DNA of 64,000 nt from Qipengyuania vulgaris. Its GTDB lineage: Bacteria > Pseudomonadota > Alphaproteobacteria > Sphingomonadales > Sphingomonadaceae. The notes under the pieces are model-generated. The model was not told the origin of the DNA, did no database searches, and was given only the letters and a program-made list of their open reading frames with translations. How positions within the stretch are numbered: position 1 is the stretch's first letter; the number at the start of each line of letters is the position of its first letter. Below, in pieces: positions 1-64,000 of this stretch. The stretch is from positions 558,001 to 622,000 of the forward strand of contig NZ_WTYC01000001.1 in assembly GCF_009827325.1 (NCBI RefSeq), read 5' to 3'. The position numbers and the translations under genes were made by a program.

Positions 1-360
1 GGCAAGTGCCCCCGGATCGTCACCGTCGATCACCACCCGGTTGCTGCGCGTGCGGATCGTCTCCGCGATCAGGCGGCGGAACAGGCGCGCAGGTTTTTCG
101 ACCCATACGGCATCCTGAAGATAGGCGAGTTCGGTGTCGGTGATCTGCACCGGGACGCGGGTGACATCGAGCGCGCTGGGCGCTTCGAATTCGGTCAGCG
201 CGATGGCTGTCCCGGAAGTGCTGGATGCTCCGGTCCCCGCAGGTGCGGTCGCCGTGGGTGTCAGCGTCAGGAGGCTCTCGGGCGGTTCGCTCCCGAAAGA
301 GAGGCAACCGCCCAGAAGCAGCGCGGGGGCAAGGATGGCGAATTTGAAATGCTTGGTCAT
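1..360 (-). CDS. ABC-type transport auxiliary lipoprotein, MlaFED-associated (C-terminus outside window)
   Basis: The first 120 codons of a lipoprotein run off the window's left edge. The start is ATG with an N-terminal hydrophobic segment ending in a lipobox (LLLGGC), so the mature protein should be lipid-anchored in the periplasm. Downstream text (ALDVTRVPVQITDTELAYLQD) fits the ABC_trans_aux/PqiC-like family that follows MlaD-type genes. It is the last visible gene of an operon reading mlaE, mlaF, mlaD, lipoprotein, 17 bp after mlaD. By family it would help pass phospholipids between the MCE protein and the outer membrane. The C-terminal half cannot be seen, so the family call rests on the lipobox, the short match and the context. 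Confidence 0.8.
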   Translation of the reverse strand, partial: MTKHFKFAILAPALLLGGCLSFGSEPPESLLTLTPTATAPAGTGASSTSGTAIALTEFEAPSALDVTRVPVQITDTELAYLQDAVWVEKPARLFRRLIAETIRTRSNRVVIDGDDPGALA

Positions 361-377
361 CGCGCGGAACCCCTGTC

Positions 378-1325
378 TCACGGCTCGTACTCGGGCAATG
401 GTTGCCCCTCGAGAAGCGCGCCGGCACCCTTCTCGTCGATCTTTTCGGTCACGTCGCGCAGCGCCTTGCTGGTCGCCCGCAGGTCGCGCAGGGTCGCTTC
501 GGCTGCGGGCAGCGTGCTTTCGGTCAGTTGCCTCGTAGCCGGGCGCGCTTCGGAAAGGACGCCCTGCAGTTCTTCCGAGGCATCGCCGGCCTGCTTCAGC
601 GTGGTCCGCAACTGGTTGGCCAATTGCGCACCTTCCTGATTGAGCAGTCGGTCGGTCGAAGCGGTCACATTCTCGAATTCATTGAGCGCTCCCGATGCTT
701 CACGCAGCGTGACCTGCAATTCGGCCATGGTCCGTTCGAACTGCGGCGCAGCCTGCGCCAGTTCGGCAGTCATCTGGTTGGTATTGGCCAAGATGCCGGC
801 AATCTCGCCCTGATTCTCCTCGTCCAGCAACTGGGTCAGCCGTTCGGTCAGCGTTGCCAGCCGCTCGAGCAGCAGAGGCGCGTTGGACAGGAGAGCGTTG
901 AGCCCGCCGTCCTTGGGCGGAATGATCGGCACGCCTTCGGTACAGGCGGTTGTTTCGCACGAAATAGGCGGCGCGCCGCTGCGTGCACCGTCGAGCAGAA
1001 TGGTAGATACGCCGGTAAAGCTGCCCTGGATGGTTGCAGTCGTCCCGACGAGGATCGGAACTTCCTCCTTCACCTTGATGCGCACGCGCACGAAGCCGGG
1101 GTCTTTTTCCCACAAAACGATTTCGCTCACCTGGCCCACCGGCACACCGGCAAAGCTGACCTGGCTGCCATTGGCGAGGCCGGAGACGCTTTCGGCAAAG
1201 AAGATGTCGTAATCCTTCTGCGCGCCTTCGTCCCAGCGCGCGATCCACACGACGAACAGCGCCAGTGCCGCAAGCACCGCCAGTGTGACCGCCCCCACCC
1301 AGATGTAATTCGCCCGTGTTTCCAT
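378..1325 (-). CDS. mlaD: MlaD family MCE protein
   Basis: A 315-residue protein with one N-terminal membrane anchor (about residues 7-29), followed by an MCE domain (about 38-120) containing the typical SGLANGSQVSFAGVPVGQV segment. A long helical C-terminal region rich in Leu, Glu and Gln (about 150-300) is likely coiled coil. MCE proteins form hexameric rings that carry phospholipids across the periplasm. Its ATG lies 3 bp after the stop of the ATPase gene, so it belongs to the same transcript. It is longer than E. coli MlaD (about 180 aa) because of the helical extension, as in many alphaproteobacterial versions. The specific lipid cargo is not readable. Confidence 0.9.
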   Translation of the reverse strand: METRANYIWVGAVTLAVLAALALFVVWIARWDEGAQKDYDIFFAESVSGLANGSQVSFAGVPVGQVSEIVLWEKDPGFVRVRIKVKEEVPILVGTTATIQGSFTGVSTILLDGARSGAPPISCETTACTEGVPIIPPKDGGLNALLSNAPLLLERLATLTERLTQLLDEENQGEIAGILANTNQMTAELAQAAPQFERTMAELQVTLREASGALNEFENVTASTDRLLNQEGAQLANQLRTTLKQAGDASEELQGVLSEARPATRQLTESTLPAAEATLRDLRATSKALRDVTEKIDEKGAGALLEGQPLPEYEP

Positions 1326-1328
1326 TGG

Positions 1329-2237
1329 TTAGGCCTTATCCCTGCTTGGAGGCGCGTTGTCCAACGCTTTGACCGCATGCGCCGCGACCGGCTCGTCCAT
1401 ATGCCGCCGCAGTTCGTCGAGCGCCTGCGCAGTCAGCGCCGCTCGCCCGCGCGGCCCGTTGAAATATTCCTGGATCCACGGATGGTCGAGCTCCATGAGT
1501 TTGGGCACCGTATCGACGGCAATGACCTGCTTGTCGGCCAGCACTGCAACCCGGTCGCAAATTTCATGCAGCGTATCGAGATCGTGCGTGATCAGGAACA
1601 CGGTCAGACCCAGCGTTTCCTTGAGTTCGCGGGTCAGATTATCGAAGGCCGACGCACCGATCGGATCGAGACCGGCGGTCGGCTCGTCAAGAAACAGCAG
1701 TTCGGGATCGAGTGCCAGCGCGCGGGCCAGGCCAGCGCGTTTCTTCATCCCGCCCGACAGTTCGCTCGGATATTTGTTCACTGCTTCTTCCGGCAGGCCG
1801 GACAGCATGATCTTGTAGCGCGCAATCTCGACGCGGAGCCGATCCGAAATCTCGGGATAGAACTGCTTCAGCGGCACTTCCACGTTCTCACCAACCGTGA
1901 GGGTCGAAAAGAGAGCGCCGCCCTGGAACAGCACCCCCCAGCGATCGCGCACGCCGATTTCCTGATCCGGTTCCGCATCGACGATGGACTTGCCGAATAC
2001 CTCGATCTCGCCCTCGGTCGGTGGCTGCAGCCCGATTATCGACCTCATAAGCACGGATTTGCCAGTCCCCGAACCGCCGACAACGCCCAGGATCTCACCA
2101 CGATTTACCGTGAGGTCCAGCCCTTCATGGATCACCGCATCGCCGAACTGGTTCTTCAGGTTCCTCACCACGATGGGATGTTCACCGCGATAGCGTTCGT
2201 GGCGCCTGGTGGATTTCTTGTGTCTTTGTTCTGCCAT
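1329..2237 (-). CDS. mlaF: ABC transporter ATP-binding protein, MlaF-like
   Basis: ATPase subunit of the lipid ABC importer (302 aa from the chosen start). It shows Walker A (GGSGTGKS), signature (LSGGM with KKRAGLARAL), Walker B (LLFLDEPTAGLD) and the switch histidine (LITHD). The chosen ATG at 2237 overlaps the permease stop in a TGATG junction and begins MAEQRHKK. The longer upstream reading frame lies in the permease gene out of phase and is rejected. GLDPIG after Walker B is typical of the MlaF branch. It would energise lipid transfer by the MlaE permease and MCE ring at the inner membrane. Confidence 0.92.
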   Translation of the reverse strand: MAEQRHKKSTRRHERYRGEHPIVVRNLKNQFGDAVIHEGLDLTVNRGEILGVVGGSGTGKSVLMRSIIGLQPPTEGEIEVFGKSIVDAEPDQEIGVRDRWGVLFQGGALFSTLTVGENVEVPLKQFYPEISDRLRVEIARYKIMLSGLPEEAVNKYPSELSGGMKKRAGLARALALDPELLFLDEPTAGLDPIGASAFDNLTRELKETLGLTVFLITHDLDTLHEICDRVAVLADKQVIAVDTVPKLMELDHPWIQEYFNGPRGRAALTAQALDELRRHMDEPVAAHAVKALDNAPPSRDKA

Positions 2238-3346
2238 CAGCCCCACCCAAGCTCGGTGAAGAAGACGGCGAAGATGGCATCCAGCACGATGACGGCGAAG
2301 ATGGCCGAAACCACCGACATCGTCGTGCGCAGGCCGACCTCTTCCGAATTCCCCTTCACCTGCATGCCGTGATAGCATCCGGCCAAGGCCACGATCAGGC
2401 CGAAGACGGGCGCCTTGATCATGCCGACCCACACATCGTAAGTCGGCACGACTTCCTGAATGCGTGAGAGGAAGGTGAAAAACGGAATGCCAAGCATGAT
2501 TTCGCCGACGAACGCCCCGCCGATGATCGCCATGCACGACGCATAGAAACCCAGCAGCGGCATCATCAGAACCGCAGCCAGGATGCGCGGGACCACCAGC
2601 GCTTCCATCGGCGAAATTCCGATGGTGCGCATCGCGTCGATTTCCTCGGTCAGCTTCATCGTGCCGATTTCGGCGGCAAAGGCACTTCCCGACCGGCCCG
2701 CGACCATGATGGCGGTCATCAGCACACCCAGTTCGCGCAGGGTAATCCGGCCGACCAGATTTACCGTCAGCGTTTCCGCCCCGAAGGCAGCAAGCTGCAC
2801 CGCCCCTTGCTGCGCGATGACGATCCCGATGAGGAAGCTCATCAGGCCGATGATGGGCAGCGCCGAAACGCCTACCAGCTCGACCTGGCGCACCAATGCT
2901 ACCATGCGAAAATTACGCGGATGCCGCGCCAGTCTCGCCAGGGAGAAGATCAGCGCACCGAGGAAGCTGACGACGCCGATGGCGCCCGACCTGGCGTTGA
3001 ACACCTTCTCGCCCACTGACTCGGGAACGCGCTCCCACACCGGCGCACGTGGTGCGGCAATGTCGTAATCGCCGCTGAGTCCTTCGAGCGCGCCCAGCAG
3101 GCGTTTGGCCCGGTCGCTGGCCCCGACGATCTCCGCCTCATGCTCGCCGGCGATCTGGCAGGCCACCCAAGCGCCTACCGTGTCGATTTCCGATACATTG
3201 GCGAGGTCCACCTTCGCGATCGGTCCCTCAAGGTCGCGCAGCTCTTCGTCGACCTCGCCGATGGTCGAAACGAGATAGGGGCCGCTGAGGGTAAGCACCG
3301 CTCCCTCTTGCCCCTGCTCAAGCTCGTATTCTGCCAATCCAGCCAT
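2237..3346 (-). CDS. mlaE: MlaE family ABC permease with N-terminal STAS domain
   Basis: A 369-residue permease. The first roughly 100 residues form a soluble STAS-like domain ([20 protein letters not shown]), which in E. coli is the separate protein MlaB; here it is fused. The remainder is the MlaE/TTG2B permease, with several membrane spans and the conserved stretch [20 protein letters not shown] followed by [12 protein letters not shown]. It is first gene of the operon and overlaps mlaF by one base. It is divergent from valS with 103 bp between starts, which must hold both promoters. The fused STAS-MlaE form is a known variant, so the domain order is unusual only relative to E. coli. Confidence 0.92.
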
Positions 3347-3449
3347 CAGCCCGCGCTATGAGGGGAAATGGTCCGCTAAACAAGCTTGTATCAAGTCCTT
3401 TTCCATACGCCGTTGCATCGCACAAAGGGCGCTGGCAAAGGCGGCAGCC

Positions 3450-6422
3450 ATGAGCACCGAGCTATCCAAGACTTTCGACCCGGCAGAAATCGAGCAGCGC
3501 TGGTACGCGCATTGGGAAGAAAACGGCCTGTTCCGTCCCGAACGCCTGGACGCAGAGCCCTTCACCATCGTGAACCCGCCGCCGAATGTCACCGGCTCGC
3601 TCCACATTGGCCATGCGCTCGACAACACGCTTCAGGACGTGGTGATCCGTTATGAACGCCTGCGCGGCAAGGATGCGCTGTGGGTGGTAGGCACGGATCA
3701 TGCGGGCATCGCCACGCAGATGGTGGTCGAACGCCAGCTCGAGGCGCAGCAGGACAAGCGCACGAATTACAGCCGCGAAGACTTCGTCGACAAGGTCTGG
3801 AAGTGGAAAGAGGAAAGCGGCGGCCAGATTACCCGCCAGCTGCGCCGGCTCGGATGTTCGATGGACTGGTCCAGAGAGCAGTTCACGATGGACGAGCATT
3901 TCTCGAACGCCGTGCTCAAGACCTTCGTCAATCTCTATAACGACGGCCTGATCTATCGCGACAAGCGGCTGGTGAACTGGGATCCCAAGCTCAAGACCGC
4001 GATCTCCGATCTCGAAGTCGAGACCACCGATGTGAAGGGCGGCTTCTGGCACTTCAAATATCCGCTGGCAGATGGCGTCACGACGTCGGAAGGCAAGGAC
4101 TATCTCGTGGTGGCGACCACGCGGCCCGAGACGATGCTGGCCGATATGGCCGTGGCTGTGCACCCCGACGACGAACGCTACAAATCGGTCGTGGGCAAGG
4201 ACATCCTCCAGCCGATTACCGGTCGCCGCTTCAAGGTGATTGCGGATGAACATGCCGACCCCGAACTCGGTTCGGGCTGCGTGAAGATCACGCCGGGTCA
4301 CGACTTCAACGATTTCGAGGTCGGCAAGCGCGCAGGCATGAAGGCCGGCGAAATGCTCAACATGCTCGATGCCGAGGCGAGCGTCTGCCAGACCGCCGAT
4401 GGGCTCGTCCCGGAAGAGTTCCTCGGCATGCACCGCTTCAAACGCGACGGTGTCGATGGCGCACGCGAACTGGTGGTCGCGCGGATGAAGGAACTGGGCT
4501 TCCTCATCCCGCATGTCACAAAGGACAAGGACGGCGAACGCGTCGAGCACGACGCCGAACCGCGCACCATCGCCACTCCCTTCGGCGACCGCGGCGGCGT
4601 GGTGATCGAGCCCTGGCTGACCGACCAATGGTATGTCGATGCCGAAAAGCTCGCGAAGGCCCCGATCGAGGCGGTGAAGGACGGCACCATCGAAATCGTC
4701 CCGAAGAGCTGGGAAAAGACCTTCTTCAACTGGATGGAGAATATCCAGCCCTGGTGCGTCAGCCGCCAGTTATGGTGGGGCCACCGGATTCCGGCGTGGT
4801 ATGGGCCGGAAAAAGGAATTGACGGCGCGGTAACTGTGGGAAGACAGGGGGGTGAAGTAGCCGCATCCTACACGAACCCTCAGGCTTTCGTCGCGATGAC
4901 CGAGAAGGAAGCGATCGAAAAGGCCAAAGAATACTACGGTGCTGATACTCAGATCAGAATTTCGGACCGTGTTAGGTTACCGCTGGCCAACGTTGTCTAT
5001 ATATCTCGCGACGACGACGTCCTCGACACGTGGTTCTCCTCTGCGCTCTGGCCCTTCGCCACGCTCGGCTGGCCCGGTGACACCTACCAGCCCGTTCGCC
5101 CTGAGCTTGTCGAAGGGCCGCACTTCACTTCTGGATCAGCGGAGAAAGAAAAGGACGGGGCTTCGACAGGCTCAGCCCGAACGGATTTGGATGTTCGGGA
5201 AGGCGGCTGGGAAGAAAACCCCAATCTCCTGTCCAAGCACTATCCCAACGACCTGCTGATTTCCGGCTTCGACATCCTGTTCTTCTGGGATGCGCGCATG
5301 ATGATGCAGGGCATGCACCTGACGGGCAAGGCGCCGTGGCCACGGCTCTACCTGCACGGGCTGGTGCGCGCGGCGGACGGGGCGAAGATGTCCAAGTCCA
5401 AAGGCAATGTCGTCGATCCGCTCGGCCTGATCGACCAATACGGTGCCGATGCGCTGCGCTTCTTCATGTCGGCGATGGAAAGCCAGGGCCGCGACATCAA
5501 GATGGATGAGCGCCGCGTCGAGGGCTATCGCAACTTCGCGACCAAGCTCTGGAACGCGACGCGTTTCTGCCAGTCGAACGGCATCGGTGCGAGCACGAGC
5601 ATCGCCGCCCCTGCCGCAACGCAGGCGGTCAACAAGTGGATCATCGGCGAGGTTGTCGAAACGAAGGACGCGCTCGAGCAGGCCATGGCCGACCTGCGTT
5701 TCGATGCCGCAGCGAACACGATCTACCACTTCGTGTGGGATCGGTTCTGCGACTGGTACATCGAACTCATCAAGGGCAATTTCGACGAGGAAACCAGGGC
5801 AGTCGCCGGTTGGGCGCTCGACCAGATCCTCGTCATGCTGCACCCCTTCATGCCCTTCATCACCGAAGAACTGTGGTCGAAGCAGGGCAACCGCCCGGAC
5901 TATCCGCTGATCACCGCCAAATGGCCCGATCCGCGGGCCGAAGTGGATGCCGACGCGAAGGCGGAAATCGACTGGCTTATCGCGCTCACCAGCGCGGTAC
6001 GCACGGCGAAAAACGAACTCGGTATCGCTCCCGGCTCAAAGCTGGAAGCCTATTGCCCTTCACCCTCCGCGCTGGGTCGCAAGGTGGTCGAGGAAAACGC
6101 CGCCGCTATCGAACGCCTCGCGCGCCTCACACCGGTCCATTTCGCCGAAGCTCCGGGCGGTGCCGCGATGCAGGTGGCCGCGGGCGAGGATGCCTTTATC
6201 GTGCCATTGGAGGGCGTGATCGATATCGATGCCGAAAAGGCGCGCCTGACCAAGGCAATGGAAGCCTCCGCCAAGGAAGCGAAATCGCTCGAAGGGCGGC
6301 TCGGCAATGCGAACTTCGTCGAACGTGCCAAGCCGGAAGCGGTCGACAAGGCCCGTGCCGACCTTGCGCACCATACGGCGGAGATCGAGCGGCTGGAAAC
6401 GGCTCTGGCCCGGCTGGGCTAG
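3450..6422 (+). CDS. valS: Valine-tRNA ligase with in-frame palindromic insertion
   Basis: Charges tRNA-Val with valine (class Ia synthetase, 990 aa). HIGH is at residues 52-55 and KMSKS at 646-650. The editing domain (about 200-420), [10 protein letters not shown] segment, anticodon-binding domain and C-terminal coiled-coil tRNA arm (about 925-990) are all present. ATG at 3450 follows an AAAGGCGG-type ribosome site. Two regions exceed the E. coli protein. One is a stretch after [11 protein letters not shown], around residues 453-515. The other is about 31 residues (548-578) read from a palindromic repeat between the DTWFSS block and [13 protein letters not shown]. The frame stays open, so the enzyme is presumably functional with a surface loop. 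A tRNA-Val gene lies elsewhere in the window (48822). Confidence 0.97.
5092..5184 (+). repeat. Palindromic repeat element inserted in frame within valS
   Basis: Two inverted arms, about 26 bp each (5092-5117 and 5157-5184), flank a 39-bp spacer. The left arm reads CCGTTCGCCCTGAGCTTGTC and the complement of the right arm reads CCGTTCGGGCTGAGCCTGTC, so the arms match apart from a few positions. The element translates as VRPELVEG on the left and [10 protein letters not shown] on the right. Such repeats, and these translations, are familiar as dispersed palindromes of sphingomonads. The span, as bounded here, is 93 bp, a multiple of three, and leaves valS open. Exact ends are uncertain by a few bases. 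No second copy was noticed in this window. Confidence 0.85.
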
Positions 6423-6567
6423 GTCTTCCCTACACGGGGCGTTTCTGACAATGCCGGGCTGTGAGAATAGCAAACGCCTTGCCCGGACTGTCACGCCGCC
6501 CTGCGCAGCGGAACCGCAGCCATGGCTTGCCGGGGTCCGGCACGGCCCGCTCGCCAAGTCGATTTTC

Positions 6568-6588
6568 GAGTGAACTTGGAGTGAACTT
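6568..6588 (+). repeat. Tandem direct repeat GAGTGAACTT upstream of queE
   Basis: GAGTGAACTT occurs twice, at 6568-6577 and 6579-6588, an 11-bp period or roughly one helical turn. It lies 35 bp before queE, within a 200-bp gap between valS and queE that otherwise shows no gene. It could be a regulator site or a chance duplication. No riboswitch fold was recognised here. Confidence 0.35.
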
Positions 6589-6622
6589 TGGTTCGCTCGG
6601 GGCGCAGAGCGGCAGGTAGATT

Positions 6623-7360
6623 ATGGGCCAGCTTGTTCTAGCTACCGACGACAATGGCGAGCCCGAGATTTTCGCATCGGTCCAGGGCGAAGGGCCGAGC
6701 GCGGGGATGCCGGTCGCATTCATGCGTCTGTCGCGCTGCAACCTCGCCTGTGTGTGGTGCGATACCGCATACACTTGGCATTTCGAGGGCGATGACCGGC
6801 CCCACCGCGATGACGCGACATTTGTGCGTAAGTCCAACCAGGTGACGCTTGATGAAGACGAAGTCGCCGCGCGCATCCTTTCGCTGGGTCAGGACCGGCT
6901 GGTCATAACCGGCGGGGAACCGCTTCTGCAGGCACCCGCGCTGGCGAAATTGCTCGACTTGCTGCCCAATATCGCGGTCGAGGTCGAAACCAACGGGACC
7001 ACCAAGGCGACATCCCGGCTCGATATCCGCATCGATCAGTTCAACGTCAGCCCCAAGCTGGCGCACAGCGGCAATCCCGCCGATCTGGCACTGCTTCCCG
7101 AACGGCTTGACGCTTACGCCACCGATCCGCGTGCATGGTTCAAATTCGTGATTGCGGAGCCTTCGGATGTCGAGGAGGTGCTGGCGCTGCGCGACCGTTA
7201 TCGCTTCAAACCCGGACACGTCTTCCTGATGCCGGAGGGGACGGACAGCGAGACCATCCGCGCCCGAGAGAAATGGCTCGCCCCGCTATGCCTCGAACAC
7301 GGCTTCCGCCTGAGCGACCGCCTGCACATCCACCTTTTCGGGGATACCCGCGGAACCTAG
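6623..7360 (+). CDS. queE: 7-carboxy-7-deazaguanine synthase
   Basis: A radical-SAM enzyme (245 aa) converting 6-carboxytetrahydropterin to 7-carboxy-7-deazaguanine in queuosine synthesis. The N-terminus has the substrate-binding SVQGEG motif and a CxxxCxxC cluster site at Cys39, Cys43 and Cys46 (RCNLACVWCDT), followed by the SAM-binding TGGEPLL. The C-terminal RLHIHLFGD segment also fits QueE. The ATG follows an AGGTAG-like ribosome site. No other queuosine gene lies nearby. Its TAG stop shares a CTAG palindrome with the stop of the convergent HerA-like gene. Confidence 0.95.
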   Translation: MGQLVLATDDNGEPEIFASVQGEGPSAGMPVAFMRLSRCNLACVWCDTAYTWHFEGDDRPHRDDATFVRKSNQVTLDEDEVAARILSLGQDRLVITGGEPLLQAPALAKLLDLLPNIAVEVETNGTTKATSRLDIRIDQFNVSPKLAHSGNPADLALLPERLDAYATDPRAWFKFVIAEPSDVEEVLALRDRYRFKPGHVFLMPEGTDSETIRAREKWLAPLCLEHGFRLSDRLHIHLFGDTRGT

Positions 7361-9321
7361 CCCTGCGAACGCCACCGCTGGACGGTGCGAAGGACAAGAT
7401 CCTCCTCGCCGCCGGGGTTGTTCCACATTTCGATGAAGCTCGGATCTTCCGAAGCAGGACGCTTCATCTCTTCGAGATTGTCGAAGCTCACGCGGATCGG
7501 GATAGCGACGCCTTCGCCGCAAATGATGCACTCGCGGTTGCGGAGCGCCGGTATGGCATCGAGGAAGCCGCGCGCCCCTTCGGGCATGGCCGCACGGACG
7601 AATTCCTGGTCGCGGTCGTTATTGAGGCGCATCGAGATGATCGTGCCGCACTGCGACAGGACGCCTTCGGCAAGGTCAGACGGACGCTGCGTGATGAGAC
7701 CCAACGATATCCCGTATTTACGCCCTTCCTTGGCGATACGGCCGAGGATCGTGCCGACCGAGTTGCCATCGGCGTTCTTCTCGTTCGGGACATATCGGTG
7801 TGCTTCTTCGCAGACCAAGAGGATCGGAGTCGTCTTGTCGTCGCGCCCCCAGATGGCAAAGTCGAAGACAAGGCGGCTGAGCACCGCCACCACGGTGGAG
7901 GTGATGTCGGAAGGGACGCCCGAGACATCAATGATTGAAATCGGCTTGCCGTTCGATGGCATGCGAAAGATCTTGGAGATGAAATCCGCCATGGTGTCGG
8001 CCACCAGCATACCCGAGAACATGAACTGGTAGCGCGGGTCGCTCTTCAACTCGTCCAGCTTGTTCTTGATCCGCATATAGGGCGCGGAATTGGTCGCCTT
8101 GTCCAGCTTGCCCATCTGGTCCTGAATCTCGTTCGAGAGGTCCGAAAGGAGGTAGGGAATGGGCGAATCGACCGTGATCTTGCCCATGGTTTCGGCCAGT
8201 CGGCTTTTACTGCGCGCCTTGAGAAGGCACCGTGCGAGAATGTCGGCGTCGATCTGCCGCTCGTTCCCATTGCTGGTCAGGATGACTTCGCAGTGTTCCT
8301 CGAAGTTCATGATCCAGTAGGGCATCTGGAGGTTCGATACGTCGAGGATCACTCCCGTATGCCGGAAAGCGGCGGAATATTCGCCGTGCGGGTCGATCAT
8401 GACGATATGACCGTCGGGTGCGGCCTCGCAGATACGGTGCAGGATGAGCGCTGCGCTGGTCGATTTACCCGTACCGGTTGAACCGAGGAGCGCGAAGTGC
8501 TTGCCAAGCATGGCGTCCACGTAAATGCCCGCGCGAATGTCCTTGGTCGGATAGACCCTGCCGATCGTGACCGCACTGCGCCCGTCGCTGGCATAGACCT
8601 GCTTGAGATCACTGGTGGACGCGGGATAGACCATTGCTCCAGGGACCGGATAGCGGGTTACACCCCGCCGGAAACCATGCAGGCGACCGGTCAGCTTCTC
8701 CTCCATCCCTTCGCCGAGGAAATCGATATTGGCTAGGATGCTTCCGGCCTTGCGATCCTGCCGCTGGTTGCGCACGCTGGCTAGGAGCCAGCTGTTGCCG
8801 ACACGGATCTTGATCTGCGAACCGACTTGGCCGGCCATGGCGATGGCGGGATCGGAATCTTCCGAGCATTCGCCGAGCCGCTGGATATCGATAGCTATCA
8901 TGGAACCCGAACCGGCGATTTCCAGTACGACGCCTATAGGTTGCAGGGCATTATCGCTTGGCGCCGCAAGCTCCTCTTCGGCAAGCTGTTCGGACTTTCG
9001 CTCCGGAGCCGGCGCAGGTGTCTCGCTCAGCCTGGGCGCTGGAGCAGGCTGCGCTTCAGCGGAGCCCTGGCTATCGGCTAGAGCAGGCGGAACTTCCTGC
9101 TTTGAATACAGAGCTACGTCTTCTGCTTCGGAGGATGCGGCTTGCTGCTGGTGCACGTACCCCGAACGCGAAGTCATTCCGCTTGCGGGTGAGGCGTCCT
9201 CAGGCCCGGCCGAACGACGGATACGGTCACGAAGAGAATTGCTGCGCTGTTCCGGCTGTTCACCTTCCATCTGGCGCGAGTCACCAAAGGAACCAGGATT
9301 TCCGTTGCCCATATCGTTCAT
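7357..9321 (-). CDS. HerA-like ATP-binding protein (DUF87)
   Basis: A 654-residue hexameric-ATPase-like protein of the HerA/VirB4 superfamily. Residues 1-125 are low complexity, rich in Ser, Pro, Glu and Ala, and probably disordered. Residues about 126-235 resemble a HAS-barrel. Walker A (GSTGTGKS) is at 280-287, and a Walker B-type LLVCEEAHRY lies near residue 500, followed by the conserved GRIAKEGRKYGISL and ITQRPSDL blocks. By family it is a DNA translocase. HerA usually works with the NurA nuclease, but no nurA is present here. It sits 99 bp after the TIGR02186 gene on the same strand. Several in-frame starts exist within the disordered part, so the N-terminus is uncertain. Confidence 0.88.
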   Translation of the reverse strand: MNDMGNGNPGSFGDSRQMEGEQPEQRSNSLRDRIRRSAGPEDASPASGMTSRSGYVHQQQAASSEAEDVALYSKQEVPPALADSQGSAEAQPAPAPRLSETPAPAPERKSEQLAEEELAAPSDNALQPIGVVLEIAGSGSMIAIDIQRLGECSEDSDPAIAMAGQVGSQIKIRVGNSWLLASVRNQRQDRKAGSILANIDFLGEGMEEKLTGRLHGFRRGVTRYPVPGAMVYPASTSDLKQVYASDGRSAVTIGRVYPTKDIRAGIYVDAMLGKHFALLGSTGTGKSTSAALILHRICEAAPDGHIVMIDPHGEYSAAFRHTGVILDVSNLQMPYWIMNFEEHCEVILTSNGNERQIDADILARCLLKARSKSRLAETMGKITVDSPIPYLLSDLSNEIQDQMGKLDKATNSAPYMRIKNKLDELKSDPRYQFMFSGMLVADTMADFISKIFRMPSNGKPISIIDVSGVPSDITSTVVAVLSRLVFDFAIWGRDDKTTPILLVCEEAHRYVPNEKNADGNSVGTILGRIAKEGRKYGISLGLITQRPSDLAEGVLSQCGTIISMRLNNDRDQEFVRAAMPEGARGFLDAIPALRNRECIICGEGVAIPIRVSFDNLEEMKRPASEDPSFIEMWNNPGGEEDLVLRTVQRWRSQG

Positions 9322-9420
9322 TATTCAGCCCAGGCCCTTCGAATTGGCACACATGTGTCGGGCCGAAGTGATGGCGGATAAGGGTTAAAATCGGGTCAAC
9401 GATGTCGCCTTGTCAAAGCG

Positions 9421-10170
9421 TCACAGGCGCGCAAAAACCCGTCCAGCGCCCCAGCCCATGAAAACCGAAAGAAGAACTGCGACCAAGCCATAGGCGAGCC
9501 CGAAATCCTGGGAAAACTCCTCGACACGGCGTTCCATACCGACCTTGCGAACTTCGACTTCCGCAATGGCCGAGGCGATGACGCGACCTTCTGTCACGGC
9601 AAAGGTTTCGGCCGTATATGTTCCGGTCGTGACGTTCGATGGCAGCGATATGCGCGCCTGATACAGAACGTTTTCGGTGATCTGCACCCCGTCCATGTCC
9701 TCCTTGTAGAGGCCCTGCCGCTGCTTGAGATCGACGAGGCCGAGCGCAAAGCGCAACTGCTCTTCGGGATCGATGCTGCCACTCGGGGAAAGCTGGATAT
9801 AGGCTGTGCCGAACTCGTATATCGCCGCGGTCTTTTCATCGACGATCTCCGAAATTGGGCGCGAAGAGGCGACCGCGAAGAAGCTGGGCACCGAACGGAA
9901 ATCGTTGCTCTGCGCGTTTACCCAGACACCGGCGAAGCGCTCCTTCTCACGCAGCCGGATCGGTTCGGCAGGTCCCTTGAGCACAACTACGATATCGTAC
10001 CCCTGCCCGGCCCTGCCTTCGGGGTTGAGCACCGCTCCGAACAACAGCAGTTCGGTTCCGGTGAAACCTTGCCTCACCCGCACTTCATGCTGCGAGACTT
10101 CGGGTACCAGCACCGGGTCGCTCTGACCCATCAGCGCGAATGCTGCGAGCAGGAGGAAGAACGCTCTCAC
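9421..10170 (-). CDS. TIGR02186 family membrane-anchored protein
   Basis: A 249-residue protein with an N-terminal signal peptide, a periplasmic beta-rich body and a single C-terminal membrane span (about 222-245). It has features of the alphaproteobacterial TIGR02186 family, including VRQGFTGTELLLFGAV and VVVLKGP. The start is GTG within a GTGA overlap with the preceding TauE/SafE gene, indicating translational coupling. Genes of this family are repeatedly found beside TauE/SafE permeases, so a joint role in export of a sulfur or organic anion is plausible. The molecular function is unknown. Confidence 0.85.
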   Translation of the reverse strand: MRAFFLLLAAFALMGQSDPVLVPEVSQHEVRVRQGFTGTELLLFGAVLNPEGRAGQGYDIVVVLKGPAEPIRLREKERFAGVWVNAQSNDFRSVPSFFAVASSRPISEIVDEKTAAIYEFGTAYIQLSPSGSIDPEEQLRFALGLVDLKQRQGLYKEDMDGVQITENVLYQARISLPSNVTTGTYTAETFAVTEGRVIASAIAEVEVRKVGMERRVEEFSQDFGLAYGLVAVLLSVFMGWGAGRVFARL

Positions 10171-11072
10171 AGCGCGTAAATCGTGTAGATTTCGTCGGGC
10201 TGGTAGAACAGGCCCAGAAGCATGCGGAATGCGATGGCGAGCACGATGGCGGCCAGTACCAGGCGCAGGATTTCGGGCTTTGCCCTGCCCGCGAGCTGCG
10301 AGCCGAATTGCGCTCCTGTCACGGAGCCGATCAGCAGCAGGGCCACCAGCACGATGTCCACCGCGCGGGTGGTCAGGGAATGCATGATGGTGGTCGCGAT
10401 GGTGACGAACAGAATGTTATAGAGACTTGTGCCGACAACGACATTGGCGCTCATCCCGAGGATGTAGAGCATCGCCGGCACGAGGATGAACCCGCCTCCT
10501 ACTCCCATCAGCATGGTTAGAATGCCGACCACCACGCCGACAATCGCCGGGGCGAGCGGCGAGATGTACAGACCAGAACCATAAAAGCGCCACCGCCAGG
10601 GCAGGTTGGCGACCAGTGGATGGTGTCGTCGTCGTGCCGCCTGCTTGCCGGCGGTTCCGCGGAGTACTTGCAGGCCTTCCTTAGCCATCAGTAAGCCGAT
10701 GGAGCCGAGAAGCACGACGTAGAGCGCATTGATCACGACATCGATTTGCCCGATCGAACGGAAGAAGCGAAACAGCAGCGCGCCGATCCCGGCCCCAATG
10801 ACACCGCCGCCGACCATCACCATCCCCATGCGATAGTCCACGCCCTTGCGCTTGCTGTGGGCAACTACTCCGGAAACGCTCGCACCGGTGACCTGCGTCG
10901 ATGCGGAAGCGGCGGCCACCGTCGGTGGAATACCGTAGAAAATCAGGAGAGGGGTAGTCAGGAAGCCTCCCCCTACGCCGAACAGCCCCGACAGCACCCC
11001 GGTCACCGCGCCGAGGGCCACGATCCAGAGACCGTTCACCGATAGGTTCGCGATGGGGAGGTAAACGTCCAT
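10167..11072 (-). CDS. Sulfite exporter TauE/SafE family permease
   Basis: A 301-residue membrane protein with two repeat halves, each opening with a glycine-rich motif (LFGVGGGFLTTPLLIFYGIP near residue 30 and LMGVGGGFILVPAMLYILG near residue 200). This internal duplication is the hallmark of the TauE/SafE/DUF81 family of anion exporters. About 8 membrane segments are visible. It overlaps TIGR02186 by 4 bp and is divergent from nhaA with 200 bp between starts. The substrate, which by family could be sulfite, sulfoacetate or another anion, cannot be read from the sequence. Confidence 0.9.
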   Translation of the reverse strand: MDVYLPIANLSVNGLWIVALGAVTGVLSGLFGVGGGFLTTPLLIFYGIPPTVAAASASTQVTGASVSGVVAHSKRKGVDYRMGMVMVGGGVIGAGIGALLFRFFRSIGQIDVVINALYVVLLGSIGLLMAKEGLQVLRGTAGKQAARRRHHPLVANLPWRWRFYGSGLYISPLAPAIVGVVVGILTMLMGVGGGFILVPAMLYILGMSANVVVGTSLYNILFVTIATTIMHSLTTRAVDIVLVALLLIGSVTGAQFGSQLAGRAKPEILRLVLAAIVLAIAFRMLLGLFYQPDEIYTIYAL

Positions 11073-11272
11073 TGATCAGCCCCTATCGCAGGCGTGACGT
11101 GTATAAAAGCGGAACTGCTGGTCCAATCATCCCCTCGCTCGATTATTCAAATGAATTACCGGGATTCGACGTCCAGGATGGCCGATCTGCGACACCGTTC
11201 TCCCCGGAGTTATTCGATTTGCGGGAATCGGCGCTTGCAACGAGGCTGGCTTTCCGAAAAAGAGCAGCCGAC

Positions 11273-12490
11273 ATGACCGAACGCCCATCAGCCATCCGCC
11301 TCGTTTTCGCTCCCGTGCGCGCGCTGTTCGTCAGCGACGCTTCTGCCGGTATCCTGCTGATCCTTGTTGCGGTCGCGGCGATGCTCGCGGCGAATTCGCC
11401 CTTTGCGGAAGAATACCATCACCTGTTCCACGGGCTGATGTTCGATGCGGAGGTCTTCAAACTGAATACGCTCCACCTGTGGATCAACGACGGGCTGATG
11501 GCGATATTCTTCTTCGTCGTCGGTCTCGAGGTGAAACGCGAATGGATCGAAGGCCAGCTTTCTACTGCGGAACAGCGCCGCATGCCCGTGCTCGCCGCAG
11601 CCGCTGGCATGGCGATCCCCGCGCTGGTCTACCTGTTCTTTGTGAATACAGAAGGTGCCGAGGGTCTGACACGAGGCTGGGCCATCCCCGCCGCCACCGA
11701 CATTGCATTCGCGATGGGTGTGCTGGGTCTGCTGGGCAACCGCGTGCCGGCCTCCCTCCGCCTGTTTCTTCTCACCGTTGCGATCGTCGATGATATTGGC
11801 GCCGTGATGGTGATTGCCCTGTTCTACACTGCCAAGATCAAGCTCAGCTGGCTGCTCGGCGCTCTTGTGATCACCGCCGTAATGTTTGCGATGAACAAGA
11901 TGAGGGTGAAGGCTTACTGGCCCTTCATTGTCGGCGCGCTGATCCTGTGGTTCTTCGTGCTCAACTCTGGCGTCCACGCAACAATTGCCGGGGTCGTCGC
12001 GGCACTTACCATTCCTATGATCGGTAAGGATGACGAAACCATGGTCGAGACCATGGAGCACTCGCTCGCTCCCTGGAGTGCCTATCTGATTGTGCCCGTA
12101 TTCGGCTTTGCCAATGCCGGTGTTGAATTGGGCGACCTTGGCATGGCCGGTGTCTTTGCGCCGTTACCAATTGCGATTGCGGCGGGTCTCTTTATCGGGA
12201 AGCAGGTCGGTATCTTCTCGGCGATCTGGGTGGCAGACAAGGTCGGCTTCGCTCCGCGGCCCGACCGGGCAAGCTGGCCTGAAATCTGGGGTGTGTCGAT
12301 CCTGTGCGGTATCGGCTTCACCATGTCGCTTTTCATAAGCGGGCTGGCCTTTGCCGGAAACGCCTTGCTGGTCGAGGAAGCCAAGATCGGCATTCTCATG
12401 GGATCATTGATATCGGCGGTGGTGGGCTTCACCATCCTGCGCCTGACGACTACCCATCCGGACGACCAACGCTCACCTTACATCGATTGA
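11273..12490 (+). CDS. nhaA: Na+/H+ antiporter NhaA
   Basis: A 405-residue inner-membrane sodium/proton antiporter exporting Na+ in exchange for protons. It carries the paired ion-binding aspartates (VDDIGAV, Asp173-Asp174) and the ATDIAFAMG segment (Asp143), with about 12 membrane spans. The chosen ATG (MTERPSAIRL) gives the family length of roughly 390-410. The frame is open 67 codons further upstream, but that peptide is hydrophilic and not family-like. The 200 bp upstream contain the palindrome ATTCAAATGAAT (about 11144-11155), a possible regulator site. A second Na+/H+ antiporter, of CPA1 type, lies at 32664, which would suit a saline habitat. Confidence 0.95.
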   Translation: MTERPSAIRLVFAPVRALFVSDASAGILLILVAVAAMLAANSPFAEEYHHLFHGLMFDAEVFKLNTLHLWINDGLMAIFFFVVGLEVKREWIEGQLSTAEQRRMPVLAAAAGMAIPALVYLFFVNTEGAEGLTRGWAIPAATDIAFAMGVLGLLGNRVPASLRLFLLTVAIVDDIGAVMVIALFYTAKIKLSWLLGALVITAVMFAMNKMRVKAYWPFIVGALILWFFVLNSGVHATIAGVVAALTIPMIGKDDETMVETMEHSLAPWSAYLIVPVFGFANAGVELGDLGMAGVFAPLPIAIAAGLFIGKQVGIFSAIWVADKVGFAPRPDRASWPEIWGVSILCGIGFTMSLFISGLAFAGNALLVEEAKIGILMGSLISAVVGFTILRLTTTHPDDQRSPYID

Positions 12491-12506
12491 AGGCGAGCGA
12501 TATCGT

Positions 12507-12944
12507 TTACCAGCTTCCGGTGTTTTCCATGCTGGCCCATGGTTCGGCAGGCTCGAGATAGCCATCCTGCAACAACTCGACGGAAATGCCGTCGGGTGAG
12601 CGGACGAATGCCATATGACCGTCGCGGGGCGGCCGGTTGATGGTGTGGCCCGCATCCATGAGGCGCTGACAGGTCTCGTAGATGTTATCCACCCTATAAG
12701 CGAGATGGCCGAAATTGCGGCCACCGTCGTATTGCTCGGGAGCGCTGCCATCCTCGGACGGCCAGTTGTAGGTGAGCTCAACCTCGGCAACGTCTTCCTG
12801 TCCGGGAGCAGCAAGGAAGATCAGGGTGAACCGTCCCTGTTCGCTTTCCTTCCGGCGGACCTCTTCGAGACCGATGAGATTGAAGAACGCGACTGTCGCT
12901 TCGGGATCGGCGACGCGGATCATGCTATGGAGATATTTTGTCAT
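12507..12944 (-). CDS. gloA: Lactoylglutathione lyase (glyoxalase I)
   Basis: A 145-residue VOC-fold enzyme that isomerises the methylglyoxal-glutathione hemithioacetal to lactoylglutathione. The four metal ligands of the bacterial Ni-type enzyme are at expected positions: His6 (LHSMIRV), Glu56 (VELTYNW), His80 (FGHLAYRVD) and Glu123 (SVELLQ). The start at MTKYLHSM is chosen because it matches E. coli GloA in length and aligns its first metal ligand; the frame upstream crosses a terminator hairpin. It lies downstream of the TorF gene but is separated by that terminator, so it is probably transcribed from the 82-bp gap. Confidence 0.93.
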
Positions 12945-12975
12945 GGCCCTCAGGTAGGAGCATGCATTGCACTCG

Positions 12976-13005
12976 AAAAGGGGCGCCCCCGAAGGCGCGC
13001 CCCTT
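12976..13005 (-). terminator. Rho-independent terminator after the TorF porin gene
   Basis: Read on the minus strand, a GGGGCGC/GCGCCCC stem with a GC-rich loop is followed by TTTT. It begins about 22 bp past the porin stop and lies upstream of gloA, separating the two genes. Confidence 0.8.
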
Positions 13006-13026
13006 GGTACATCGCCAGTGAATTCT

Positions 13027-13779
13027 CTAGAAACTGGCGCTGATGGTCCCGACGATTGCATCATCGGTAAACCCGTCGATCGAAGGGCCTTCTACGCCGA
13101 CATAGGCTACGCTGACTTCGAGAATGCCCGAGGAAACGCTTGCGCCGACCGACCAGTCCAATCCGTTGTCATCGGCGGACCCGGCGAGAAATGGCGGGGC
13201 CAGAGCGCCGTCCGTGTAACCCAGATGCGCCGAAAGCGAGATTGGGGTCGAAGGCAAAGCATACCCCAGGTCGGTATAGACGTAGAGGTTATCGTCACCG
13301 CCGAGCGAATCCTGTTCGAAGGCGTAGGCCGCGCCTACGGTTGCTTCCGCAGGGCCGAGTGTGAAGCCGACCGAAGCGTAAGGCTCCCAATAGTCGGTGT
13401 CGAGGCCCAGTTCCTCGGTAGGATAGGCGTAATAGAGTACCCCGACATCGAGAGCGACGCCGTCGGACACATCGCCCGACCAACCTGCATAAATGTCGAA
13501 CTCCATCTCGCCATATGCGTCTCCGCCGTCGATGGATGATGCCCAGGTGCCGACGTAGAACCCACTTTCATGAGCGACGTCGACGCCGCCCTGAATTGCG
13601 GGATCGCCTCCAGACAGCGACACACCGCGGAAGCGGTAGTCCGTTGTCAGGGCGGCATTGGCAGAAACTGTTATCGGGCCGCTGTCTTCTTCTTGCGCGC
13701 TTGCCACAGCAGGCAAAGCGACGCCGGAACCGGCTAGGGCGAGCGAAACGGCAATCTTGCCGTGAAAGGACGTGAGCAT
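13027..13779 (-). CDS. TorF family putative porin (TIGR02001)
   Basis: A 250-residue outer-membrane beta-barrel protein with a cleavable signal peptide ending near AVASAQE. The barrel begins with [19 protein letters not shown], a signature of the TorF/TIGR02001 family, and alternates short amphipathic strands with acidic turns. It ends in an aromatic residue (ISASF), as barrel proteins recognised by BamA do. The start is set by a strong AAGGAG ribosome site 7 bp before ATG; an in-frame extension of 13 codons lacks one. Substrate and gating are unknown. It is monocistronic: a 272-bp divergent promoter region lies before it and a terminator after it. Confidence 0.9.
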
Positions 13780-13927
13780 TTGCGAACTCCTTGGGTTCGG
13801 TTTGTTGCTTCGTCCCACCTGCGCATTCGCCGGGCCCCGATTTTTTGTAGGGATCCTCGATCGAATTCGTAATGAACGTGCAGGAAATGCATTTTACGCG
13901 CAAGATAGCTTCACCAAGTTTTCGCTA

Positions 13928-13956
13928 TTGCAACAAATAGCGTGGCTATTGTGCAA
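13928..13956. promoter_or_regulatory. Imperfect palindrome in the TorF/phosphatase divergent promoter region
   Basis: A 29-bp dyad within the 272-bp intergenic region (13780-14051). Outer arms TTGCA/TGCAA and inner arms ATAGC/GCTAT are separated by GTG. The region is AT-richer than its surroundings and has no other gene-like content. It could be an operator for the porin gene or the phosphatase gene, or a cruciform. No known regulator consensus was matched. Confidence 0.4.
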
Positions 13957-14051
13957 CTGCGAAGAAGGCTTAGCTGCTCCCGGCGGCTTGCCGCTCGCGG
14001 CACTGTGGCCTAAGCGCTCGCAAACCCTCGAAAGATACCTGCACCCAAACC

Positions 14052-14855
14052 ATGTTCGAAAGCATCCGCCGTCTATTTGCGTCCGACACGGCGTCCCTGC
14101 AAAACGCGCGAGTTCCAGATGGAGAACGTCTCTATGTCATCGGAGATATCCACGGCCGGCTGGACCTGTTCAGGGCGCTTCGGGACGCCATAGAAAATGA
14201 CGATGCGGCGCTACCGCCTCGTGAAACGACGGTCATTCTTCTGGGCGACCTCGTCGATCGCGGGCCTGACAGCGCCGGAGTAGTGAAGTCCGCGCGGAAA
14301 TGGGGCGAAAGCCGCAAGGTCCGGTATCTTGCAGGAAATCATGAAGAGATGTTCCTGCAAAGCTTCGAAGATCGCGAGATACTGCGCCATTTCCTCAAGC
14401 ATGGCGGGAAGGAAACCATCCTCAGCTACGGGCTGGAACGGAAAACCTATTCGCGAATGAAGATGAGCGAATTGCAGGAGGCGATGAAGGAGGCTGTCCC
14501 CAAGAAGGACCGCAAGTTCCTCGCCTCCTTTGAAGACATGATCGTGATCGGCGACTATGTTTTCGTTCATGCAGGTATCAATCCGAAACTCGGATTGGAC
14601 GAGCAAAAGCCATCCGACCTGCGCTGGATACGTGAGCGTTTTCTCAAGCACGAAGAGGCGTTCAGCCACGTTGTCGTGCATGGCCACACTATTTTCGAGG
14701 AAATGGAACACCGCGAGCACCGGATCGGGATTGATACGGGGGCCTTTCGGACTGGCCGGCTTACCGCCTTGGCACTTGAAGGGACTAGCCGGCGCACCAT
14801 ACAAGCCATCGCGGACAAGGACGGCGAAATCGCAATCGAAAAGAGAGATGCGTAA
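14052..14855 (+). CDS. Calcineurin-like metallophosphoesterase (serine/threonine phosphatase type)
   Basis: A 267-residue PPP-type phosphoesterase with the metal-binding signatures in order: GDIHGR (31-36), GDLVDRG (65-71), GNHE (95-98), and later histidines in VFVHAGI and VVVHGHT. No signal peptide is visible, so it is cytoplasmic. It ends in TAA directly abutting the ATG of the UDP-glucose dehydrogenase gene, so the two are translationally linked. Bacterial PPP phosphatases act on phosphoproteins or diadenosine tetraphosphate; the substrate here is not readable. The ugd link suggests a role in polysaccharide precursor control, which is inference. Confidence 0.9.
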   Translation: MFESIRRLFASDTASLQNARVPDGERLYVIGDIHGRLDLFRALRDAIENDDAALPPRETTVILLGDLVDRGPDSAGVVKSARKWGESRKVRYLAGNHEEMFLQSFEDREILRHFLKHGGKETILSYGLERKTYSRMKMSELQEAMKEAVPKKDRKFLASFEDMIVIGDYVFVHAGINPKLGLDEQKPSDLRWIRERFLKHEEAFSHVVVHGHTIFEEMEHREHRIGIDTGAFRTGRLTALALEGTSRRTIQAIADKDGEIAIEKRDA

Positions 14856-16166
14856 ATGAAAATCGCAATGGTGGGTTCGGGCTACGTGGGCCTGGTATCG
14901 GGCGCTTGTTTCGCCGACTTCGGCCACGATGTTGTCTGTATCGACAAGGACCAGTCGAAGATCGACCGGCTGCACGATGGCATCATGCCGATCTACGAGC
15001 CCGGCCTAGCCGAACTGGTTGCCTCGAATGTTGATGCGGGCCGGCTGACTTTCACCACCAGCCTCGCCGACGGGATCGAGGGAGCCGATGCCATCTTCAT
15101 CGCCGTGGGCACGCCCAGCCGCAGGGGCGACGGGCATGCGGATCTTTCTTACGTGTATGCAGTGGCGAAAGAAATTGGCGAGAGCCTTTCCAATGATGCC
15201 GTGATCGTCACCAAGTCCACGGTCCCGGTCGGGACGGGCGATGAGGTCGAGCGGATCCTTTCCGATAGCGGCACCTCGCATCGGTTCGCCGTGGTCTCGA
15301 ACCCCGAATTCCTGCGCGAAGGGGCCGCCATCGGCGATTTCAAGCGCCCCGATCGCATCGTTATTGGCGCAGAGGACGAGTTCGGCCGCCAAGTCATGCG
15401 CGAAGTCTATCGCCCGCTTTTCCTCAACGAATCGCCGATCCTGTTCACCGGCAGGCGTACGAGCGAACTGATCAAATACGCCGCAAACGCCTTTCTCGCG
15501 ACCAAGATCACCTTCATCAACGAGATGGCCGACCTGTGCGAGAAAGTGGGGGCGAATGTGCAGGACGTCTCGCGCGGCATCGGGATGGATAACCGTATCG
15601 GCTCCAAGTTCCTTCACGCAGGGCCCGGTTACGGTGGTTCATGCTTTCCCAAGGACACGCTGGCTCTGCTCAAGACGGCAGAGGATTACGACAGCCCGAC
15701 CCGGATCGTGGAAGCGGTGGTCAAGGCGAACGACAGCCGCAAGCGGGCGATGGGCCGAAAGGTTCTCGATGCGTTGGGCGGTGCCGAAGCGGCTCGCGGC
15801 AAGAAGGTTGCGCTCCTCGGTCTTACCTTCAAACCCAATACCGACGACATGCGCGATTCCCCTGCAATTGCAGTCGCCCAAGCGCTGACCGATGCAGGCG
15901 TGGAAGTCGCTGCCTTCGATCCCGAGGGCATGGAACTGGCGAAACTGCTGATGCCCGACGTGACGATGGTAGACGAACCCTATGCCGCAATCGAAGGTGC
16001 CGATGCCATCGCGATCGTCACCGAATGGGATGTTTTCCGCGCCCTCGACCTGAAGCGGATCAAGGACCTCGCGAATGCACCCGTCCTGGTGGATCTGCGC
16101 AATATCTACCGTCCCGATGACGTGCGAGCATTGGGTTTCGAGTATTCAAGTATCGGCCGGACCTGA
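14856..16166 (+). CDS. ugd: UDP-glucose 6-dehydrogenase
   Basis: Oxidises UDP-glucose to UDP-glucuronate with two NAD+ per turnover (436 aa). It has an N-terminal Rossmann motif (GSGYVG, 7-12), the catalytic-cysteine segment GPGYGGSCFPKD with Cys263, and the C-terminal UDP-binding domain (LGLTFKPNTDDMRDSPA). The ATG follows the phosphatase stop with no spacer. Product UDP-glucuronate feeds capsule, exopolysaccharide or glucuronic-acid glycolipids; sphingomonads use glucuronosyl ceramides in the outer membrane. A glycosyltransferase gene lies far away at 62774, so no local pathway can be assigned. Confidence 0.96.
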   Translation: MKIAMVGSGYVGLVSGACFADFGHDVVCIDKDQSKIDRLHDGIMPIYEPGLAELVASNVDAGRLTFTTSLADGIEGADAIFIAVGTPSRRGDGHADLSYVYAVAKEIGESLSNDAVIVTKSTVPVGTGDEVERILSDSGTSHRFAVVSNPEFLREGAAIGDFKRPDRIVIGAEDEFGRQVMREVYRPLFLNESPILFTGRRTSELIKYAANAFLATKITFINEMADLCEKVGANVQDVSRGIGMDNRIGSKFLHAGPGYGGSCFPKDTLALLKTAEDYDSPTRIVEAVVKANDSRKRAMGRKVLDALGGAEAARGKKVALLGLTFKPNTDDMRDSPAIAVAQALTDAGVEVAAFDPEGMELAKLLMPDVTMVDEPYAAIEGADAIAIVTEWDVFRALDLKRIKDLANAPVLVDLRNIYRPDDVRALGFEYSSIGRT

Positions 16167-16220
16167 TCCGAACCTCGAGCATTTCACCCTGCACGAGTAA
16201 ATTAGGCGAAAGATCTCCCG

Positions 16221-16715
16221 ATGAGCATGGACGAGTCCGAAGGGCTGGATAACCCGGTCGCCAAATGGACGGTCATCGCGACCATGGCGGCGCTCGTCAT
16301 CATGCTTGCGGTCGCCACATGGCTCGCCGTTTCCGTTTCGCTGGAGACGGTCACGCGTGTCGACGAGAAAACCGGCCAAATCCATATTCGCGGCAGCGAA
16401 GCGAAATTCGTCGGCTATGCGAAGGGGGTCTATTCAGACCATCAGGTGCGTATAGAGGGTTTGCCGAGCACCGAACAATTGACAGAGCTACCTTTGGCAT
16501 GGCGTGCCCTGTGCGTCGTGCGCGACGATCCTCGAACCGACTGGAGCAATGCCAATCCAATGCTGGAGGTGCACCTGCATTCCGATGAAATGAACGAGGC
16601 ATGCCGCCCGTTCGAGGGGCTGGAAATCGAAGGTTCGCCTCCCGTTCCGGAGACTGCACCGAAGCCCAGTCTTCCGGCAGCGATTGGCGAGGAACTCGGT
16701 CAGCCCAGCCAGTGA
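16221..16715 (+). CDS. Hypothetical single-span membrane protein
   Basis: A 164-residue protein not recognised from sequence. One membrane helix (about residues 18-41, WTVIATMAALVIMLAVATWL) follows a short acidic cytoplasmic N-terminus. The rest is periplasmic or extracytoplasmic, with Cys97 and Cys117 as possible disulfide partners and a Pro-rich C-terminus. ATG at 16221 has an AGGCGAAAG site; MDESEG two codons later is an alternative. It lies 54 bp after ugd on the same strand, so probable co-transcription. Its 3-prime end overlaps the convergent TspO-like gene by 16 bp. Confidence 0.7.
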   Translation: MSMDESEGLDNPVAKWTVIATMAALVIMLAVATWLAVSVSLETVTRVDEKTGQIHIRGSEAKFVGYAKGVYSDHQVRIEGLPSTEQLTELPLAWRALCVVRDDPRTDWSNANPMLEVHLHSDEMNEACRPFEGLEIEGSPPVPETAPKPSLPAAIGEELGQPSQ

Positions 16716-17482
16716 TACCGATGGGCCTTGTGACGGAGCGCGATTAGCGCCGAGCCAAGCACCAGCACTCCGGAAACAACTGCGCTGGCTGCGATGGCAC
16801 CGCTTTCCTGTCCATCGCGGAAGTATATCGCCAGCAGCGCCCAGCAGAACACCAGTGCGTACCACGGATTGCCGCGTGAGCGTGCCACGGCAAGGGCAGC
16901 GAAAACGCCGCCAACCAGCACGATTCCCGCTGCGATCATCGGGAAGGCAGCTTCGCCGCCAACGCCATGATAAACCAGCGACGCGGTGATGTTCACGATG
17001 CTCGCAGCTGTCAGCCATGCGGCCAGTGCGCTGAAGGTGATGGCCACGATGATCCGCTCCGCAGCGGAGAAGGGGCGCTCCGCGGCCACGAGCGTCCGCA
17101 TGATCGCCAGCAACGCGATCAGTGAAACGAGGATGATCAGAGCCGAAATGAAGGTGAGATTGGCGAATTGCGTATAGATCGCCCAGACGCCCTGCATCGA
17201 AAGCGCCACGGCCGAACTCCAGCCGATCTTCGCCAAAAGCGTATTGTGTCGTTGGGCCGAAAGCGCCTGCCAGATGGCATAGACCGCGCTGCCGAAGAAC
17301 AAGGGGCCCCAGATCGCAAAGGCCCATCCTGCAGGCGTAATGAGCGTACGGACGCTGTCGGATCGGTCGCCGATGGGTTCGCCGAAGCCCAGCTGCGGCA
17401 GGAAAGTGGCGCCAATCTGGATTACCACTGCAAGGACGATGGCGATTCGTTGCAGCGCGCTGCGGGGCTGTCGTTGGATCAT
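16700..17482 (-). CDS. TspO/MBR-related membrane protein
   Basis: A 260-residue polytopic protein with about 7 membrane helices. The segment PAGWAFAIWGPLFFGSAVYAIWQ (about 50-72) recalls the tryptophan-rich PxxWxFxxxW pattern of TspO-like proteins, although this is longer than canonical TspO (about 160 aa). It would belong to the broader tryptophan-rich sensory group, of unknown ligand. It starts 43 bp downstream of the rnpB 3-prime end on the same strand. The gene overlaps the hypothetical protein at 16221 by 16 bp in convergent orientation. Membrane topology is firm; the function is not. Confidence 0.65.
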   Translation of the reverse strand: MIQRQPRSALQRIAIVLAVVIQIGATFLPQLGFGEPIGDRSDSVRTLITPAGWAFAIWGPLFFGSAVYAIWQALSAQRHNTLLAKIGWSSAVALSMQGVWAIYTQFANLTFISALIILVSLIALLAIMRTLVAAERPFSAAERIIVAITFSALAAWLTAASIVNITASLVYHGVGGEAAFPMIAAGIVLVGGVFAALAVARSRGNPWYALVFCWALLAIYFRDGQESGAIAASAVVSGVLVLGSALIALRHKAHRYHWLG

Positions 17483-17524
17483 GATACTCCAATCGCTGGG
17501 TAAGCAGGACAGTTCCGCTATAAT

Positions 17525-17917
<393 letters not shown>

Positions 17918-17924
17918 GAGAAGG

Positions 17925-17953
17925 CAGATAATGCGCGCCGCGCAATTCGCCAA
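17925..17953 (-). promoter_or_regulatory. Likely sigma-70 promoter of rnpB
   Basis: On the minus strand TTGGCG (-35) and TATCTG (-10) are separated by 17 bp, with the -10 box ending 7 bp before the rnpB 5-prime end. Position and spacing fit direct transcription of the mature RNA. Confidence 0.6.
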
Positions 17954-18292
17954 GCGAAACCGCTTCGAAGTGTGACGGGTACACGTGTTTGTAAACCCGT
18001 GACCTTCCAGCTTTCTGGTTCTTTTCCAAGGCTTTGGACCTATCTTCGCTGATAGGGGCGTGACTTTTGCGAGAACGAACATCGACTGCGGACTTCATGC
18101 CGGTTCTAGCACCGGAACCGATCCGCGTAGGTTTTCCTGAACCGGAACGAGGCGTTTCAAGGTGCATCCCCGACTTCTACATCGGTACTACGCCTGTAGG
18201 ATACCGCGCCAGGCGCAGCACTCCATTGCGTATTCTTTCCCCCGCCACCCACCCGGGTCCGGGACTCGAGCCTAGTCAGCGAGAACTGCCGG
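17954..18292. other. Intergenic region between rnpB promoter and TonB-like gene, no gene seen
   Basis: About 340 bp without a convincing gene. A short inverted repeat (ACGGGT near 17976 and ACCCGT near 17995) sits just upstream of the rnpB promoter. Open frames here have atypical composition and no recognisable protein. It probably holds the 3-prime untranslated end of the TonB-like gene and upstream rnpB control sequence. Confidence 0.5.
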
Positions 18293-18985
18293 CTACAACG
18301 TGTCGATTTCCGGATAAGGCACGACGGAGAAGCCGGGAACATTCGTCCCATCAGCCGCTTTCGCGGGCGAGAACTCTGCCTCCTCCATCAATGCCGCGCA
18401 GGTTTCTTGATCGAGCGCCCCATTACCGGTAGAAAATATCATCCCGCATCCCGTTGGATTGCCAGTCGGGTCGATTGTCAGGGCAAACAATGCCTTATCG
18501 CCGGGAGCTGCTTCGATTGCCGAAACGAAATCTTCGTCGAAGATGCGTTCACGCAAATCCCGGCCATTGATCAGACTGGCAGGCTTGAAGCCGTTTGCAT
18601 CCCATCCACCGTCAGGCAAGACGTACCGGACCGATTGTGCGGTGCTGCTGGCAATAGGTTCGCCAGCCGAGTTGCGAGCCGGATTGTAGCGCGCATGCTC
18701 TTTCATGCCGCTGCAGGCCGCTTCATCCAAAGCTGCCGAACCGCTTGAGCCGGTCACGTCGCAACCCTGCACTCGCCCGTCCGCGCCAATGCGAATCTGC
18801 ATGGTGACGGTGCCATCTTCCTCATTTCGAAGAGCCGCAGCCGGATAAGCCATTTGAATCTGGCGTGCCCATTCCATTAGATCGCGCGGGCTAGCACCTC
18901 GCGCCTCGCTCTCATCCTGCGCCGAAGCGCTGCTTGCCGACAACGCGAGCATAACTCCCAAGGCAGCGACCCGATACTTCGACAT
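18293..18985 (-). CDS. Secreted TonB C-terminal-like protein
   Basis: A 230-residue exported protein with a signal peptide ending near SASSASAQDE. The mature part has a TonB-C-like region (about 35-115: YPAAALRNEEDGTVTMQIRIGADGRVQGCDV) with conserved cysteines Cys79 and Cys95. A second, weaker repeat of the fold follows (about 145-225), also with two cysteines in GCGMIF and ETCAAL. It has no N-terminal membrane anchor or proline-rich spacer, so it is not a classical energy transducer. It starts 11 bp after the amidase gene and is the third gene of a chpT-amidase-TonB-like unit. Confidence 0.75.
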   Translation of the reverse strand: MSKYRVAALGVMLALSASSASAQDESEARGASPRDLMEWARQIQMAYPAAALRNEEDGTVTMQIRIGADGRVQGCDVTGSSGSAALDEAACSGMKEHARYNPARNSAGEPIASSTAQSVRYVLPDGGWDANGFKPASLINGRDLRERIFDEDFVSAIEAAPGDKALFALTIDPTGNPTGCGMIFSTGNGALDQETCAALMEEAEFSPAKAADGTNVPGFSVVPYPEIDTL

Positions 18986-18996
18986 TTTATTCCCCC

Positions 18997-19743
18997 TTAC
19001 CTTGCGATCCCCCTATCCCGATCCAGCAGGAGCTGGAACAGGATCGCCCTCACTTCGCCGTCGATCTCGCCGTTGATCTTTTCAGGACGCCACCGGCGCT
19101 GGAAGGCTTCGACCGCCTTGTGCCCATCGGAAACGTCGTAACCAAAGCGTTCGAGCGCGAGGTAGAACGCGGCGTCGTTATCGAACGGATCGCCTCGTTC
19201 GAGCTTTTCCGGTCGCGGCAGGCATAGTCCGTATTCGGCCAGGCGATCCCACGGGAACAGCTCGCCGGGATCGATCTTGCGCGCTGGCGCGACGTCGGAA
19301 TGGCCGACCACATTGGCGCGCGGGATGTCGTATTCTTTCACGATACGCGCGACCAGCGGAACCAGCGCTTCGAACTGCGCCTCGTTGAATTCGCGATAGC
19401 CGTATTTGTGGCCCGGATGGTCGAGTTCGATACCGATGCTGGCCGAGTTCACGTCCTTGTGCCCGCGCCAATAGGAGACGCCGGCGTGCCATGCCCGCTT
19501 TTCTTCGGGGACCAGCCGCACGACTTCGCCATGCTCGCCAATCAGGTAATGCGCGGAAACCTGGGCCTCCGGATCGCACAGGCGTTCGATGGCGAAGCCC
19601 TTGTCCTCCATCTCGGTGTAATGGATGACCAGCATCGAAATGGGATGCTTGCGTTCGTCGTGATTGGGCGAAAGCACCTCGCGGTCGACGAGTTCGTCCT
19701 TGCTGGCGGGCAGGCCTTCGCCCAGCTTGCCGAAATCGCTCAC
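18997..19743 (-). CDS. N-acetylmuramoyl-L-alanine amidase with peptidoglycan-binding domain
   Basis: A 248-residue zinc amidase of the Amidase_2/AmpD-AmiD family, cutting the bond between N-acetylmuramic acid and the stem peptide. Zinc ligands are His41 (MLVIHYTEM), His148 (VVGHSDVAPARK) and Asp158, with Glu106 (GIELDHP) in the catalytic position. Residues about 185-245 form a peptidoglycan-binding helical domain (VEAFQRRWRPEKINGEID). The start is GTG inside a GTGA overlap with chpT. No signal peptide is visible, favouring a cytoplasmic AmpD-like muropeptide-recycling role, though the C-terminal binding domain is more typical of AmiD. Confidence 0.9.
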   Translation of the reverse strand: MSDFGKLGEGLPASKDELVDREVLSPNHDERKHPISMLVIHYTEMEDKGFAIERLCDPEAQVSAHYLIGEHGEVVRLVPEEKRAWHAGVSYWRGHKDVNSASIGIELDHPGHKYGYREFNEAQFEALVPLVARIVKEYDIPRANVVGHSDVAPARKIDPGELFPWDRLAEYGLCLPRPEKLERGDPFDNDAAFYLALERFGYDVSDGHKAVEAFQRRWRPEKINGEIDGEVRAILFQLLLDRDRGIAR

Positions 19744-20399
19744 CCGATCAGTCCTTCGCCTTCGGGCAGGATCGCGCCGAGCACCAGCGTTTCGTCGGTT
19801 CTGGCGTATTGCAATCCGCCCCCCGACTGTTCGGCGAGCAAGCGGATCATATGTGCTGCGGCCGTGCGGCTGGAAAGCTCCTCGCGCGCAAGACTTCCGT
19901 CGAGAGCGCGGCCGATATTGTCGTCGAACCCGATCTTCGGGCCGGCAGCGCGAACCACGATCTCGCAATTGCCATCGCGCACCTCGGCACCGATATCGAG
20001 CGTACCGCCGCGCACCAGCGCATCCATCGCGATCTGGGCAAAATTGAGGAGGACCTTGACCGCCGGCTTGGCAAGATTGGCCGCATCGATCGCCCAGTTG
20101 ACCTCGACCTTCTGCTTGTCTGCAACCAGCGCGTTGATCAGGGCCTTGGGTTCGTGAACGTCCACGCGCTCACCGAAACCGCCTGCAGCCCCGAAGGCCA
20201 GCCGGAAGAATTTCAGCTTGTTGGTCGAAGTCGTCGCGCTCTGTTCAAGCAGCGCCATGACGTTCCTGCGCATTTCGGGATCGTCTTCCATCGCCAGAAG
20301 CTCGAGCCCGTTGTTCAGGGCACCGACCGGGCTGAGCATGTCGTGGCAAAGGCGCGAGCAAAGCATTGCCGCAAGATCGATCGATTGGCTGTCGTCCAT
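19740..20399 (-). CDS. chpT: Histidine phosphotransferase ChpT
   Basis: A 219-residue phosphotransfer protein that relays phosphate from CckA to CtrA and CpdR in the alphaproteobacterial cell-cycle circuit. The N-terminal dimerisation helix carries the phosphorylated residue His19 in LCSRLCHDMLSPVGALNNGLELL, very close to Caulobacter ChpT. The C-terminal part is a degenerate HATPase-like fold lacking ATP-binding motifs, as expected. It is the first gene of a coupled set with the peptidoglycan amidase (4-bp overlap) and the TonB-like protein. Confidence 0.92.
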   Translation of the reverse strand: MDDSQSIDLAAMLCSRLCHDMLSPVGALNNGLELLAMEDDPEMRRNVMALLEQSATTSTNKLKFFRLAFGAAGGFGERVDVHEPKALINALVADKQKVEVNWAIDAANLAKPAVKVLLNFAQIAMDALVRGGTLDIGAEVRDGNCEIVVRAAGPKIGFDDNIGRALDGSLAREELSSRTAAAHMIRLLAEQSGGGLQYARTDETLVLGAILPEGEGLIG

Positions 20400-20432
20400 T
20401 TATATCCCGTCGAAACTCGAATTGACCGCCTT

Positions 20433-20828
20433 CTAGCGGGGGGAGACCACATAGGGAAGCTCGGCGAATCGCGCATCCCCCTCGCGCCAGAAAGTGACGC
20501 GGCCCGCCGCGATTATCGCCCAGATGAGCCGCTGGCCCGTCGCCATGGTTTCGTCTGTCGCGGAAGGACGGGCAAGGCCGTTGGGGTGGGAATGATAATA
20601 GCCCACCACCTGCGGCCCTCCTCCGCGTGCCGCGCGGTGCGCTTCGACCAACGCCTGCGGGTCGATTTCGAAATGGCTTTCGGGCCGCGGATGGACATTT
20701 TTCGCCGAATGGATCGAGGAGATGACATCCCCTTTACCCAGAAGGATTCCGCAGCATTCGTGGGGGTGAGCGTTGATCGCTTCCGAGTTCAGCCCATCCA
20801 GAACATCGCTTGAGAGTTCCACCGTCAT
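20433..20828 (-). CDS. JAMM/MPN+ metalloprotease-like protein (Mov34/JAB)
   Basis: A 131-residue stand-alone JAB domain. The zinc motif is intact: Glu24 (HPHECCGILLG) and the HSHPxxxxxPSxxD run with His79, His81, Ser89 and Asp92. Prokaryotic JAMM proteases remove C-terminal tails from ubiquitin-like sulfur carriers such as ThiS or MoaD, or liberate cysteine as in CysO systems; no such partner is nearby. The start MTVELSSD at 20828 gives a compact domain; an upstream in-frame ATG at 20846 would overlap the divergent rluD start. The divergent starts are only 16 bp apart. Confidence 0.85.
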   Translation of the reverse strand: MTVELSSDVLDGLNSEAINAHPHECCGILLGKGDVISSIHSAKNVHPRPESHFEIDPQALVEAHRAARGGGPQVVGYYHSHPNGLARPSATDETMATGQRLIWAIIAAGRVTFWREGDARFAELPYVVSPR

Positions 20829-20844
20829 CGCGCATGGCCCTAGC

Positions 20845-21789
20845 ATGTCTTCGCCCCAAGTCCTCATCGGAAAGCTCGAAATGGGTGGCCGCCTGGACAA
20901 GGCGCTGGCTGAAGCGACCGGCCTTTCGCGCGAGAGGGTGAAGGGTCTGATCGCGGATGGCGCTGTCGAGATAAATGGGAAGTCGGCGAAATCGGGTTCT
21001 GCAAAGCTGGCGGGCGGCGAAAGCTACGTCGTCTCCCTGCCCCCGCCCGAGCCGCTGGAAACCATCGCACAGGACATTCCCCTCGATGTGGTGTTCGAGG
21101 ACGAACATCTGCTGGTGGTGAACAAGCCGGCAGGGATGGTGGTCCATCCGGCGGCAGGCAATCGCGACGGAACGCTAGTCAACGCGCTGTTGCATCATTG
21201 CGAGGGACAGCTTTCGGGGATCAATGGCGTCGCCCGTCCGGGCATCGTGCACCGGATCGACAAGGACACGTCCGGCCTGCTCGTCGTCGCCAAGAGCGAT
21301 GCTGCGCATGAAGGGCTGGCACGGCAATTTGCCGACCATTCGATCATGCGGCGTTACTTGGCGGTATGTGCGGACCACCCCAACCCGCCGTCGGGGACCA
21401 TTTCGGCTCGTATCGGGCGATCGGACAAGGACCGCAAGAAGATGACCGTCTTGCCCGACAAGGCCACACGCGGCAAACACGCGGTCACCCATTACGAAAC
21501 CTTGCAGCGTCTCGATCATGCCTCGCTTATCGAATGCCGCTTGGAAACGGGGCGCACGCACCAGGTGCGCGTTCACTGCGCGTCAATCGGCCATGCGCTA
21601 TTGGGTGACCCTACGTATGGACGCACGCCCAAACCGCTTCGAGGACTTCTCGAAAGCCTCGATTTCAAGCGCCAGGCGCTGCACGCGGCCCGTTTGGGAT
21701 TCATACATCCTATCAGCGGTGAAAGCTTGAATTTCTGCGCCGAATTACCCCTCGATATGCGGGAACTCATCGACGAAACCGCTCGTTGA
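20845..21789 (+). CDS. rluD: 23S rRNA pseudouridine synthase, RluD/RluA family
   Basis: A 314-residue pseudouridine synthase. An N-terminal S4 RNA-binding domain (about 12-60, GGRLDKALAEATGLSRERVKGLI) precedes the catalytic domain with HRIDKDTSGLLVVAKSD; Asp139 is the nucleophile. Length and domain order match RluD, which modifies helix 69 of 23S rRNA, although RluC-like specificity cannot be excluded. The ATG at 20845 lies only 16 bp from the divergent JAMM start and shows no clear ribosome site, so it may be leaderless or start slightly differently. Confidence 0.9.
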   Translation: MSSPQVLIGKLEMGGRLDKALAEATGLSRERVKGLIADGAVEINGKSAKSGSAKLAGGESYVVSLPPPEPLETIAQDIPLDVVFEDEHLLVVNKPAGMVVHPAAGNRDGTLVNALLHHCEGQLSGINGVARPGIVHRIDKDTSGLLVVAKSDAAHEGLARQFADHSIMRRYLAVCADHPNPPSGTISARIGRSDKDRKKMTVLPDKATRGKHAVTHYETLQRLDHASLIECRLETGRTHQVRVHCASIGHALLGDPTYGRTPKPLRGLLESLDFKRQALHAARLGFIHPISGESLNFCAELPLDMRELIDETAR

Positions 21790-21911
21790 AATCGATGAAA
21801 CGCGTGTGCAAATTCGGCCGCGTCCTGTTACAAGCAAACCAGTGGCCCGAATGATCGGATGCCCAGCAGGGGTCCGGCAAACGAGGTCGACGCTAGAAAG
21901 GTCAGGGTAAA

Positions 21912-22817
21912 GTGAGCAATACCAGAAGTTTGAGCGTCCCGGCGCTCGGTGGTGAGCAGAGCCTCAATCGCTATCTCTCCGAAATCAAGAAATATCCCGT
22001 GCTGACGCAGGAGCAGGAATACATGCTCGCCAAGCGTTACGAAGAGCATGAGGACAGCGAAGCTGCGGCGCAGCTCGTCACCTCGCACCTGCGGCTGGTG
22101 GCGAAGATCGCCATGGGCTATCGCGGCTACGGCCTGCCCGTTTCGGATCTCATTTCCGAAGGCAATGTCGGCCTGATGCAGGGCGTGAAGAAATTCGAAG
22201 CCGACCGCGGCTTCCGCCTCGCCACCTATGCCATGTGGTGGATCAAGGCGAGCATCCAGGAATACATCCTGCGCAGCTGGTCGCTCGTGAAAATGGGTAC
22301 CACCGCCGCGCAGAAGAAGCTGTTCTTCAACCTTCGCCGGATGAAGAAGAACCTCGATGCCTATGAAGACACCGACCTTCACCCGGACGATGTGAACAAG
22401 ATCGCGACCGATCTCGGCGTGCCCGAGCAGGAAGTGGTCAACATGAACCGCCGGATGATGATGGGCGGTGACGGTTCGCTCAACGTGCCGATGCGCAATG
22501 GCGAAGAAGGCTCGGGCGAGTGGATGGACTGGCTGACCGACGATCGTCCGCTGCAGGACGAGACGGTTGCCGATACCGAGGAAAAGGAAGTGCGCCACGA
22601 AATGCTGGTGGAGGCGATGGACAGCCTCAACGAGCGTGAACAGCACATCCTCACCGAACGCCGCCTGACGGAGAACCCGCAGACGCTCGAAGAACTTAGC
22701 CAAGTCTACAACGTCAGCCGCGAACGCATCCGTCAGATCGAGGTTCGCGCCTTCGAGAAGCTGCAGAAGGCGATGCAGCGCATCGCTGGCGACCGATTGC
22801 TGCCCGGCGTGGCCTGA
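21912..22817 (+). CDS. rpoH: RNA polymerase heat-shock sigma factor (sigma-32)
   Basis: A 301-residue alternative sigma factor directing heat-shock promoters. Region 2 (SDLISEGNVGLMQGVKKFEADRGFRLATYAMWWIKASIQEYILRSWSLVK) and the RpoH box following it (AQKKLFFNLRRMKK) are clear. Region 4 ends with a helix-turn-helix (LEELSQVYNVSRERIRQIEVRAFEKLQKAM). The start is GTG, inferred because MSNTRSLSVPALGG is the family N-terminus. A strong terminator follows the gene. ClpX and ClpP, typical members of the RpoH regulon, lie a few kb away. Confidence 0.96.
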   Translation: MSNTRSLSVPALGGEQSLNRYLSEIKKYPVLTQEQEYMLAKRYEEHEDSEAAAQLVTSHLRLVAKIAMGYRGYGLPVSDLISEGNVGLMQGVKKFEADRGFRLATYAMWWIKASIQEYILRSWSLVKMGTTAAQKKLFFNLRRMKKNLDAYEDTDLHPDDVNKIATDLGVPEQEVVNMNRRMMMGGDGSLNVPMRNGEEGSGEWMDWLTDDRPLQDETVADTEEKEVRHEMLVEAMDSLNEREQHILTERRLTENPQTLEELSQVYNVSRERIRQIEVRAFEKLQKAMQRIAGDRLLPGVA

Positions 22818-22835
22818 TCCGCCAGACTGAACATG

Positions 22836-22877
22836 AAAACGGCGTGAGAGGATGGACCTTTCACGCCGTTTTCTTTT
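22836..22877 (+). terminator. Rho-independent terminator after rpoH
   Basis: Perfect 12-bp arms (AAAACGGCGTGA and TCACGCCGTTTT) are followed by CTTTT. The T-run ends one base before the first possible mtgA ATG, so the mtgA start lies at the terminator edge. It may work in both directions, but only rpoH precedes it. Confidence 0.88.
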
Positions 22878-23561
22878 ATGGGCCACATGATGATACGGTC
22901 GCTGACACGTTTCCTGTTCAAGTTCCTTGTCGGCTTCCTCGGACTGAGCGTGGCGCTCGTCCTGCTGTTCAAGTTCGTCCCGGTTCCGGTTACCGCCACG
23001 ATGGTCCTCGACGGGAACGGAATCACCAAGGACTGGGAACCGCTTTCGCAGATCGATCGCAACATGGTGCGCGCGGTGATTGCCGCCGAAGACGGCAAAT
23101 TCTGCAGCCATGACGGTTTCGACCGCGAGGCGATCGAGACGGCCATGCGCGAGAACGCAGAAGGCGGGCGTATCCGGGGCGGCTCCACCATCAGCCAGCA
23201 GACCGCCAAGAATGTCTTCCTGTGGCAGGGTGGCGGCTATTTCCGCAAGGGACTGGAAGCCTATTTCACGCTGCTGATCGAGAAGATCTGGGGTAAGCGG
23301 CGCATTATGGAAGTTTACCTCAATGTCGCGGAAACCGGCATCGGAACCTATGGTGCCGAGGCCGGGGCGCAGCGATATTTCGGGAAGAGCGCGGCATCGC
23401 TGAGCCCTCTCGAATCCGCCCGCATGGCGGCGGCTCTCCCACTCCCGAAGGAACGGTCGGTCAAGAACCCGGGCGGCTGGCTGCGCGGCCATGGCAATAC
23501 GATTTCCGCACGTATCGGTATCGTCGCCCGTGACGGGCTCGATTCCTGCGTTTACCAGTAG
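22878..23561 (+). CDS. mtgA: Monofunctional biosynthetic peptidoglycan transglycosylase
   Basis: A 227-residue GT51 enzyme that polymerises lipid II into glycan strands. One N-terminal membrane helix (about 12-34) is followed by the transglycosylase domain, with the catalytic-glutamate region VIAAEDGKFCSHDGFD, then GGSTISQQTAKN, then KRRIMEVYLNVAETG. There is no transpeptidase domain. Possible starts are 22878, 22887 and 22890; none has a strong ribosome site, and the first abuts the rpoH terminator. It is followed 5 bp later by the CDF transporter gene. Confidence 0.93.
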   Translation: MGHMMIRSLTRFLFKFLVGFLGLSVALVLLFKFVPVPVTATMVLDGNGITKDWEPLSQIDRNMVRAVIAAEDGKFCSHDGFDREAIETAMRENAEGGRIRGGSTISQQTAKNVFLWQGGGYFRKGLEAYFTLLIEKIWGKRRIMEVYLNVAETGIGTYGAEAGAQRYFGKSAASLSPLESARMAAALPLPKERSVKNPGGWLRGHGNTISARIGIVARDGLDSCVYQ

Positions 23562-23566
23562 GTTCG

Positions 23567-24487
23567 ATGGAAGCGGGTCACAGCCACGAACACGGACATG
23601 CGCACGGGGCGGGACACGGCCATGCGCCTAAGGATTTCGGCCGCGCCTTCCTGATCGGCATCGTGCTGAATACCGCATTCGTGATCATCGAGGCGGTCTA
23701 TGGCTGGCTTTCCGGATCGATGGCGCTGATTGCCGATGCCGGACACAATCTCTCGGACGTAATGGCGCTGATGCTGGCCTGGGGGGCAAGCGTAGCCGCG
23801 AAGAAGCCGGGCAATGCGCGCTTTACCTACGGTTACAAGAGTTCGACCATCCTCGCGGCGCTTGCCAATGCAGGGCTGCTGCTTATCGCGATCGGGGCAA
23901 TCTCCTTCGAAACGATCCAGCGCATTGCCGATCCAGCACCGGTGGAAGGCACGACGATGGTCATCGTGGCGGGTATCGGCATCTTCATTAACGCTGGAAC
24001 AGCCATGCTGTTCATGCGGGGGCGCAAGCACGACATCAACATTCGCGGAGCGTTCCTTCACATGGCGGCGGATGCACTGGTCAGTCTCGGCGTGGTCATC
24101 GCAGGCATCGCGATCCTGCTCAGCGGCGCACTCTGGATCGATCCACTGGTCAGCCTGCTGATCGTGGCAGTCATTGCCTGGGGGACGTGGGGGCTGCTTA
24201 AGGATAGCGTTGCCATGAGCCTGCTCGGTGTGCCGAAGGGCGTATCGGAAAGCCGCGTTCGCGGGTATCTGGTCGGACTGGAAGGGGTGAGCGAAATTCA
24301 CGAGCTGCATATCTGGCCCATGTCGACGACCGAAACGGCGCTGACCGCGCATCTGGTGATGCCGGATGGCCATCCGGGTGACGCTTTCCTGCGCGAGATC
24401 GGCCACGAGCTGGAGCACCATCACCGGATCGGCCACGCGACCATCCAGATCGAACAAGCGGGCCTGCATTGCAGGTCCCGGTGCTGA
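23567..24487 (+). CDS. Cation diffusion facilitator transporter (zinc/cobalt efflux type)
   Basis: A 306-residue CDF protein. The His-rich N-terminus (GHSHEHGHAHGAGHGHAP) is a likely metal-binding tail. Six membrane helices follow, with HD-type metal sites in IADAGHNLSDVMAL (helix II) and HMAADALVSLGVV (helix V), plus a cytoplasmic C-terminal domain. By family it exports Zn2+ or similar divalent metals in exchange for protons. It starts 5 bp after mtgA and its TGA overlaps the sigma factor ATG (TGATG), tying metal efflux to the downstream ECF locus. Confidence 0.92.
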   Translation: MEAGHSHEHGHAHGAGHGHAPKDFGRAFLIGIVLNTAFVIIEAVYGWLSGSMALIADAGHNLSDVMALMLAWGASVAAKKPGNARFTYGYKSSTILAALANAGLLLIAIGAISFETIQRIADPAPVEGTTMVIVAGIGIFINAGTAMLFMRGRKHDINIRGAFLHMAADALVSLGVVIAGIAILLSGALWIDPLVSLLIVAVIAWGTWGLLKDSVAMSLLGVPKGVSESRVRGYLVGLEGVSEIHELHIWPMSTTETALTAHLVMPDGHPGDAFLREIGHELEHHHRIGHATIQIEQAGLHCRSRC

Positions 24488-25056
24488 TGATGCCATCCGG
24501 AAGCGATGCACGCGATCGGCTCGAAGCGGCAATGGCTCGCCTTGCTGGCGGCGATCGCAGCGCGCTGGAGGAAATCTATCGGAGCACCTCGGCGAAACTT
24601 TTTGGAATTTGCCTTCGTATCTTGAAGGACGAAAAGGAAGCCGAGGACGCGTTGCAGGACGTTTACATCTCTCTCTGGCGCAGGGCCGACCGCTACGATG
24701 CGGAGCGGGCGAGTCCGATAAGCTGGCTTGCCACATTCGCGCGGAACCGCGCGGTGGACCGGCTGAGGGTGGGCAAGGTCCGGCAGGGCAGCGTGCCCGC
24801 CGAACACGCCGCGCCGATTGCCGACGAGGCACCGCTTGCAGAAAGTTTGCTGATCGATGCAGAGCATGATGCGCGCATCCATCATTGTCTCGATCGGCTG
24901 GACGAAAAGCCGCGCAGCGCGATCCGCAGCGCCTTTTTCGACGGCCGCACTTACGCCCAGATCGCGGAGGCTGACGGGATACCGCTCGGCACGATGAAGA
25001 GCTGGGTACGCAGGGGACTCCAGAAATTGAAAGCATGTCTGGAGCGCGGCGAATGA
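24487..25056 (+). CDS. ECF RNA polymerase sigma factor, SigK-like
   Basis: A 189-residue group 4 sigma factor. Region 2 is visible in IYRSTSAKLFGICLRILKDEKEAEDALQDVYISLWRRADRYD and region 4 in IRSAFFDGRTYAQIAEADGIPLGTMKSWVRRGLQKLK. The start is ATG within TGATG after the CDF gene; a second ATG follows immediately. The 4-bp overlap with an anti-sigma gene and the RskA-like character of that neighbour place it in the SigK-type group. It likely controls the downstream fasciclin gene, which is inference. Confidence 0.92.
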   Translation: MMPSGSDARDRLEAAMARLAGGDRSALEEIYRSTSAKLFGICLRILKDEKEAEDALQDVYISLWRRADRYDAERASPISWLATFARNRAVDRLRVGKVRQGSVPAEHAAPIADEAPLAESLLIDAEHDARIHHCLDRLDEKPRSAIRSAFFDGRTYAQIAEADGIPLGTMKSWVRRGLQKLKACLERGE

Positions 25057-25775
25057 GCGAGGATTTCCGCCCCGACGACTTTCTTGCGGCCGAATACGTG
25101 CTCGGCCTACTCGAAGGAGAGGATTTGCTCGCAGCCCGCGCACGGGAGGCATCCGATGAAAAATTCGCTGTCGAGGTCGCACGTTGGCAGGACCAGCTGG
25201 CGCCGCTGCTCGATACGATCGATGCGCGCACGCCGCGCGAGGAAGTCTGGAAAAGGATCCGGGACGAGTTCGATACGCTTGGCGATAGTGCCGAGATCAT
25301 CTCGCTGAATACGCGGCTCCGGCGCTGGAAAATGGCCGCCGGAACGGCCGCTGCCGCAGCTGTTGCGGCCATATCCGTGCTGGTTCTTTCCCCTTCGCAG
25401 ACACCCTCGTCCGCGCCCACCGCCGAGCCGCAGGCACCTCTCGCCGCATCGATCCCGATTGCCGATACGCAGTTGCGGCTGGCTGTCACATACCTCCCCG
25501 ACCGTCAGGAATTGCTGGTCTCGGCCAGCGGACTGACCGCTGATGGAGTGCACGACCACGAGCTCTGGCTGGTACCCCGGTCCGAGGATATGCCGCTGCT
25601 TTCCCTCGGTGTGGTCGCGCCCGGCGAAGAACGCCGTATATCTCTGGACCAGGCTGTCGCCGAGCAAATGGCGGATGGCTCTCCTCTCCTCCTCACCCGG
25701 GAACCGCTGGGCGGCAAACCACCCGGCATTGATGCAGGTCCGGTCGTGGCCGAAGGACGCATGCAAACGATCTGA
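25053..25775 (+). CDS. Anti-sigma factor, RskA-like
   Basis: A 240-residue single-pass membrane anti-sigma factor. A cytoplasmic N-terminal sigma-binding domain (LAAEYVLGLLEGEDL, about 8-22) precedes a membrane helix (about 97-117, AAGTAAAAAVAAISVLVLSPS) and a periplasmic RskA domain (about 140-240, with YLPDRQELLVSASGL and HELWLVPRSED). The N-terminal domain lacks the CxxC zinc motif of ZAS anti-sigmas, as in RskA. ATGA overlaps the sigma stop. Release would be expected through regulated membrane proteolysis. Confidence 0.9.
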   Translation: MSEDFRPDDFLAAEYVLGLLEGEDLLAARAREASDEKFAVEVARWQDQLAPLLDTIDARTPREEVWKRIRDEFDTLGDSAEIISLNTRLRRWKMAAGTAAAAAVAAISVLVLSPSQTPSSAPTAEPQAPLAASIPIADTQLRLAVTYLPDRQELLVSASGLTADGVHDHELWLVPRSEDMPLLSLGVVAPGEERRISLDQAVAEQMADGSPLLLTREPLGGKPPGIDAGPVVAEGRMQTI

Positions 25776-25807
25776 AAATTTTTTGCATCCGCATTGCGGC
25801 GGCTTTC

Positions 25808-25832
25808 GTAACTCCATGCACAAGTTGGACGG
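25808..25832 (+). promoter_or_regulatory. Candidate ECF-type promoter of the fasciclin gene
   Basis: GTAAC at 25808-25812 and CGG at 25830-25832 are 17 bp apart, matching the AAC/CG(G,T) layout of many ECF promoters. It lies 28 bp before the ATG, which has a GAGGAG ribosome site. Just upstream is a small palindrome CCGCATTGCGG (25789-25799). The recognition sequence of this particular sigma factor is unknown. Confidence 0.35.
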
Positions 25833-25859
25833 GGCTTGTGAGATAGAGGAGTTATACCA

Positions 25860-26429
25860 ATGACCATTTCGACCCAGTTGAAAGCCGCAGCAGCGGCATC
25901 TGTTCTTGCCATGGGCGGTTTCGCCATTGCTGCATCCGGCCCTGCGCTCGCCCATAATCACAAGGAAAAGCCCGCACAGGCTCAGACCAATATCGTCCAG
26001 ACCGCAATCGGAACGGGCTTGCACGAAACGCTGGTCGCCGCTGTTCAGGCTGCAGACCTGGTCGACACGCTGTCCTCGCCCGGTCCCTTCACCGTATTTG
26101 CGCCGACCGATACCGCATTTGCCGCCCTGCCCGATGGCACGGTGAGCACGCTGCTCGAGCCGGCTAACAAGGGCCAGTTGCAGAACATTCTCACCTACCA
26201 CGTCGTGGCAGGCCGAATTCCCGCCGCACAGCTTTCCGCTGCAATCAAGACGAATGGCGGCAGCTACACCTTCGAGACGGTTGCAGGCGCCGAACTGACC
26301 GCGAGTTTCGCAGGCGAGAACATCGTCATCACTGACGGTGCCGGCGGCACCAGCACCGTGACCATGGCCGACGTGAAAACCACCAATGGCGTCATCCACG
26401 TCACCGACGGTGTCTTCCTGCCGGGTTGA
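25860..26429 (+). CDS. Secreted fasciclin domain protein
   Basis: A 189-residue exported protein with a signal peptide ending near ASGPALAHN. One fasciclin (FAS1) domain follows, with the H1 motif GPFTVFAPTDTAFAALP and H2-like ILTYHVVAGRI, ending in TNGVIHVTDGVFLP. FAS1 proteins mediate adhesion or surface interactions. It follows the ECF sigma/anti-sigma pair with its own leader of 84 bp and is a common neighbour and target in SigK-like loci. A strong terminator follows. Confidence 0.93.
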   Translation: MTISTQLKAAAAASVLAMGGFAIAASGPALAHNHKEKPAQAQTNIVQTAIGTGLHETLVAAVQAADLVDTLSSPGPFTVFAPTDTAFAALPDGTVSTLLEPANKGQLQNILTYHVVAGRIPAAQLSAAIKTNGGSYTFETVAGAELTASFAGENIVITDGAGGTSTVTMADVKTTNGVIHVTDGVFLPG

Positions 26430-26491
26430 TCCCTAAATCAGTCAACAACGCCGCTAGGGCTACCTCCCCCTTTCGAGAGAGCGGCGTCACT

Positions 26492-26532
26492 GCCCCGTCC
26501 GGCCACCCCATCGGCCTGGCGGGGCCTTTTTC
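26492..26532 (+). terminator. Rho-independent terminator after fasciclin gene
   Basis: A long GC stem (GCCCCGTCCGGCC against GGCCTGGCGGGGC, two mismatches) is followed by CTTTTTC. It lies about 63 bp beyond the fasciclin stop. Confidence 0.8.
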
Positions 26533-26545
26533 TAGCCCCAAACGC

Positions 26546-26583
26546 AAAACGCCGCGAGGTTCGAAAACCGCGCGGCGTTTTTA
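26546..26583 (-). terminator. Rho-independent terminator after clpX
   Basis: The inverted arms AAAACGCCGCG and CGCGGCGTTTT surround a 15-nt stretch. On the minus strand it ends in TTTTGCGTTT and lies about 20 bp past the clpX stop. It also has a T-run on the plus strand, so it may serve both directions. Confidence 0.8.
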
Positions 26584-26602
26584 ATAACTGGGAGAGTGAA
26601 AG

Positions 26603-27859
26603 CTAGGCCGCTTCTTCCTTGGGTCCGTGAACCTGGATCGGATCCTTCTTGCCCTCGACCACATCGGCATCGATGACGATCTCGGTCACCCCGTCCATGT
26701 CCGGCAGGTCGAACATCGTATCGAGCAGGATGCCTTCGACGATCGAGCGCAGGCCGCGTGCGCCGGTCTTCCGCATGATGGCCTTTTCCGCGATCTTCTG
26801 CAGGGCATCCTTCTTGAAGGTCAGTTCGACATTCTCGAGTTCGAACAATTTCGCATACTGCTTGCACAGCGCGTTCTTCGGCTCGGTCAGGATGGTGATG
26901 AGCGCATCGACGTCAAGATCCCGCAGCGTCGCGATGACCGGCAAACGGCCGACGAATTCGGGGATCAGCCCGAACTTCAACAGATCTTCCGGTTCGCCCT
27001 TCTCGAGCAGTTCGCCCACACGGCGTTTGTCCGGATCGGCGACATGCGCGCCGAAGCCGATCGAGCGCTTCTGCAGGCGGTCCCCAATGATCTTTTCAAG
27101 ACCCGCGAAGGCGCCGCCGCAGATGAACAGGATGTTCGTGGTGTCGACCTGCAGGAATTCCTGCTGCGGATGCTTGCGGCCGCCCTGAGGCGGGACAGAG
27201 GCGGTCGTGCCTTCCATCAGCTTGAGCAGCGCCTGCTGGACGCCCTCACCCGACACGTCGCGCGTGATCGAGGGGTTCTCGGCCTTGCGCGTGATCTTGT
27301 CGATCTCGTCGATGTAGACGATGCCGTGCTGCGCCTTCTCGACATTGTAGTCCGAAGATTGCAGCAGCTTGAGAATGATGTTCTCCACATCCTCGCCCAC
27401 GTAACCGGCTTCGGTCAGCGTGGTGGCGTCGGCCATGGTGAAGGGCACATCGAATGTGCGAGCCAGCGTCTGCGCCAGCAAAGTCTTGCCGCAACCGGTC
27501 GGACCGACGAGCAGGATGTTCGACTTGGCGAGTTCCACATCGCCTGCCTTGCCGCCGTGCTTGAGACGCTTGTAGTGGTTGTGAACCGCGACCGAAAGCA
27601 CACGCTTCGCGCGGTCCTGCCCGATCACATAGTCATTGAGCGTTTCGAAGATTTCGGAAGGCGTCGGAACGTCGCCGTCCTTTTTACCGGAAATACCCGC
27701 CTTGGTTTCTTCGCGGATGATGTCGTTGCACAGCTCGACGCATTCGTCGCAGATGAACACGGTCGGGCCCGCAATCAGTTTGCGCACCTCGTGCTGCGAC
27801 TTACCGCAAAAACTGCAGTACAACGTGGATTTACTATCGGTTCCGCTCAACTTGGTCAT
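26603..27859 (-). CDS. clpX: ATP-dependent Clp protease ATP-binding subunit ClpX
   Basis: A 418-residue AAA+ unfoldase that feeds substrates into ClpP. The N-terminal zinc-binding domain ([15 protein letters not shown] with [10 protein letters not shown]) is followed by Walker A (GPTGCGKT), Walker B (VYIDEIDKI), the pore loop AGYVGEDVE and the sensor and C-terminal domains. Its length is normal. It lies downstream of clpP on the same strand across a 184-bp gap containing two hairpins, so it may have both readthrough and its own promoter. In alphaproteobacteria ClpXP degrades CtrA, which connects it to the chpT gene in this window. Confidence 0.98.
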
Positions 27860-27942
27860 TTCCTGCTCTGCCCCGCCAGCCCAAAATACAGGGATTCGCC
27901 GACTCTAGGCCGGTACGGGATTCGGTCAACATTTCACTACCA

Positions 27943-27978
27943 GCAACCCCTTGCCATAAGCTGAAGGCGCAAGGTTGC
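27943..27978 (-). promoter_or_regulatory. Hairpin in the clpP-clpX gap, distal
   Basis: Arms GCAACCCCTTGC and GCAAGGTTGC pair with a two-base bulge around a 14-nt loop. There is no T-run. It lies 84-119 bp upstream of clpX and could stabilise or process the clpP-clpX transcript. Confidence 0.4.
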
Positions 27979-28004
27979 CGATTTCCTAGGACAATAATGC
28001 AACA

Positions 28005-28030
28005 GTCCCCCAGAGAGACAAACGGGGGAC
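28005..28030 (-). terminator. Hairpin just after clpP, possible weak terminator
   Basis: GTCCCCC and GGGGGAC form a perfect 7-bp stem with a 12-nt loop, 13 bp past the clpP stop. On the minus strand the following sequence (TGTTGCATTATT) is only moderately T-rich, so termination would be partial. It could set the clpP to clpX ratio. Confidence 0.45.
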
Positions 28031-28043
28031 GTTGAAAGGATGG

Positions 28044-28757
28044 CTATTCGGGCGCTCCGCCCGAACCCTTGTCCGCGTCCTTGATGGGCTCGTCGTCGCC
28101 TTCGTTCTCGGGACGGGCCTCGAAAACCTTGTCGACGATGCCGAATTTCATCGCTTCATCGGCTTCGAGGAAGGTGTCACGGTCCATCGCCTTCTCGATG
28201 TCCGACAGGCTCTTGCCGGTATATTGCACGTAGAGATCGTTCATCCGCTTGCGAATGCGCAGGATTTCCCGCGCCTGGATTTCGATGTCACTCGCCATGC
28301 CGCGGGCCCCGCCCGAAGGCTGGTGGACCATGATGCGCGCATTGGGCAGCGCGATACGCATGCCGGGTTCACCCGCTGCAAGCAGGAAGCTGCCCATCGA
28401 GGCGGCCTGACCGATACAGACAGTTGAAACACGCGGCTTGATGTACTGCATTGTGTCGTGGATCGCCATGCCAGCAGTCACCACGCCGCCGGGCGAGTTG
28501 ATGTACATGCTGATGGGCTTGGACGGATTTTCGCTTTCAAGGAACAGCAGCTGCGCCACGATGAGCGAGGCCATGTTGTCTTCCACCTGCCCGGTGATGA
28601 AGACGATGCGCTCGCGCAGCAGGCGGCTGAAGATGTCGAAGGCGCGCTCGCCGCGGCTCGACTGCTCGACCACGGTGGGCACCAGCGCCCCGGTCAGGGG
28701 GTCGCGGTCGAACTGGCCCTGCGAACCGTGCGCGTCGCTGCCGAAGAGGTCGATCAT
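28044..28757 (-). CDS. clpP: ATP-dependent Clp protease proteolytic subunit
   Basis: A 237-residue serine protease forming the ClpXP/ClpAP chamber. The catalytic Ser120 ([11 protein letters not shown]) and His145 (MVHQPSGG) are present, with INSPGG forming the oxyanion region. The start [10 protein letters not shown] at 28757 has an AAGGA ribosome site; the frame is open further upstream but without family match. The C-terminal acidic tail (about 215-237) is longer than in E. coli. It is divergent from the TonB-dependent receptor with 280 bp between starts. Confidence 0.97.
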
Positions 28758-29037
28758 GAAAATCCTTCCGTCTGAATATCGAGGGTCTATGTCGCCATAG
28801 CACCCGGAATGTTCAAGGGTCTTTCCGCCCAAATGCGCAACTAACCTCCAACGGCCTGACGGTGCGGATACCGGCCTTTGTCACCCATCCCCGCTCCAAT
28901 GGTTTTGATCAGCCACCGAAATTGACATTCGTCGGACCCGTTAGGCGCTCATCGTAAGAAAAATGTCCTTGATCGACCGAGACTGGGGCGCCTCAGTTAC
29001 AGTTGTAAACGGCGTGGCGAGAAAGACAGGAGATACA

Positions 29038-31125
29038 ATGCCGCACTCGTTTTCCGCCAGCGCAATTACCATCGCTTGCGCGCTTTGCCTGCCTGCCAGC
29101 CTTGCTGCGCAGGATGAGGACGCCGGTGCAGCGCCCGCCGCCCCCATGCCCGGCGCAGCCCGCGTGTTCGAGCCCGTCTACTTCGAGCAGTTCGCCCCTC
29201 GAAATGCGCTCGACATGGTCACGCGCATCCCGGGCTTTACCGTCACCGGCGGCAACGATCAGGGCCAGCGCGGTCTGGGGCAGGCGACACAGAACGTAAT
29301 CGTCAACGGTGAACGCCTTTCGAGCAAATCCGACAGCATCGAGGACCAGTTGCGCCGGATACCGGCCACCGATGTAATCCGGATCGAACTCGTCGACGGA
29401 AACACGCTCGACATTCCGGGGCTGACCGGACTGGTCGCCAATGTGATCTACAAGAGCAACGGCGCGTCCGGGCAGTTCCGCTGGACCACCGGGTTCCGCC
29501 CCCACAATACCGAGGCGCAATTGTTTGGCGGGGAAATCTCGCTCACCGGTAGTGAAGGAAGGCTCGACTATACGGTTGCGCTGTCCAACCCGAACGAGCG
29601 CTTCGGCGCGGATGGGCCGATCCTGATAACGGACGGAGCCGGCAATCTGATCGAAGAGCAATATTCGCGCTTCTCTGGCAAGTTCGACGAGCCCAAGCTG
29701 GCCACGACATTCGGCTATGACTTTGGCGGAGGTGTCGAGGCCAATCTCAACCTGAACTATGGCGAGGACTTCCTTTATCGCAACGAGCCGGAGATCGGCT
29801 ATCCGGTTTCCGGACCGGTGCGGACACGGACGGTCGATACACACGAGGATGGCCCGCAGTACGAGATCGGCGGGGATATCCAGTTTCCTGTGGGTCCCGG
29901 GACGCTCAAGCTCATCGGGCTTGAACGCTACGAGCGAGACAATTTCACCCAGACCCTCATCGATCGCTTCGACGATGGCACCGCGCCGACCGGCTTCCGT
30001 TTCCTGCAGACGAACGGGATCGGCGAACGTATCGGACGCGCGGAATACAGCTGGAAACTTTGGGAGGCTGACTGGCAGCTTTCGGGAGAAGCCGCCTTTA
30101 ACCGCCTCGATCGCCGATCATCCCTGTTCGAACTCGATGCGGACGAGGATTTCGTCCAACTGCCCTTCCCCGGCGGCAATGGCGGAGTGCGCGAAGAACG
30201 GTACGAAACCAGTCTCAGCTTCTCGCGCGCGCTGTCCCCGACACTTTCGGTACAGGCGATCGGCGCCATCGAGTTCTCCAAGATAGAGCAAACCGGGGAC
30301 ATGCCGAATTCACGCAGCTTCAAGCGCCCGAAAGGATCCGTCGCCGCCACCTGGAAGCCTGCGGACGACTTCGATGTCTCCTTGACCCTTGCGCGCCGCG
30401 TGAGCCAGCTCGGCTTCGGCGATTTTCTTGCCAGCGTTTCACTGAACAACGACAATCAGAATGGCGGCAACAACGAGCTGGTCCCCTATCAAAGCTGGAA
30501 CATCGAGGTTGAGGCGAACAAGCGGCTCGGCCCGTGGGGGTCGTTGAAACTCGAGGCCCGCCAGGCATGGTTCGAGGATTTCATCGACTGGTTTCCCCTG
30601 CCCAACGGCGGGGAAGCGCGCGGCAACATCGGTGATGCGAACCGGCTCCACCTGCAGGCCAATGCAACGATCAACCTCGAACCGATCGGCTGGAAAGGAG
30701 CGCGCTTCGATATTGCCGCGATCAAACGCTACATGTACGTCGATGATCCGTTCACCGGTGTGGAGCGCGGCTTCTCCTACGATCAGGAAGGCGGCCTCGA
30801 AATCGATTATCGTCACGATATTCCCTCGACCGACTGGGCCTATGGTGCAGGCATAAGCCATTTCGACAATGCGCCTTATGCACGGCGCTTCGAAGTCGGG
30901 CGCGAATGGGAGGGGCCTTTCTTCGATACGCTGTTCGTCGAACACAAGGACGTGATGGGCCTGACCGTGCGCGCGCAGGCAACCAACCTCTTGCTGGACG
31001 CTCGCAATCGCTTCCAGCGCACCGTGTTCGACGGTTCTCGCACGGATGGCGACATACTGTTCCGCGAAGATGTCGATCGCAGGATTGGGCCGATCTATCG
31101 CCTCACGATAAGCGGAGACTTCTAA
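29038..31125 (+). CDS. TonB-dependent outer membrane receptor
   Basis: A 695-residue outer-membrane receptor with a signal peptide ending near PASLAAQDE. The plug domain (about 45-160) contains ALDMVTRIPGFTVTGG and the NVIVNGERLSSKSDSIEDQL segment. The rest is a 22-strand barrel ending in IYRLTISGDF with a C-terminal aromatic residue. The ligand is not readable. ATG at 29038 follows an ACAGGAGA ribosome site. The secreted amidase gene begins 41 bp downstream, so the receptor could import a peptide or amide-containing compound; this is inference. No Fur-like box was seen upstream, which argues against a plain siderophore role. Confidence 0.92.
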   Translation: MPHSFSASAITIACALCLPASLAAQDEDAGAAPAAPMPGAARVFEPVYFEQFAPRNALDMVTRIPGFTVTGGNDQGQRGLGQATQNVIVNGERLSSKSDSIEDQLRRIPATDVIRIELVDGNTLDIPGLTGLVANVIYKSNGASGQFRWTTGFRPHNTEAQLFGGEISLTGSEGRLDYTVALSNPNERFGADGPILITDGAGNLIEEQYSRFSGKFDEPKLATTFGYDFGGGVEANLNLNYGEDFLYRNEPEIGYPVSGPVRTRTVDTHEDGPQYEIGGDIQFPVGPGTLKLIGLERYERDNFTQTLIDRFDDGTAPTGFRFLQTNGIGERIGRAEYSWKLWEADWQLSGEAAFNRLDRRSSLFELDADEDFVQLPFPGGNGGVREERYETSLSFSRALSPTLSVQAIGAIEFSKIEQTGDMPNSRSFKRPKGSVAATWKPADDFDVSLTLARRVSQLGFGDFLASVSLNNDNQNGGNNELVPYQSWNIEVEANKRLGPWGSLKLEARQAWFEDFIDWFPLPNGGEARGNIGDANRLHLQANATINLEPIGWKGARFDIAAIKRYMYVDDPFTGVERGFSYDQEGGLEIDYRHDIPSTDWAYGAGISHFDNAPYARRFEVGREWEGPFFDTLFVEHKDVMGLTVRAQATNLLLDARNRFQRTVFDGSRTDGDILFREDVDRRIGPIYRLTISGDF

Positions 31126-31166
31126 AGCGCGCTTGCTTTCGCATGGAGCGCTGTCAGGGTGCGGAT

Positions 31167-32660
31167 ATGATCCTCCGCGCCCTGCCGCTCGCCCTTGTCC
31201 TAACCCTTGCCGCATCGCCATCGACTGCCCAGCAGGCGGAAGAAGATGCCCAAGCCTATCTAGAACGGATCGCGGCGATTGACGATGCGGGACCGCAGCT
31301 TAACGCCGTGATCGCAGTCAACCCTCAGGCGGTAGAGCAAGCACGCGCTGCCGAGGCAGGCGGCGGCTTGCTCGAGGGCCGCACGATCCTGGTAAAGGAC
31401 AATATCGAAACCCGGGAATTGCCGACCACCGCAGGCAGTCTGGCGCTGGCGGAGAATCGAACCGGGCGCGACGCGCACCTGATCGGCAATCTGCGCGCTG
31501 CCGGGGGCGTGGTGCTGGGCAAGGCCAATCTCTCCGAATGGGCCAATATCCGCGACAACAATTCAACCAGCGGATGGAGCGCGGTCGGCGGGCTCACACG
31601 CAACCCCTATGCGACCGACCGGAACGCCTGCGGTTCGTCCTCGGGCAGCGGGGCGGCGGTAGCTGCAGGACTGGCATGGGCCGCAATCGGCACGGAGACG
31701 AACGGATCGATTACCTGCCCGGCAAGCGTGAACGGTGTGGTGGGTTTCAAGCCAAGTGTCGGTGTGGTCAGCCGCACCCACGTGGTCCCGATCTCCAGCA
31801 CGCAGGATACCGCAGGGCCCATGGCGCGCTCGGTTGCGGATGCCGCATTCCTTCTCTCGGCGATTGCCGGGCGTGACCCGAAGGACGAAGCAACGCTCGC
31901 TGGTCCGGGCAGGACAGATTTCCACACCGGCCTCGAAGAATTCTCGCTGGAAGGCGTGCGCATCGGCGTGATGCGCAGCCAGGTCGGCGACCGGCAGGAC
32001 CTGAAGGATGTCTTCGAGACCGCGCTATCCGATCTGGAAGCCGCGGGCGCCACCTTGGTTGATATCGAGTTCGAACCGAATGAAGAGATGTACGGTGCAA
32101 GTTTCACCGTATTGATGTTCGAACTGCGCGAAGAAATGGGCAGGTATCTCAGTAGCCTCCCAGGGGACGGCTTGCCTCGCAGTCTTGCGGACCTGATTGC
32201 CTTCAACAAGGCAAATGAGGATCGCGAGATGCGCTGGTTCGGTCAGGATCTTTTCGAACTGGCGGAAATCTCAACCGACCGCGAAGAGTATGAGGAGGCG
32301 CGGGCTATTGCAGTGCGGATCGCTGGGGAAGAAACCTTGGACATGCTGATGGAAGAAAATGATGTGGCCTTCCTGATTGCTCCTACCCGGGAGCCGGCAT
32401 GGACCAGCGATCTCATCAACGGGGATAATTTCAACGGCAGCATCGGTTTCGGCTCGCCCGCGGCAATTGCCGGATATCCGCACCTCACCGTGCCGATGGG
32501 TTCGATAGAGGGTTTACCTGTGGGCATTAGTATATTCGGCGCGAAATGGAGTGACTTCGAGGTGCTCCAGTTAGGCGTCGCTTACGAACGCACACGGAGC
32601 GCCAAGCTTCCCTCCCCGTCGCTCGAACCCTGGGTCCCCGCCCCGGTTGAAGCGGAGTAA
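31167..32660 (+). CDS. Secreted amidase (amidase signature family)
   Basis: A 497-residue amidase signature enzyme with an N-terminal signal peptide (MILRALPLALVLTLAASPS). The Ser-cisSer-Lys triad is visible: Lys in GRTILVKDNIET (about residue 77), and the glycine/serine-rich GSSSGSGAAVAAGLAW with the catalytic serine in TETNGSITCPAS. Family members hydrolyse amides, including peptide amides and aryl amides. Its export and its position 41 bp after the TonB-dependent receptor suggest periplasmic breakdown of an imported amide. The long upstream frame belongs to the receptor gene in another phase. Confidence 0.9.
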   Translation: MILRALPLALVLTLAASPSTAQQAEEDAQAYLERIAAIDDAGPQLNAVIAVNPQAVEQARAAEAGGGLLEGRTILVKDNIETRELPTTAGSLALAENRTGRDAHLIGNLRAAGGVVLGKANLSEWANIRDNNSTSGWSAVGGLTRNPYATDRNACGSSSGSGAAVAAGLAWAAIGTETNGSITCPASVNGVVGFKPSVGVVSRTHVVPISSTQDTAGPMARSVADAAFLLSAIAGRDPKDEATLAGPGRTDFHTGLEEFSLEGVRIGVMRSQVGDRQDLKDVFETALSDLEAAGATLVDIEFEPNEEMYGASFTVLMFELREEMGRYLSSLPGDGLPRSLADLIAFNKANEDREMRWFGQDLFELAEISTDREEYEEARAIAVRIAGEETLDMLMEENDVAFLIAPTREPAWTSDLINGDNFNGSIGFGSPAAIAGYPHLTVPMGSIEGLPVGISIFGAKWSDFEVLQLGVAYERTRSAKLPSPSLEPWVPAPVEAE

Positions 32661-32663
32661 GCG

Positions 32664-34037
32664 TTGTTGGAATTCGACCCGCGTATCTTCATGTTCGTCA
32701 TCTTCGGGCTGGGCCTGATGCTGGCGGTATCGCTGGAACGCTACCTGGCACGCTTCTGGTTGTCCCTTCCGATCATCTACGTCGGGGCGGGTTACATACT
32801 GTTCTCCCTCCCGCTGGGGTTGCCGCACATCAACCCTACGGTGGACGGCTTCGATGCGGTTACGCTGGAATATGTGACCGAGTTTATCGTGATCGCATCG
32901 CTCATGGCGGCAGGCATCGCCATCGACCGGCCGGTGAGCTGGGCCAATTGGCGGCAAATCTGGCCATTGCTGGTCGTCGCAATGCCGCTCACCATTGCTT
33001 CGGTCGCATTTCTGGGCTGGTGGGCGCTGGGCCTTGCCCCCGCATCGGCCATCCTGCTTGGCGCGGCCCTCGCGCCGACCGACCCCGTTCTGGCGCGCAG
33101 CGTGCAGGTCGGCCCACCGGGCGAGAACAAGCGTCATGACGTCCGCTTCAGTCTGACCGTCGAGGCTGGGCTGAACGATGGACTGGCTTTCCCTTTCACC
33201 TACCTTGCGATTGCGGCGGTTGGCATGACGAGCCTGGGCGCATGGACGCTGGAATGGGCTGCGCTGGATCTGGGCTGGCGGATACTGGCGGGCTGTGCGG
33301 TAGGGTGGGCTGTCGGGCGAGCCGGCTCATGGTACGTGTTCGAACGTGAAGCCGATGCGCCCATCGAGGAGATCGGCGAGGAAGAGGAAGATAGCGCGGG
33401 GAAGCCCAAGTATTCGACCAGTGAAGGGTTGATTGTGCTCGGCGCGTTGCTCCTCGCCTACGGACTGGCCGAATTGGTAGAAGGATACGGGTTTCTCGCC
33501 GTTTTCGTGGGTGCAGTCACGGCCCGCCAGCGCGAGAACCGCAGTCGCTATCACAAGATAAGCCATCACTTCATCGATCAGATCGAACAGATCGTGCTCG
33601 TAGCCGTACTTTTCGGTTTCGGCGCGATGCTGGCGAGCGGAGTACTCGCGCCACTCACATGGCCCGGCGCACTGATCGCACTTGCACTGGTCTTCGTAAT
33701 CCGTCCGATAGCGGGATTCCTCGCCGAGGCACGATCCGACCTTCCGATGATCGGGACTCTGGCTATCGCCTTTCTGGGCGTCCGCGGAATGGGATCGATC
33801 TATTATCTGGCCTACGGCCAGAACCATGCCGATTTCGCCCAGCTCGACCAGCTATGGGCCGTAACCAGTTTCGCCATCCTCGTCTCCATAGTGGTGCACG
33901 GGATCGTCTCGGGACCGTTCATTCTCTTCGCCGAAAGGCGCAAATCGCACATACATTCAGGGCAGGAAGAAACGATGCTGTCCCATACGCCAAGCGGCCG
34001 CCCGTTCATGGTCGAAGGCACCAACGATTCGGAATAG
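32664..34037 (+). CDS. Cation:proton antiporter, CPA1/NhaP type
   Basis: A 457-residue membrane antiporter with about 12 spans. Two conserved CPA1 elements are seen: GAALAPTDPVLARSVQVG and the ion-binding EAGLNDGLAFPFTYLA (Asn-Asp pair). An acidic cytoplasmic loop (IEEIGEEEEDSAGK, about 232-245) and a short C-terminal tail follow. The start is TTG at 32664 or 32667, 3-6 bp after the amidase stop, so the genes are likely co-transcribed. By family it exchanges Na+ or K+ for H+. Confidence 0.88.
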   Translation: MLEFDPRIFMFVIFGLGLMLAVSLERYLARFWLSLPIIYVGAGYILFSLPLGLPHINPTVDGFDAVTLEYVTEFIVIASLMAAGIAIDRPVSWANWRQIWPLLVVAMPLTIASVAFLGWWALGLAPASAILLGAALAPTDPVLARSVQVGPPGENKRHDVRFSLTVEAGLNDGLAFPFTYLAIAAVGMTSLGAWTLEWAALDLGWRILAGCAVGWAVGRAGSWYVFEREADAPIEEIGEEEEDSAGKPKYSTSEGLIVLGALLLAYGLAELVEGYGFLAVFVGAVTARQRENRSRYHKISHHFIDQIEQIVLVAVLFGFGAMLASGVLAPLTWPGALIALALVFVIRPIAGFLAEARSDLPMIGTLAIAFLGVRGMGSIYYLAYGQNHADFAQLDQLWAVTSFAILVSIVVHGIVSGPFILFAERRKSHIHSGQEETMLSHTPSGRPFMVEGTNDSE

Positions 34038-34045
34038 GAACGAAA

Positions 34046-34073
34046 AGGGCGGCAGGATCACTCCTGCCGCCCT
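34046..34073 (-). terminator. Rho-independent terminator after tig
   Basis: Perfect 12-bp arms AGGGCGGCAGGA and TCCTGCCGCCCT around a TCAC loop. On the minus strand it is followed by TTTT, 25 bp past the trigger factor stop. It could also stop the convergent antiporter transcript. Confidence 0.85.
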
Positions 34074-34098
34074 CTGCGATTGGTCGTAGTCGAACCGC

Positions 34099-35694
34099 TT
34101 ACTTCTTCTTCGAAGCAGCCTTCTTGGCCGGAGCCTTCTTCGCGGCAGGCTTCGCATCATCTTTTTTGGCCGCAGGCTTCTTGGCCGGGGCTTTCTTGGC
34201 TGCAGGCTTCTTTTCGCCTTCGTCCTTTTTCGCCGCGGCCTTCTTTGCAGGTGCCTTCTTTGCCGCTGGCTTCTTCTCGTCAGCCTTCTTCGTGTCGGCC
34301 TTCTTGGCAGCGGCTTTCTTAGCCGGAGCCTTCTTCTTGACCGGCTTCTTCGCAGCTTCGGCGTCTTCTTCGGCCTCGATCGCGGCTTCGAGCTCGTCGC
34401 GCGTCACTTCGCGGTCGGTGATCTCGGCCTTGTCGAAGAGGAAATCGACGACCTTGTCTTCATAAAGCGGTGCGCGGAGCTGAGCAGCAGCCATCGGTTC
34501 CTGCTGGATATACTGCATGAACCGTTCGCGATCTTCCGCGCGATACTGCTGGGCCGCCTGCTGGATGAGCATGCTCATTTCCTGCGAAGTGACCTGGACG
34601 TTGTTGGCCTGTCCGATTTCCGACAGCAGCAAGCCGAGACGCACACGGCGTTCGGCGATGTGGCGGTAATCTTCCTTCTCGGCTTCCATTTCCTTGAGCA
34701 TCTCTCCCGGATTTTCCGAACGAGCGGCTTCCTGCTGGAGCTGGTTCCAGATTTGGTCGAACTCCGCATCCACCATTCCCTGCGGGACGGCGAAATCGTG
34801 ACCTGCTGCAAGCTGATCGAGCAGCGAGCGCTTCATCTGTGTGCGCGTAAGCCCGGCAGTTTCCTGCTCGAGCTGGCCGCGCAGCAGTTCCTTCAGCTTG
34901 TCGAGCCCGTCGAGACCGAAGTTCTTGGCGAAATCGTCGTCGATCTTGGTGTCGCCTTCGACCTTCACCTGCTTCACGGTAACGTCGAACTCGGCCTTCT
35001 TCCCAGCGAGATGCTTCGCCTGATAGTCTTCGGGGAAGGTCACTTCGATGGTCTTGCTGTCACCGGTTTTCACACCCGTCAGCTGGTCTTCAAAACCGGG
35101 GATGAACATGCCGGAGCCAAGCACCAAGGCGGCGTCTTCGGCCTTGCCGCCTTCGAATTCCTCGCCGTCCACGCGGCCGACGAAGTCGATGATCAGCTGG
35201 TCGCCCTCTGCGGCCTTCTTCGTCTTGGCGGCGTCCTTGTAGCTCTTGTTGTTCTCGGCCAGCTTGCCGATCGCGTCCATGACCTGCTCGTCGGTGACAG
35301 GAACGGTCAGGCGCTCGATCTTCAGATCGTCGGTCGAAGGCGTATCGACTTCGGGAAGCACTTCGAGCTCGATGGTAAGGGTCGCGTCCTTGCCTTCTTC
35401 ATAGCCGTCGCCGATTTCAACCTTCGGCTGCATTGCGGGCTTCAGCTTGTTGTCCGCCATCGTCTTGTCGACCGATTCGCGAATCATCTCGTTCACGGCT
35501 TCGGCATGAAGCTGTTCGCCATGCATCTTGCGCACGAGATTGGCCGGGACCTTGCCTGGCCGGAAACCGGGCATTTTCACCTGCGGAGCAATCTTCTTGA
35601 TCTGCGAATCGATGCGGGCATCGATTTCCTTCGCGGGGATGGTGATCGCGTAGGCCCGCTTGAGGCCTTCGTTGGCGGTTTCTTTGATCTGCAT
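34099..35694 (-). CDS. tig: Trigger factor with long lysine/alanine-rich C-terminal tail
   Basis: A ribosome-associated chaperone and prolyl isomerase of 531 residues, versus about 430-450 in most bacteria. The ribosome-binding signature GFRPGKVP is at about residues 43-50, the FKBP domain at about 155-245 (VDGEEFEGGKAEDAALVLGSGMFIPGFEDQ), and the helical C-domain to about residue 435. Residues 449-531 form a histone H1-like tail, about 42 percent lysine, built from PAKKAAAKK-type repeats. The start is ATG at 35694. A tRNA-Leu lies 61 bp upstream on the same strand. A terminator follows. Confidence 0.96.
   Translation of the reverse strand: MQIKETANEGLKRAYAITIPAKEIDARIDSQIKKIAPQVKMPGFRPGKVPANLVRKMHGEQLHAEAVNEMIRESVDKTMADNKLKPAMQPKVEIGDGYEEGKDATLTIELEVLPEVDTPSTDDLKIERLTVPVTDEQVMDAIGKLAENNKSYKDAAKTKKAAEGDQLIIDFVGRVDGEEFEGGKAEDAALVLGSGMFIPGFEDQLTGVKTGDSKTIEVTFPEDYQAKHLAGKKAEFDVTVKQVKVEGDTKIDDDFAKNFGLDGLDKLKELLRGQLEQETAGLTRTQMKRSLLDQLAAGHDFAVPQGMVDAEFDQIWNQLQQEAARSENPGEMLKEMEAEKEDYRHIAERRVRLGLLLSEIGQANNVQVTSQEMSMLIQQAAQQYRAEDRERFMQYIQQEPMAAAQLRAPLYEDKVVDFLFDKAEITDREVTRDELEAAIEAEEDAEAAKKPVKKKAPAKKAAAKKADTKKADEKKPAAKKAPAKKAAAKKDEGEKKPAAKKAPAKKPAAKKDDAKPAAKKAPAKKAASKKK
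34102..34350 (-). repeat. Low-complexity repeat encoding the trigger factor basic tail
   Basis: The last 83 codons of tig encode degenerate repeats of KKAPAKKAAAKK type with 35 lysines and occasional acidic spacers (DEGEKK, DTKK). On the plus strand the DNA reads as repeated GCCTTCTT and GCAGGCTTCTT units. Copy number here may be prone to slippage. Confidence 0.85.
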
Positions 35695-35755
35695 GGGATT
35701 AAGGACTCGCGAGTTTCTACTATTTATCTGAGCGAAGGCCCGCGTCGGGCGAAAT

Positions 35756-35840
35756 TGGTGCGGGCGAAGGGACTCGAACCCCCACATCTTTCGATACTGG
35801 TACCTAAAACCAGCGCGTCTACCAATTCCGCCACGCCCGC
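35756..35840 (-). tRNA. tRNA-Leu (anticodon UAG)
   Basis: An 85-nt class II tRNA with an encoded CCA end. Acceptor GCGGGCG pairs with CGCCCGC. The anticodon stem CTGGT/ACCAG encloses the loop TTTAGGT, giving anticodon UAG, which reads CUA-type leucine codons. A long variable arm (ATCGAAAGAT) and the T loop GTTCGAGTCC are present. It lies upstream of tig on the same strand. Confidence 0.97.
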
Positions 35841-35989
35841 AAACCCGAACGAAGTCGTGCGCCAGCGTGGGTACGCCGCGCATATAGGCGCGTGCCTCTA
35901 GTCGGATGCGGCCAAAAGGGCAAGCGTGACGACGGCCAGGGGAACAGGCCGCCACGACAGACCGTTCTCGAAGGGAAAGGATCGCGAAC

Positions 35990-36238
35990 ATGAGCCGCTA
36001 CGACACCCCCAAAGTGCCCCCTGCCACACCGCCCGTGATCGACCCCGATGTCGAACCGAAGAAGGCCGCGGAAATGGAAGCTGAAGGCGAGAGCGAAGGA
36101 GATGTCATCGCCGGCAAGAGCGAACCGGACGAAATCGACGTCGAGACAGAAGAGGCGCTGCGACCCGCCATGGAAAAAGGCCGTGAAGGTCACGGCGAAC
36201 AAGCACTCGACGCAGCAACGATGTTACCCCCCGACTGA
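35990..36238 (+). CDS. Small acidic hypothetical protein
   Basis: An 82-residue acidic, hydrophilic protein, not recognised. The N-terminus is proline-rich (TPKVPPATPPVIDPDVEP) and the middle is Glu/Asp-rich. No membrane segment or signal peptide is visible; it is probably disordered. ATG at 35990 follows AAAGGATCGCG. It lies 11 bp before another small protein gene on the same strand, with which it may be co-transcribed. Confidence 0.6.
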   Translation: MSRYDTPKVPPATPPVIDPDVEPKKAAEMEAEGESEGDVIAGKSEPDEIDVETEEALRPAMEKGREGHGEQALDAATMLPPD

Positions 36239-36249
36239 GGAGAGACCAG

Positions 36250-36420
36250 ATGGCAACCCAGCCAGACCCCGATACGATCAATCCCGGCGCACCGCCCGAG
36301 ATGCCGCCTGCCAGCCCGCCCGACGAAGCGCCAATGCAGGAGCCGCCGGGAATCGAGCCGGTCCAGCCCGATTATGATCGGCCTGACCGCAGTCCGGTCG
36401 AGACTCCACCGCCTGATTAG
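36250..36420 (+). CDS. Small proline-rich hypothetical protein
   Basis: A 56-residue protein, not recognised; 17 of its residues are proline. It starts MATQPDPDTINPG and ends VETPPPD. ATG at 36250 follows a good GGAGAG ribosome site overlapping the end region of the upstream small gene. There are no membrane segments. It resembles its upstream neighbour in being proline-rich, acidic and probably disordered, so the pair may be related or act together. Confidence 0.55.
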   Translation: MATQPDPDTINPGAPPEMPPASPPDEAPMQEPPGIEPVQPDYDRPDRSPVETPPPD

Positions 36421-36470
36421 GAGGCAAATCAGCTTGTCTGCGGGGCCGTTCGCCAGTAGAGGCGCGCGCC

Positions 36471-36755
36471 ATGAGTGAAGACAGCAAGCCCCAGACCCCG
36501 CCGCTCCACCTTTCGGTGAATCCGAAGAGCGAGCATTTTGACGTCGACGTGTTGCAGCGCGGTGTTGGAATCCGGTTCAAGGGGCGCACCCGCACCGATA
36601 TCGAGGAATACAACATTCCCGAGGGCTGGGTGCGTGTACAGGCAGGCAAGACCGTCGATCGCAACGGGAATCCGTTGACCCTCAAACTCAACGGGCCGGT
36701 CGAGGCATGGTTTGAGGACTTGGGCGATGAGCCCCCGGTGGCCACGGCGGACTGA
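36471..36755 (+). CDS. DUF3297 family protein
   Basis: A 94-residue conserved protein of unknown function. The core PLHLSVNPKSEHFDVDVLQRGVGIRFKG and EGWVRVQAGKTVDRNGNPLTLKLNG matches the DUF3297 family, which is widespread in proteobacteria. It is cytoplasmic and beta-rich, with no catalytic motif. The start ATG at 36471 gives the family length. It lies 50 bp after the small proline-rich gene. Confidence 0.85.
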   Translation: MSEDSKPQTPPLHLSVNPKSEHFDVDVLQRGVGIRFKGRTRTDIEEYNIPEGWVRVQAGKTVDRNGNPLTLKLNGPVEAWFEDLGDEPPVATAD

Positions 36756-36969
36756 GGGCGCCTTCTTAATATCCAATGGTCTGTGGAACGGCAGGACAGC
36801 AAAGTTCTTCTGGCCAAACCGACCCTCGCAAGCTGCCGCTGACAGAGTTATGGCGGGCGGGGTTTATTTTCTGTCCCCAGACATTATTCCAGGTGTTCCA
36901 TCCTCCAGGAACCTCCAACCGGCCTTGCCAAAGTAGAGCATTGCGCCCACTTGCTCGCAGGCACGCATC

Positions 36970-38409
36970 ATGACTTCCCTTGATAAACCCACCGTCATCA
37001 TCATCGGCCGACCCAACGTCGGCAAGTCGACGCTGTTCAACCGGCTCGTCGGCAAGAAACTCGCGCTGGTCGACGACCAGCCGGGGGTGACGCGCGATCG
37101 GCGTCTGGGCGATGCCGAGATCGCGGGGCTGGAATTCACCATTGTCGATACGGCGGGCTGGGAGGACGAAGATGCCGACAGTCTCCCCGGCCGGATGCGC
37201 AAACAGACCGAGGTAAGCCTTGAGGGCGCCGATGCCGCGTTATTCGTGATCGACGCCCGCGCAGGGCTTACACCGCTGGACGAAGAAATCGGCCGGTGGC
37301 TCCGCGGGCAGGATGTGCCGGTTGTGCTGGTCGCCAACAAGGCAGAAGGCAGAGCCGCCGAAGCAGGCATTCTCGAAAGCTACAGCCTGGGCCTGGGCGA
37401 GCCGCTGGGCGTTTCCGCCGAACATGGCGAAGGAATTGCGGACCTGTTTGCAGGCTTGTGGCCCATTATCGGCGAAAAGTCCGAAGCAGCCGAAGCCGAG
37501 GCTGATCTTGCAGCCGACAACGAAGATGACGAAATTTCCGGGCCTCTCAAGTTGGCCATCGTCGGCCGCCCCAACGCTGGGAAGTCGACGCTGATCAATC
37601 AGCTGCTGGATGAAGACCGCCTGCTTACCGGTCCCGAGGCAGGTATCACGCGCGATTCGATTGCCGTGGATTGGGAATGGCATGATCCCAAGGCAAACGA
37701 AACGCGCCAGATCCGGCTGATCGATACTGCAGGAATGCGCAAACGCGCCCGCGTGGTCGAAAAGCTGGAGAAACTTTCTGTTGCCGATGCCAAACGCGCG
37801 ATCGACTTTGCAGAGGTCGTCGTCTTGCTGCTCGATGCCACCAAGGGTCTCGAGCATCAGGACCTCAAGATTGCATCGCAGGTCCTCGAAGAAGGCCGCG
37901 CCCTTATGGTCGCGATCAACAAATGGGACATCGCCGAGAACCCGTCATACCTGTTCAATGGCATTCGCGAGGCGCTGAACGAAGGGCTTTCGCAGGTTCG
38001 CGGCGTGCCCCTTTTTGCCGTATCGGCAAAGACCGGCAAGGGGCTCGATACGATGCTCTCCGCCGCTTTCGAGATACGCGAGGCGTGGAGCCGCCGCGTC
38101 TCGACGGCAGCGCTCAACCGCTGGTTCGACGATGCGCTCGCCGCCAATCCGCCGCCTGCACCGGGCGGCCGCAGGATCAAGCTGCGCTATATTACTCAGG
38201 CGAGCACACGCCCGCCTCGATTCGTGGTCTTCGGCACGAGGCTCGACGATTTGCCAAAGAGTTACGAACGCTACCTCATCAACGGAATCCGGGCGAAGCT
38301 CGGGTTCGAGGCGGTACCCGTGCGTGTTGTCCTGAAGAGCCCGAAGAATCCGTACAATGCCAACCGGGGTGGTGGAGGTAACTACAGTCGCGGTTCCGAT
38401 CGTGACTGA
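36970..38409 (+). CDS. der: Ribosome biogenesis GTPase Der
   Basis: A 479-residue GTPase with two tandem G domains required for 50S subunit assembly. The first G1 motif GRPNVGKS is at 13-20 and the second GRPNAGKS at 199-206. Each is followed by DTAG (G3) and NK-type G4 motifs (VANKAEG and INKWD). A KH-like C-terminal domain (about 370-460) completes it. The tail is Gly/Arg-rich (NRGGGGNYSRGSDRD). An acidic linker separates the G domains. A DUF2721 gene overlaps the 3-prime end. Confidence 0.97.
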   Translation: MTSLDKPTVIIIGRPNVGKSTLFNRLVGKKLALVDDQPGVTRDRRLGDAEIAGLEFTIVDTAGWEDEDADSLPGRMRKQTEVSLEGADAALFVIDARAGLTPLDEEIGRWLRGQDVPVVLVANKAEGRAAEAGILESYSLGLGEPLGVSAEHGEGIADLFAGLWPIIGEKSEAAEAEADLAADNEDDEISGPLKLAIVGRPNAGKSTLINQLLDEDRLLTGPEAGITRDSIAVDWEWHDPKANETRQIRLIDTAGMRKRARVVEKLEKLSVADAKRAIDFAEVVVLLLDATKGLEHQDLKIASQVLEEGRALMVAINKWDIAENPSYLFNGIREALNEGLSQVRGVPLFAVSAKTGKGLDTMLSAAFEIREAWSRRVSTAALNRWFDDALAANPPPAPGGRRIKLRYITQASTRPPRFVVFGTRLDDLPKSYERYLINGIRAKLGFEAVPVRVVLKSPKNPYNANRGGGGNYSRGSDRD

Positions 38410-38911
38410 ATTGCTTGCGATCCTGCCGGGACTGGAACTGATCGAACGCACCAGCTCCACTTTGCGCGTCCAGAACGTGGTTCAGTTGAGCCTGGCACCG
38501 GCCTTCCTGCTCGCAGGGATCGGGGCGGTCATGAATGTCATGACCAATCGCCTGCTCTGGGTCGCCAATAAGATCGAGCGCATATTGGCGGCGGACGCGA
38601 AGGATGAGGCTGGCGATCAGTTGATGGAACTTCCGGCGCTCGAGTCGAGAAGAATCCTTGCGCAGCGTGCCGTAATGTTCAGCACTGCCGCCGCCTTGAC
38701 GATCAGTATCGTGATTCTTCTCCTGTTCGTGAGTGCTTTTGTGCGGACTCCGTTGGGGACGCTGGTAGCGGTCACATGGGTCATCACAATGGGCCTGCTC
38801 ATGGCAGGACTTGCCTTTTTTCTGCTCGAAACGCGAACCGCAGCACGGCGAAATCTGGAGCGGATGAAGGAACGCCGGTTCGGCCCAGACGACGATCCGT
38901 CGCAAAATTAG
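38402..38911 (+). CDS. DUF2721 domain membrane protein
   Basis: A membrane protein of about 169 residues with three predicted helices (about 28-50, 95-118 and 121-145). The LAPAFLLAGIGAVMNVMTNRLLWVANKIE segment is characteristic of DUF2721. Function unknown. The start is uncertain: GTG at 38402 overlaps der by 8 bp, while an ATG at 38357 would add 15 residues and overlap by 53 bp. Translation is probably coupled to der. Confidence 0.78.
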   Translation: MTELLAILPGLELIERTSSTLRVQNVVQLSLAPAFLLAGIGAVMNVMTNRLLWVANKIERILAADAKDEAGDQLMELPALESRRILAQRAVMFSTAAALTISIVILLLFVSAFVRTPLGTLVAVTWVITMGLLMAGLAFFLLETRTAARRNLERMKERRFGPDDDPSQN

Positions 38912-39016
38912 TGTGTGATTTCGGCAAGCTGACTTTACGGCGAGGCCGCACGTTTTAGTTGTGCTGCATTAAGGAATAGCGGCGCAGCTTTTCTCCTACA
39001 TCATAGGAGAGGTGCC

Positions 39017-39229
39017 ATGCCGCGCATCGAGATAGCCTTGTGTTCGCGCTTTGACGAAAAGGGCCAAACGATAAAGATAGAGGCGCTGGATGTGCCCACC
39101 GCTCTGACCATCACCGACATAAACGTATCTGCCGGGGATGCCGAATTGTGGCAGGACGGCAAGCGAATTGGCAGACTCACCAAACACGCAGCAGGGCACG
39201 GGACTTTCTGGGAATTGGGTCCCGACTAG
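39017..39229 (+). CDS. Small hypothetical protein
   Basis: A 70-residue cytoplasmic protein, not recognised. It is a short beta-rich chain (IEIALCSRFDEKGQTIKIEALDVPTALTITDINV). ATG at 39017 follows a GGAGAGG ribosome site 5 bp upstream, supporting real translation. It is convergent with bfr, and the two stops share a CTAG palindrome. Confidence 0.65.
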   Translation: MPRIEIALCSRFDEKGQTIKIEALDVPTALTITDINVSAGDAELWQDGKRIGRLTKHAAGHGTFWELGPD

Positions 39230-39717
39230 CCCGCTTCACCCTCGCCCGCCGGCTTCGAATTGAGCTGGACGTAGTTCTGCAGGCCCATGCGTTCGATCAT
39301 GTCGAACTGCGTTTCGAGGAAATCGACATGCTCTTCCTCGCTTTCGAGGATCCGCTCGAAGATTTCGCGAGTGGTATAGTCCCGCACTTCTTCACAATGG
39401 GCGATCGCATCCTTCAATAGCGGGATGGCCTCCATCTCGACTGCCAGATCGGCTTTAAGGATCTCATCAACCGTCTCGCCGACCTTGAGTTTGTGGATCG
39501 CCTGGAAGTTCGGGAGGCCGCCAAGGAAGAGGATCCGTTCTGCCAAGACATCGGCATGCTTCATCTCGTCGATGGATTCATGCCGCTCGTATTCGGCAAG
39601 TTTGGTCACACCCCAATCGGCAAGAACGCGGTAATGTAGCCAGTACTGATTGATCGCGGTCAGCTCGTTCGTGAGCGCCTTGTTGAGGAATTCGATGACC
39701 TTGGAATCGCCCTTCAT
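39226..39717 (-). CDS. bfr: Bacterioferritin
   Basis: A 163-residue iron-storage protein assembling into a 24-mer with haem between subunits. The haem ligand Met52 is in HESIDEMKHAD, and ferroxidase residues such as Glu18, Glu51 and His54 are in place. It is very close to E. coli Bfr in the first 70 residues. It lies 122 bp downstream of the ferredoxin gene bfd on the same strand, in an iron-controlled unit. Confidence 0.97.
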   Translation of the reverse strand: MKGDSKVIEFLNKALTNELTAINQYWLHYRVLADWGVTKLAEYERHESIDEMKHADVLAERILFLGGLPNFQAIHKLKVGETVDEILKADLAVEMEAIPLLKDAIAHCEEVRDYTTREIFERILESEEEHVDFLETQFDMIERMGLQNYVQLNSKPAGEGEAG

Positions 39718-39839
39718 GACTTGTCGCTCCGCTACATTTCAAGTTGCGGCCTTATGCGCTGTGAGGCGGCCCCCGGCAAGGGCGGGTTAGGGAAAAACGG
39801 CAGAATTCCGCCATTGCGAGCGAAAGTCAGTAGCGAATA

Positions 39840-40034
39840 CTACGCCGCGACGGAGGTAGGCTTGAAGGCCATTTCCCGTTCTTCCAGCAAGATTGCATCG
39901 GCCTCGTTGAGGCAGGAACCGCAAGCAGGTTGCTTACCTAAAGAGGCATAACAGGCTTCCGCATCGCCCGGACAACGGCGGGCCGCATGGCGCAGGTCGC
40001 TTTCCCGAATTGCGTTGCAGATGCAGACATACAT
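39840..40034 (-). CDS. bfd: Bacterioferritin-associated ferredoxin
   Basis: A 64-residue [2Fe-2S] protein that reduces the haem of bacterioferritin to release stored iron. Cluster ligands are Cys4 and Cys6 (MYVCICN) and Cys38 and Cys41 (PACGSC), the Bfd pattern. The start at MYVCICN is chosen by family length and the AAAGGA ribosome site 12 bp upstream; an in-frame ATG 11 codons earlier falls in the operator. Two Fur-like palindromes lie directly upstream. bfr follows. Confidence 0.93.
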   Translation of the reverse strand: MYVCICNAIRESDLRHAARRCPGDAEACYASLGKQPACGSCLNEADAILLEEREMAFKPTSVAA

Positions 40035-40050
40035 GGCGTTGCGCGATCCT

Positions 40051-40067
40051 TTGCGATTGATTCGCAA
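40051..40067 (-). promoter_or_regulatory. Fur-like box 1 upstream of bfd
   Basis: Palindrome TTGCGATTGATTCGCAA with arms TTGCGA/TCGCAA. It resembles the GCGAAT-N-ATTCGC type of Fur site. It sits 17 bp upstream of bfd and touches its ribosome site. Confidence 0.6.
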
Positions 40068-40076
40068 GAGCGTATG

Positions 40077-40097
40077 TAATGCGAGTTACTCGCATTA
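40077..40097 (-). promoter_or_regulatory. Fur-like box 2 upstream of bfd
   Basis: A perfect 10-bp inverted repeat (TAATGCGAGT and ACTCGCATTA) around one central T. It matches the general layout of the 19-bp Fur consensus (AATGAGAATTATTCTCATT). It lies 10 bp from box 1. It is also 9 bp from the end of the DUF418 gene. Confidence 0.65.
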
Positions 40098-40105
40098 GCA
40101 AGCCG

Positions 40106-41389
40106 TCATTGCCTGAGTGCGAAGACCTTCCCGTAAGTCAGGCAACGCCAAAGCCATTCCAGGGGGCCATATCGGAAGCGAACCAGCCAAGGCTGTGACC
40201 ATGCCAGCATCGCAATCCACGCTGCGAATACGACGAGATAGAGTTCACCGCGGCCCAACTGGCCGAACAGATCGAAACCCCAGTTGCCGAAAACCATCAG
40301 CATGACGAGAGATGTGCCGATGTAGTTGGTGAAGGCAGTCCTCCCGGCAGCCGAAATGCGGTCCCCGATCCAGTTTCCTGCGCGAGGCACGTACAGAGCC
40401 AGAAGCGCAGCAAGGCCCAGTGTCATCAACAGGCGCGGAAAATGAGACCAACCGAGGAAGGCGGCCAGCACGCCGTAATAGGTGAAACCTCCGTCCATGG
40501 TCCTCAAGGCGATAATGGTCGTCAGCGCCCCGCCCACTGCCAAACCCACCCAGCCCCACAGGCGCTGGCTTCGCGGATTCCACCCTCCCCCGAACAGACC
40601 AAGGCGGTAGAGTGCCATTCCGATCAGCATAAGGGGCAGGGTTTCAAACACGACGAGCCAGACGTTGACCAGCGGATCCGTGCCGTGTTCGTCGATCGTG
40701 TGGGATACGAACTGCAGGTAGGTTCCTTCCTGCCGGATCGCAGTCTCGGCTCTGCCGTCGGCCAAATCCGTTTCTGCCGCCTTGATGAACTCGCTTCTGA
40801 CCTGATTCATCGCCGCGCTGTCGGGCTCCGGTCCATCGGCAGTCACCTGCATGAAAATCATGCCGATGGCGTAGAAGATACCTCCTGCAATGTACCCGAG
40901 GATACCCAGGATCAACTGGTTTCGCGCGCTCACATTGATAAACAGCAGCACCGCAATAAAGCCGCTTACGGCGTAGGAAAAGAGGATGTCACCCCGCCAG
41001 ATCAGATAAAAATGGATCAGCCCGAACGCGCCCAGCCACAGCAGGCGCTTAACCTGGAGCCAACGGCTCGCACCCTTGCCCCAGGCCTTTTCCATGAACA
41101 GGTAGAGGCCTGCGCCGAAGAGGATGGTGAACAGGCCGCGCATCTTGCCGTCAATCAGGACCAGTTGGGCCGCCCACATCCAGTCCTCTGCGTCAGAGTG
41201 ACCGGTGGTGAATGCCTCGGGATACATATACGCGGTAAAAGGCTGACCCATCGAAAAGATGTTGGCTGCCAGAATGCCCATCACAGCGATGCCGCGAATG
41301 AAATCGAGACTGGCGCTTCGCTCCCCTCGAACCGAAACAGGCTGCGGACGGTCCGGGGTCGCTTCTTCGTGAATCATACTTGCGGTCAT
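40106..41389 (-). CDS. DUF418 domain membrane protein
   Basis: A 427-residue polytopic protein with about 10 membrane segments. The N-terminal SASLDFIRGIAVMGILAANIFSM and the C-terminal TNYIGTSLVMLMVFGNWGFDLFGQLGRGELYLVV stretch are DUF418 hallmarks. Function unknown; members are related to acyltransferase-3 type or YeiB-like proteins. The start ATG at 41389 has an AGGAAG ribosome site; the open frame extends 13 codons further. It is divergent from the ParA gene with 237 bp between starts. bfd lies downstream on the same strand, with Fur-like boxes between them. Confidence 0.88.
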   Translation of the reverse strand: MTASMIHEEATPDRPQPVSVRGERSASLDFIRGIAVMGILAANIFSMGQPFTAYMYPEAFTTGHSDAEDWMWAAQLVLIDGKMRGLFTILFGAGLYLFMEKAWGKGASRWLQVKRLLWLGAFGLIHFYLIWRGDILFSYAVSGFIAVLLFINVSARNQLILGILGYIAGGIFYAIGMIFMQVTADGPEPDSAAMNQVRSEFIKAAETDLADGRAETAIRQEGTYLQFVSHTIDEHGTDPLVNVWLVVFETLPLMLIGMALYRLGLFGGGWNPRSQRLWGWVGLAVGGALTTIIALRTMDGGFTYYGVLAAFLGWSHFPRLLMTLGLAALLALYVPRAGNWIGDRISAAGRTAFTNYIGTSLVMLMVFGNWGFDLFGQLGRGELYLVVFAAWIAMLAWSQPWLVRFRYGPLEWLWRCLTYGKVFALRQ

Positions 41390-41526
41390 CTTCCTGCCCC
41401 TGAAGCGCAAAGCCTTTGTGCATTTCAACTTCGGGCCCAGTGCATCCCGGCGGACGGCTGAAGCAAGGGCAATCTCTACCTGGTTTCAATTGCCATGCAT
41501 CTCGGAGCGTCAAATGTTTCAGGGAA

Positions 41527-41543
41527 TTAACCCTAAATTAGGG
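41527..41543. promoter_or_regulatory. Palindrome and CtrA-like half-site upstream of the ParA gene
   Basis: CCCTAAATTAGGG (41531-41543) is a perfect palindrome around one A. It overlaps TTAA-N7-TTAG (41527-41541), one base from the CtrA consensus TTAA-N7-TTAA. It lies about 84 bp before the ParA start in the 237-bp divergent region, which otherwise shows no gene. Confidence 0.35.
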
Positions 41544-41626
41544 GTAGTCTGCGATCCCCCTGTTTCGAGACCGCCGCAAACTAGCGGCACAGGGAATTGA
41601 TACAGGCGCTACAGGGGGACCTAGCC

Positions 41627-42346
41627 TTGCGTGTACTGGCTTTGGCATCACAGAAGGGCGGATCGGGTAAAACCACGCTTTCGGGACATCTCGCCGTTCA
41701 GGCTCAGCGAGCGGGCGCAGGCCCGGTCGTCCTGATCGACATCGATCCGCAAGGGTCACTCGCAGACTGGTGGAACGAGCGCGAAGCGGAACTTCCCGCT
41801 TTCGCCCAGACGACCGTCGCACGGCTTGCCGCCGACCTAGCTATCCTGCGTCAGCAGGGCTTCAAGCTGGCGGTGATCGACACCCCGCCAGCGATCACCA
41901 TGGCGATCCAGTCGGTCATTTCCGTGGCAGAACTCATCGTCGTTCCGACCCGCCCAAGCCCGCACGATCTGCGCGCCGTGGGCGCCACGGTCGACCTGTG
42001 CGAACGGGCAGGTAAGTCGCTGATATTCGTGGTCAACGCTGCAACGCCGAAAGCCAAGATCACTTCGGAAGCTGCAGTTGCACTTTCGCAGCATGGCACG
42101 GTCGCGCCGATTACGCTTCACCACCGCACGGATTTCGCCGCATCGATGATCGACGGCCGCACAGTCATGGAAGTCGATCCCGAAAGCCGATCGGCGGCCG
42201 AGGTCACTGCCCTGTGGAAGTACATTTCCGACCGGCTCGAAAAGCAGTTTCGACGCACCGTCTTTGCAGCGCCCGGCCAGCAGGCCGCGCAGCAGCCAGG
42301 TGCCTATCGCCCCGCCGGTGGCTTCGGCCGTCGGGTCGCCCAGTAA
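41627..42346 (+). CDS. ParA family ATPase
   Basis: A 239-residue P-loop ATPase with a deviant Walker A (KGGSGKTT, in ALASQKGGSGKTTL), Walker A-prime (DIDPQGSLADWW) and Walker B (VIDTPP). The C-terminus has an Ala/Gln-rich tail (APGQQAAQQPGAYRPAGG). The start is TTG at 41627, preceded by CAGGGGGA; an upstream TTG at 41597 would add ten residues without family match. Such ATPases position chromosomes, plasmids or protein clusters. The chromosomal parAB pair is not evident here, so this is likely an orphan ParA acting with the two downstream genes. Confidence 0.88.
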   Translation: MRVLALASQKGGSGKTTLSGHLAVQAQRAGAGPVVLIDIDPQGSLADWWNEREAELPAFAQTTVARLAADLAILRQQGFKLAVIDTPPAITMAIQSVISVAELIVVPTRPSPHDLRAVGATVDLCERAGKSLIFVVNAATPKAKITSEAAVALSQHGTVAPITLHHRTDFAASMIDGRTVMEVDPESRSAAEVTALWKYISDRLEKQFRRTVFAAPGQQAAQQPGAYRPAGGFGRRVAQ

Positions 42347-42376
42347 GAGCAACAAGGTAAGGCGGAGACCAGCCGG

Positions 42377-43096
42377 ATGTCGGACGCCAATTTCGCTTCT
42401 CTTTCCTCAACCCTCCTTGCACGCAAGGGCGGGGCAAAGCCTGCCATGCGCCCGCAATCGGCCGCTCTCGGACCAGTTGACGGCGCCTCGGCTGCCGCGA
42501 ATCTAGAAGATCTGGGCTGGAATGACATGGGCGAGGATGCCCCTGCCCCCCAGCCTGTGCATGACAGCACCTCTGCTCCCATGGGTGGCCCACGGTCTCT
42601 GGCCGAATCGAGCCTGATCAAGAAACCAGCGCTTCCTCCGCTGGACGAACGTTACGAACTCGGCACCGAGGGCAGTGAAAGCTCTACCCGCGTCGTGTCG
42701 ATCAGTCCGCTGCAATCCAAGGAAAGCAGCAACGGTCACAACGAAGTTCGCGAATCGCTCGACCGCATTGCCACCAAGCTGGAGGGCAAGAGGGTTTTCG
42801 AGGCCGATAACGAAGACGAGGAAGAGTATTCCGACGATGCGGAAGAGACCGCTTCGGAAGTTGTTCTTCCAAAAGCCATCAAGCCTGCGTCGGCCCGTTC
42901 CAAAGGGGTCGCCAAGGGAAAACGCGCAGCTTTCACGCTGCGTCTCGATCCAGAGCGCCATCTCATGCTGCGCCTGGCCTGCACCGTTCGCGGTAGCAGC
43001 GCCCAGCAACTCGTGACCGACGCTCTAGATGGCCTGCTGGCCGAAATGCCGGAAATCGCCATGCTCGCCGCCCAGGTGCAGCGCAGGCCGAATTAA
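42377..43096 (+). CDS. Hypothetical protein with ribbon-helix-helix-like C-terminus, ParA neighbour
   Basis: A 239-residue protein not recognised by name. Residues 1-165 are low complexity, acidic and probably disordered. Residues about 183-228 (AAFTLRLDPERHLMLRLACTVRGSSAQQLVTDALDGLL) resemble a ribbon-helix-helix domain: a short strand followed by two helices. Proteins like this often partner ParA ATPases as DNA-binding or regulatory subunits. It lies 30 bp after the ParA gene, so operon membership is likely. Function as ParA partner is inference. Confidence 0.7.
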   Translation: MSDANFASLSSTLLARKGGAKPAMRPQSAALGPVDGASAAANLEDLGWNDMGEDAPAPQPVHDSTSAPMGGPRSLAESSLIKKPALPPLDERYELGTEGSESSTRVVSISPLQSKESSNGHNEVRESLDRIATKLEGKRVFEADNEDEEEYSDDAEETASEVVLPKAIKPASARSKGVAKGKRAAFTLRLDPERHLMLRLACTVRGSSAQQLVTDALDGLLAEMPEIAMLAAQVQRRPN

Positions 43097-43135
43097 ATTC
43101 CAAGGACGTGGGATCGCCTTTTGAGGGATAACAAT

Positions 43136-44449
43136 ATGACGACCAGGAACTCCGCCTTCATCCGGCTCGCCTTGACCACGGCTCTCGCGACAACCGCGCT
43201 CGCGGGCTGCTCCGGAAAGGTTGCGCCGACGGCCGCCAATTCCGCGGGTAAGGCCGAAGTGGCACTTGCCAAAGGCAAGGCCGACAAGGCTGTCACACAT
43301 GCGGAAGCAGCGGTTCTAGCAAGTCCGCGAGATGCCTACACCCGCACCCTGCTTGGCAATGCATATCTCGAAGCGGGCCGCTTCGCTTCGGCAGCCACCA
43401 CTTTTCAGGATGCGATTGCGCTTGGCGATGGCTCCCCTCGAACGGTGGTCAGCCTCTCGCTGGCGCAGGCGGGCATGGGCGACCGAGCAGCCGCCATCCA
43501 TACCCTCGAGAGTTATGAAACCGCCATTGATCCAGCCGATTTCGGCCTCGCGATCTCGCTTGCAGGACAGCCGCAGCGCGGCGTCCACGTCCTCTCCAAC
43601 GCTCTACGTGCAGGTAACAACACCGCCAAGGTCCGTCAGAACCTCGCCTATGCATATGCAATGAGCGGGCAATGGCGTGAAGCGCGCCTGATGGTTGCCG
43701 AAGATGTTTCGGCTGACAAGGTCGGCGAACGCATGGCCGAATGGGGCGCGATGGCGCACCCCGAACACTATCGGACACGCATCGCGGCACTTCTCGAGGT
43801 CGATATCGTGGCCGATCCCGGTCAGCCGACAATGCTCGCACTATCGAACAATCCGAACGTGGAAATGCTCGCATCCGAGAATGTCGAGTCTGTCGCTGAG
43901 GAAATGCCGGAAGCCCAGTTCGCCTATGCGCAGGAACTCCCGGCCATCCGACCAGCGGCGATCGAGCGCATCGACCTAGAAGACGAGCAAGCTTTTGTAC
44001 CGCAGCCCGCCGCCAGTAATTCTGAGCGCTCCGAATCTGCATCACTCCCGGCGGATGGTGTTACTTCGCGTCAAGTCGCACCGACGAAGGTTGCTGCACC
44101 GGCTCCGGCAGCTCGGAAGGCATCGAAGCCCGCACCAAGCCTTTCGCTTGCTCGCGGCGACTACAACATCCAGCTCGGCTCCTATTTCTCGATGCAGGAT
44201 GCGGAAGCGGGATGGAATAAATTCCAGGCAATGTATCCGGAGCTTGGTGACGCCGAACGCGTGATCAGCAAGGCCCGCGTAAACGGCAAGATCTATTACC
44301 GTGTCGCTGCCGTCGGATATGCCAGGGACTCTGCCCGTGCACTGTGTTCCACAGTCAAGGGCAAGGGTGGTGGCTGCATTGCCTATGCCAGCAGCAACCC
44401 ACTTCCGGGCGCGCTTGGCAATGGAAGTATCAGGGTGGCCGCCCGCTGA
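43136..44449 (+). CDS. Lipoprotein with TPR region and C-terminal SPOR domain
   Basis: A 437-residue lipoprotein. The signal ends in a lipobox (TTALAGC). Residues about 35-210 form tetratricopeptide-like repeats (AYTRTLLGNAYLEAGRFASAATTFQDAI; VRQNLAYAYAMSGQWREARLM). A low-complexity Ala/Pro-rich linker leads to a SPOR domain (about 343-425; YNIQLGSYFSMQDAEAGWNKF and KIYYRVAAVGY), which binds denuded septal peptidoglycan. The ATG at 43136 has a GAGGGA ribosome site. It lies 39 bp after the RHH-like gene. A terminator follows. Confidence 0.88.
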   Translation: MTTRNSAFIRLALTTALATTALAGCSGKVAPTAANSAGKAEVALAKGKADKAVTHAEAAVLASPRDAYTRTLLGNAYLEAGRFASAATTFQDAIALGDGSPRTVVSLSLAQAGMGDRAAAIHTLESYETAIDPADFGLAISLAGQPQRGVHVLSNALRAGNNTAKVRQNLAYAYAMSGQWREARLMVAEDVSADKVGERMAEWGAMAHPEHYRTRIAALLEVDIVADPGQPTMLALSNNPNVEMLASENVESVAEEMPEAQFAYAQELPAIRPAAIERIDLEDEQAFVPQPAASNSERSESASLPADGVTSRQVAPTKVAAPAPAARKASKPAPSLSLARGDYNIQLGSYFSMQDAEAGWNKFQAMYPELGDAERVISKARVNGKIYYRVAAVGYARDSARALCSTVKGKGGGCIAYASSNPLPGALGNGSIRVAAR

Positions 44450-44480
44450 AACGCCTCTTGGCGATACATAACTGTCAATT

Positions 44481-44519
44481 AAGACCCCTCCCGAACGCCG
44501 TTCTGGAGGGGTCTTCTTT
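44481..44519. terminator. Bidirectional Rho-independent terminator between SPOR gene and dihydroorotase-like gene
   Basis: Perfect 11-bp arms AAGACCCCTCC and GGAGGGGTCTT with a 13-nt loop, followed by CTTTA on the plus strand and TTAATT on the minus strand. It lies between two convergent genes. Confidence 0.85.
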
Positions 44520-44521
44520 AC

Positions 44522-45736
44522 CTAGATCTCGATTGCCAGGCCGCCCTTCCATAGAGCGGTGACCCGGCCCTGCGTCGGCTGACCGTCAAATGGGGTATTT
44601 CCGGCGGTTGCGGCCATCTTCGCACTCTGGATGACCCACGGCTTGTCCGGGTCGATCACAGCGACATCTGCCTCATAGCCTTCGACAAGGCTGCCAGCAC
44701 GCACTCCGAGGAGACGCGAGGGATTGGTGGATACCAGTTCGAATGCCCGTCCGAGGTCGATGACCTCGTCCCGCACCAGCGAAAGCACCATTGCGAGCAG
44801 GGTCTCCGCCCCAGCCATGCCGGGTTCCGCATCGCTGAAGGGCAGGCGCTTGTCCTCGGGGCCGCGTGGATCGTGCCCGCTTGCAACTACATCGATCGTT
44901 CCGTCGGCGATCGCCTCGCGCACCGCATGCCTGTCGTCCTCGGATCGCAAGGGCGGAGACAGGCGGGCGAATGTCCTGAATTCAGCCGTGGCGAGATCGG
45001 AGAGCATGAAGTGTGCCGGCGTCACACCGCTCGTTACGCGCAGACCATCTTTCTTTGCCCTTCGCACAAGCTCCAGGCCTCGACGCGTAGTGACTTGCCG
45101 AAAGTGTATCTGCGCACCCGCCATCTCGGCGAGCGCCAGATCGCGGGCGATTGCGATGGCCTCGGCTTCGCAGGGCGCGCTCGGCAGGCCGCGGCGGGTG
45201 GAATATTCGCCGGCGGTTGCAACGGCATCGCCCACCAGTGCGGCATCCTCCGCATGACAGAAAACAGGCAGGTCCAACATCGCGGCATATTGCAGCAATC
45301 GGAGCATGACCCCGCTATCGGCAATCCATTGCCGCCCCGTGGCAATACCCTTTGCACCTGCCTCTTGCATGAGGGCGACTTCCGCGATCTCGCTTCCGGC
45401 AAGTCCTCGCGTGCCGGCAGCCAGCGGATGAACCCAGAGGTCCGGCTTGCCGCTTTTCGCTATGTAGGAGACACGGCTCGGCAGATCGAGCGGCGGTGAC
45501 TGGTCCGGCATCAGGGCAGCGCGCGTGATCCCGCCGAAATGAAACGCAGGCTTGTCGATCGCAAAGACACCGAGGTCGACGAGACCAGGGGCGACCAGCT
45601 TCCCCTTCGCATCGACGACATCTCCATCACCGTGGGCAGCTATCCTGCCGTCCGCCATGTGCAGCGAACCTTCACGGATGCCATCGGGCGTCACGACGCG
45701 GCCGTTGATGATCGTTACGGGTGACATCTGCTTCAT
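44522..45736 (-). CDS. Dihydroorotase-like protein, catalytic residues lost (PyrX/PyrC-prime type)
   Basis: A 404-residue amidohydrolase-fold protein homologous to type I dihydroorotase. The key residues are missing. The metal HxH after PG(F/L)VDL is replaced ([12 protein letters not shown], 50-61). The usual HICHVST is HFRQVTT (211-217). The catalytic SDHAPH is SGHDPR (286-291). His161 (FCHAED) is kept. Such inactive homologues, known in Pseudomonas as PyrX, pair with PyrB as a structural subunit of aspartate transcarbamoylase. The ATGA overlap with pyrB supports this. A separate active dihydroorotase should exist elsewhere in the genome. Confidence 0.88.
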
Positions 45737-46758
45737 GCCGCGTCTCCCCAGCCTTCGACTCCCCGTGCGCGGCGGGTCAGGACATCGAGACAGGACATGC
45801 GGATTGCCACACCCATCTCCACCTGCCGCGTGATTATCGAGCGATCGATCATGTCGGCGACATCGCTGTCGATCTCCACCCCCCGGTTCATGGGCCCGGG
45901 ATGCATCACAAGCGTGTCGGTCTTGGCTTTCGCAAGCCGTATCTTGGTCAGCCCGTAGAGGTGATGATATTCGCGCGCCGATGGGATGAACTGGCCGCTC
46001 ATCCGCTCGCTCTGAAGGCGGAGCATCATCACCACGTCCGCGCCGTCCAGAGCGGCATCGAAATCATGGAACACCTCCGCACCCATCGCTTCGATGCCCA
46101 CTGGCATGAGGGCGGGCGGCGCACAGAGCCTCACGCTTGCGCCCAGCGCCTGGAGGCAGAGCAGGTTGGAACGCGCGACGCGGCTGTGCAGGATATCTCC
46201 GCAGATCACGATCGTCTGACCGGTGAAATCGTCTGCGGCCTCGCCCCGTTCACGAAGCGCATGACGTAGTGCAAGCGCATCGAGCAGCGCCTGTGTCGGG
46301 TGTTCGTGCTGGCCATCGCCTGCGTTCAGGACAGGGCAGTCGACCTTGTCCGCAATCAACCCCGTAGCGCCGCTCGATCCATGGCGGATCACGATCGCAT
46401 CGGCGCGCATTGCGTTCAACGTGATCGCGGTATCGATCAGCGTTTCGCCCTTCTTCACCGAGGATTGCGCGGCGTGCATATTGACCACGTCCGCGCCCAG
46501 CCGCTTGCCCGCGATCTCGAAGCTGAGAAGCGTGCGGGTAGAGTTTTCGAAGAAGGCGTTGATGATCGTGAGCCCGGCCAGCGCATCGACATGTTTCGAC
46601 CGCTGTCGGTTCAGTGCGACCCATTGTTCTGCCTCGTCCAGCAGGAAAAGGATTTCGTGCCGTTCCAGTTGGCCGATGCCAAGCAGGTCGCGGTGCGGGA
46701 ATGCCAGCGCACCCGCGGGATAGCGGGCCGCGTGAGGCGAAGGTTCCGAACTTGTCAT
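45733..46758 (-). CDS. pyrB: Aspartate carbamoyltransferase catalytic subunit
   Basis: A 341-residue enzyme condensing carbamoyl phosphate and aspartate in pyrimidine synthesis. The carbamoyl-phosphate loop [22 protein letters not shown] and the 80s-loop motif [11 protein letters not shown] are present, plus the [12 protein letters not shown]-terminal segment. The ATG at 46758 (MTSSEPS) is chosen; a GTG three codons earlier is possible. Its 3-prime end overlaps the degenerate dihydroorotase by 4 bp, as in other pyrB-pyrX pairs. It is divergent from sppA with 111 bp between starts. Confidence 0.96.
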
Positions 46759-46869
46759 TAAAGCCACGCCCTTAGTCGAGAGCTATCTACCCCTCAAGCA
46801 TAATCCGGTGGCGCAACGCTTCGGCCTCCCCTAGGTCTAGCGCGAAGGTATTTCAGGGGACGTGTTTTC

Positions 46870-48750
46870 ATGCATTTCGCAGGCAAAGTCTGGCGCTTGC
46901 TGGTTGGCATCAAGGACGGTCTCGTCCTTCTGTTCATGCTGCTCTTTTTCGGACTGATTTTCGCGATACTCACCGCGCGTCCCAGCCCGGCTCAGGTCCG
47001 TGAAGGGGCGCTTCTGCTGGAACTTGACGGCGTAATCGTCGAAGAGCGCACGCCGATCGATCCGTTCGCGGCTCTCTTGGCAGGAAGCGCACCGGTCGGC
47101 GAATATCAGGCCCGCGATCTGGTTCGCGCACTCGATGCTGCGGCAACTGACGAACGCATCAATGCCGTGGTGCTCGATCTCGACCGATTCCTCGGTGCAG
47201 GCCAAGTCCACCTAGCCGAAGTGGGCGAAGCGCTTGATCGGGTTCGCGCCGCCGAGAAGCCCGTACTTGCCTACGCCACCGCCTATGCCGACGACGGCGT
47301 ATTCCTAGCCTCCCACGCAAGCGAAGTCTGGGTCAATCCGCAAGGCGGCGCTTTCGTCGCAGGTCCGGGTGGCAACCGCCTTTACTACGCTGGCCTGCTC
47401 GAGAAGCTGAACGTCAATGCCCGGGTGTACAAGGTGGGCACATACAAGAGCGCGGTAGAGCCTTTTACCGAAGCCGGCATGTCCGATCCTGCGCGTGAAA
47501 ACGCCCAGGCCCTTTATGGTGCACTCTGGGAAGAGTGGCAGGCCAGCGTCAAAAAAGCGCGGCCGGCTGCGGATCTCGCGCTCGTAAGCGGCGATCCGGC
47601 GGCGTGGGTCGAGGCGGCCGAGGGCGATCTCGCGACCGCGGCGCTCAATGCCGGTCTGGTCGACAAGCTTGGCACCCGAATCGAATTCGGCGAGCGCGTG
47701 ACCGAAATCGTTGGCGAAGATGACTGGAACGAGATGCCCGGGACCTATCCGTCGACGTCTCTGTCGGCGTGGCTCGAAGAAAATCCCTGGCCGACTGACG
47801 GACGCGAAATCGGCGTGGTCACGATTGCCGGCGAAATCGTGGACGGCGAAGCGGGGCCCGGCACCGCAGGCGGCACGCGGATTGCCACGCTGCTTGACAA
47901 GGCGCTGGAGCGCGATTTTGCAGGTCTGGTGGTACGTGTCGATTCACCGGGCGGTTCAGCCTTGGCAAGCGAAGAAATCCGCAACGCGATCCTGCGCCAC
48001 AAGGCAAAGGACATTCCTGTCGCGGTGTCGATGGCGAATGTCGCCGCGAGCGGCGGCTATTGGGTTGCAACCCCGGCCGACCGGATATTCGCCGAACCCG
48101 AAACGATTACCGGATCGATCGGCATCTTTGCCTTCATCCCGACCTTCGAAGACGCTGCGAGCAGCCTTGGCGTGACGAGCGACGGCGTCAAGACGGGGCC
48201 GCTATCGGGACAACCCGACCCGATCGCCGGCTTCACTCCCGAAGTGGATCGCATCCTGCAAGCCTCGATCGAAGATGGCTACAGCGACTTCCTGACGCGT
48301 GTTGGAGCCTCGCGGGATATGACACTCGATCAGGTTGATCGGGTAGGCCAGGGCCGCGTCTGGGATGGCGGAACCGCCCGCCAATTGCGCCTCGTCGACG
48401 AATATGGCGGGATGGAAGAAGCATTGGCTTGGGTCGCCGGTCAGGCGGAACTCAGCGAAGAGGAGTGGTCGCCCGTCTATCTCGGCGATGACCGCGGCAC
48501 TGCCGACACCATCCTGCGACAGTGGCTAATCGGCGAGGAAGACGCTGGTGGTCGCGACGTTTTTGCCATGATGAGCGGCCAGCAGCGCGCCACGGCGGGG
48601 ATGGTCGTGCTGGACGCTCAGCGCCTGCTCGGCACCAGCGGAATTCAGGCCTATTGTCTGCTATGTCCATCGCCCAGTATCGCACAAGCACAGGCGGAGC
48701 GGGGCTTCGATGGATTCCTGCGACAGATCGGAGCGTTTCTCTCGAACTGA
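46870..48750 (+). CDS. sppA: Signal peptide peptidase SppA, 67K type
   Basis: A 626-residue inner-membrane serine protease that degrades cleaved signal peptides. One N-terminal membrane helix (about 16-35) is followed by two tandem peptidase S49 domains. The Lys193 general base (VGTYKSAVEPF) lies in the first domain and the nucleophile Ser394 (VAASGGYWVAT) in the second, matching the E. coli K209/S409 arrangement. ATG at 46870 is preceded by GGGGACG. A tRNA-Val follows 71 bp downstream. Confidence 0.95.
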   Translation: MHFAGKVWRLLVGIKDGLVLLFMLLFFGLIFAILTARPSPAQVREGALLLELDGVIVEERTPIDPFAALLAGSAPVGEYQARDLVRALDAAATDERINAVVLDLDRFLGAGQVHLAEVGEALDRVRAAEKPVLAYATAYADDGVFLASHASEVWVNPQGGAFVAGPGGNRLYYAGLLEKLNVNARVYKVGTYKSAVEPFTEAGMSDPARENAQALYGALWEEWQASVKKARPAADLALVSGDPAAWVEAAEGDLATAALNAGLVDKLGTRIEFGERVTEIVGEDDWNEMPGTYPSTSLSAWLEENPWPTDGREIGVVTIAGEIVDGEAGPGTAGGTRIATLLDKALERDFAGLVVRVDSPGGSALASEEIRNAILRHKAKDIPVAVSMANVAASGGYWVATPADRIFAEPETITGSIGIFAFIPTFEDAASSLGVTSDGVKTGPLSGQPDPIAGFTPEVDRILQASIEDGYSDFLTRVGASRDMTLDQVDRVGQGRVWDGGTARQLRLVDEYGGMEEALAWVAGQAELSEEEWSPVYLGDDRGTADTILRQWLIGEEDAGGRDVFAMMSGQQRATAGMVVLDAQRLLGTSGIQAYCLLCPSPSIAQAQAERGFDGFLRQIGAFLSN

Positions 48751-48821
48751 CACGCTTGCCATGCTCTGATTCGCCGGGTAGAGGCGCGCCCCTGCCCGGC
48801 GCTGGAGCGCCAATTCAGGGC

Positions 48822-48896
48822 GGGCGCGTAGCTCAGTGGTAGAGCACACCCTTCACACGGGTGGGGTCGCAAGTTCAATCCTTGCCGCGCCCACCA
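48822..48896 (+). tRNA. tRNA-Val (anticodon CAC)
   Basis: A 75-nt tRNA with encoded CCA. Acceptor GGGCGCG pairs with CGCGCCC. The anticodon stem CACCC/GGGTG holds the loop TTCACAC, so the anticodon is CAC, reading GUG. The T loop is GTTCAATCC. It is followed by a 145-bp gene-free stretch before the convergent FAD oxidoreductase gene. Confidence 0.97.
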
Positions 48897-49041
48897 TCTT
48901 TTCAGACGCTATTGTAAAAATCTTAGCTCCCCATGGTGAACCCATGAAGGTGGACTTTGAAACCGATGCGATGCGACCGAACACCCGGCTGTACCCGAGC
49001 GCCTCACCCTCTGGAACGATGACCATGCTGGATGACAGAAC

Positions 49042-50109
49042 TCAAATCCGGCTCATCCGCATCGCCATCCCAGCAAGCCCGGGGATGAGGCGTGCCGCGA
49101 CCGTCATCACCGCCGCGCCACGCGAAGTTTCAGCCAAATGCCAGAGTGTCTCCGCCACCCGCACGGGCCGCGCTGCCCGCTGTGCGAAGCGGCGCTGATA
49201 GATCGACGGCCCCTCGCCCTCTAGGTAGCTTTGTGCCGCCGCCCGGCCGCTGGCGAGCGCAATCGCCATTCCCTCCCCAGCAAGTGAAGGGATGACCGCC
49301 GCCTGATCGCCCAGGCGGTAGACCCCGCTGTCAGCCTCATGCGCGATCCAGCCATAGGGAACTGCGCCGATCGTATCGACGGGCAGTTCAGCTTCGGCGT
49401 AGGCCATACGGCGGGCGAAACCTGCATTTTTGCGCGCAATCGCTTTTAGCAACTCCCAAGGATCGCCACCGGCATCGGCCAGTACAGATTTGCGCACCGC
49501 GAGGCAGATATTCGCGCTGCCGTCTTCCTGAAGTACGACGCCGGCATAGCCACCGCGAAACAGATGTAATTCAATCGCGGCGCCGATCATTCGATTGAGT
49601 TTGTCCGAGGCGGGGATACGCACACGCAGACCGAGCGCGAGGTCGGCACCGTCGCGCGGCCTCGCTTCGCCGCGAATGTCGTGTTTGCCGATGGCAAGAA
49701 AGATGGCGGCGCTTTCCCACGTTCGACGCTCACCTTCGATGCGGCCGGACGCAACGCTCCGCGCGCGATCGATTTCGAGCTGCGCACCTCGTTCTACCGC
49801 AAGATGCCGCAGAGTGCTGTCGAGCGCTTTGCGAGAAAGGCCATAGCCGGCTTCTGGTAGTGCAGCTTCTGCCTCTCGCTCCCCAGCATACAGTCGCAGC
49901 CGCGTCACGCGCCTTGCGCCAAGCGCTGCCGGGTCGCAGCCCAGCTCGCGCAATGCCTTGGCAGTTCGCCAGCTCAGGAACCCCCCGCAAATTGCATCGC
50001 CAATGTCGGGCTCACGATCGATCAGGATTGGCTCCGCCCCGCCTTCCGCGAGCAGCAGCGCGGCCACGCTTCCTGCGGGCCCCGCCCCGAGCACAATCGG
50101 GCGGATCAT
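49042..50109 (-). CDS. FAD-dependent oxidoreductase, geranylgeranyl reductase-like
   Basis: A 355-residue flavoprotein of the GGR/UbiH-like group. The FAD dinucleotide fold is at the N-terminus (VLGAGPAGSVAALLLAEGG, 6-24), and the second FAD motif YRLGDQAAVIPSLAGEGMAIALASG lies near residues 270-295. It is the last gene of a three-gene unit with a methyltransferase (4-bp overlap) and a type III polyketide synthase. It would probably hydroxylate or reduce the polyketide product, as SrsC does in the Streptomyces resorcinol operon; this is inference. Note ICGGF near residue 40, a feature shared by GGR-type proteins. Confidence 0.85.
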   Translation of the reverse strand: MIRPIVLGAGPAGSVAALLLAEGGAEPILIDREPDIGDAICGGFLSWRTAKALRELGCDPAALGARRVTRLRLYAGEREAEAALPEAGYGLSRKALDSTLRHLAVERGAQLEIDRARSVASGRIEGERRTWESAAIFLAIGKHDIRGEARPRDGADLALGLRVRIPASDKLNRMIGAAIELHLFRGGYAGVVLQEDGSANICLAVRKSVLADAGGDPWELLKAIARKNAGFARRMAYAEAELPVDTIGAVPYGWIAHEADSGVYRLGDQAAVIPSLAGEGMAIALASGRAAAQSYLEGEGPSIYQRRFAQRAARPVRVAETLWHLAETSRGAAVMTVAARLIPGLAGMAMRMSRI

Positions 50110-50792
50110 TTCAATCGCTCAACGCAGAGGCGGAAGGGGAAAACCCGTTTGACCGCCGCAGCCGTGACGCCAGCCTCCGCGAGGATCGGCAACCACTCTC
50201 GAGGGCGATAGGACCGCGCTATCGAAAGCTGGCCGTCTTTACGTACGATCTCGTGCCAGCCTGCCAATCGTGCGAGCAGCGGGTAGCCCGCATGAGCGAA
50301 GCCATGACGGTGCAAATCGTTGACGAACCAGCCTGCAGTGGCTTCGGCTTCCACAAAGCGCAGGTAAGCAACAAGCTGCGCATGCGTCATGTGATGTGCA
50401 ACGAGACTTGAGACTATGCAGTCGAAGCTCTCTCCAGCGAGGTCGGCGTAATCCCCGGTGCAATATTCGATCGGCTCACTCGCGTTTGTCATGCCGCGAG
50501 CGACAGCCTCGCTACGCGGATTGAGATCGATCCCCACCAAGCGCGCGGTTTTGCCCCGGTTACGCGCCCAACGGGCAATCGCGCGCAGCATGTCTCCTTG
50601 ACCAAAGCCGATGTCGAGGAGCGAAATTTCGCTCCGCCCACCCACGGCCCGTTCCAGAAACTCCAGTGTCGGGCGGCGTGCCATTGTGACGGTATTGACC
50701 TTGGCCAGATCGCACAGGACCGCGGCGTAGACATCCGCATCGAGCGCGGGATCGTCCATGATTTCGTCTGCCTGCGCCCGCCTATCCAGCAT
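50106..50792 (-). CDS. Class I SAM-dependent methyltransferase
   Basis: A 228-residue methyltransferase with SAM motif I (ISLLDIGFGQGDML, about 53-66) and a downstream acidic loop (VGIDLNP). The start MLDRRAQAD at 50792 overlaps the polyketide synthase stop by 11 bp; the frame is open further upstream inside that gene. Its stop overlaps the FAD gene ATG (ATGA). It most likely methylates the product of the adjacent type III polyketide synthase. Oxygen versus carbon methylation cannot be told. Confidence 0.87.
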   Translation of the reverse strand: MLDRRAQADEIMDDPALDADVYAAVLCDLAKVNTVTMARRPTLEFLERAVGGRSEISLLDIGFGQGDMLRAIARWARNRGKTARLVGIDLNPRSEAVARGMTNASEPIEYCTGDYADLAGESFDCIVSSLVAHHMTHAQLVAYLRFVEAEATAGWFVNDLHRHGFAHAGYPLLARLAGWHEIVRKDGQLSIARSYRPREWLPILAEAGVTAAAVKRVFPFRLCVERLK

Positions 50793-51828
50793 CGCACCGT
50801 CCGAAGCGGAACCCCTCCATCGCGAGCCCGGGTCCGAACGCCAGTGCAACGCCGCTTTCCGGCCGGTCGCGCATGATCCTCTCCAGCACGAACATCAGCG
50901 TCGACGAGGACATATTGCCGAAATCGCGCAGCACTGCACGGGAGTGATCGAGCGCACACTCGTCTAGATCGAGACCGTCGGCGACCGCGTCTAGTATCGA
51001 GCGCCCCCCCGCATGCACGGCGTAGGCTGCAGGCTTGTCGTCTTTGCCGAGCACGCGGGCGCGCACATCGTCGCGCTTCAGCGCGGCGCGGATACGTACG
51101 GGGACTTCGCCCGAAAGGCGCATATGAAAGCCCGTGTCGCCAATCTGCCAAGTGATCAGCTCGTCACTTTCTTCCAGCGCCGCCGTTAGTCCGGTGCCTA
51201 TCGCGAGGCCCTCACCACTGCCGCTCACAATCGCAGCCGCGGCTCCGTCGCCGAACTGTGCGCCTGCCAGCAGCGGCTCGATATCGACCGTCTCCTGATG
51301 ATGCAGCGTCGATAGCTCGATCGTTAGCACCAGAACGCGCGCTTGCGGTTCGGAGCGCACGATATGACGCGCTGTCCGCAGCGCAGTTACGGCAGCATAG
51401 CAGCCCATGAAGCCCACAAGCACGCGCTCGACATCGTCTGCCAGCCCGAGACGACGCGCCACGATCTGGTCGATCCCAGGCGCGACGAAGCCAGTGCAGC
51501 TAGCTACTACCAAATGCGTGATCTCACCCAAGTCACCCAGCTTGCCAATCGCTGCCAGCGATAGCTTGGGCGCTTCCTCGGCATACATCTCCATTCGCCG
51601 CGCGGTTGACGGTGCTTCGGCCGAATAGAAGCCATCGCCTTCATCGAGCCTAGCGTCCTCTTCGGATAGCACCGACCAGCGATGGTCGATTCCCGAACGT
51701 TCGGCCATGCGGGCATAGAGCTTCGCCTCGCGGCGCCCCTCAAGCTGACGCAACGCCCAAGCACGGTAGTCCTGTTCGAAGTCGCAATCGGGCACGGCGG
51801 TAGCCAAGCGATTGATTCGTGCTATCAC
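50782..51828 (-). CDS. Type III polyketide synthase (chalcone/stilbene synthase family)
   Basis: A 348-residue iterative ketosynthase. The catalytic triad is intact: Cys111 (VVASCTGFVAPGID), His272 (AVHAGGRSILDAV) and Asn305 (RDFGNMSSSTLMFVL). The closing GPGL-type loop (AFGPGLAMEGF) is near 331-340. The start is GTG at 51828. It heads a compact operon with a methyltransferase and an FAD oxidoreductase. The starter unit cannot be read; fatty-acyl starters giving alkylpyrones or alkylresorcinols are common for bacterial enzymes of this kind. Confidence 0.93.
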   Translation of the reverse strand: MIARINRLATAVPDCDFEQDYRAWALRQLEGRREAKLYARMAERSGIDHRWSVLSEEDARLDEGDGFYSAEAPSTARRMEMYAEEAPKLSLAAIGKLGDLGEITHLVVASCTGFVAPGIDQIVARRLGLADDVERVLVGFMGCYAAVTALRTARHIVRSEPQARVLVLTIELSTLHHQETVDIEPLLAGAQFGDGAAAAIVSGSGEGLAIGTGLTAALEESDELITWQIGDTGFHMRLSGEVPVRIRAALKRDDVRARVLGKDDKPAAYAVHAGGRSILDAVADGLDLDECALDHSRAVLRDFGNMSSSTLMFVLERIMRDRPESGVALAFGPGLAMEGFRFGRCDAG

Positions 51829-51995
51829 TCTGACGGAAATCCTCGTTTCGTTCGACCAACTTTCCAGGCGGACGAAGAGTTCCGGTCGAGAACCTGCCGT
51901 TCGTCCGACATCAAACCAAGCTTTGCCTACATAGGATGAATTTGCGCTTTCGCTGAAATAAAACGGGCGCTAGCGAACTTGTGTCGCTGCTGTTC
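51829..51995. other. Intergenic region upstream of the polyketide operon
   Basis: A 167-bp gap between the polyketide synthase start and the cupredoxin gene end. It is relatively AT-rich toward 51930-51990. It should hold the promoter of the polyketide operon; no regulator site was identified. Confidence 0.4.
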
Positions 51996-52391
51996 TTACT
52001 GAACCACTATTTTTCCGCTCATGCCCAAGGTGTTGTGCATGAAATGCGTGCAGGTCAGCTTGTAGGTTCCTGCGACGGGGACAAGGCGTATTGTCACCGT
52101 CTCGCCGCCATCAACTTCGACATTCCCATTCTTAATTTTTTCTCGATCCTCTGGCGCAATCCTCGAACTCGCAAAGAAGGCCGGGGCCGAAAAACTGTGC
52201 CCGCCTTTTTCATTTCGGAGGACCAGCTTGGTCGGGGTGCCCGCAAGAAGATTCACGACCTTCGGTGTGAAGGAAAAGGAATCAAGAGTTACCTCCGTTA
52301 CCGCGGCAGCGTTCCAATCTGGTTGGTCCTGACCCGCAGCAGGTATCGCGAGCGTTAGAGCGGCAGCAGCGAGGGCAGCGCGAAAAGTCAT
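51996..52391 (-). CDS. Cupredoxin domain protein, plastocyanin/azurin-like
   Basis: A 131-residue exported blue-copper-type protein. A signal peptide (about 1-20, ending PAAGQ) precedes a cupredoxin fold. Type 1 copper ligands appear complete: His65 (KGGHSFSAP), Cys114 (KLTCTHFMHN), His119 and Met124. It could be an electron carrier or a copper-binding protein. The start MTFRAAL at 52391 follows AAAGAGAACG. Lone upstream position relative to the polyketide operon does not show a functional link. Confidence 0.85.
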   Translation of the reverse strand: MTFRAALAAAALTLAIPAAGQDQPDWNAAAVTEVTLDSFSFTPKVVNLLAGTPTKLVLRNEKGGHSFSAPAFFASSRIAPEDREKIKNGNVEVDGGETVTIRLVPVAGTYKLTCTHFMHNTLGMSGKIVVQ

Positions 52392-52713
52392 AATCGTTCT
52401 CTTTCGCCCCGTTCTTACCAACGACGGCGCAAAATTAGATTACTCCTAGGATCGGTTCATGGCAACTTATGTTCGTCTCGTTTGCAACGTGGAACTGACG
52501 AAAGGCGCTTGTCACGGTCAGATTCGAGTGACCACCATCGGAAAACACTGAGACCAGCAATTTAATGACGCAGTCGGCTTGCGGTCCATTCACACAGAAC
52601 TCTTCGGTGGGAAAACGACCCACTTCCCGACAACCGATACAGCGTAGCGATAGCACGTTACCCGATTGGTATTTCCGTTGGGCGAACGGAGATTGGCTGC
52701 TAGGGGCCCCCGC
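52392..52713. other. Divergent intergenic region, no convincing gene
   Basis: 322 bp between the cupredoxin and ABC-F starts. A minus-strand frame of about 71 codons (52435-52650) has weak codon bias and no recognisable family, so it is not called. The region should contain both promoters. Confidence 0.5.
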
Positions 52714-54573
52714 ATGCTTACCATCGACGGTGTCACAGTGCGGCTTGGCGGCCGGACCATTCTCGAACGCGCCAGCGCGACGGTCCCGGTGGGAGCACGC
52801 GTCGGCCTGATCGGTCGCAATGGCGCGGGCAAATCCACTCTCATGAAGGCACTGATCGGGGAAATCGAACCCGATGCCGGCGAAATCAGCAAGCCGTCTC
52901 GCGCCCGGATCGGTTATATCGCGCAAGAGGCCCCCAGCGGCAACATGACGCCGGAGGAGGTCGTGCTGGCCTCCGCTACCGAACGTGCGGCACTGCTCGA
53001 AGAACTCGAGACCTGCACCGATATGGATCGGATGGGCGATGTGCACGACCGTCTGCTGGCGATCGACGCCTACAGCGCACCGGCACGCGCGGCCAAAATT
53101 CTCAGTGGCTTGGGGTTCGATGAAGTGATGCAGCAGCGCCCCGTGGAAAGCTTTTCCGGCGGCTGGAAGATGCGCATTGCCTTGGGCGCACTGCTGTTTT
53201 CCGAACCGGACATCCTGCTGCTGGACGAACCGTCCAACCACCTCGACCTGGAAGCGACCCTTTGGCTCGAGAATTTCCTCAGGTTTTATCCCGCAACACT
53301 GGTGGTGATCAGCCACGAACGCGACCTGCTGAACAAGGTGGTCGATCATATCCTGCACCTGCAGGGGGGCGAGCTGACCCTTTATCCGGGCGGATACGAT
53401 GCGTTCGAGAAGCAGCGTGCCGAACGCGCGGCGCAACTGGCCGCAGCGAAGGCTTCGCAGGATGCTCAGCGTGCCCGGCTGCAGGATTATGTCGCCCGCA
53501 ACAGCGCCCGTGCATCGACTGCCAAGCAGGCCCAGTCACGCGCCAAGATGCTGGCGCGGATGCAGCCCATCGCGGCGCTGATGGAAGATCCCACGCTCAG
53601 CTTCGACTTCCCCGATCCGGAAGAGCTTCGATCGCCGATGATCACGCTGGATCAGGCCGCGGTGGGCTATGGTGAAGCCCCGCCCATCCTGCGGAGGCTC
53701 AATTTCCGGATCGAAGCCGACGATCGTATCGCCCTGCTGGGCCGCAACGGCAACGGGAAGACCACGCTCGCACGGCTTCTCGCGTCCCAACTTGAACCGG
53801 CGGAAGGTGAAGTCAACGCACCCGGCCGCTTGAAAGTCGGCTACTTTACCCAGTATCAAGTCGAAGAATTAGCAGGCGAAGACACACCACTGGATCTGAT
53901 GACCCGGGCGATGGAAGGCGGAGCCCAGGGTGCCATTCGCGCACAACTGGGGCGCTTCGGCTTTTCCGGTTCGCGTGCGCAGACGCGTGTGGACAAGCTG
54001 TCCGGTGGGGAACGCGCGCGTTTGGCTCTTGCGCTGATTACGCGCGACGCGCCGCATCTTCTGATCTTGGACGAACCGACAAACCATCTCGACGTCGACG
54101 CGCGAGAGGCGCTGATCCAGGCGCTCAACGGGTATACCGGCGCGGTGATCCTGATCAGCCACGACCGGCACATGGTCGAATTGACGGCGGATCGGCTGGT
54201 CTTGGTCGATGGTGGCACTGCGCGCGAATATGCCGGAAGCATGCAGGACTACATTGATTTCGTCCTGGGCCGAAAACCATCACGGGAAAGCCGTCGCGGC
54301 GGCGCGGGAAAACAACGCGGTTCTCGAAGTCGCGATACCGCGGACGAGATACGGACCGCAAAATCGGAATTGGCGAAGGCGGAGAAGGAAGTAGTTCGCC
54401 TGACTGCAGACCTAGAAAAGCTCGATGCGATGATACTCGAACACAGCAATCAGTCCGGTGCGAAAATGCAGGACACGCTTCGGGCCCGGGCCGAGGCCGT
54501 CGATGTCTTGGCGATCGCTGAGGAGAAATGGCTGGCCGCAGGCACTGCGCTCGAAGACATTGAGCAAGGCTAG
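52714..54573 (+). CDS. ABC-F family ATP-binding cassette protein
   Basis: A 619-residue soluble protein with two ABC domains and no membrane part. Walker A motifs are GRNGAGKS (about 32-39) and GRNGNGKT (about 344-351), with signatures FSGGWKMR and LSGGERAR. A P-site linker helix pair lies between. The C-terminal coiled coil (about 540-619) resembles Uup/YheS. ABC-F proteins act on the ribosome in translation rather than transport. The start MLTIDGVTV at 52714 gives the family N-terminus. Exact subfamily is uncertain. Confidence 0.92.
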   Translation: MLTIDGVTVRLGGRTILERASATVPVGARVGLIGRNGAGKSTLMKALIGEIEPDAGEISKPSRARIGYIAQEAPSGNMTPEEVVLASATERAALLEELETCTDMDRMGDVHDRLLAIDAYSAPARAAKILSGLGFDEVMQQRPVESFSGGWKMRIALGALLFSEPDILLLDEPSNHLDLEATLWLENFLRFYPATLVVISHERDLLNKVVDHILHLQGGELTLYPGGYDAFEKQRAERAAQLAAAKASQDAQRARLQDYVARNSARASTAKQAQSRAKMLARMQPIAALMEDPTLSFDFPDPEELRSPMITLDQAAVGYGEAPPILRRLNFRIEADDRIALLGRNGNGKTTLARLLASQLEPAEGEVNAPGRLKVGYFTQYQVEELAGEDTPLDLMTRAMEGGAQGAIRAQLGRFGFSGSRAQTRVDKLSGGERARLALALITRDAPHLLILDEPTNHLDVDAREALIQALNGYTGAVILISHDRHMVELTADRLVLVDGGTAREYAGSMQDYIDFVLGRKPSRESRRGGAGKQRGSRSRDTADEIRTAKSELAKAEKEVVRLTADLEKLDAMILEHSNQSGAKMQDTLRARAEAVDVLAIAEEKWLAAGTALEDIEQG

Positions 54574-54728
54574 GACGCAATTTCCGTGGGGCGACGTGGG
54601 CGATTGCGACTGATTCAATAATCTTGGGCCGACCTTGAGTTGCCTTGCGCCGCGATTATAGCGGTGCCGAGCTTCCTAAACGCGCCGGCAAATTCCGAAA
54701 CCTTTTCGTTCGCTGATGCCGAAAGAAT

Positions 54729-56045
<1,317 letters not shown>

Positions 56046-56143
56046 TCAAACGCGCGCGGCGTTAGGGGTATATCGGGCACGGGGCAAGGCGCATCGCTGG
56101 AAACTTCGCCGCACTTCTCCATTGTGTGGGCAAAGGAGACTTT

Positions 56144-56962
56144 ATGACCGACTATCCCACACTCGATCTGAATGATGGCCGCAAGATTCCGCAGTTAGGC
56201 TTCGGCACCTACAAGCTGGCAGAAGACAAGGCGCCCGATGCCGTATCGACCGCGATCGATGTCGGCTACTGGCTGGTCGACACGGCGGCGATATACCAGA
56301 ACGAGAAGGGCGTAGGCAAAGGCATCGGTGAATGGTCCGATATCTTCCTCCAGACCAAGATCTGGAACGAAAGCCAGGGATACGAACGAACCCTTCGCGC
56401 AGCAGACAAGTGTCTCGAACGGCTGGGCCGCGACCATGTCGACATGCTGCTGATCCACTGGCCGTGTCCGGAAAAGGGCCTCTTCGTGGAGACCTGGAAA
56501 GCGCTGATCGAATTGCGCGAGGCCGGGAAGGCGAAGTCCATCGGCGTATCCAATTTTCGCGAGGAAGACCTGCGCCGCATCATTGATGAGACAGGAGTGA
56601 CCCCGGCGCTGAACCAGATCGAGTTGCATCCCGCATTCCAGCAGCGCGAAATGCGCAGGGTTCACGAGCAACTGAGCATTGTCACGCAAAGCTGGTCACC
56701 GCTGGGTCAGGGCGAAGGCCTGTCGAACGAGGTGATCGAAGAAATTGCAAAAGAAACCGCCCAACCGGCGAGCGCTGTTATCTTGCGGTGGCATTTGCAG
56801 CATGGTCTGGCTCCCATTCCCAAGGCATCGAGCCGCGACCATATCGAGGCCAATTTCAAGGCGCTGTCCTTCGAATTGAGCGACGATCAGATGGCGCGCA
56901 TCGATGGCCTCGATGATCCGAAGGGCCGGATGGGTCCCGATCCTGCCGAATTCAACGACTGA
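56144..56962 (+). CDS. Aldo/keto reductase
   Basis: A 272-residue NADPH-dependent carbonyl reductase with a TIM-barrel fold. The catalytic tetrad is Asp46 and Tyr51 ([11 protein letters not shown]), Lys72 (LQTKIW) and His105 (LLIHWP). It resembles AKR5-type 2,5-diketo-D-gluconate reductases. The start [10 protein letters not shown] at 56144 has AAAGGAGA 7 bp upstream; the frame opens further back but without family match. The substrate is unknown. Confidence 0.93.
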
Positions 56963-56987
56963 CCAAACGGGGGTGCGGCGTGACGGA

Positions 56988-57953
56988 ATGGCTGCTATCG
57001 GCCCGCCAGTGACCGACCAGCGACCCATTCGTATCGCCGCACTCTATCATTTCACGCGGTTCAAGGATCCCTCCGTCCTGCGCGAGGGATTGCTTCATTG
57101 CGCAGAAGAGAACGGCGTGCGCGGTACGCTGCTGCTGGCAGAGGAAGGCATCAACGGCACGATCGCCGGCAGCGACGAAGGGATTGAAAAGGTTCTCGAC
57201 TACATTCGCAACATGCCCGGCTGCAGCGATCTAGAATGGAAGGAATCGCGCGCTGCCGAAATGCCTTTCCACCGCACAAAGGTCAGGCTGAAGCGAGAGA
57301 TCGTGACCATGGGGCAGCCCGATCTAGACCCGCTGAAGGGCGTCGGGATCTATGTCGATCCGCAGGACTGGAACGAACTGATCTCGGACCCCGATACAAT
57401 CGTGATCGACACGCGCAATGATTACGAGGTTGCGATCGGCAGCTTCGAAGGCGCGATCGATCCGGAAACGCAGAGCTTCCGCGAATTCCCTGAATGGTTC
57501 CGCGATAGGAAGGCTGACTTCGAAACTGAAGGGCGTAAGCCGAAGATCGCGATGTTCTGCACCGGCGGGATTCGCTGTGAAAAATCCACCGCGTTCCTGA
57601 AGTCCGAGGGCCTCGACGAGGTCTATCACCTCAAAGGCGGAATCCTCAAATATCTTGAGGAAGTACCCGAGGCCGAAAGCCGCTGGCACGGCGAATGTTT
57701 CGTGTTCGATGAGCGCGTGAGCGTGAAGCATGGTCTCGAATTGGGATCACACACTCTATGCCGCGCCTGTCGCCGCCCGCTGAAAGAATCTGACCTTGCG
57801 CACAGGCACTACGTCGAGGGCGTGTCCTGCCATCAATGCTATCCGGAACGGAGCGACGAACAGCGCGCTCGGTATGCCGAACGGCAGCGTCAGGCGAAGC
57901 TGGCGGAGGTTCGCGGCGAAGAGCATGTGGGGCGTAAGACAGGCGATGGCTGA
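56988..57953 (+). CDS. trhO: Oxygen-dependent tRNA uridine(34) hydroxylase (rhodanese-like)
   Basis: A 321-residue TrhO/YceA protein that hydroxylates tRNA uridine-34 to 5-hydroxyuridine. An N-terminal acylphosphatase-like part is followed by a rhodanese domain (about 125-225) with the active Cys191 ([11 protein letters not shown]). A C-terminal zinc-binding pair of CxxC motifs (CRACRRPL and CHQCYP) is present. The start is ATG at 56988 or a GTG at 57012; both are plausible. Its end overlaps the GST gene by 8 bp. It follows the aldo/keto reductase by 25 bp. Confidence 0.92.
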
Positions 57954-58551
57954 AGCGCTCCTCTACTCCTTCAGGCGCTGCCCCTACGCCATGCGCGCCC
58001 GTATGGCGCTGGCAGTTAGCGGCGCAGAGTACGAACACCGCGAGGTCGTGTTGCGGGACAAGCCGCCCCAGATGCTCCAGGCCTCACCAAAAGGGACAGT
58101 ACCCGTATTCGTAACGACGGATGGCGAAGTGCTGGAAGAGAGCACCGACATTATGCGCTGGGCTCTCGCGAGATCGGATCCCGAAGATTGGCTGGACCGT
58201 GACGATCCCGCATTGGTTGCTGCCAATGACGGTCCCTTCAAGCACCATCTCGACCGGTACAAATATTCCACGCGGTACGATGATGTCGATCCGGAGGAAC
58301 ACGGTTCAGCAGCCGTGAAATACCTGTGCGATCTGGACGGTCGTCTTTCCGATACGCCGTACCTGTGCGGCGCAAGCCGTGGCTTCGCGGACATCGCTAT
58401 ATTTCCATTCGTCCGCCAATTCGCGAATGCCGATCGGGATTGGTTCGATGCGCAGGGGCTGACCAACGTAGGGCGCTGGCTCAAAGGTCTGGTCGGTTCG
58501 GAACTGTTTACCCGGATAATGGCCAAGCATGACCGATGGTTTGCCGATTAG
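57946..58551 (+). CDS. Glutathione S-transferase-like protein
   Basis: A 201-residue protein with a thioredoxin-like N-terminal domain ([17 protein letters not shown], with the CPYA motif) and an all-helical C-terminal domain (about 85-195). The [10 protein letters not shown] segment is the glutathione-binding ESxxI type. The start MAEALLYSF overlaps trhO by 8 bp, so translation may be coupled. The stop TAG overlaps the convergent hisZ stop by 4 bp. The reaction is unknown. Confidence 0.9.
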
Positions 58552-59660
58552 AGCTCGACCGGAGTCCCATCCTTGAGGATGTGCGAGCAACCCAATGATG
58601 ACGCACCATCCTGGTCATCGATAGCCGCAACGGTTCGCCAACCTTCACTGCGTAGAAGCGCGGCGGCGTCTCGATCATGTCCCAGCGGCAGGAACGCCGT
58701 TTTGCGGCTCTTCTCAGAGCCGGTACCGAGCGTTTCCAGTAGAGGTTCCATATAGAGCGAAAAGCCGGTGGCCGCCTCTTCGCTACCCTTGATGGCGTAG
58801 GTTCCGCCGCGACCGAGCGCTGCACGTGCGCCCTGTGCATGCAGGGTGAACCCGAACCAGCTCTGGTATTCGAAGCCATGCCGTTCGGATGGATCGAGCG
58901 TCAGTCTTACGCGGTGGCCCAGCGCGGATGCGATCTTGCGTAGGCCTGCAATTCGTGTGGCAAGTGCACCGCCCGCGTCCAGCGCGGCCAGCTTTTCGAT
59001 CGCCTCGTCGAAGGGACCGGTGGCATAAAGCAGGGGAAGATAGTCCGCGCCGCCTGCTGCCTTGAGCGCACCAGCATCTTTCATATCGAGTTCGCGCCGC
59101 ACCGCTTCACGCCTGTTAGCGTCAAGCGGCAGCGCCTTGTCTGCCAGAGTGTCGACGAGATCCGGAAGCGTGAAGTCGACGGAAAGACCGGTGACGCCTG
59201 CCGCTTCCAGTGCATCGAGCGCCACCGTAACCGCCTCGATCGCCGCGGCGACATTGTCGCTCCCGATCAATTCGGCACCCAGTTGCAGCCGCTGGCGAGC
59301 AGGATCGAGTTGGTCCGCCTTGAGTAGCGCCACATCCCCCGCATAACAAAGCCGCAAGGGGCGCGCCGCATCGGCGAGTCCGGTGGCGGCGATCCGTCCG
59401 ACCTGAACCGTCATATCCGCTCGCAAAGCAAGCGTGCGCAGGCTTTCCGGATCGGTGAACCGGACCATCCGGCGTGTCGCCACACCTTCCATTCGGCCCG
59501 CCAAGGAGCGTTCGAACTCTATCAGTGGTGGGCGGACACGGTCATATCCATGACTGTCCATCGCCCGCAGGATTTCGCGCATGGCGCGCGTGATAATCGC
59601 CGAGCGCTCCGGAAGAGCATCTTCAAGGCCGATGGGCAGGAGATCGTCGAGCTGGTTCAT
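58548..59660 (-). CDS. hisZ: ATP phosphoribosyltransferase regulatory subunit
   Basis: A 370-residue histidyl-tRNA synthetase paralogue that activates the short form of HisG in histidine synthesis. The N-terminal LLPIGLEDALPERSAIITRAMREIL and the FTDPESLRTLALRADMTVQVGRI segment match HisZ. The synthetase anticodon domain is absent, as expected. A short-form HisG should exist elsewhere. It starts 28 bp after serA on the same strand and may be co-transcribed with serC-serA. Confidence 0.93.
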   Translation of the reverse strand: MNQLDDLLPIGLEDALPERSAIITRAMREILRAMDSHGYDRVRPPLIEFERSLAGRMEGVATRRMVRFTDPESLRTLALRADMTVQVGRIAATGLADAARPLRLCYAGDVALLKADQLDPARQRLQLGAELIGSDNVAAAIEAVTVALDALEAAGVTGLSVDFTLPDLVDTLADKALPLDANRREAVRRELDMKDAGALKAAGGADYLPLLYATGPFDEAIEKLAALDAGGALATRIAGLRKIASALGHRVRLTLDPSERHGFEYQSWFGFTLHAQGARAALGRGGTYAIKGSEEAATGFSLYMEPLLETLGTGSEKSRKTAFLPLGHDRDAAALLRSEGWRTVAAIDDQDGASSLGCSHILKDGTPVEL

Positions 59661-59688
59661 TGCGCGGCGTCCCCTGCCCTATCGCGGA

Positions 59689-61272
59689 TCAGAATTCCAG
59701 CGGCATGACGGTCTTTACGCCTTCGAGCGCGCAGGCTTTCTTTACTACACCATCCGGAATCGGCTGATCGACGCTGAGCAGCAGGATGGCTTCGCCCCCC
59801 GCAGAGCGCCGGCCGAGGTTGAAGGTGCCGATATTGATGCCGTTCTCGCCTAACAGCGAGCCGATGCGGCCGATGAAACCCGGCGCGTCCTCGTTCACGA
59901 TATAGAGCATGTGCCCATCGAGTTCCGCCTCGATCCGGACGCCGAAGATTTCGGTCAGACGCGGCGCATCGGAACCGAACAGCGTGCCTGCCACCGACCG
60001 GTCACCTGCGTCGGTCCCGACGGTTACCCGGAGCAGCGTATTGTAGGCGCCTTCTTTCTCGTGACGGATCGAACGGATATCGAGCCCCCGTTCCTTGGCG
60101 AGGTAGGGCGCGTTGACCATGTTCACCGTGTCCGAATACTGGCGCATGAGCCCCGCCAGGACGGCCCCTTCGATGGGCTTTCCAGACAGCTCGGCCGCTG
60201 CACCTTCCCGCTCGATATTGATCTTGGTGAGGTTGCCGTGGGCCAGTTGCCCCACGAGGCTGCCGAGGTTTTCGGCAAGTTTCATGTAGGGGCGCAACTT
60301 TGGCGCTTCCTCCGCCGAAAGGCTCGGCATGTTGAGCGCGTTCGTCACCCCGCCATTGACGAGATAATCGGCAAGCTGTTCGGCCACCTGCAGTGCGACG
60401 TTGACCTGCGCTTCTGTCGTGCTGGCGCCGAGGTGCGGCGTGCAGATGAAATTGGGCTTGCCGAACAGCGGGCTGTCCTTGGCGGGTTCCGTCTGGAACA
60501 CATCAAGCGCCGCGCCCGCAACCTTCCCGCTGTCGAGCGCCTCGGCCAATGCCTCCTCGTCGATCAACCCGCCCCGCGCGCAGTTGACGATGCGGACGCC
60601 TGCTTTCGTCTTTGCAAGGTTCTCCTTCGAGAGGATGTTGCGCGTTTCGTCGGTCAACGGCGTATGAAGCGTGATGAAGTCGGCACGCGCGAGCAACGTG
60701 TCGAGATCGACCTTCTCCACCCCGATCTCCAGCGCGCGTTCCGCAGTCAAAAAAGGATCGAAGGCGATCACCTTCATCTTGAGACCCTGAGCTCGGGCCG
60801 CGACGATAGACCCGATATTGCCCGCACCGATCAGACCAAGCGTCTTTCCGGTGACCTCCACGCCCATGAAATCGTTCTTCGGCCATTCGCCTGCCTGCGT
60901 GCGACGGTCGGCGGCGGGTATCTGTCGGGCAAGCGCCATGATCATCGCGATGGCATGTTCGGCAGTCGTGATCGAATTGCCGAACGGCGTGTTCATTACA
61001 ACCACGCCCTTCCCGCTGGCATAGGGAATATCGACGTTGTCCACGCCGATACCTGCGCGGCCGATGACCTTGAGATTGGTCGCAGCGTCGAGGATTTCGG
61101 GCGTTACCTTGGTCGCCGAACGAATGGCGAGACCATCGTACTCCCCGATGACGGCTTTGAGTTCATCGGGCGTCATGCCCGGCTTCACATCGACTTCGCA
61201 GCCCCGCTCTTCAAAGATGCGCGCTGCGTTGGGGTCCATCTTGTCGCTGATGAGAACTTTGGGTTTGGTCAT
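59689..61272 (-). CDS. serA: D-3-phosphoglycerate dehydrogenase
   Basis: A 527-residue enzyme starting serine synthesis by oxidising 3-phosphoglycerate. The NAD-binding motif GLIGAGNIGSIVAARAQGL, the LHTPLTDETRNIL and NCARGGLIDEEAL catalytic-region blocks and HLGASTTEA (catalytic His) are present. After the substrate domains come an ASB/intervening domain and a C-terminal ACT domain (about 455-527), the serine-sensing type-1 layout. It is downstream of serC with 90 bp between. Confidence 0.97.
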   Translation of the reverse strand: MTKPKVLISDKMDPNAARIFEERGCEVDVKPGMTPDELKAVIGEYDGLAIRSATKVTPEILDAATNLKVIGRAGIGVDNVDIPYASGKGVVVMNTPFGNSITTAEHAIAMIMALARQIPAADRRTQAGEWPKNDFMGVEVTGKTLGLIGAGNIGSIVAARAQGLKMKVIAFDPFLTAERALEIGVEKVDLDTLLARADFITLHTPLTDETRNILSKENLAKTKAGVRIVNCARGGLIDEEALAEALDSGKVAGAALDVFQTEPAKDSPLFGKPNFICTPHLGASTTEAQVNVALQVAEQLADYLVNGGVTNALNMPSLSAEEAPKLRPYMKLAENLGSLVGQLAHGNLTKINIEREGAAAELSGKPIEGAVLAGLMRQYSDTVNMVNAPYLAKERGLDIRSIRHEKEGAYNTLLRVTVGTDAGDRSVAGTLFGSDAPRLTEIFGVRIEAELDGHMLYIVNEDAPGFIGRIGSLLGENGINIGTFNLGRRSAGGEAILLLSVDQPIPDGVVKKACALEGVKTVMPLEF

Positions 61273-61333
61273 GACGGAATTGTCCTGTCGTTCTCCCGGA
61301 AAAAGCGCCGGGTAGGGGAATTAGGAGAGAGGC

Positions 61334-61355
61334 GGCGGCCCGTATCGGGGCCGCC
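61334..61355 (-). promoter_or_regulatory. Intercistronic hairpin between serC and serA
   Basis: Perfect 8-bp stem GGCGGCCC/GGGCCGCC with a 6-nt loop, 7 bp past the serC stop. There is no T-run, so it is more likely a stabilising or processing hairpin than a terminator. Confidence 0.55.
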
Positions 61356-61362
61356 AGCCGGA

Positions 61363-62520
61363 TCAGCCGTTCTTGACGGTTTCGTAGGCCCACTCGATCC
61401 ATGGCAGGAGACGCTTCAAGTCCTCCTGCTCGACCGTACCGCCGCACCAGATACGAAGGGACGGCGGGGCGTCGCGATATCCGTTGAAATCGTAGCCGAC
61501 ATCGCGCTCTTCGAGCAGCTTGACGATCTTCTTCGGAACGCCTGCCTTGTCCTCGTCGGAAAGGCTGTCGTACCAATCACCCTGGAAGACGAAACACACG
61601 CCGGTGTTCGTCTGCTTGGCCGGATCGGAGACCATGTTGCGCAGCCACGGCGTCGCCTCGATCCAGTCCTTGACCAGCTTGGCATTGGCATCGGCGCGTT
61701 CGAACATGGCCTTACGTCCACCCATCGCCTGCGCCCATTCGAGCGCGTCGATGTAATCTTCCGTCGCCAGCATGGAGGGCGTGTTGATCGTGGCACCTTC
61801 GAAAATGCCAGTGTTGATCTTGCCGCCCTTCTTCAAGCGAAAGAGCTTGGGCAGCGGCCATTCGGGTTCGTATTCCTCGATCCGCTCGACAGCCTTCGGG
61901 CTTAGGATCAGCATGCCGTGCTGGGCTTCGCTGCCCATCACCTTCTGCCAGCTGTAGGTCGTGGCATCGAGCTTTGCCCAGTCCATCTCCATCGCGAAGA
62001 CGGCGCTGGTCGCATCGTTGATCGTCACGCCTTCCCGCCCCGCGGCGAGCCATTCCGTATCCGGGATTTTCGCCCCGGAGGTGGTCCCGTTCCAAGTAAA
62101 GACCACATCGTTGTCCTGCGGGATCGAGGCCAGATCGGGAATTTCGCCGTAATCGGCATCGAGCGTCGTCAGCTTCGGGAGTTTGAGCTGCCTGACAGCA
62201 TCCTGGATCCAGACATTGCCGAAGCTTTCCCATGCCGCGACGGTGGCCGGGCGATCGGGGCGAAGCATCGTCCACATCGCACATTCAAGCGCACCTGTGT
62301 CCGAGGCAGGCATGATGCCGACGAGATAGTCGTCGGGCACGCCGAGCATCTCCTTCGACAGGTCGATGGCGTATTTCAGCCGCGACTTGCCGAGGGCGCT
62401 GCGATGCGAGCGTCCGAGCGATTCGGTTTTGAGATTTGCGGCAGACCAGCCCTTGTGCTTGGCGGTCGGTCCGGACGAAAAAAATGGGCGCTCTGGTTTG
62501 AGCGTCGGTTCGGCAGTCAT
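61363..62520 (-). CDS. serC: Phosphoserine transaminase
   Basis: A 385-residue PLP enzyme making phosphoserine, the second step of serine synthesis. Lys193 (YSWQKVMGSEAQHG) should bind PLP. The RSHRSALGKSRLKYAIDLSKEML N-terminus is typical of the alphaproteobacterial type. The start MTAEPTLKPE at 62520 has the ribosome site AAGGAGAG, which is part of a leader hairpin. serA and hisZ follow on the same strand. Confidence 0.96.
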   Translation of the reverse strand: MTAEPTLKPERPFFSSGPTAKHKGWSAANLKTESLGRSHRSALGKSRLKYAIDLSKEMLGVPDDYLVGIMPASDTGALECAMWTMLRPDRPATVAAWESFGNVWIQDAVRQLKLPKLTTLDADYGEIPDLASIPQDNDVVFTWNGTTSGAKIPDTEWLAAGREGVTINDATSAVFAMEMDWAKLDATTYSWQKVMGSEAQHGMLILSPKAVERIEEYEPEWPLPKLFRLKKGGKINTGIFEGATINTPSMLATEDYIDALEWAQAMGGRKAMFERADANAKLVKDWIEATPWLRNMVSDPAKQTNTGVCFVFQGDWYDSLSDEDKAGVPKKIVKLLEERDVGYDFNGYRDAPPSLRIWCGGTVEQEDLKRLLPWIEWAYETVKNG

Positions 62521-62571
62521 GTATTCTCTCCTTGCAGAGAGCTCGCGCGGCGTTGGGACCGCGTGGCCCGC
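62521..62571 (-). ncRNA. serC leader RNA (5-prime untranslated regulatory structure)
   Basis: On the minus strand two stem-loops precede serC. The first pairs GGGCC with GGTCCC (one bulged T; 62555-62569), inside an outer GGCG/CGCC pair. The second pairs CTCTC with GAGAG (62526-62541), and its 3-prime arm contains the ribosome site AAGGAGAG. The Rfam serC leader family of alphaproteobacteria is described as having its last stem overlap the serC ribosome site, which fits. The ligand or signal is not known. Confidence 0.65.
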
Positions 62572-62576
62572 CGGCG

Positions 62577-62604
62577 GCAATAAAGTTGCTTGAGTTCAAG
62601 TCAA
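62577..62604 (-). promoter_or_regulatory. Candidate serC promoter
   Basis: On the minus strand TTGACT (-35) and TATTGC (-10) are 16 bp apart. A start about 7 bp further would place the transcript 5-prime end near 62570, at the base of the leader structure. Confidence 0.5.
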
Positions 62605-62773
62605 TGCGAAATAGGTATGCGCTGACCAAGTGGATGTTCGTGAGATCAGTCCACGACATGGGTTGCAGTTCCGAAGGGACTTTAAGAATGCGGCGGGCCG
62701 ACGCAATCGGTCGTCGCAGCGAAGTGCTCTGCCTACTCGCCAAACGCTGCGCCTTTTCCTATGGCCGCACGCG

Positions 62774-63946
62774 ATGGATGTAACCGACCTTCGCATCGCG
62801 CTCTTCAGCGGGAACTACAATTATACCCGTGACGGTGCGAATCAGGCGCTCAATCGCCTTGCGGATTATCTGCTCAGGCAGGGGGCCGCGCTGAGGGTCT
62901 ACTCTCCTGTCGTGGAAAAGCCCGACTTCAAAGCGACCGGCGATCTCGTGGGGGTCCCCAATGTGCGCATGCCGGTAAAGGGGCGCGGCGAATATCGCCT
63001 GCCCCTCGGCCTCGACGAAAAAGCCCGCCGCGATCTCGCGCAGTTCGCACCGAACCTGATCCACATCGCCTCGCCAGACCCCACCGGGCACGCAGCGCTC
63101 AAATGGGCGCGAAAGCATGATGTGCCAGTGCTTGCCAGTGTCCATACCCGGTTCGAAACCTACCCGCGATATTACGGCCTGGCTTTCCTCGAGCCGGCCG
63201 TCGAAGCCTTGCTGCGCCGCTTCTACAATCGCTGCGATGCACTGGTCGCGCCTTCGCAAAGCCAGATCGACGAGCTGAAATCGCAGGAGATGCATCACGA
63301 TATCTCGATCTGGTCCCGCGGCGTCGACCGCGAGGTTTTCGATCCTTCGCGGCGCGACATGGAATGGCGCCGCGCCAACGGACTGAACGACGAAGACACT
63401 GCGATCGTGTTCTTGGGGCGTCTGGTGATGGAGAAAGGCCTCGACGTATTCGCCGATGCCATCGTCGAACTGCGCAAGCGGCAAATACCGCACAAGGTGC
63501 TCGTAATCGGCGATGGTCCAGCTCGCGGCTGGTTCGAGAAGGCACTTCCGGGCGGAACCTTCGTCGGTTTCCAGACCGGCAGGAACCTTGGACGCGCGCT
63601 CGCCAGCGGTGATGTCTTCTTCAATCCCTCGATTACCGAAACATTCGGCAACGTGACACTCGAGGCAATGGCATGCGGGCTACCTGTGGTAGCGGCGGGA
63701 GCGACAGGCGCCGCCAGCCTGGTCAAACATGGCGAGACCGGTCGCCTTGTCCCGCCGAGCAAGACGGACGCGTTCGCAAAAGGCTGCGCCGAGGCACTTG
63801 CCCCTTATTGCACCGATGACGCCTTGCGCCTCGCCCACGGCAGGGCCGGAGAAATGGCTGCGCGAGCCTATTCCTGGGATGCGATCAACCAGGCGGTCGT
63901 GAACACCTATTTGCGCCTGCGCAGCCAACGATCTGCGGTAACCTAG
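62774..63946 (+). CDS. Glycosyltransferase, GT4 (group 1) family
   Basis: A 390-residue retaining glycosyltransferase of GT-B fold. The N-terminal acceptor domain begins RIALFSGNYNYTRDGANQALNRL. The donor-site block EX7E is in SITETFGNVTLEAMACGLPVV (about residues 285-305). The start MDVTDLRIAL at 62774 is chosen from the family N-terminus; an open frame upstream has no match. Donor and acceptor are unknown; envelope glycolipid or polysaccharide synthesis is likely. It is divergent from serC. Confidence 0.9.
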   Translation: MDVTDLRIALFSGNYNYTRDGANQALNRLADYLLRQGAALRVYSPVVEKPDFKATGDLVGVPNVRMPVKGRGEYRLPLGLDEKARRDLAQFAPNLIHIASPDPTGHAALKWARKHDVPVLASVHTRFETYPRYYGLAFLEPAVEALLRRFYNRCDALVAPSQSQIDELKSQEMHHDISIWSRGVDREVFDPSRRDMEWRRANGLNDEDTAIVFLGRLVMEKGLDVFADAIVELRKRQIPHKVLVIGDGPARGWFEKALPGGTFVGFQTGRNLGRALASGDVFFNPSITETFGNVTLEAMACGLPVVAAGATGAASLVKHGETGRLVPPSKTDAFAKGCAEALAPYCTDDALRLAHGRAGEMAARAYSWDAINQAVVNTYLRLRSQRSAVT

Positions 63947-63947
63947 C

Positions 63948-64000
63948 TTACCGCAGCACGCCCTGCGATCTCATCCGGAACGCATACCAGGTCAGGAACA
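63948..64000 (-). CDS. C-terminal end of an unidentified protein (start outside window)
   Basis: The last 16 codons of a minus-strand frame, ending FLTWYAFRMRSQGVLR and a TAA at 63948-63950. The aromatic, basic end could follow a membrane helix. It is convergent with the glycosyltransferase gene. Too little is visible to identify it. Confidence 0.4.
   Translation of the reverse strand, partial: FLTWYAFRMRSQGVLR

Follow-up and report, generated by a model that had tools for sequence, protein, structure and literature searches.

The locus considered here raises the question of how a palindromic DNA repeat can come to lie, in frame, within the gene of an essential tRNA synthetase, and how it can survive there. 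The gene is valS, which encodes an intact valine--tRNA ligase (ValRS) of 990 amino acids at positions 3450-6422 on the forward strand of the window, by which we mean the whole stretch of 64,000 nucleotides that was analysed. The host is a marine bacterium with a genome of 3.23 Mb in 19 contigs, and its nearest relatives, as judged by ValRS, are Qipengyuania species. The reading frame scores over the cut-offs of the NCBIfam models NF004349 and TIGR00422, and the valS match comes in two stretches, the best of which stops at residue 544-545. At 5092-5184 lies a palindromic repeat doublet of 93 bp (CCGTTCG...CGAACGG), with copies in the same genome and in congeners, that we call family A. It is built from two REP-like arms of 27 nt, a left one at 5092-5118 on the forward strand, translated as VRPELVEG, and an inverted right one at 5158-5184 on the reverse strand, which the coding strand reads as ASTGSART, with a spacer of 39 nt between them. 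The sequence-only reading that drew attention to the doublet had placed it exactly, with arms of about 26 nt and the same spacer. Both arms match TTCGNNNTGAGCNTGTCGAA with 0 mismatches. By eye, they are complementary to each other in about 22 of 27 positions, the mismatched positions being NNN triplets that form pairs within their own arm. From this follows that the doublet consists of two REP-like hairpins in inverted orientation.

A repeat finder at default settings did not have the doublet in its output. An Rfam match to AaHKsRNA41 has ends identical to those of the repeat, at a score of 19.9 against a gathering score of 97, and identity with an Rfam family was rejected because such matches are weak and far under their gathering scores. 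In comparison with insert-free relatives, the full extra stretch of the protein amounts to about 46 residues (5076-5213, forward strand), with alignment edges that are uncertain by a few codons, and 31 of these residues come from the repeat itself. The earlier claim that about 31 residues had been added with the frame intact is therefore right for the frame and for the share of the repeat, but too low for the total. An additional flank on the forward strand at 5185-5213 (LDVREGGWE.., delimited by eye) may hold a degenerate copy of the target GWPxxT, and by eye it is similar to the flank in a ValRS gene from another genus (L250).

The repeat had further been described as a dispersed one that usually lies between genes, and this agrees with the counts. 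Family A has nine full-length places in its own genome, valS included, and the other eight are judged intergenic from the open reading frames around them. For pgk, a mutase gene and fmt, the open frame reaches back into the repeat or through the whole of it, but the likely start codon comes after the repeat. In 60 congeneric genomes, a strict doublet pattern occurs 76 times, in 15 genomes with its own included, while the reversed control occurs 0 times, which means that the doublet is not a product of chance. When 75 of the 76 copies were read with their flanks (one copy in G026 was left out), nine were in frame within genes, i.e., in valS, ileS (twice), trmD (twice), ispZ/yciB (twice, at the N-terminus), glyS and dnaE, and 66 were not found within a gene. 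The nine are a lower bound, as the 66 were unflagged by a script and only partly inspected, and the script had overlooked two cases (L203 and L239) that were found later. Four further candidates (L182, L247, L197 and L229) lie, by inspection, upstream of start codons and were left out of the count. NCBIfam names one copy of each host gene of family A, the septation protein under the curated cut-offs (159.8 versus 196 bits). In glyS, three more copies (G001, G003 and G035) occupy the same site.

The insert in valS is specific to its lineage. On a FastTree phylogeny of 120 ValRS, from which the stretch of sites 1 and 2 had been removed, none of the 12 nearest ValRS has an insert of at least 20 residues at site 2, where the window has its doublet. 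Ten of them have the baseline loop of 6 residues, GWPxxTxLLxKHYPN, and the loops of the other two contain 13 (L108) and 10 (L102) residues. To see how the loop varies over the family, consider 149 evenly drawn genomes, 146 of which have a match; removal of G172 (too weak for valS) and G225 (contig end) leaves 144. At a threshold of 20 residues, by which loops of 16-19 residues (L111, L132, L283, L285 and L287) go uncounted, 34 of the 144 (33 loci read and the window) have a long loop, where the baseline is 6-7 residues, and these 34 span 30 genera by group codes. The other 110 were scored by a match running through site 2, and among the few that were inspected (L283 and L285-L289) three have loops of 16-18 residues. 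In the class as a whole, among the matches listed (150 of 176), none of 147 genomes outside the family breaks at site 2: their matches begin at query residue 1-9 and pass through the site, and the spans, compared by eye, exceed the query by at most about 7 codons.

Over 160 loci, a set that includes duplicates and chosen positives, the length of the site 2 loop is bimodal, with 6-7 residues in 97 cases and at least 20 in 52, and among the latter five genomes or sequences are represented twice. The DNA-fold z value is below -3 in 43 of the 52 long inserts, with -3.0 for the window, and the hairpin signal is weak or absent in nine, weakest in L257 (+0.6), L133 (-0.7) and L284 (-0.8). In a set chosen by similarity only (the window and 80 named genomes), the insert is present in 14 of 81 ValRS and absent from 67, and this distribution requires at least 13 changes of presence on the tree, gains and losses being indistinguishable. 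When all 120 ValRS are labelled with their insert family, 40 changes are required. Q. flava (L101), for example, has an insert of another family at site 2. One loop of ValRS has thus been lengthened repeatedly by different repeats, and the event in the window is not a singular one. Because different repeats sit at the same spot in many relatives, this loop appears to be a place where selfish DNA can land safely, and has done so recurrently.

The inserts at site 2 fall into six families plus seven unclassed cases, by a grouping of our own that is based on peptide motifs: VRPELVEG (A), PFASSEVE (B), GEVAARSADGG (C), PLPLAGGAGG (D), PSPLAGEGG (E) and GGVGVG (F). The families have no peptide in common, and the arms of A, B and C have no obvious sequence in common. 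The arms of D, E and F are alike, C- and G-rich, and these three families may be related, so that a cautious count gives four clearly unlike families. Dispersal of the repeat within the genome of its insert was found for A (G000), B (G084) and C (G198), the three families that this result covers, and related copies of the dispersed repeats occur in G173, G211 and G218. In three genomes (G016, G025 and G063), copies of family E besides the ValRS insert are few. Several species share this insert, which looks like an old insertion that has outlived its source.

The families share a bias in the frame in which they are read. Six example elements from five families were compared over their three coding-strand frames, and in each of them the frame used in valS is the one with the lowest net charge. 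The charge in the frame read, followed by the charges in the other two, is -1 versus +7 and +5 for A, -5 versus +8 and +6 for C, -4 versus +4 and +7 for D, and -4 versus +10 and +2 for E; for the two elements of B it is -3 versus +8 and +2, and -2 versus +9 and +2. Because A, C, D and E have stops in one of their two alternative coding-strand frames, the choice of frame is in part stop avoidance. In the two elements of B that were examined all three frames are stop-free, yet one and the same frame is used in all eight ValRS copies of this family. Among the ValRS copies of family A, the left arm is read in the same frame in six of six cases and the right arm in five of six.

There is also a bias in length. 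The length of family A is divisible by 3 in eight of the nine intragenic copies and in 23 of the 66 others (Fisher p=0.003), a p value that flatters the comparison because the nine copies are not independent: ileS, trmD and ispZ contribute twice each, and counted by gene the ratio is five of six. The exception is dnaE, where the right arm is read in another frame. As one third of the copies outside genes are divisible by 3, the filter acts after insertion. In 58 of the 66 other copies, one strand or both can be read through in the acidic frame, which leaves room for a reading where the repeat itself is protein-safe.

The distance from GWP to the core of the 5' arm is 20-35 nt in family A and 20-32 nt in family B. 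With a variation of up to 15 nt there is no single nucleotide target at the ValRS site, which speaks for a permissive loop over one DNA target. A target-site duplication was sought by eye in the flanks of 72 copies and by comparison of filled with empty sites; no consistent duplication was seen, and a possible degenerate one was seen in valS only. A search for a gene of the Y1_Tnp type found none in the own genome and none in all 15 strict-pattern genomes, and on this ground a RAYT was rejected as mobiliser; Y1_Tnp is present in five other congeners of the 60.

Site 2 is one of several places where ValRS has been extended. Additions of at least 12 residues among the 81 ValRS occur at site 1, at site 2, at a third site (6 proteins) and once elsewhere. 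Site 1 (4809-5003 in the window, ValRS residues about 454-518) is a variable subdomain where the additions are mostly without a repeat. The window has its long form, the short form has 44-45 residues between RQLWWG and DTWFSS, and the two forms are distributed as a mosaic, with mostly short forms among the nearest relatives of the window (L098 and L108 are long). The third site, after LIKGNFDE, is empty in the window (5789-5790, forward strand) and filled with repeat-like additions in six of the 81 ValRS (L115, L117, L129, L133, L142 and L156), whose motifs include those of families A, C and D.

Other conserved genes have been used in the same way. In TrmD, G035 and G082 have family A, G002 has a C-like repeat, and G020 and G079 have two other inserts. 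In IleRS, G020 and G061 have family A, and G079 has another insert. DnaE has A in G026 and B in G173, by eye in the same stretch ahead of the motif RLDYE/RLEFE, so that the TrmD site and the DnaE site are each common to different repeat families. UvrC has family C in G002 and G198, and single cases are MurB, an E2 acyltransferase (below its cut-offs) and kynureninase. Three candidate hosts (L388, L391 and L345) were rejected because the bracketed stretch shows no repeat, and two (L384 and L390), which have no NCBIfam match at an E value of 1e-20, were left out of the named hosts.

In the structure of T. thermophilus ValRS (1GAX), site 2 maps between residues 473 and 476. An AlphaFold2 prediction from 43 sequences is modest overall, with a mean pLDDT of 70.6; values are below 50 for residues 541-610, but low values also occur within the core. 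The prediction makes disorder of the inserted loop plausible, and the loop would also be surface-exposed. The suggestion that such repeats create new protein loops stands as far as the added sequence is concerned, and gains no support as a claim about function.

The explanation that we find quite probable is scattered insertion followed by purifying selection, so that the inserts that remain are acidic, in frame and located in permissive loops. A non-autonomous mobile palindromic repeat, in the form of an inverted REP-like hairpin doublet, would have inserted into valS, presumably by transposition. Such repeats would spread through sphingomonad genomes with surviving copies mostly intergenic, and a copy in an essential gene would survive only if the frame is kept, the loop is permissive, and the frame read is acidic or neutral. 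The peptide from a surviving copy would be an acidic or neutral linker, probably unstructured and close to neutral for the enzyme. The ValRS stretch from GWP to KHYPN would be a permissive loop of this kind, and this would be why many lineages have an insert there, each from one or another of several repeat families; protein tolerance, not a DNA target, would then cause the hotspot. A wider reading, which we put forward as tentative, is that a few protein loops in sphingomonads are landing pads that unrelated palindromic repeats share and use again, and that the repeats are protein-safe by their stop-free acidic frame. As such a frame would make insertion into an essential gene survivable, coding insertion would be part of the life style of the repeats and not an accident. 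If, instead, local DNA such as a hairpin or a GC-rich motif draws the insertion machinery, the protein is irrelevant. Several unlike families at the same few sites, and outer flanks of A copies that are C-rich and then A/T-rich, would be expected in that case. The scatter of the ValRS insertion points over up to 15 nt and the unlike arms of A, B and C are, however, difficult to reconcile with it, and every case read at the site is in frame, though the search would hardly reveal broken genes. We regard DNA targeting as rather unlikely.

The insert could also have arrived with a valS segment imported from another lineage, with no transposition in the own lineage. Local gene conversion has some chance because L250, from another genus and distant on the tree, carries the same family between like flanking residues (TYQP/PYQP), although that gene is cut by a contig end and its genome is given as 77% complete. 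Beside the insert, third-position identity to the nearest relatives is about 0.65-0.8, as elsewhere in the gene, and sliding identity along valS reveals no recombination tract adjoining the insert; import is in our judgement unlikely, though worth keeping in mind. That the insert has been retained for a useful property of ValRS or its mRNA (interaction, regulation or stability) would fit the recurrent occupation of the same loop and the stable hairpins in most inserts. Against this, 67 of the 81 near relatives do without it, the families have no peptide in common, and what they do have in common, a low charge, is expected of a tolerated linker, so that a selected function is improbable. An ancient variable loop of non-mobile origin, such as site 1 of ValRS seems to be, can be given hardly any weight. 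Most inserts are palindromic at the DNA level, and among the matches listed the loop is unbroken in the 147 genomes outside the family. For the window insert such an origin is refuted by the dispersed genomic copies and by its absence from the 12 nearest ValRS: the sequence-only reading had named, as the case against an inserted element, relatives that share the residues and a genome with no further DNA repeat, and the reverse of both was found.

Insertion and filtering of this kind invite comparison with known systems. A REPIN is two REP units in inverted orientation that form one hairpin. The REPIN/RAYT systems are similar to the present repeat in their two inverted REP units, and differ from it in that no RAYT (Y1_Tnp) gene accompanies the repeat, be it in its own genome or in the 15 that contain the strict pattern. 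The parallel with Rickettsia palindromic elements (RPEs), drawn already from the sequence, holds in the sense of "works like": in both cases the repeats are short, palindromic and dispersed, lie in frame in genes for conserved proteins and have one preferred reading frame with a conserved peptide (here, A left arm 6/6 and right arm 5/6; B 8/8). PMC2229807 and PMC10969869 describe RPEs as palindromes of 105-146 bp; one account counts 19 genes that contain them in frame, and one product proved active when tested. The sphingomonad repeat works like an RPE but is not one: by these descriptions it is set apart by another host order, its nearest relatives being Qipengyuania, and by its 93 bp versus 105-146 bp, and reuse of one site by different families is not described for RPEs in the passages of the two papers considered here.

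A relation may also be sought among the CGTC REPs, which according to PMC3733652 are chiefly alphaproteobacterial, chiefly inverted dimers, without a transposase and with an unknown mobiliser, and in some cases intragenic. The traits given there are an unpaired CGTC/TGTC tag, a stem of 8-9 bp, A-T in the first two positions and a CCA tail. The arm of repeat A, CCGTTCGNNNTGAGCNTGTCGAA, is set beside them by description, and as to a transposase the search here covered one type, Y1_Tnp, which is absent. Intragenic REPs were already known from this group: the same 2013 paper lists such cases, with tRNA synthetases and TruB among the hosts, "E. lithoralis" (taken as Erythrobacter litoralis) and S. 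alaskensis among the species, and a REP at about the same site in recB of two Xanthomonas. In the passages of it that were considered, neither the ValRS site nor its several families come up. A literature search over titles and the beginnings of abstracts, together with these passages, found no report of one ValRS loop used by several families, nor of a charge rule for the frame read. In-frame selfish palindromes, best known from Rickettsia, are met in sphingomonads too, where they frequently enter essential enzymes and where different repeats use the same loop over and over. It thereby becomes testable whether repeats target sites or protein tolerance filters them, and whether repeats feed new sequence into old proteins, and the inserts serve as a natural map of the loops that tolerate insertions in ValRS, TrmD, IleRS, GlyRS-beta, DnaE and UvrC.

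Some minor observations concern inserts of other kinds and copies between genes. The ValRS of L156 has at site 1 a further repeat-like peptide, GAGRNPDESPELDPGLRRGD, which gives it additions at three sites. The site 2 insert of L269 (RHSELVSESS..ILKHVQDDE) resembles what we take to be a repeat type of many other bacteria, and the IleRS insert in G079 presumably also resembles a repeat described before. Finally, repeat A lies directly upstream of a gene of the same type, which we assume to be murI-like, in both L007 (G000) and L229 (G035), and such re-used intergenic slots may parallel the landing pads within genes.
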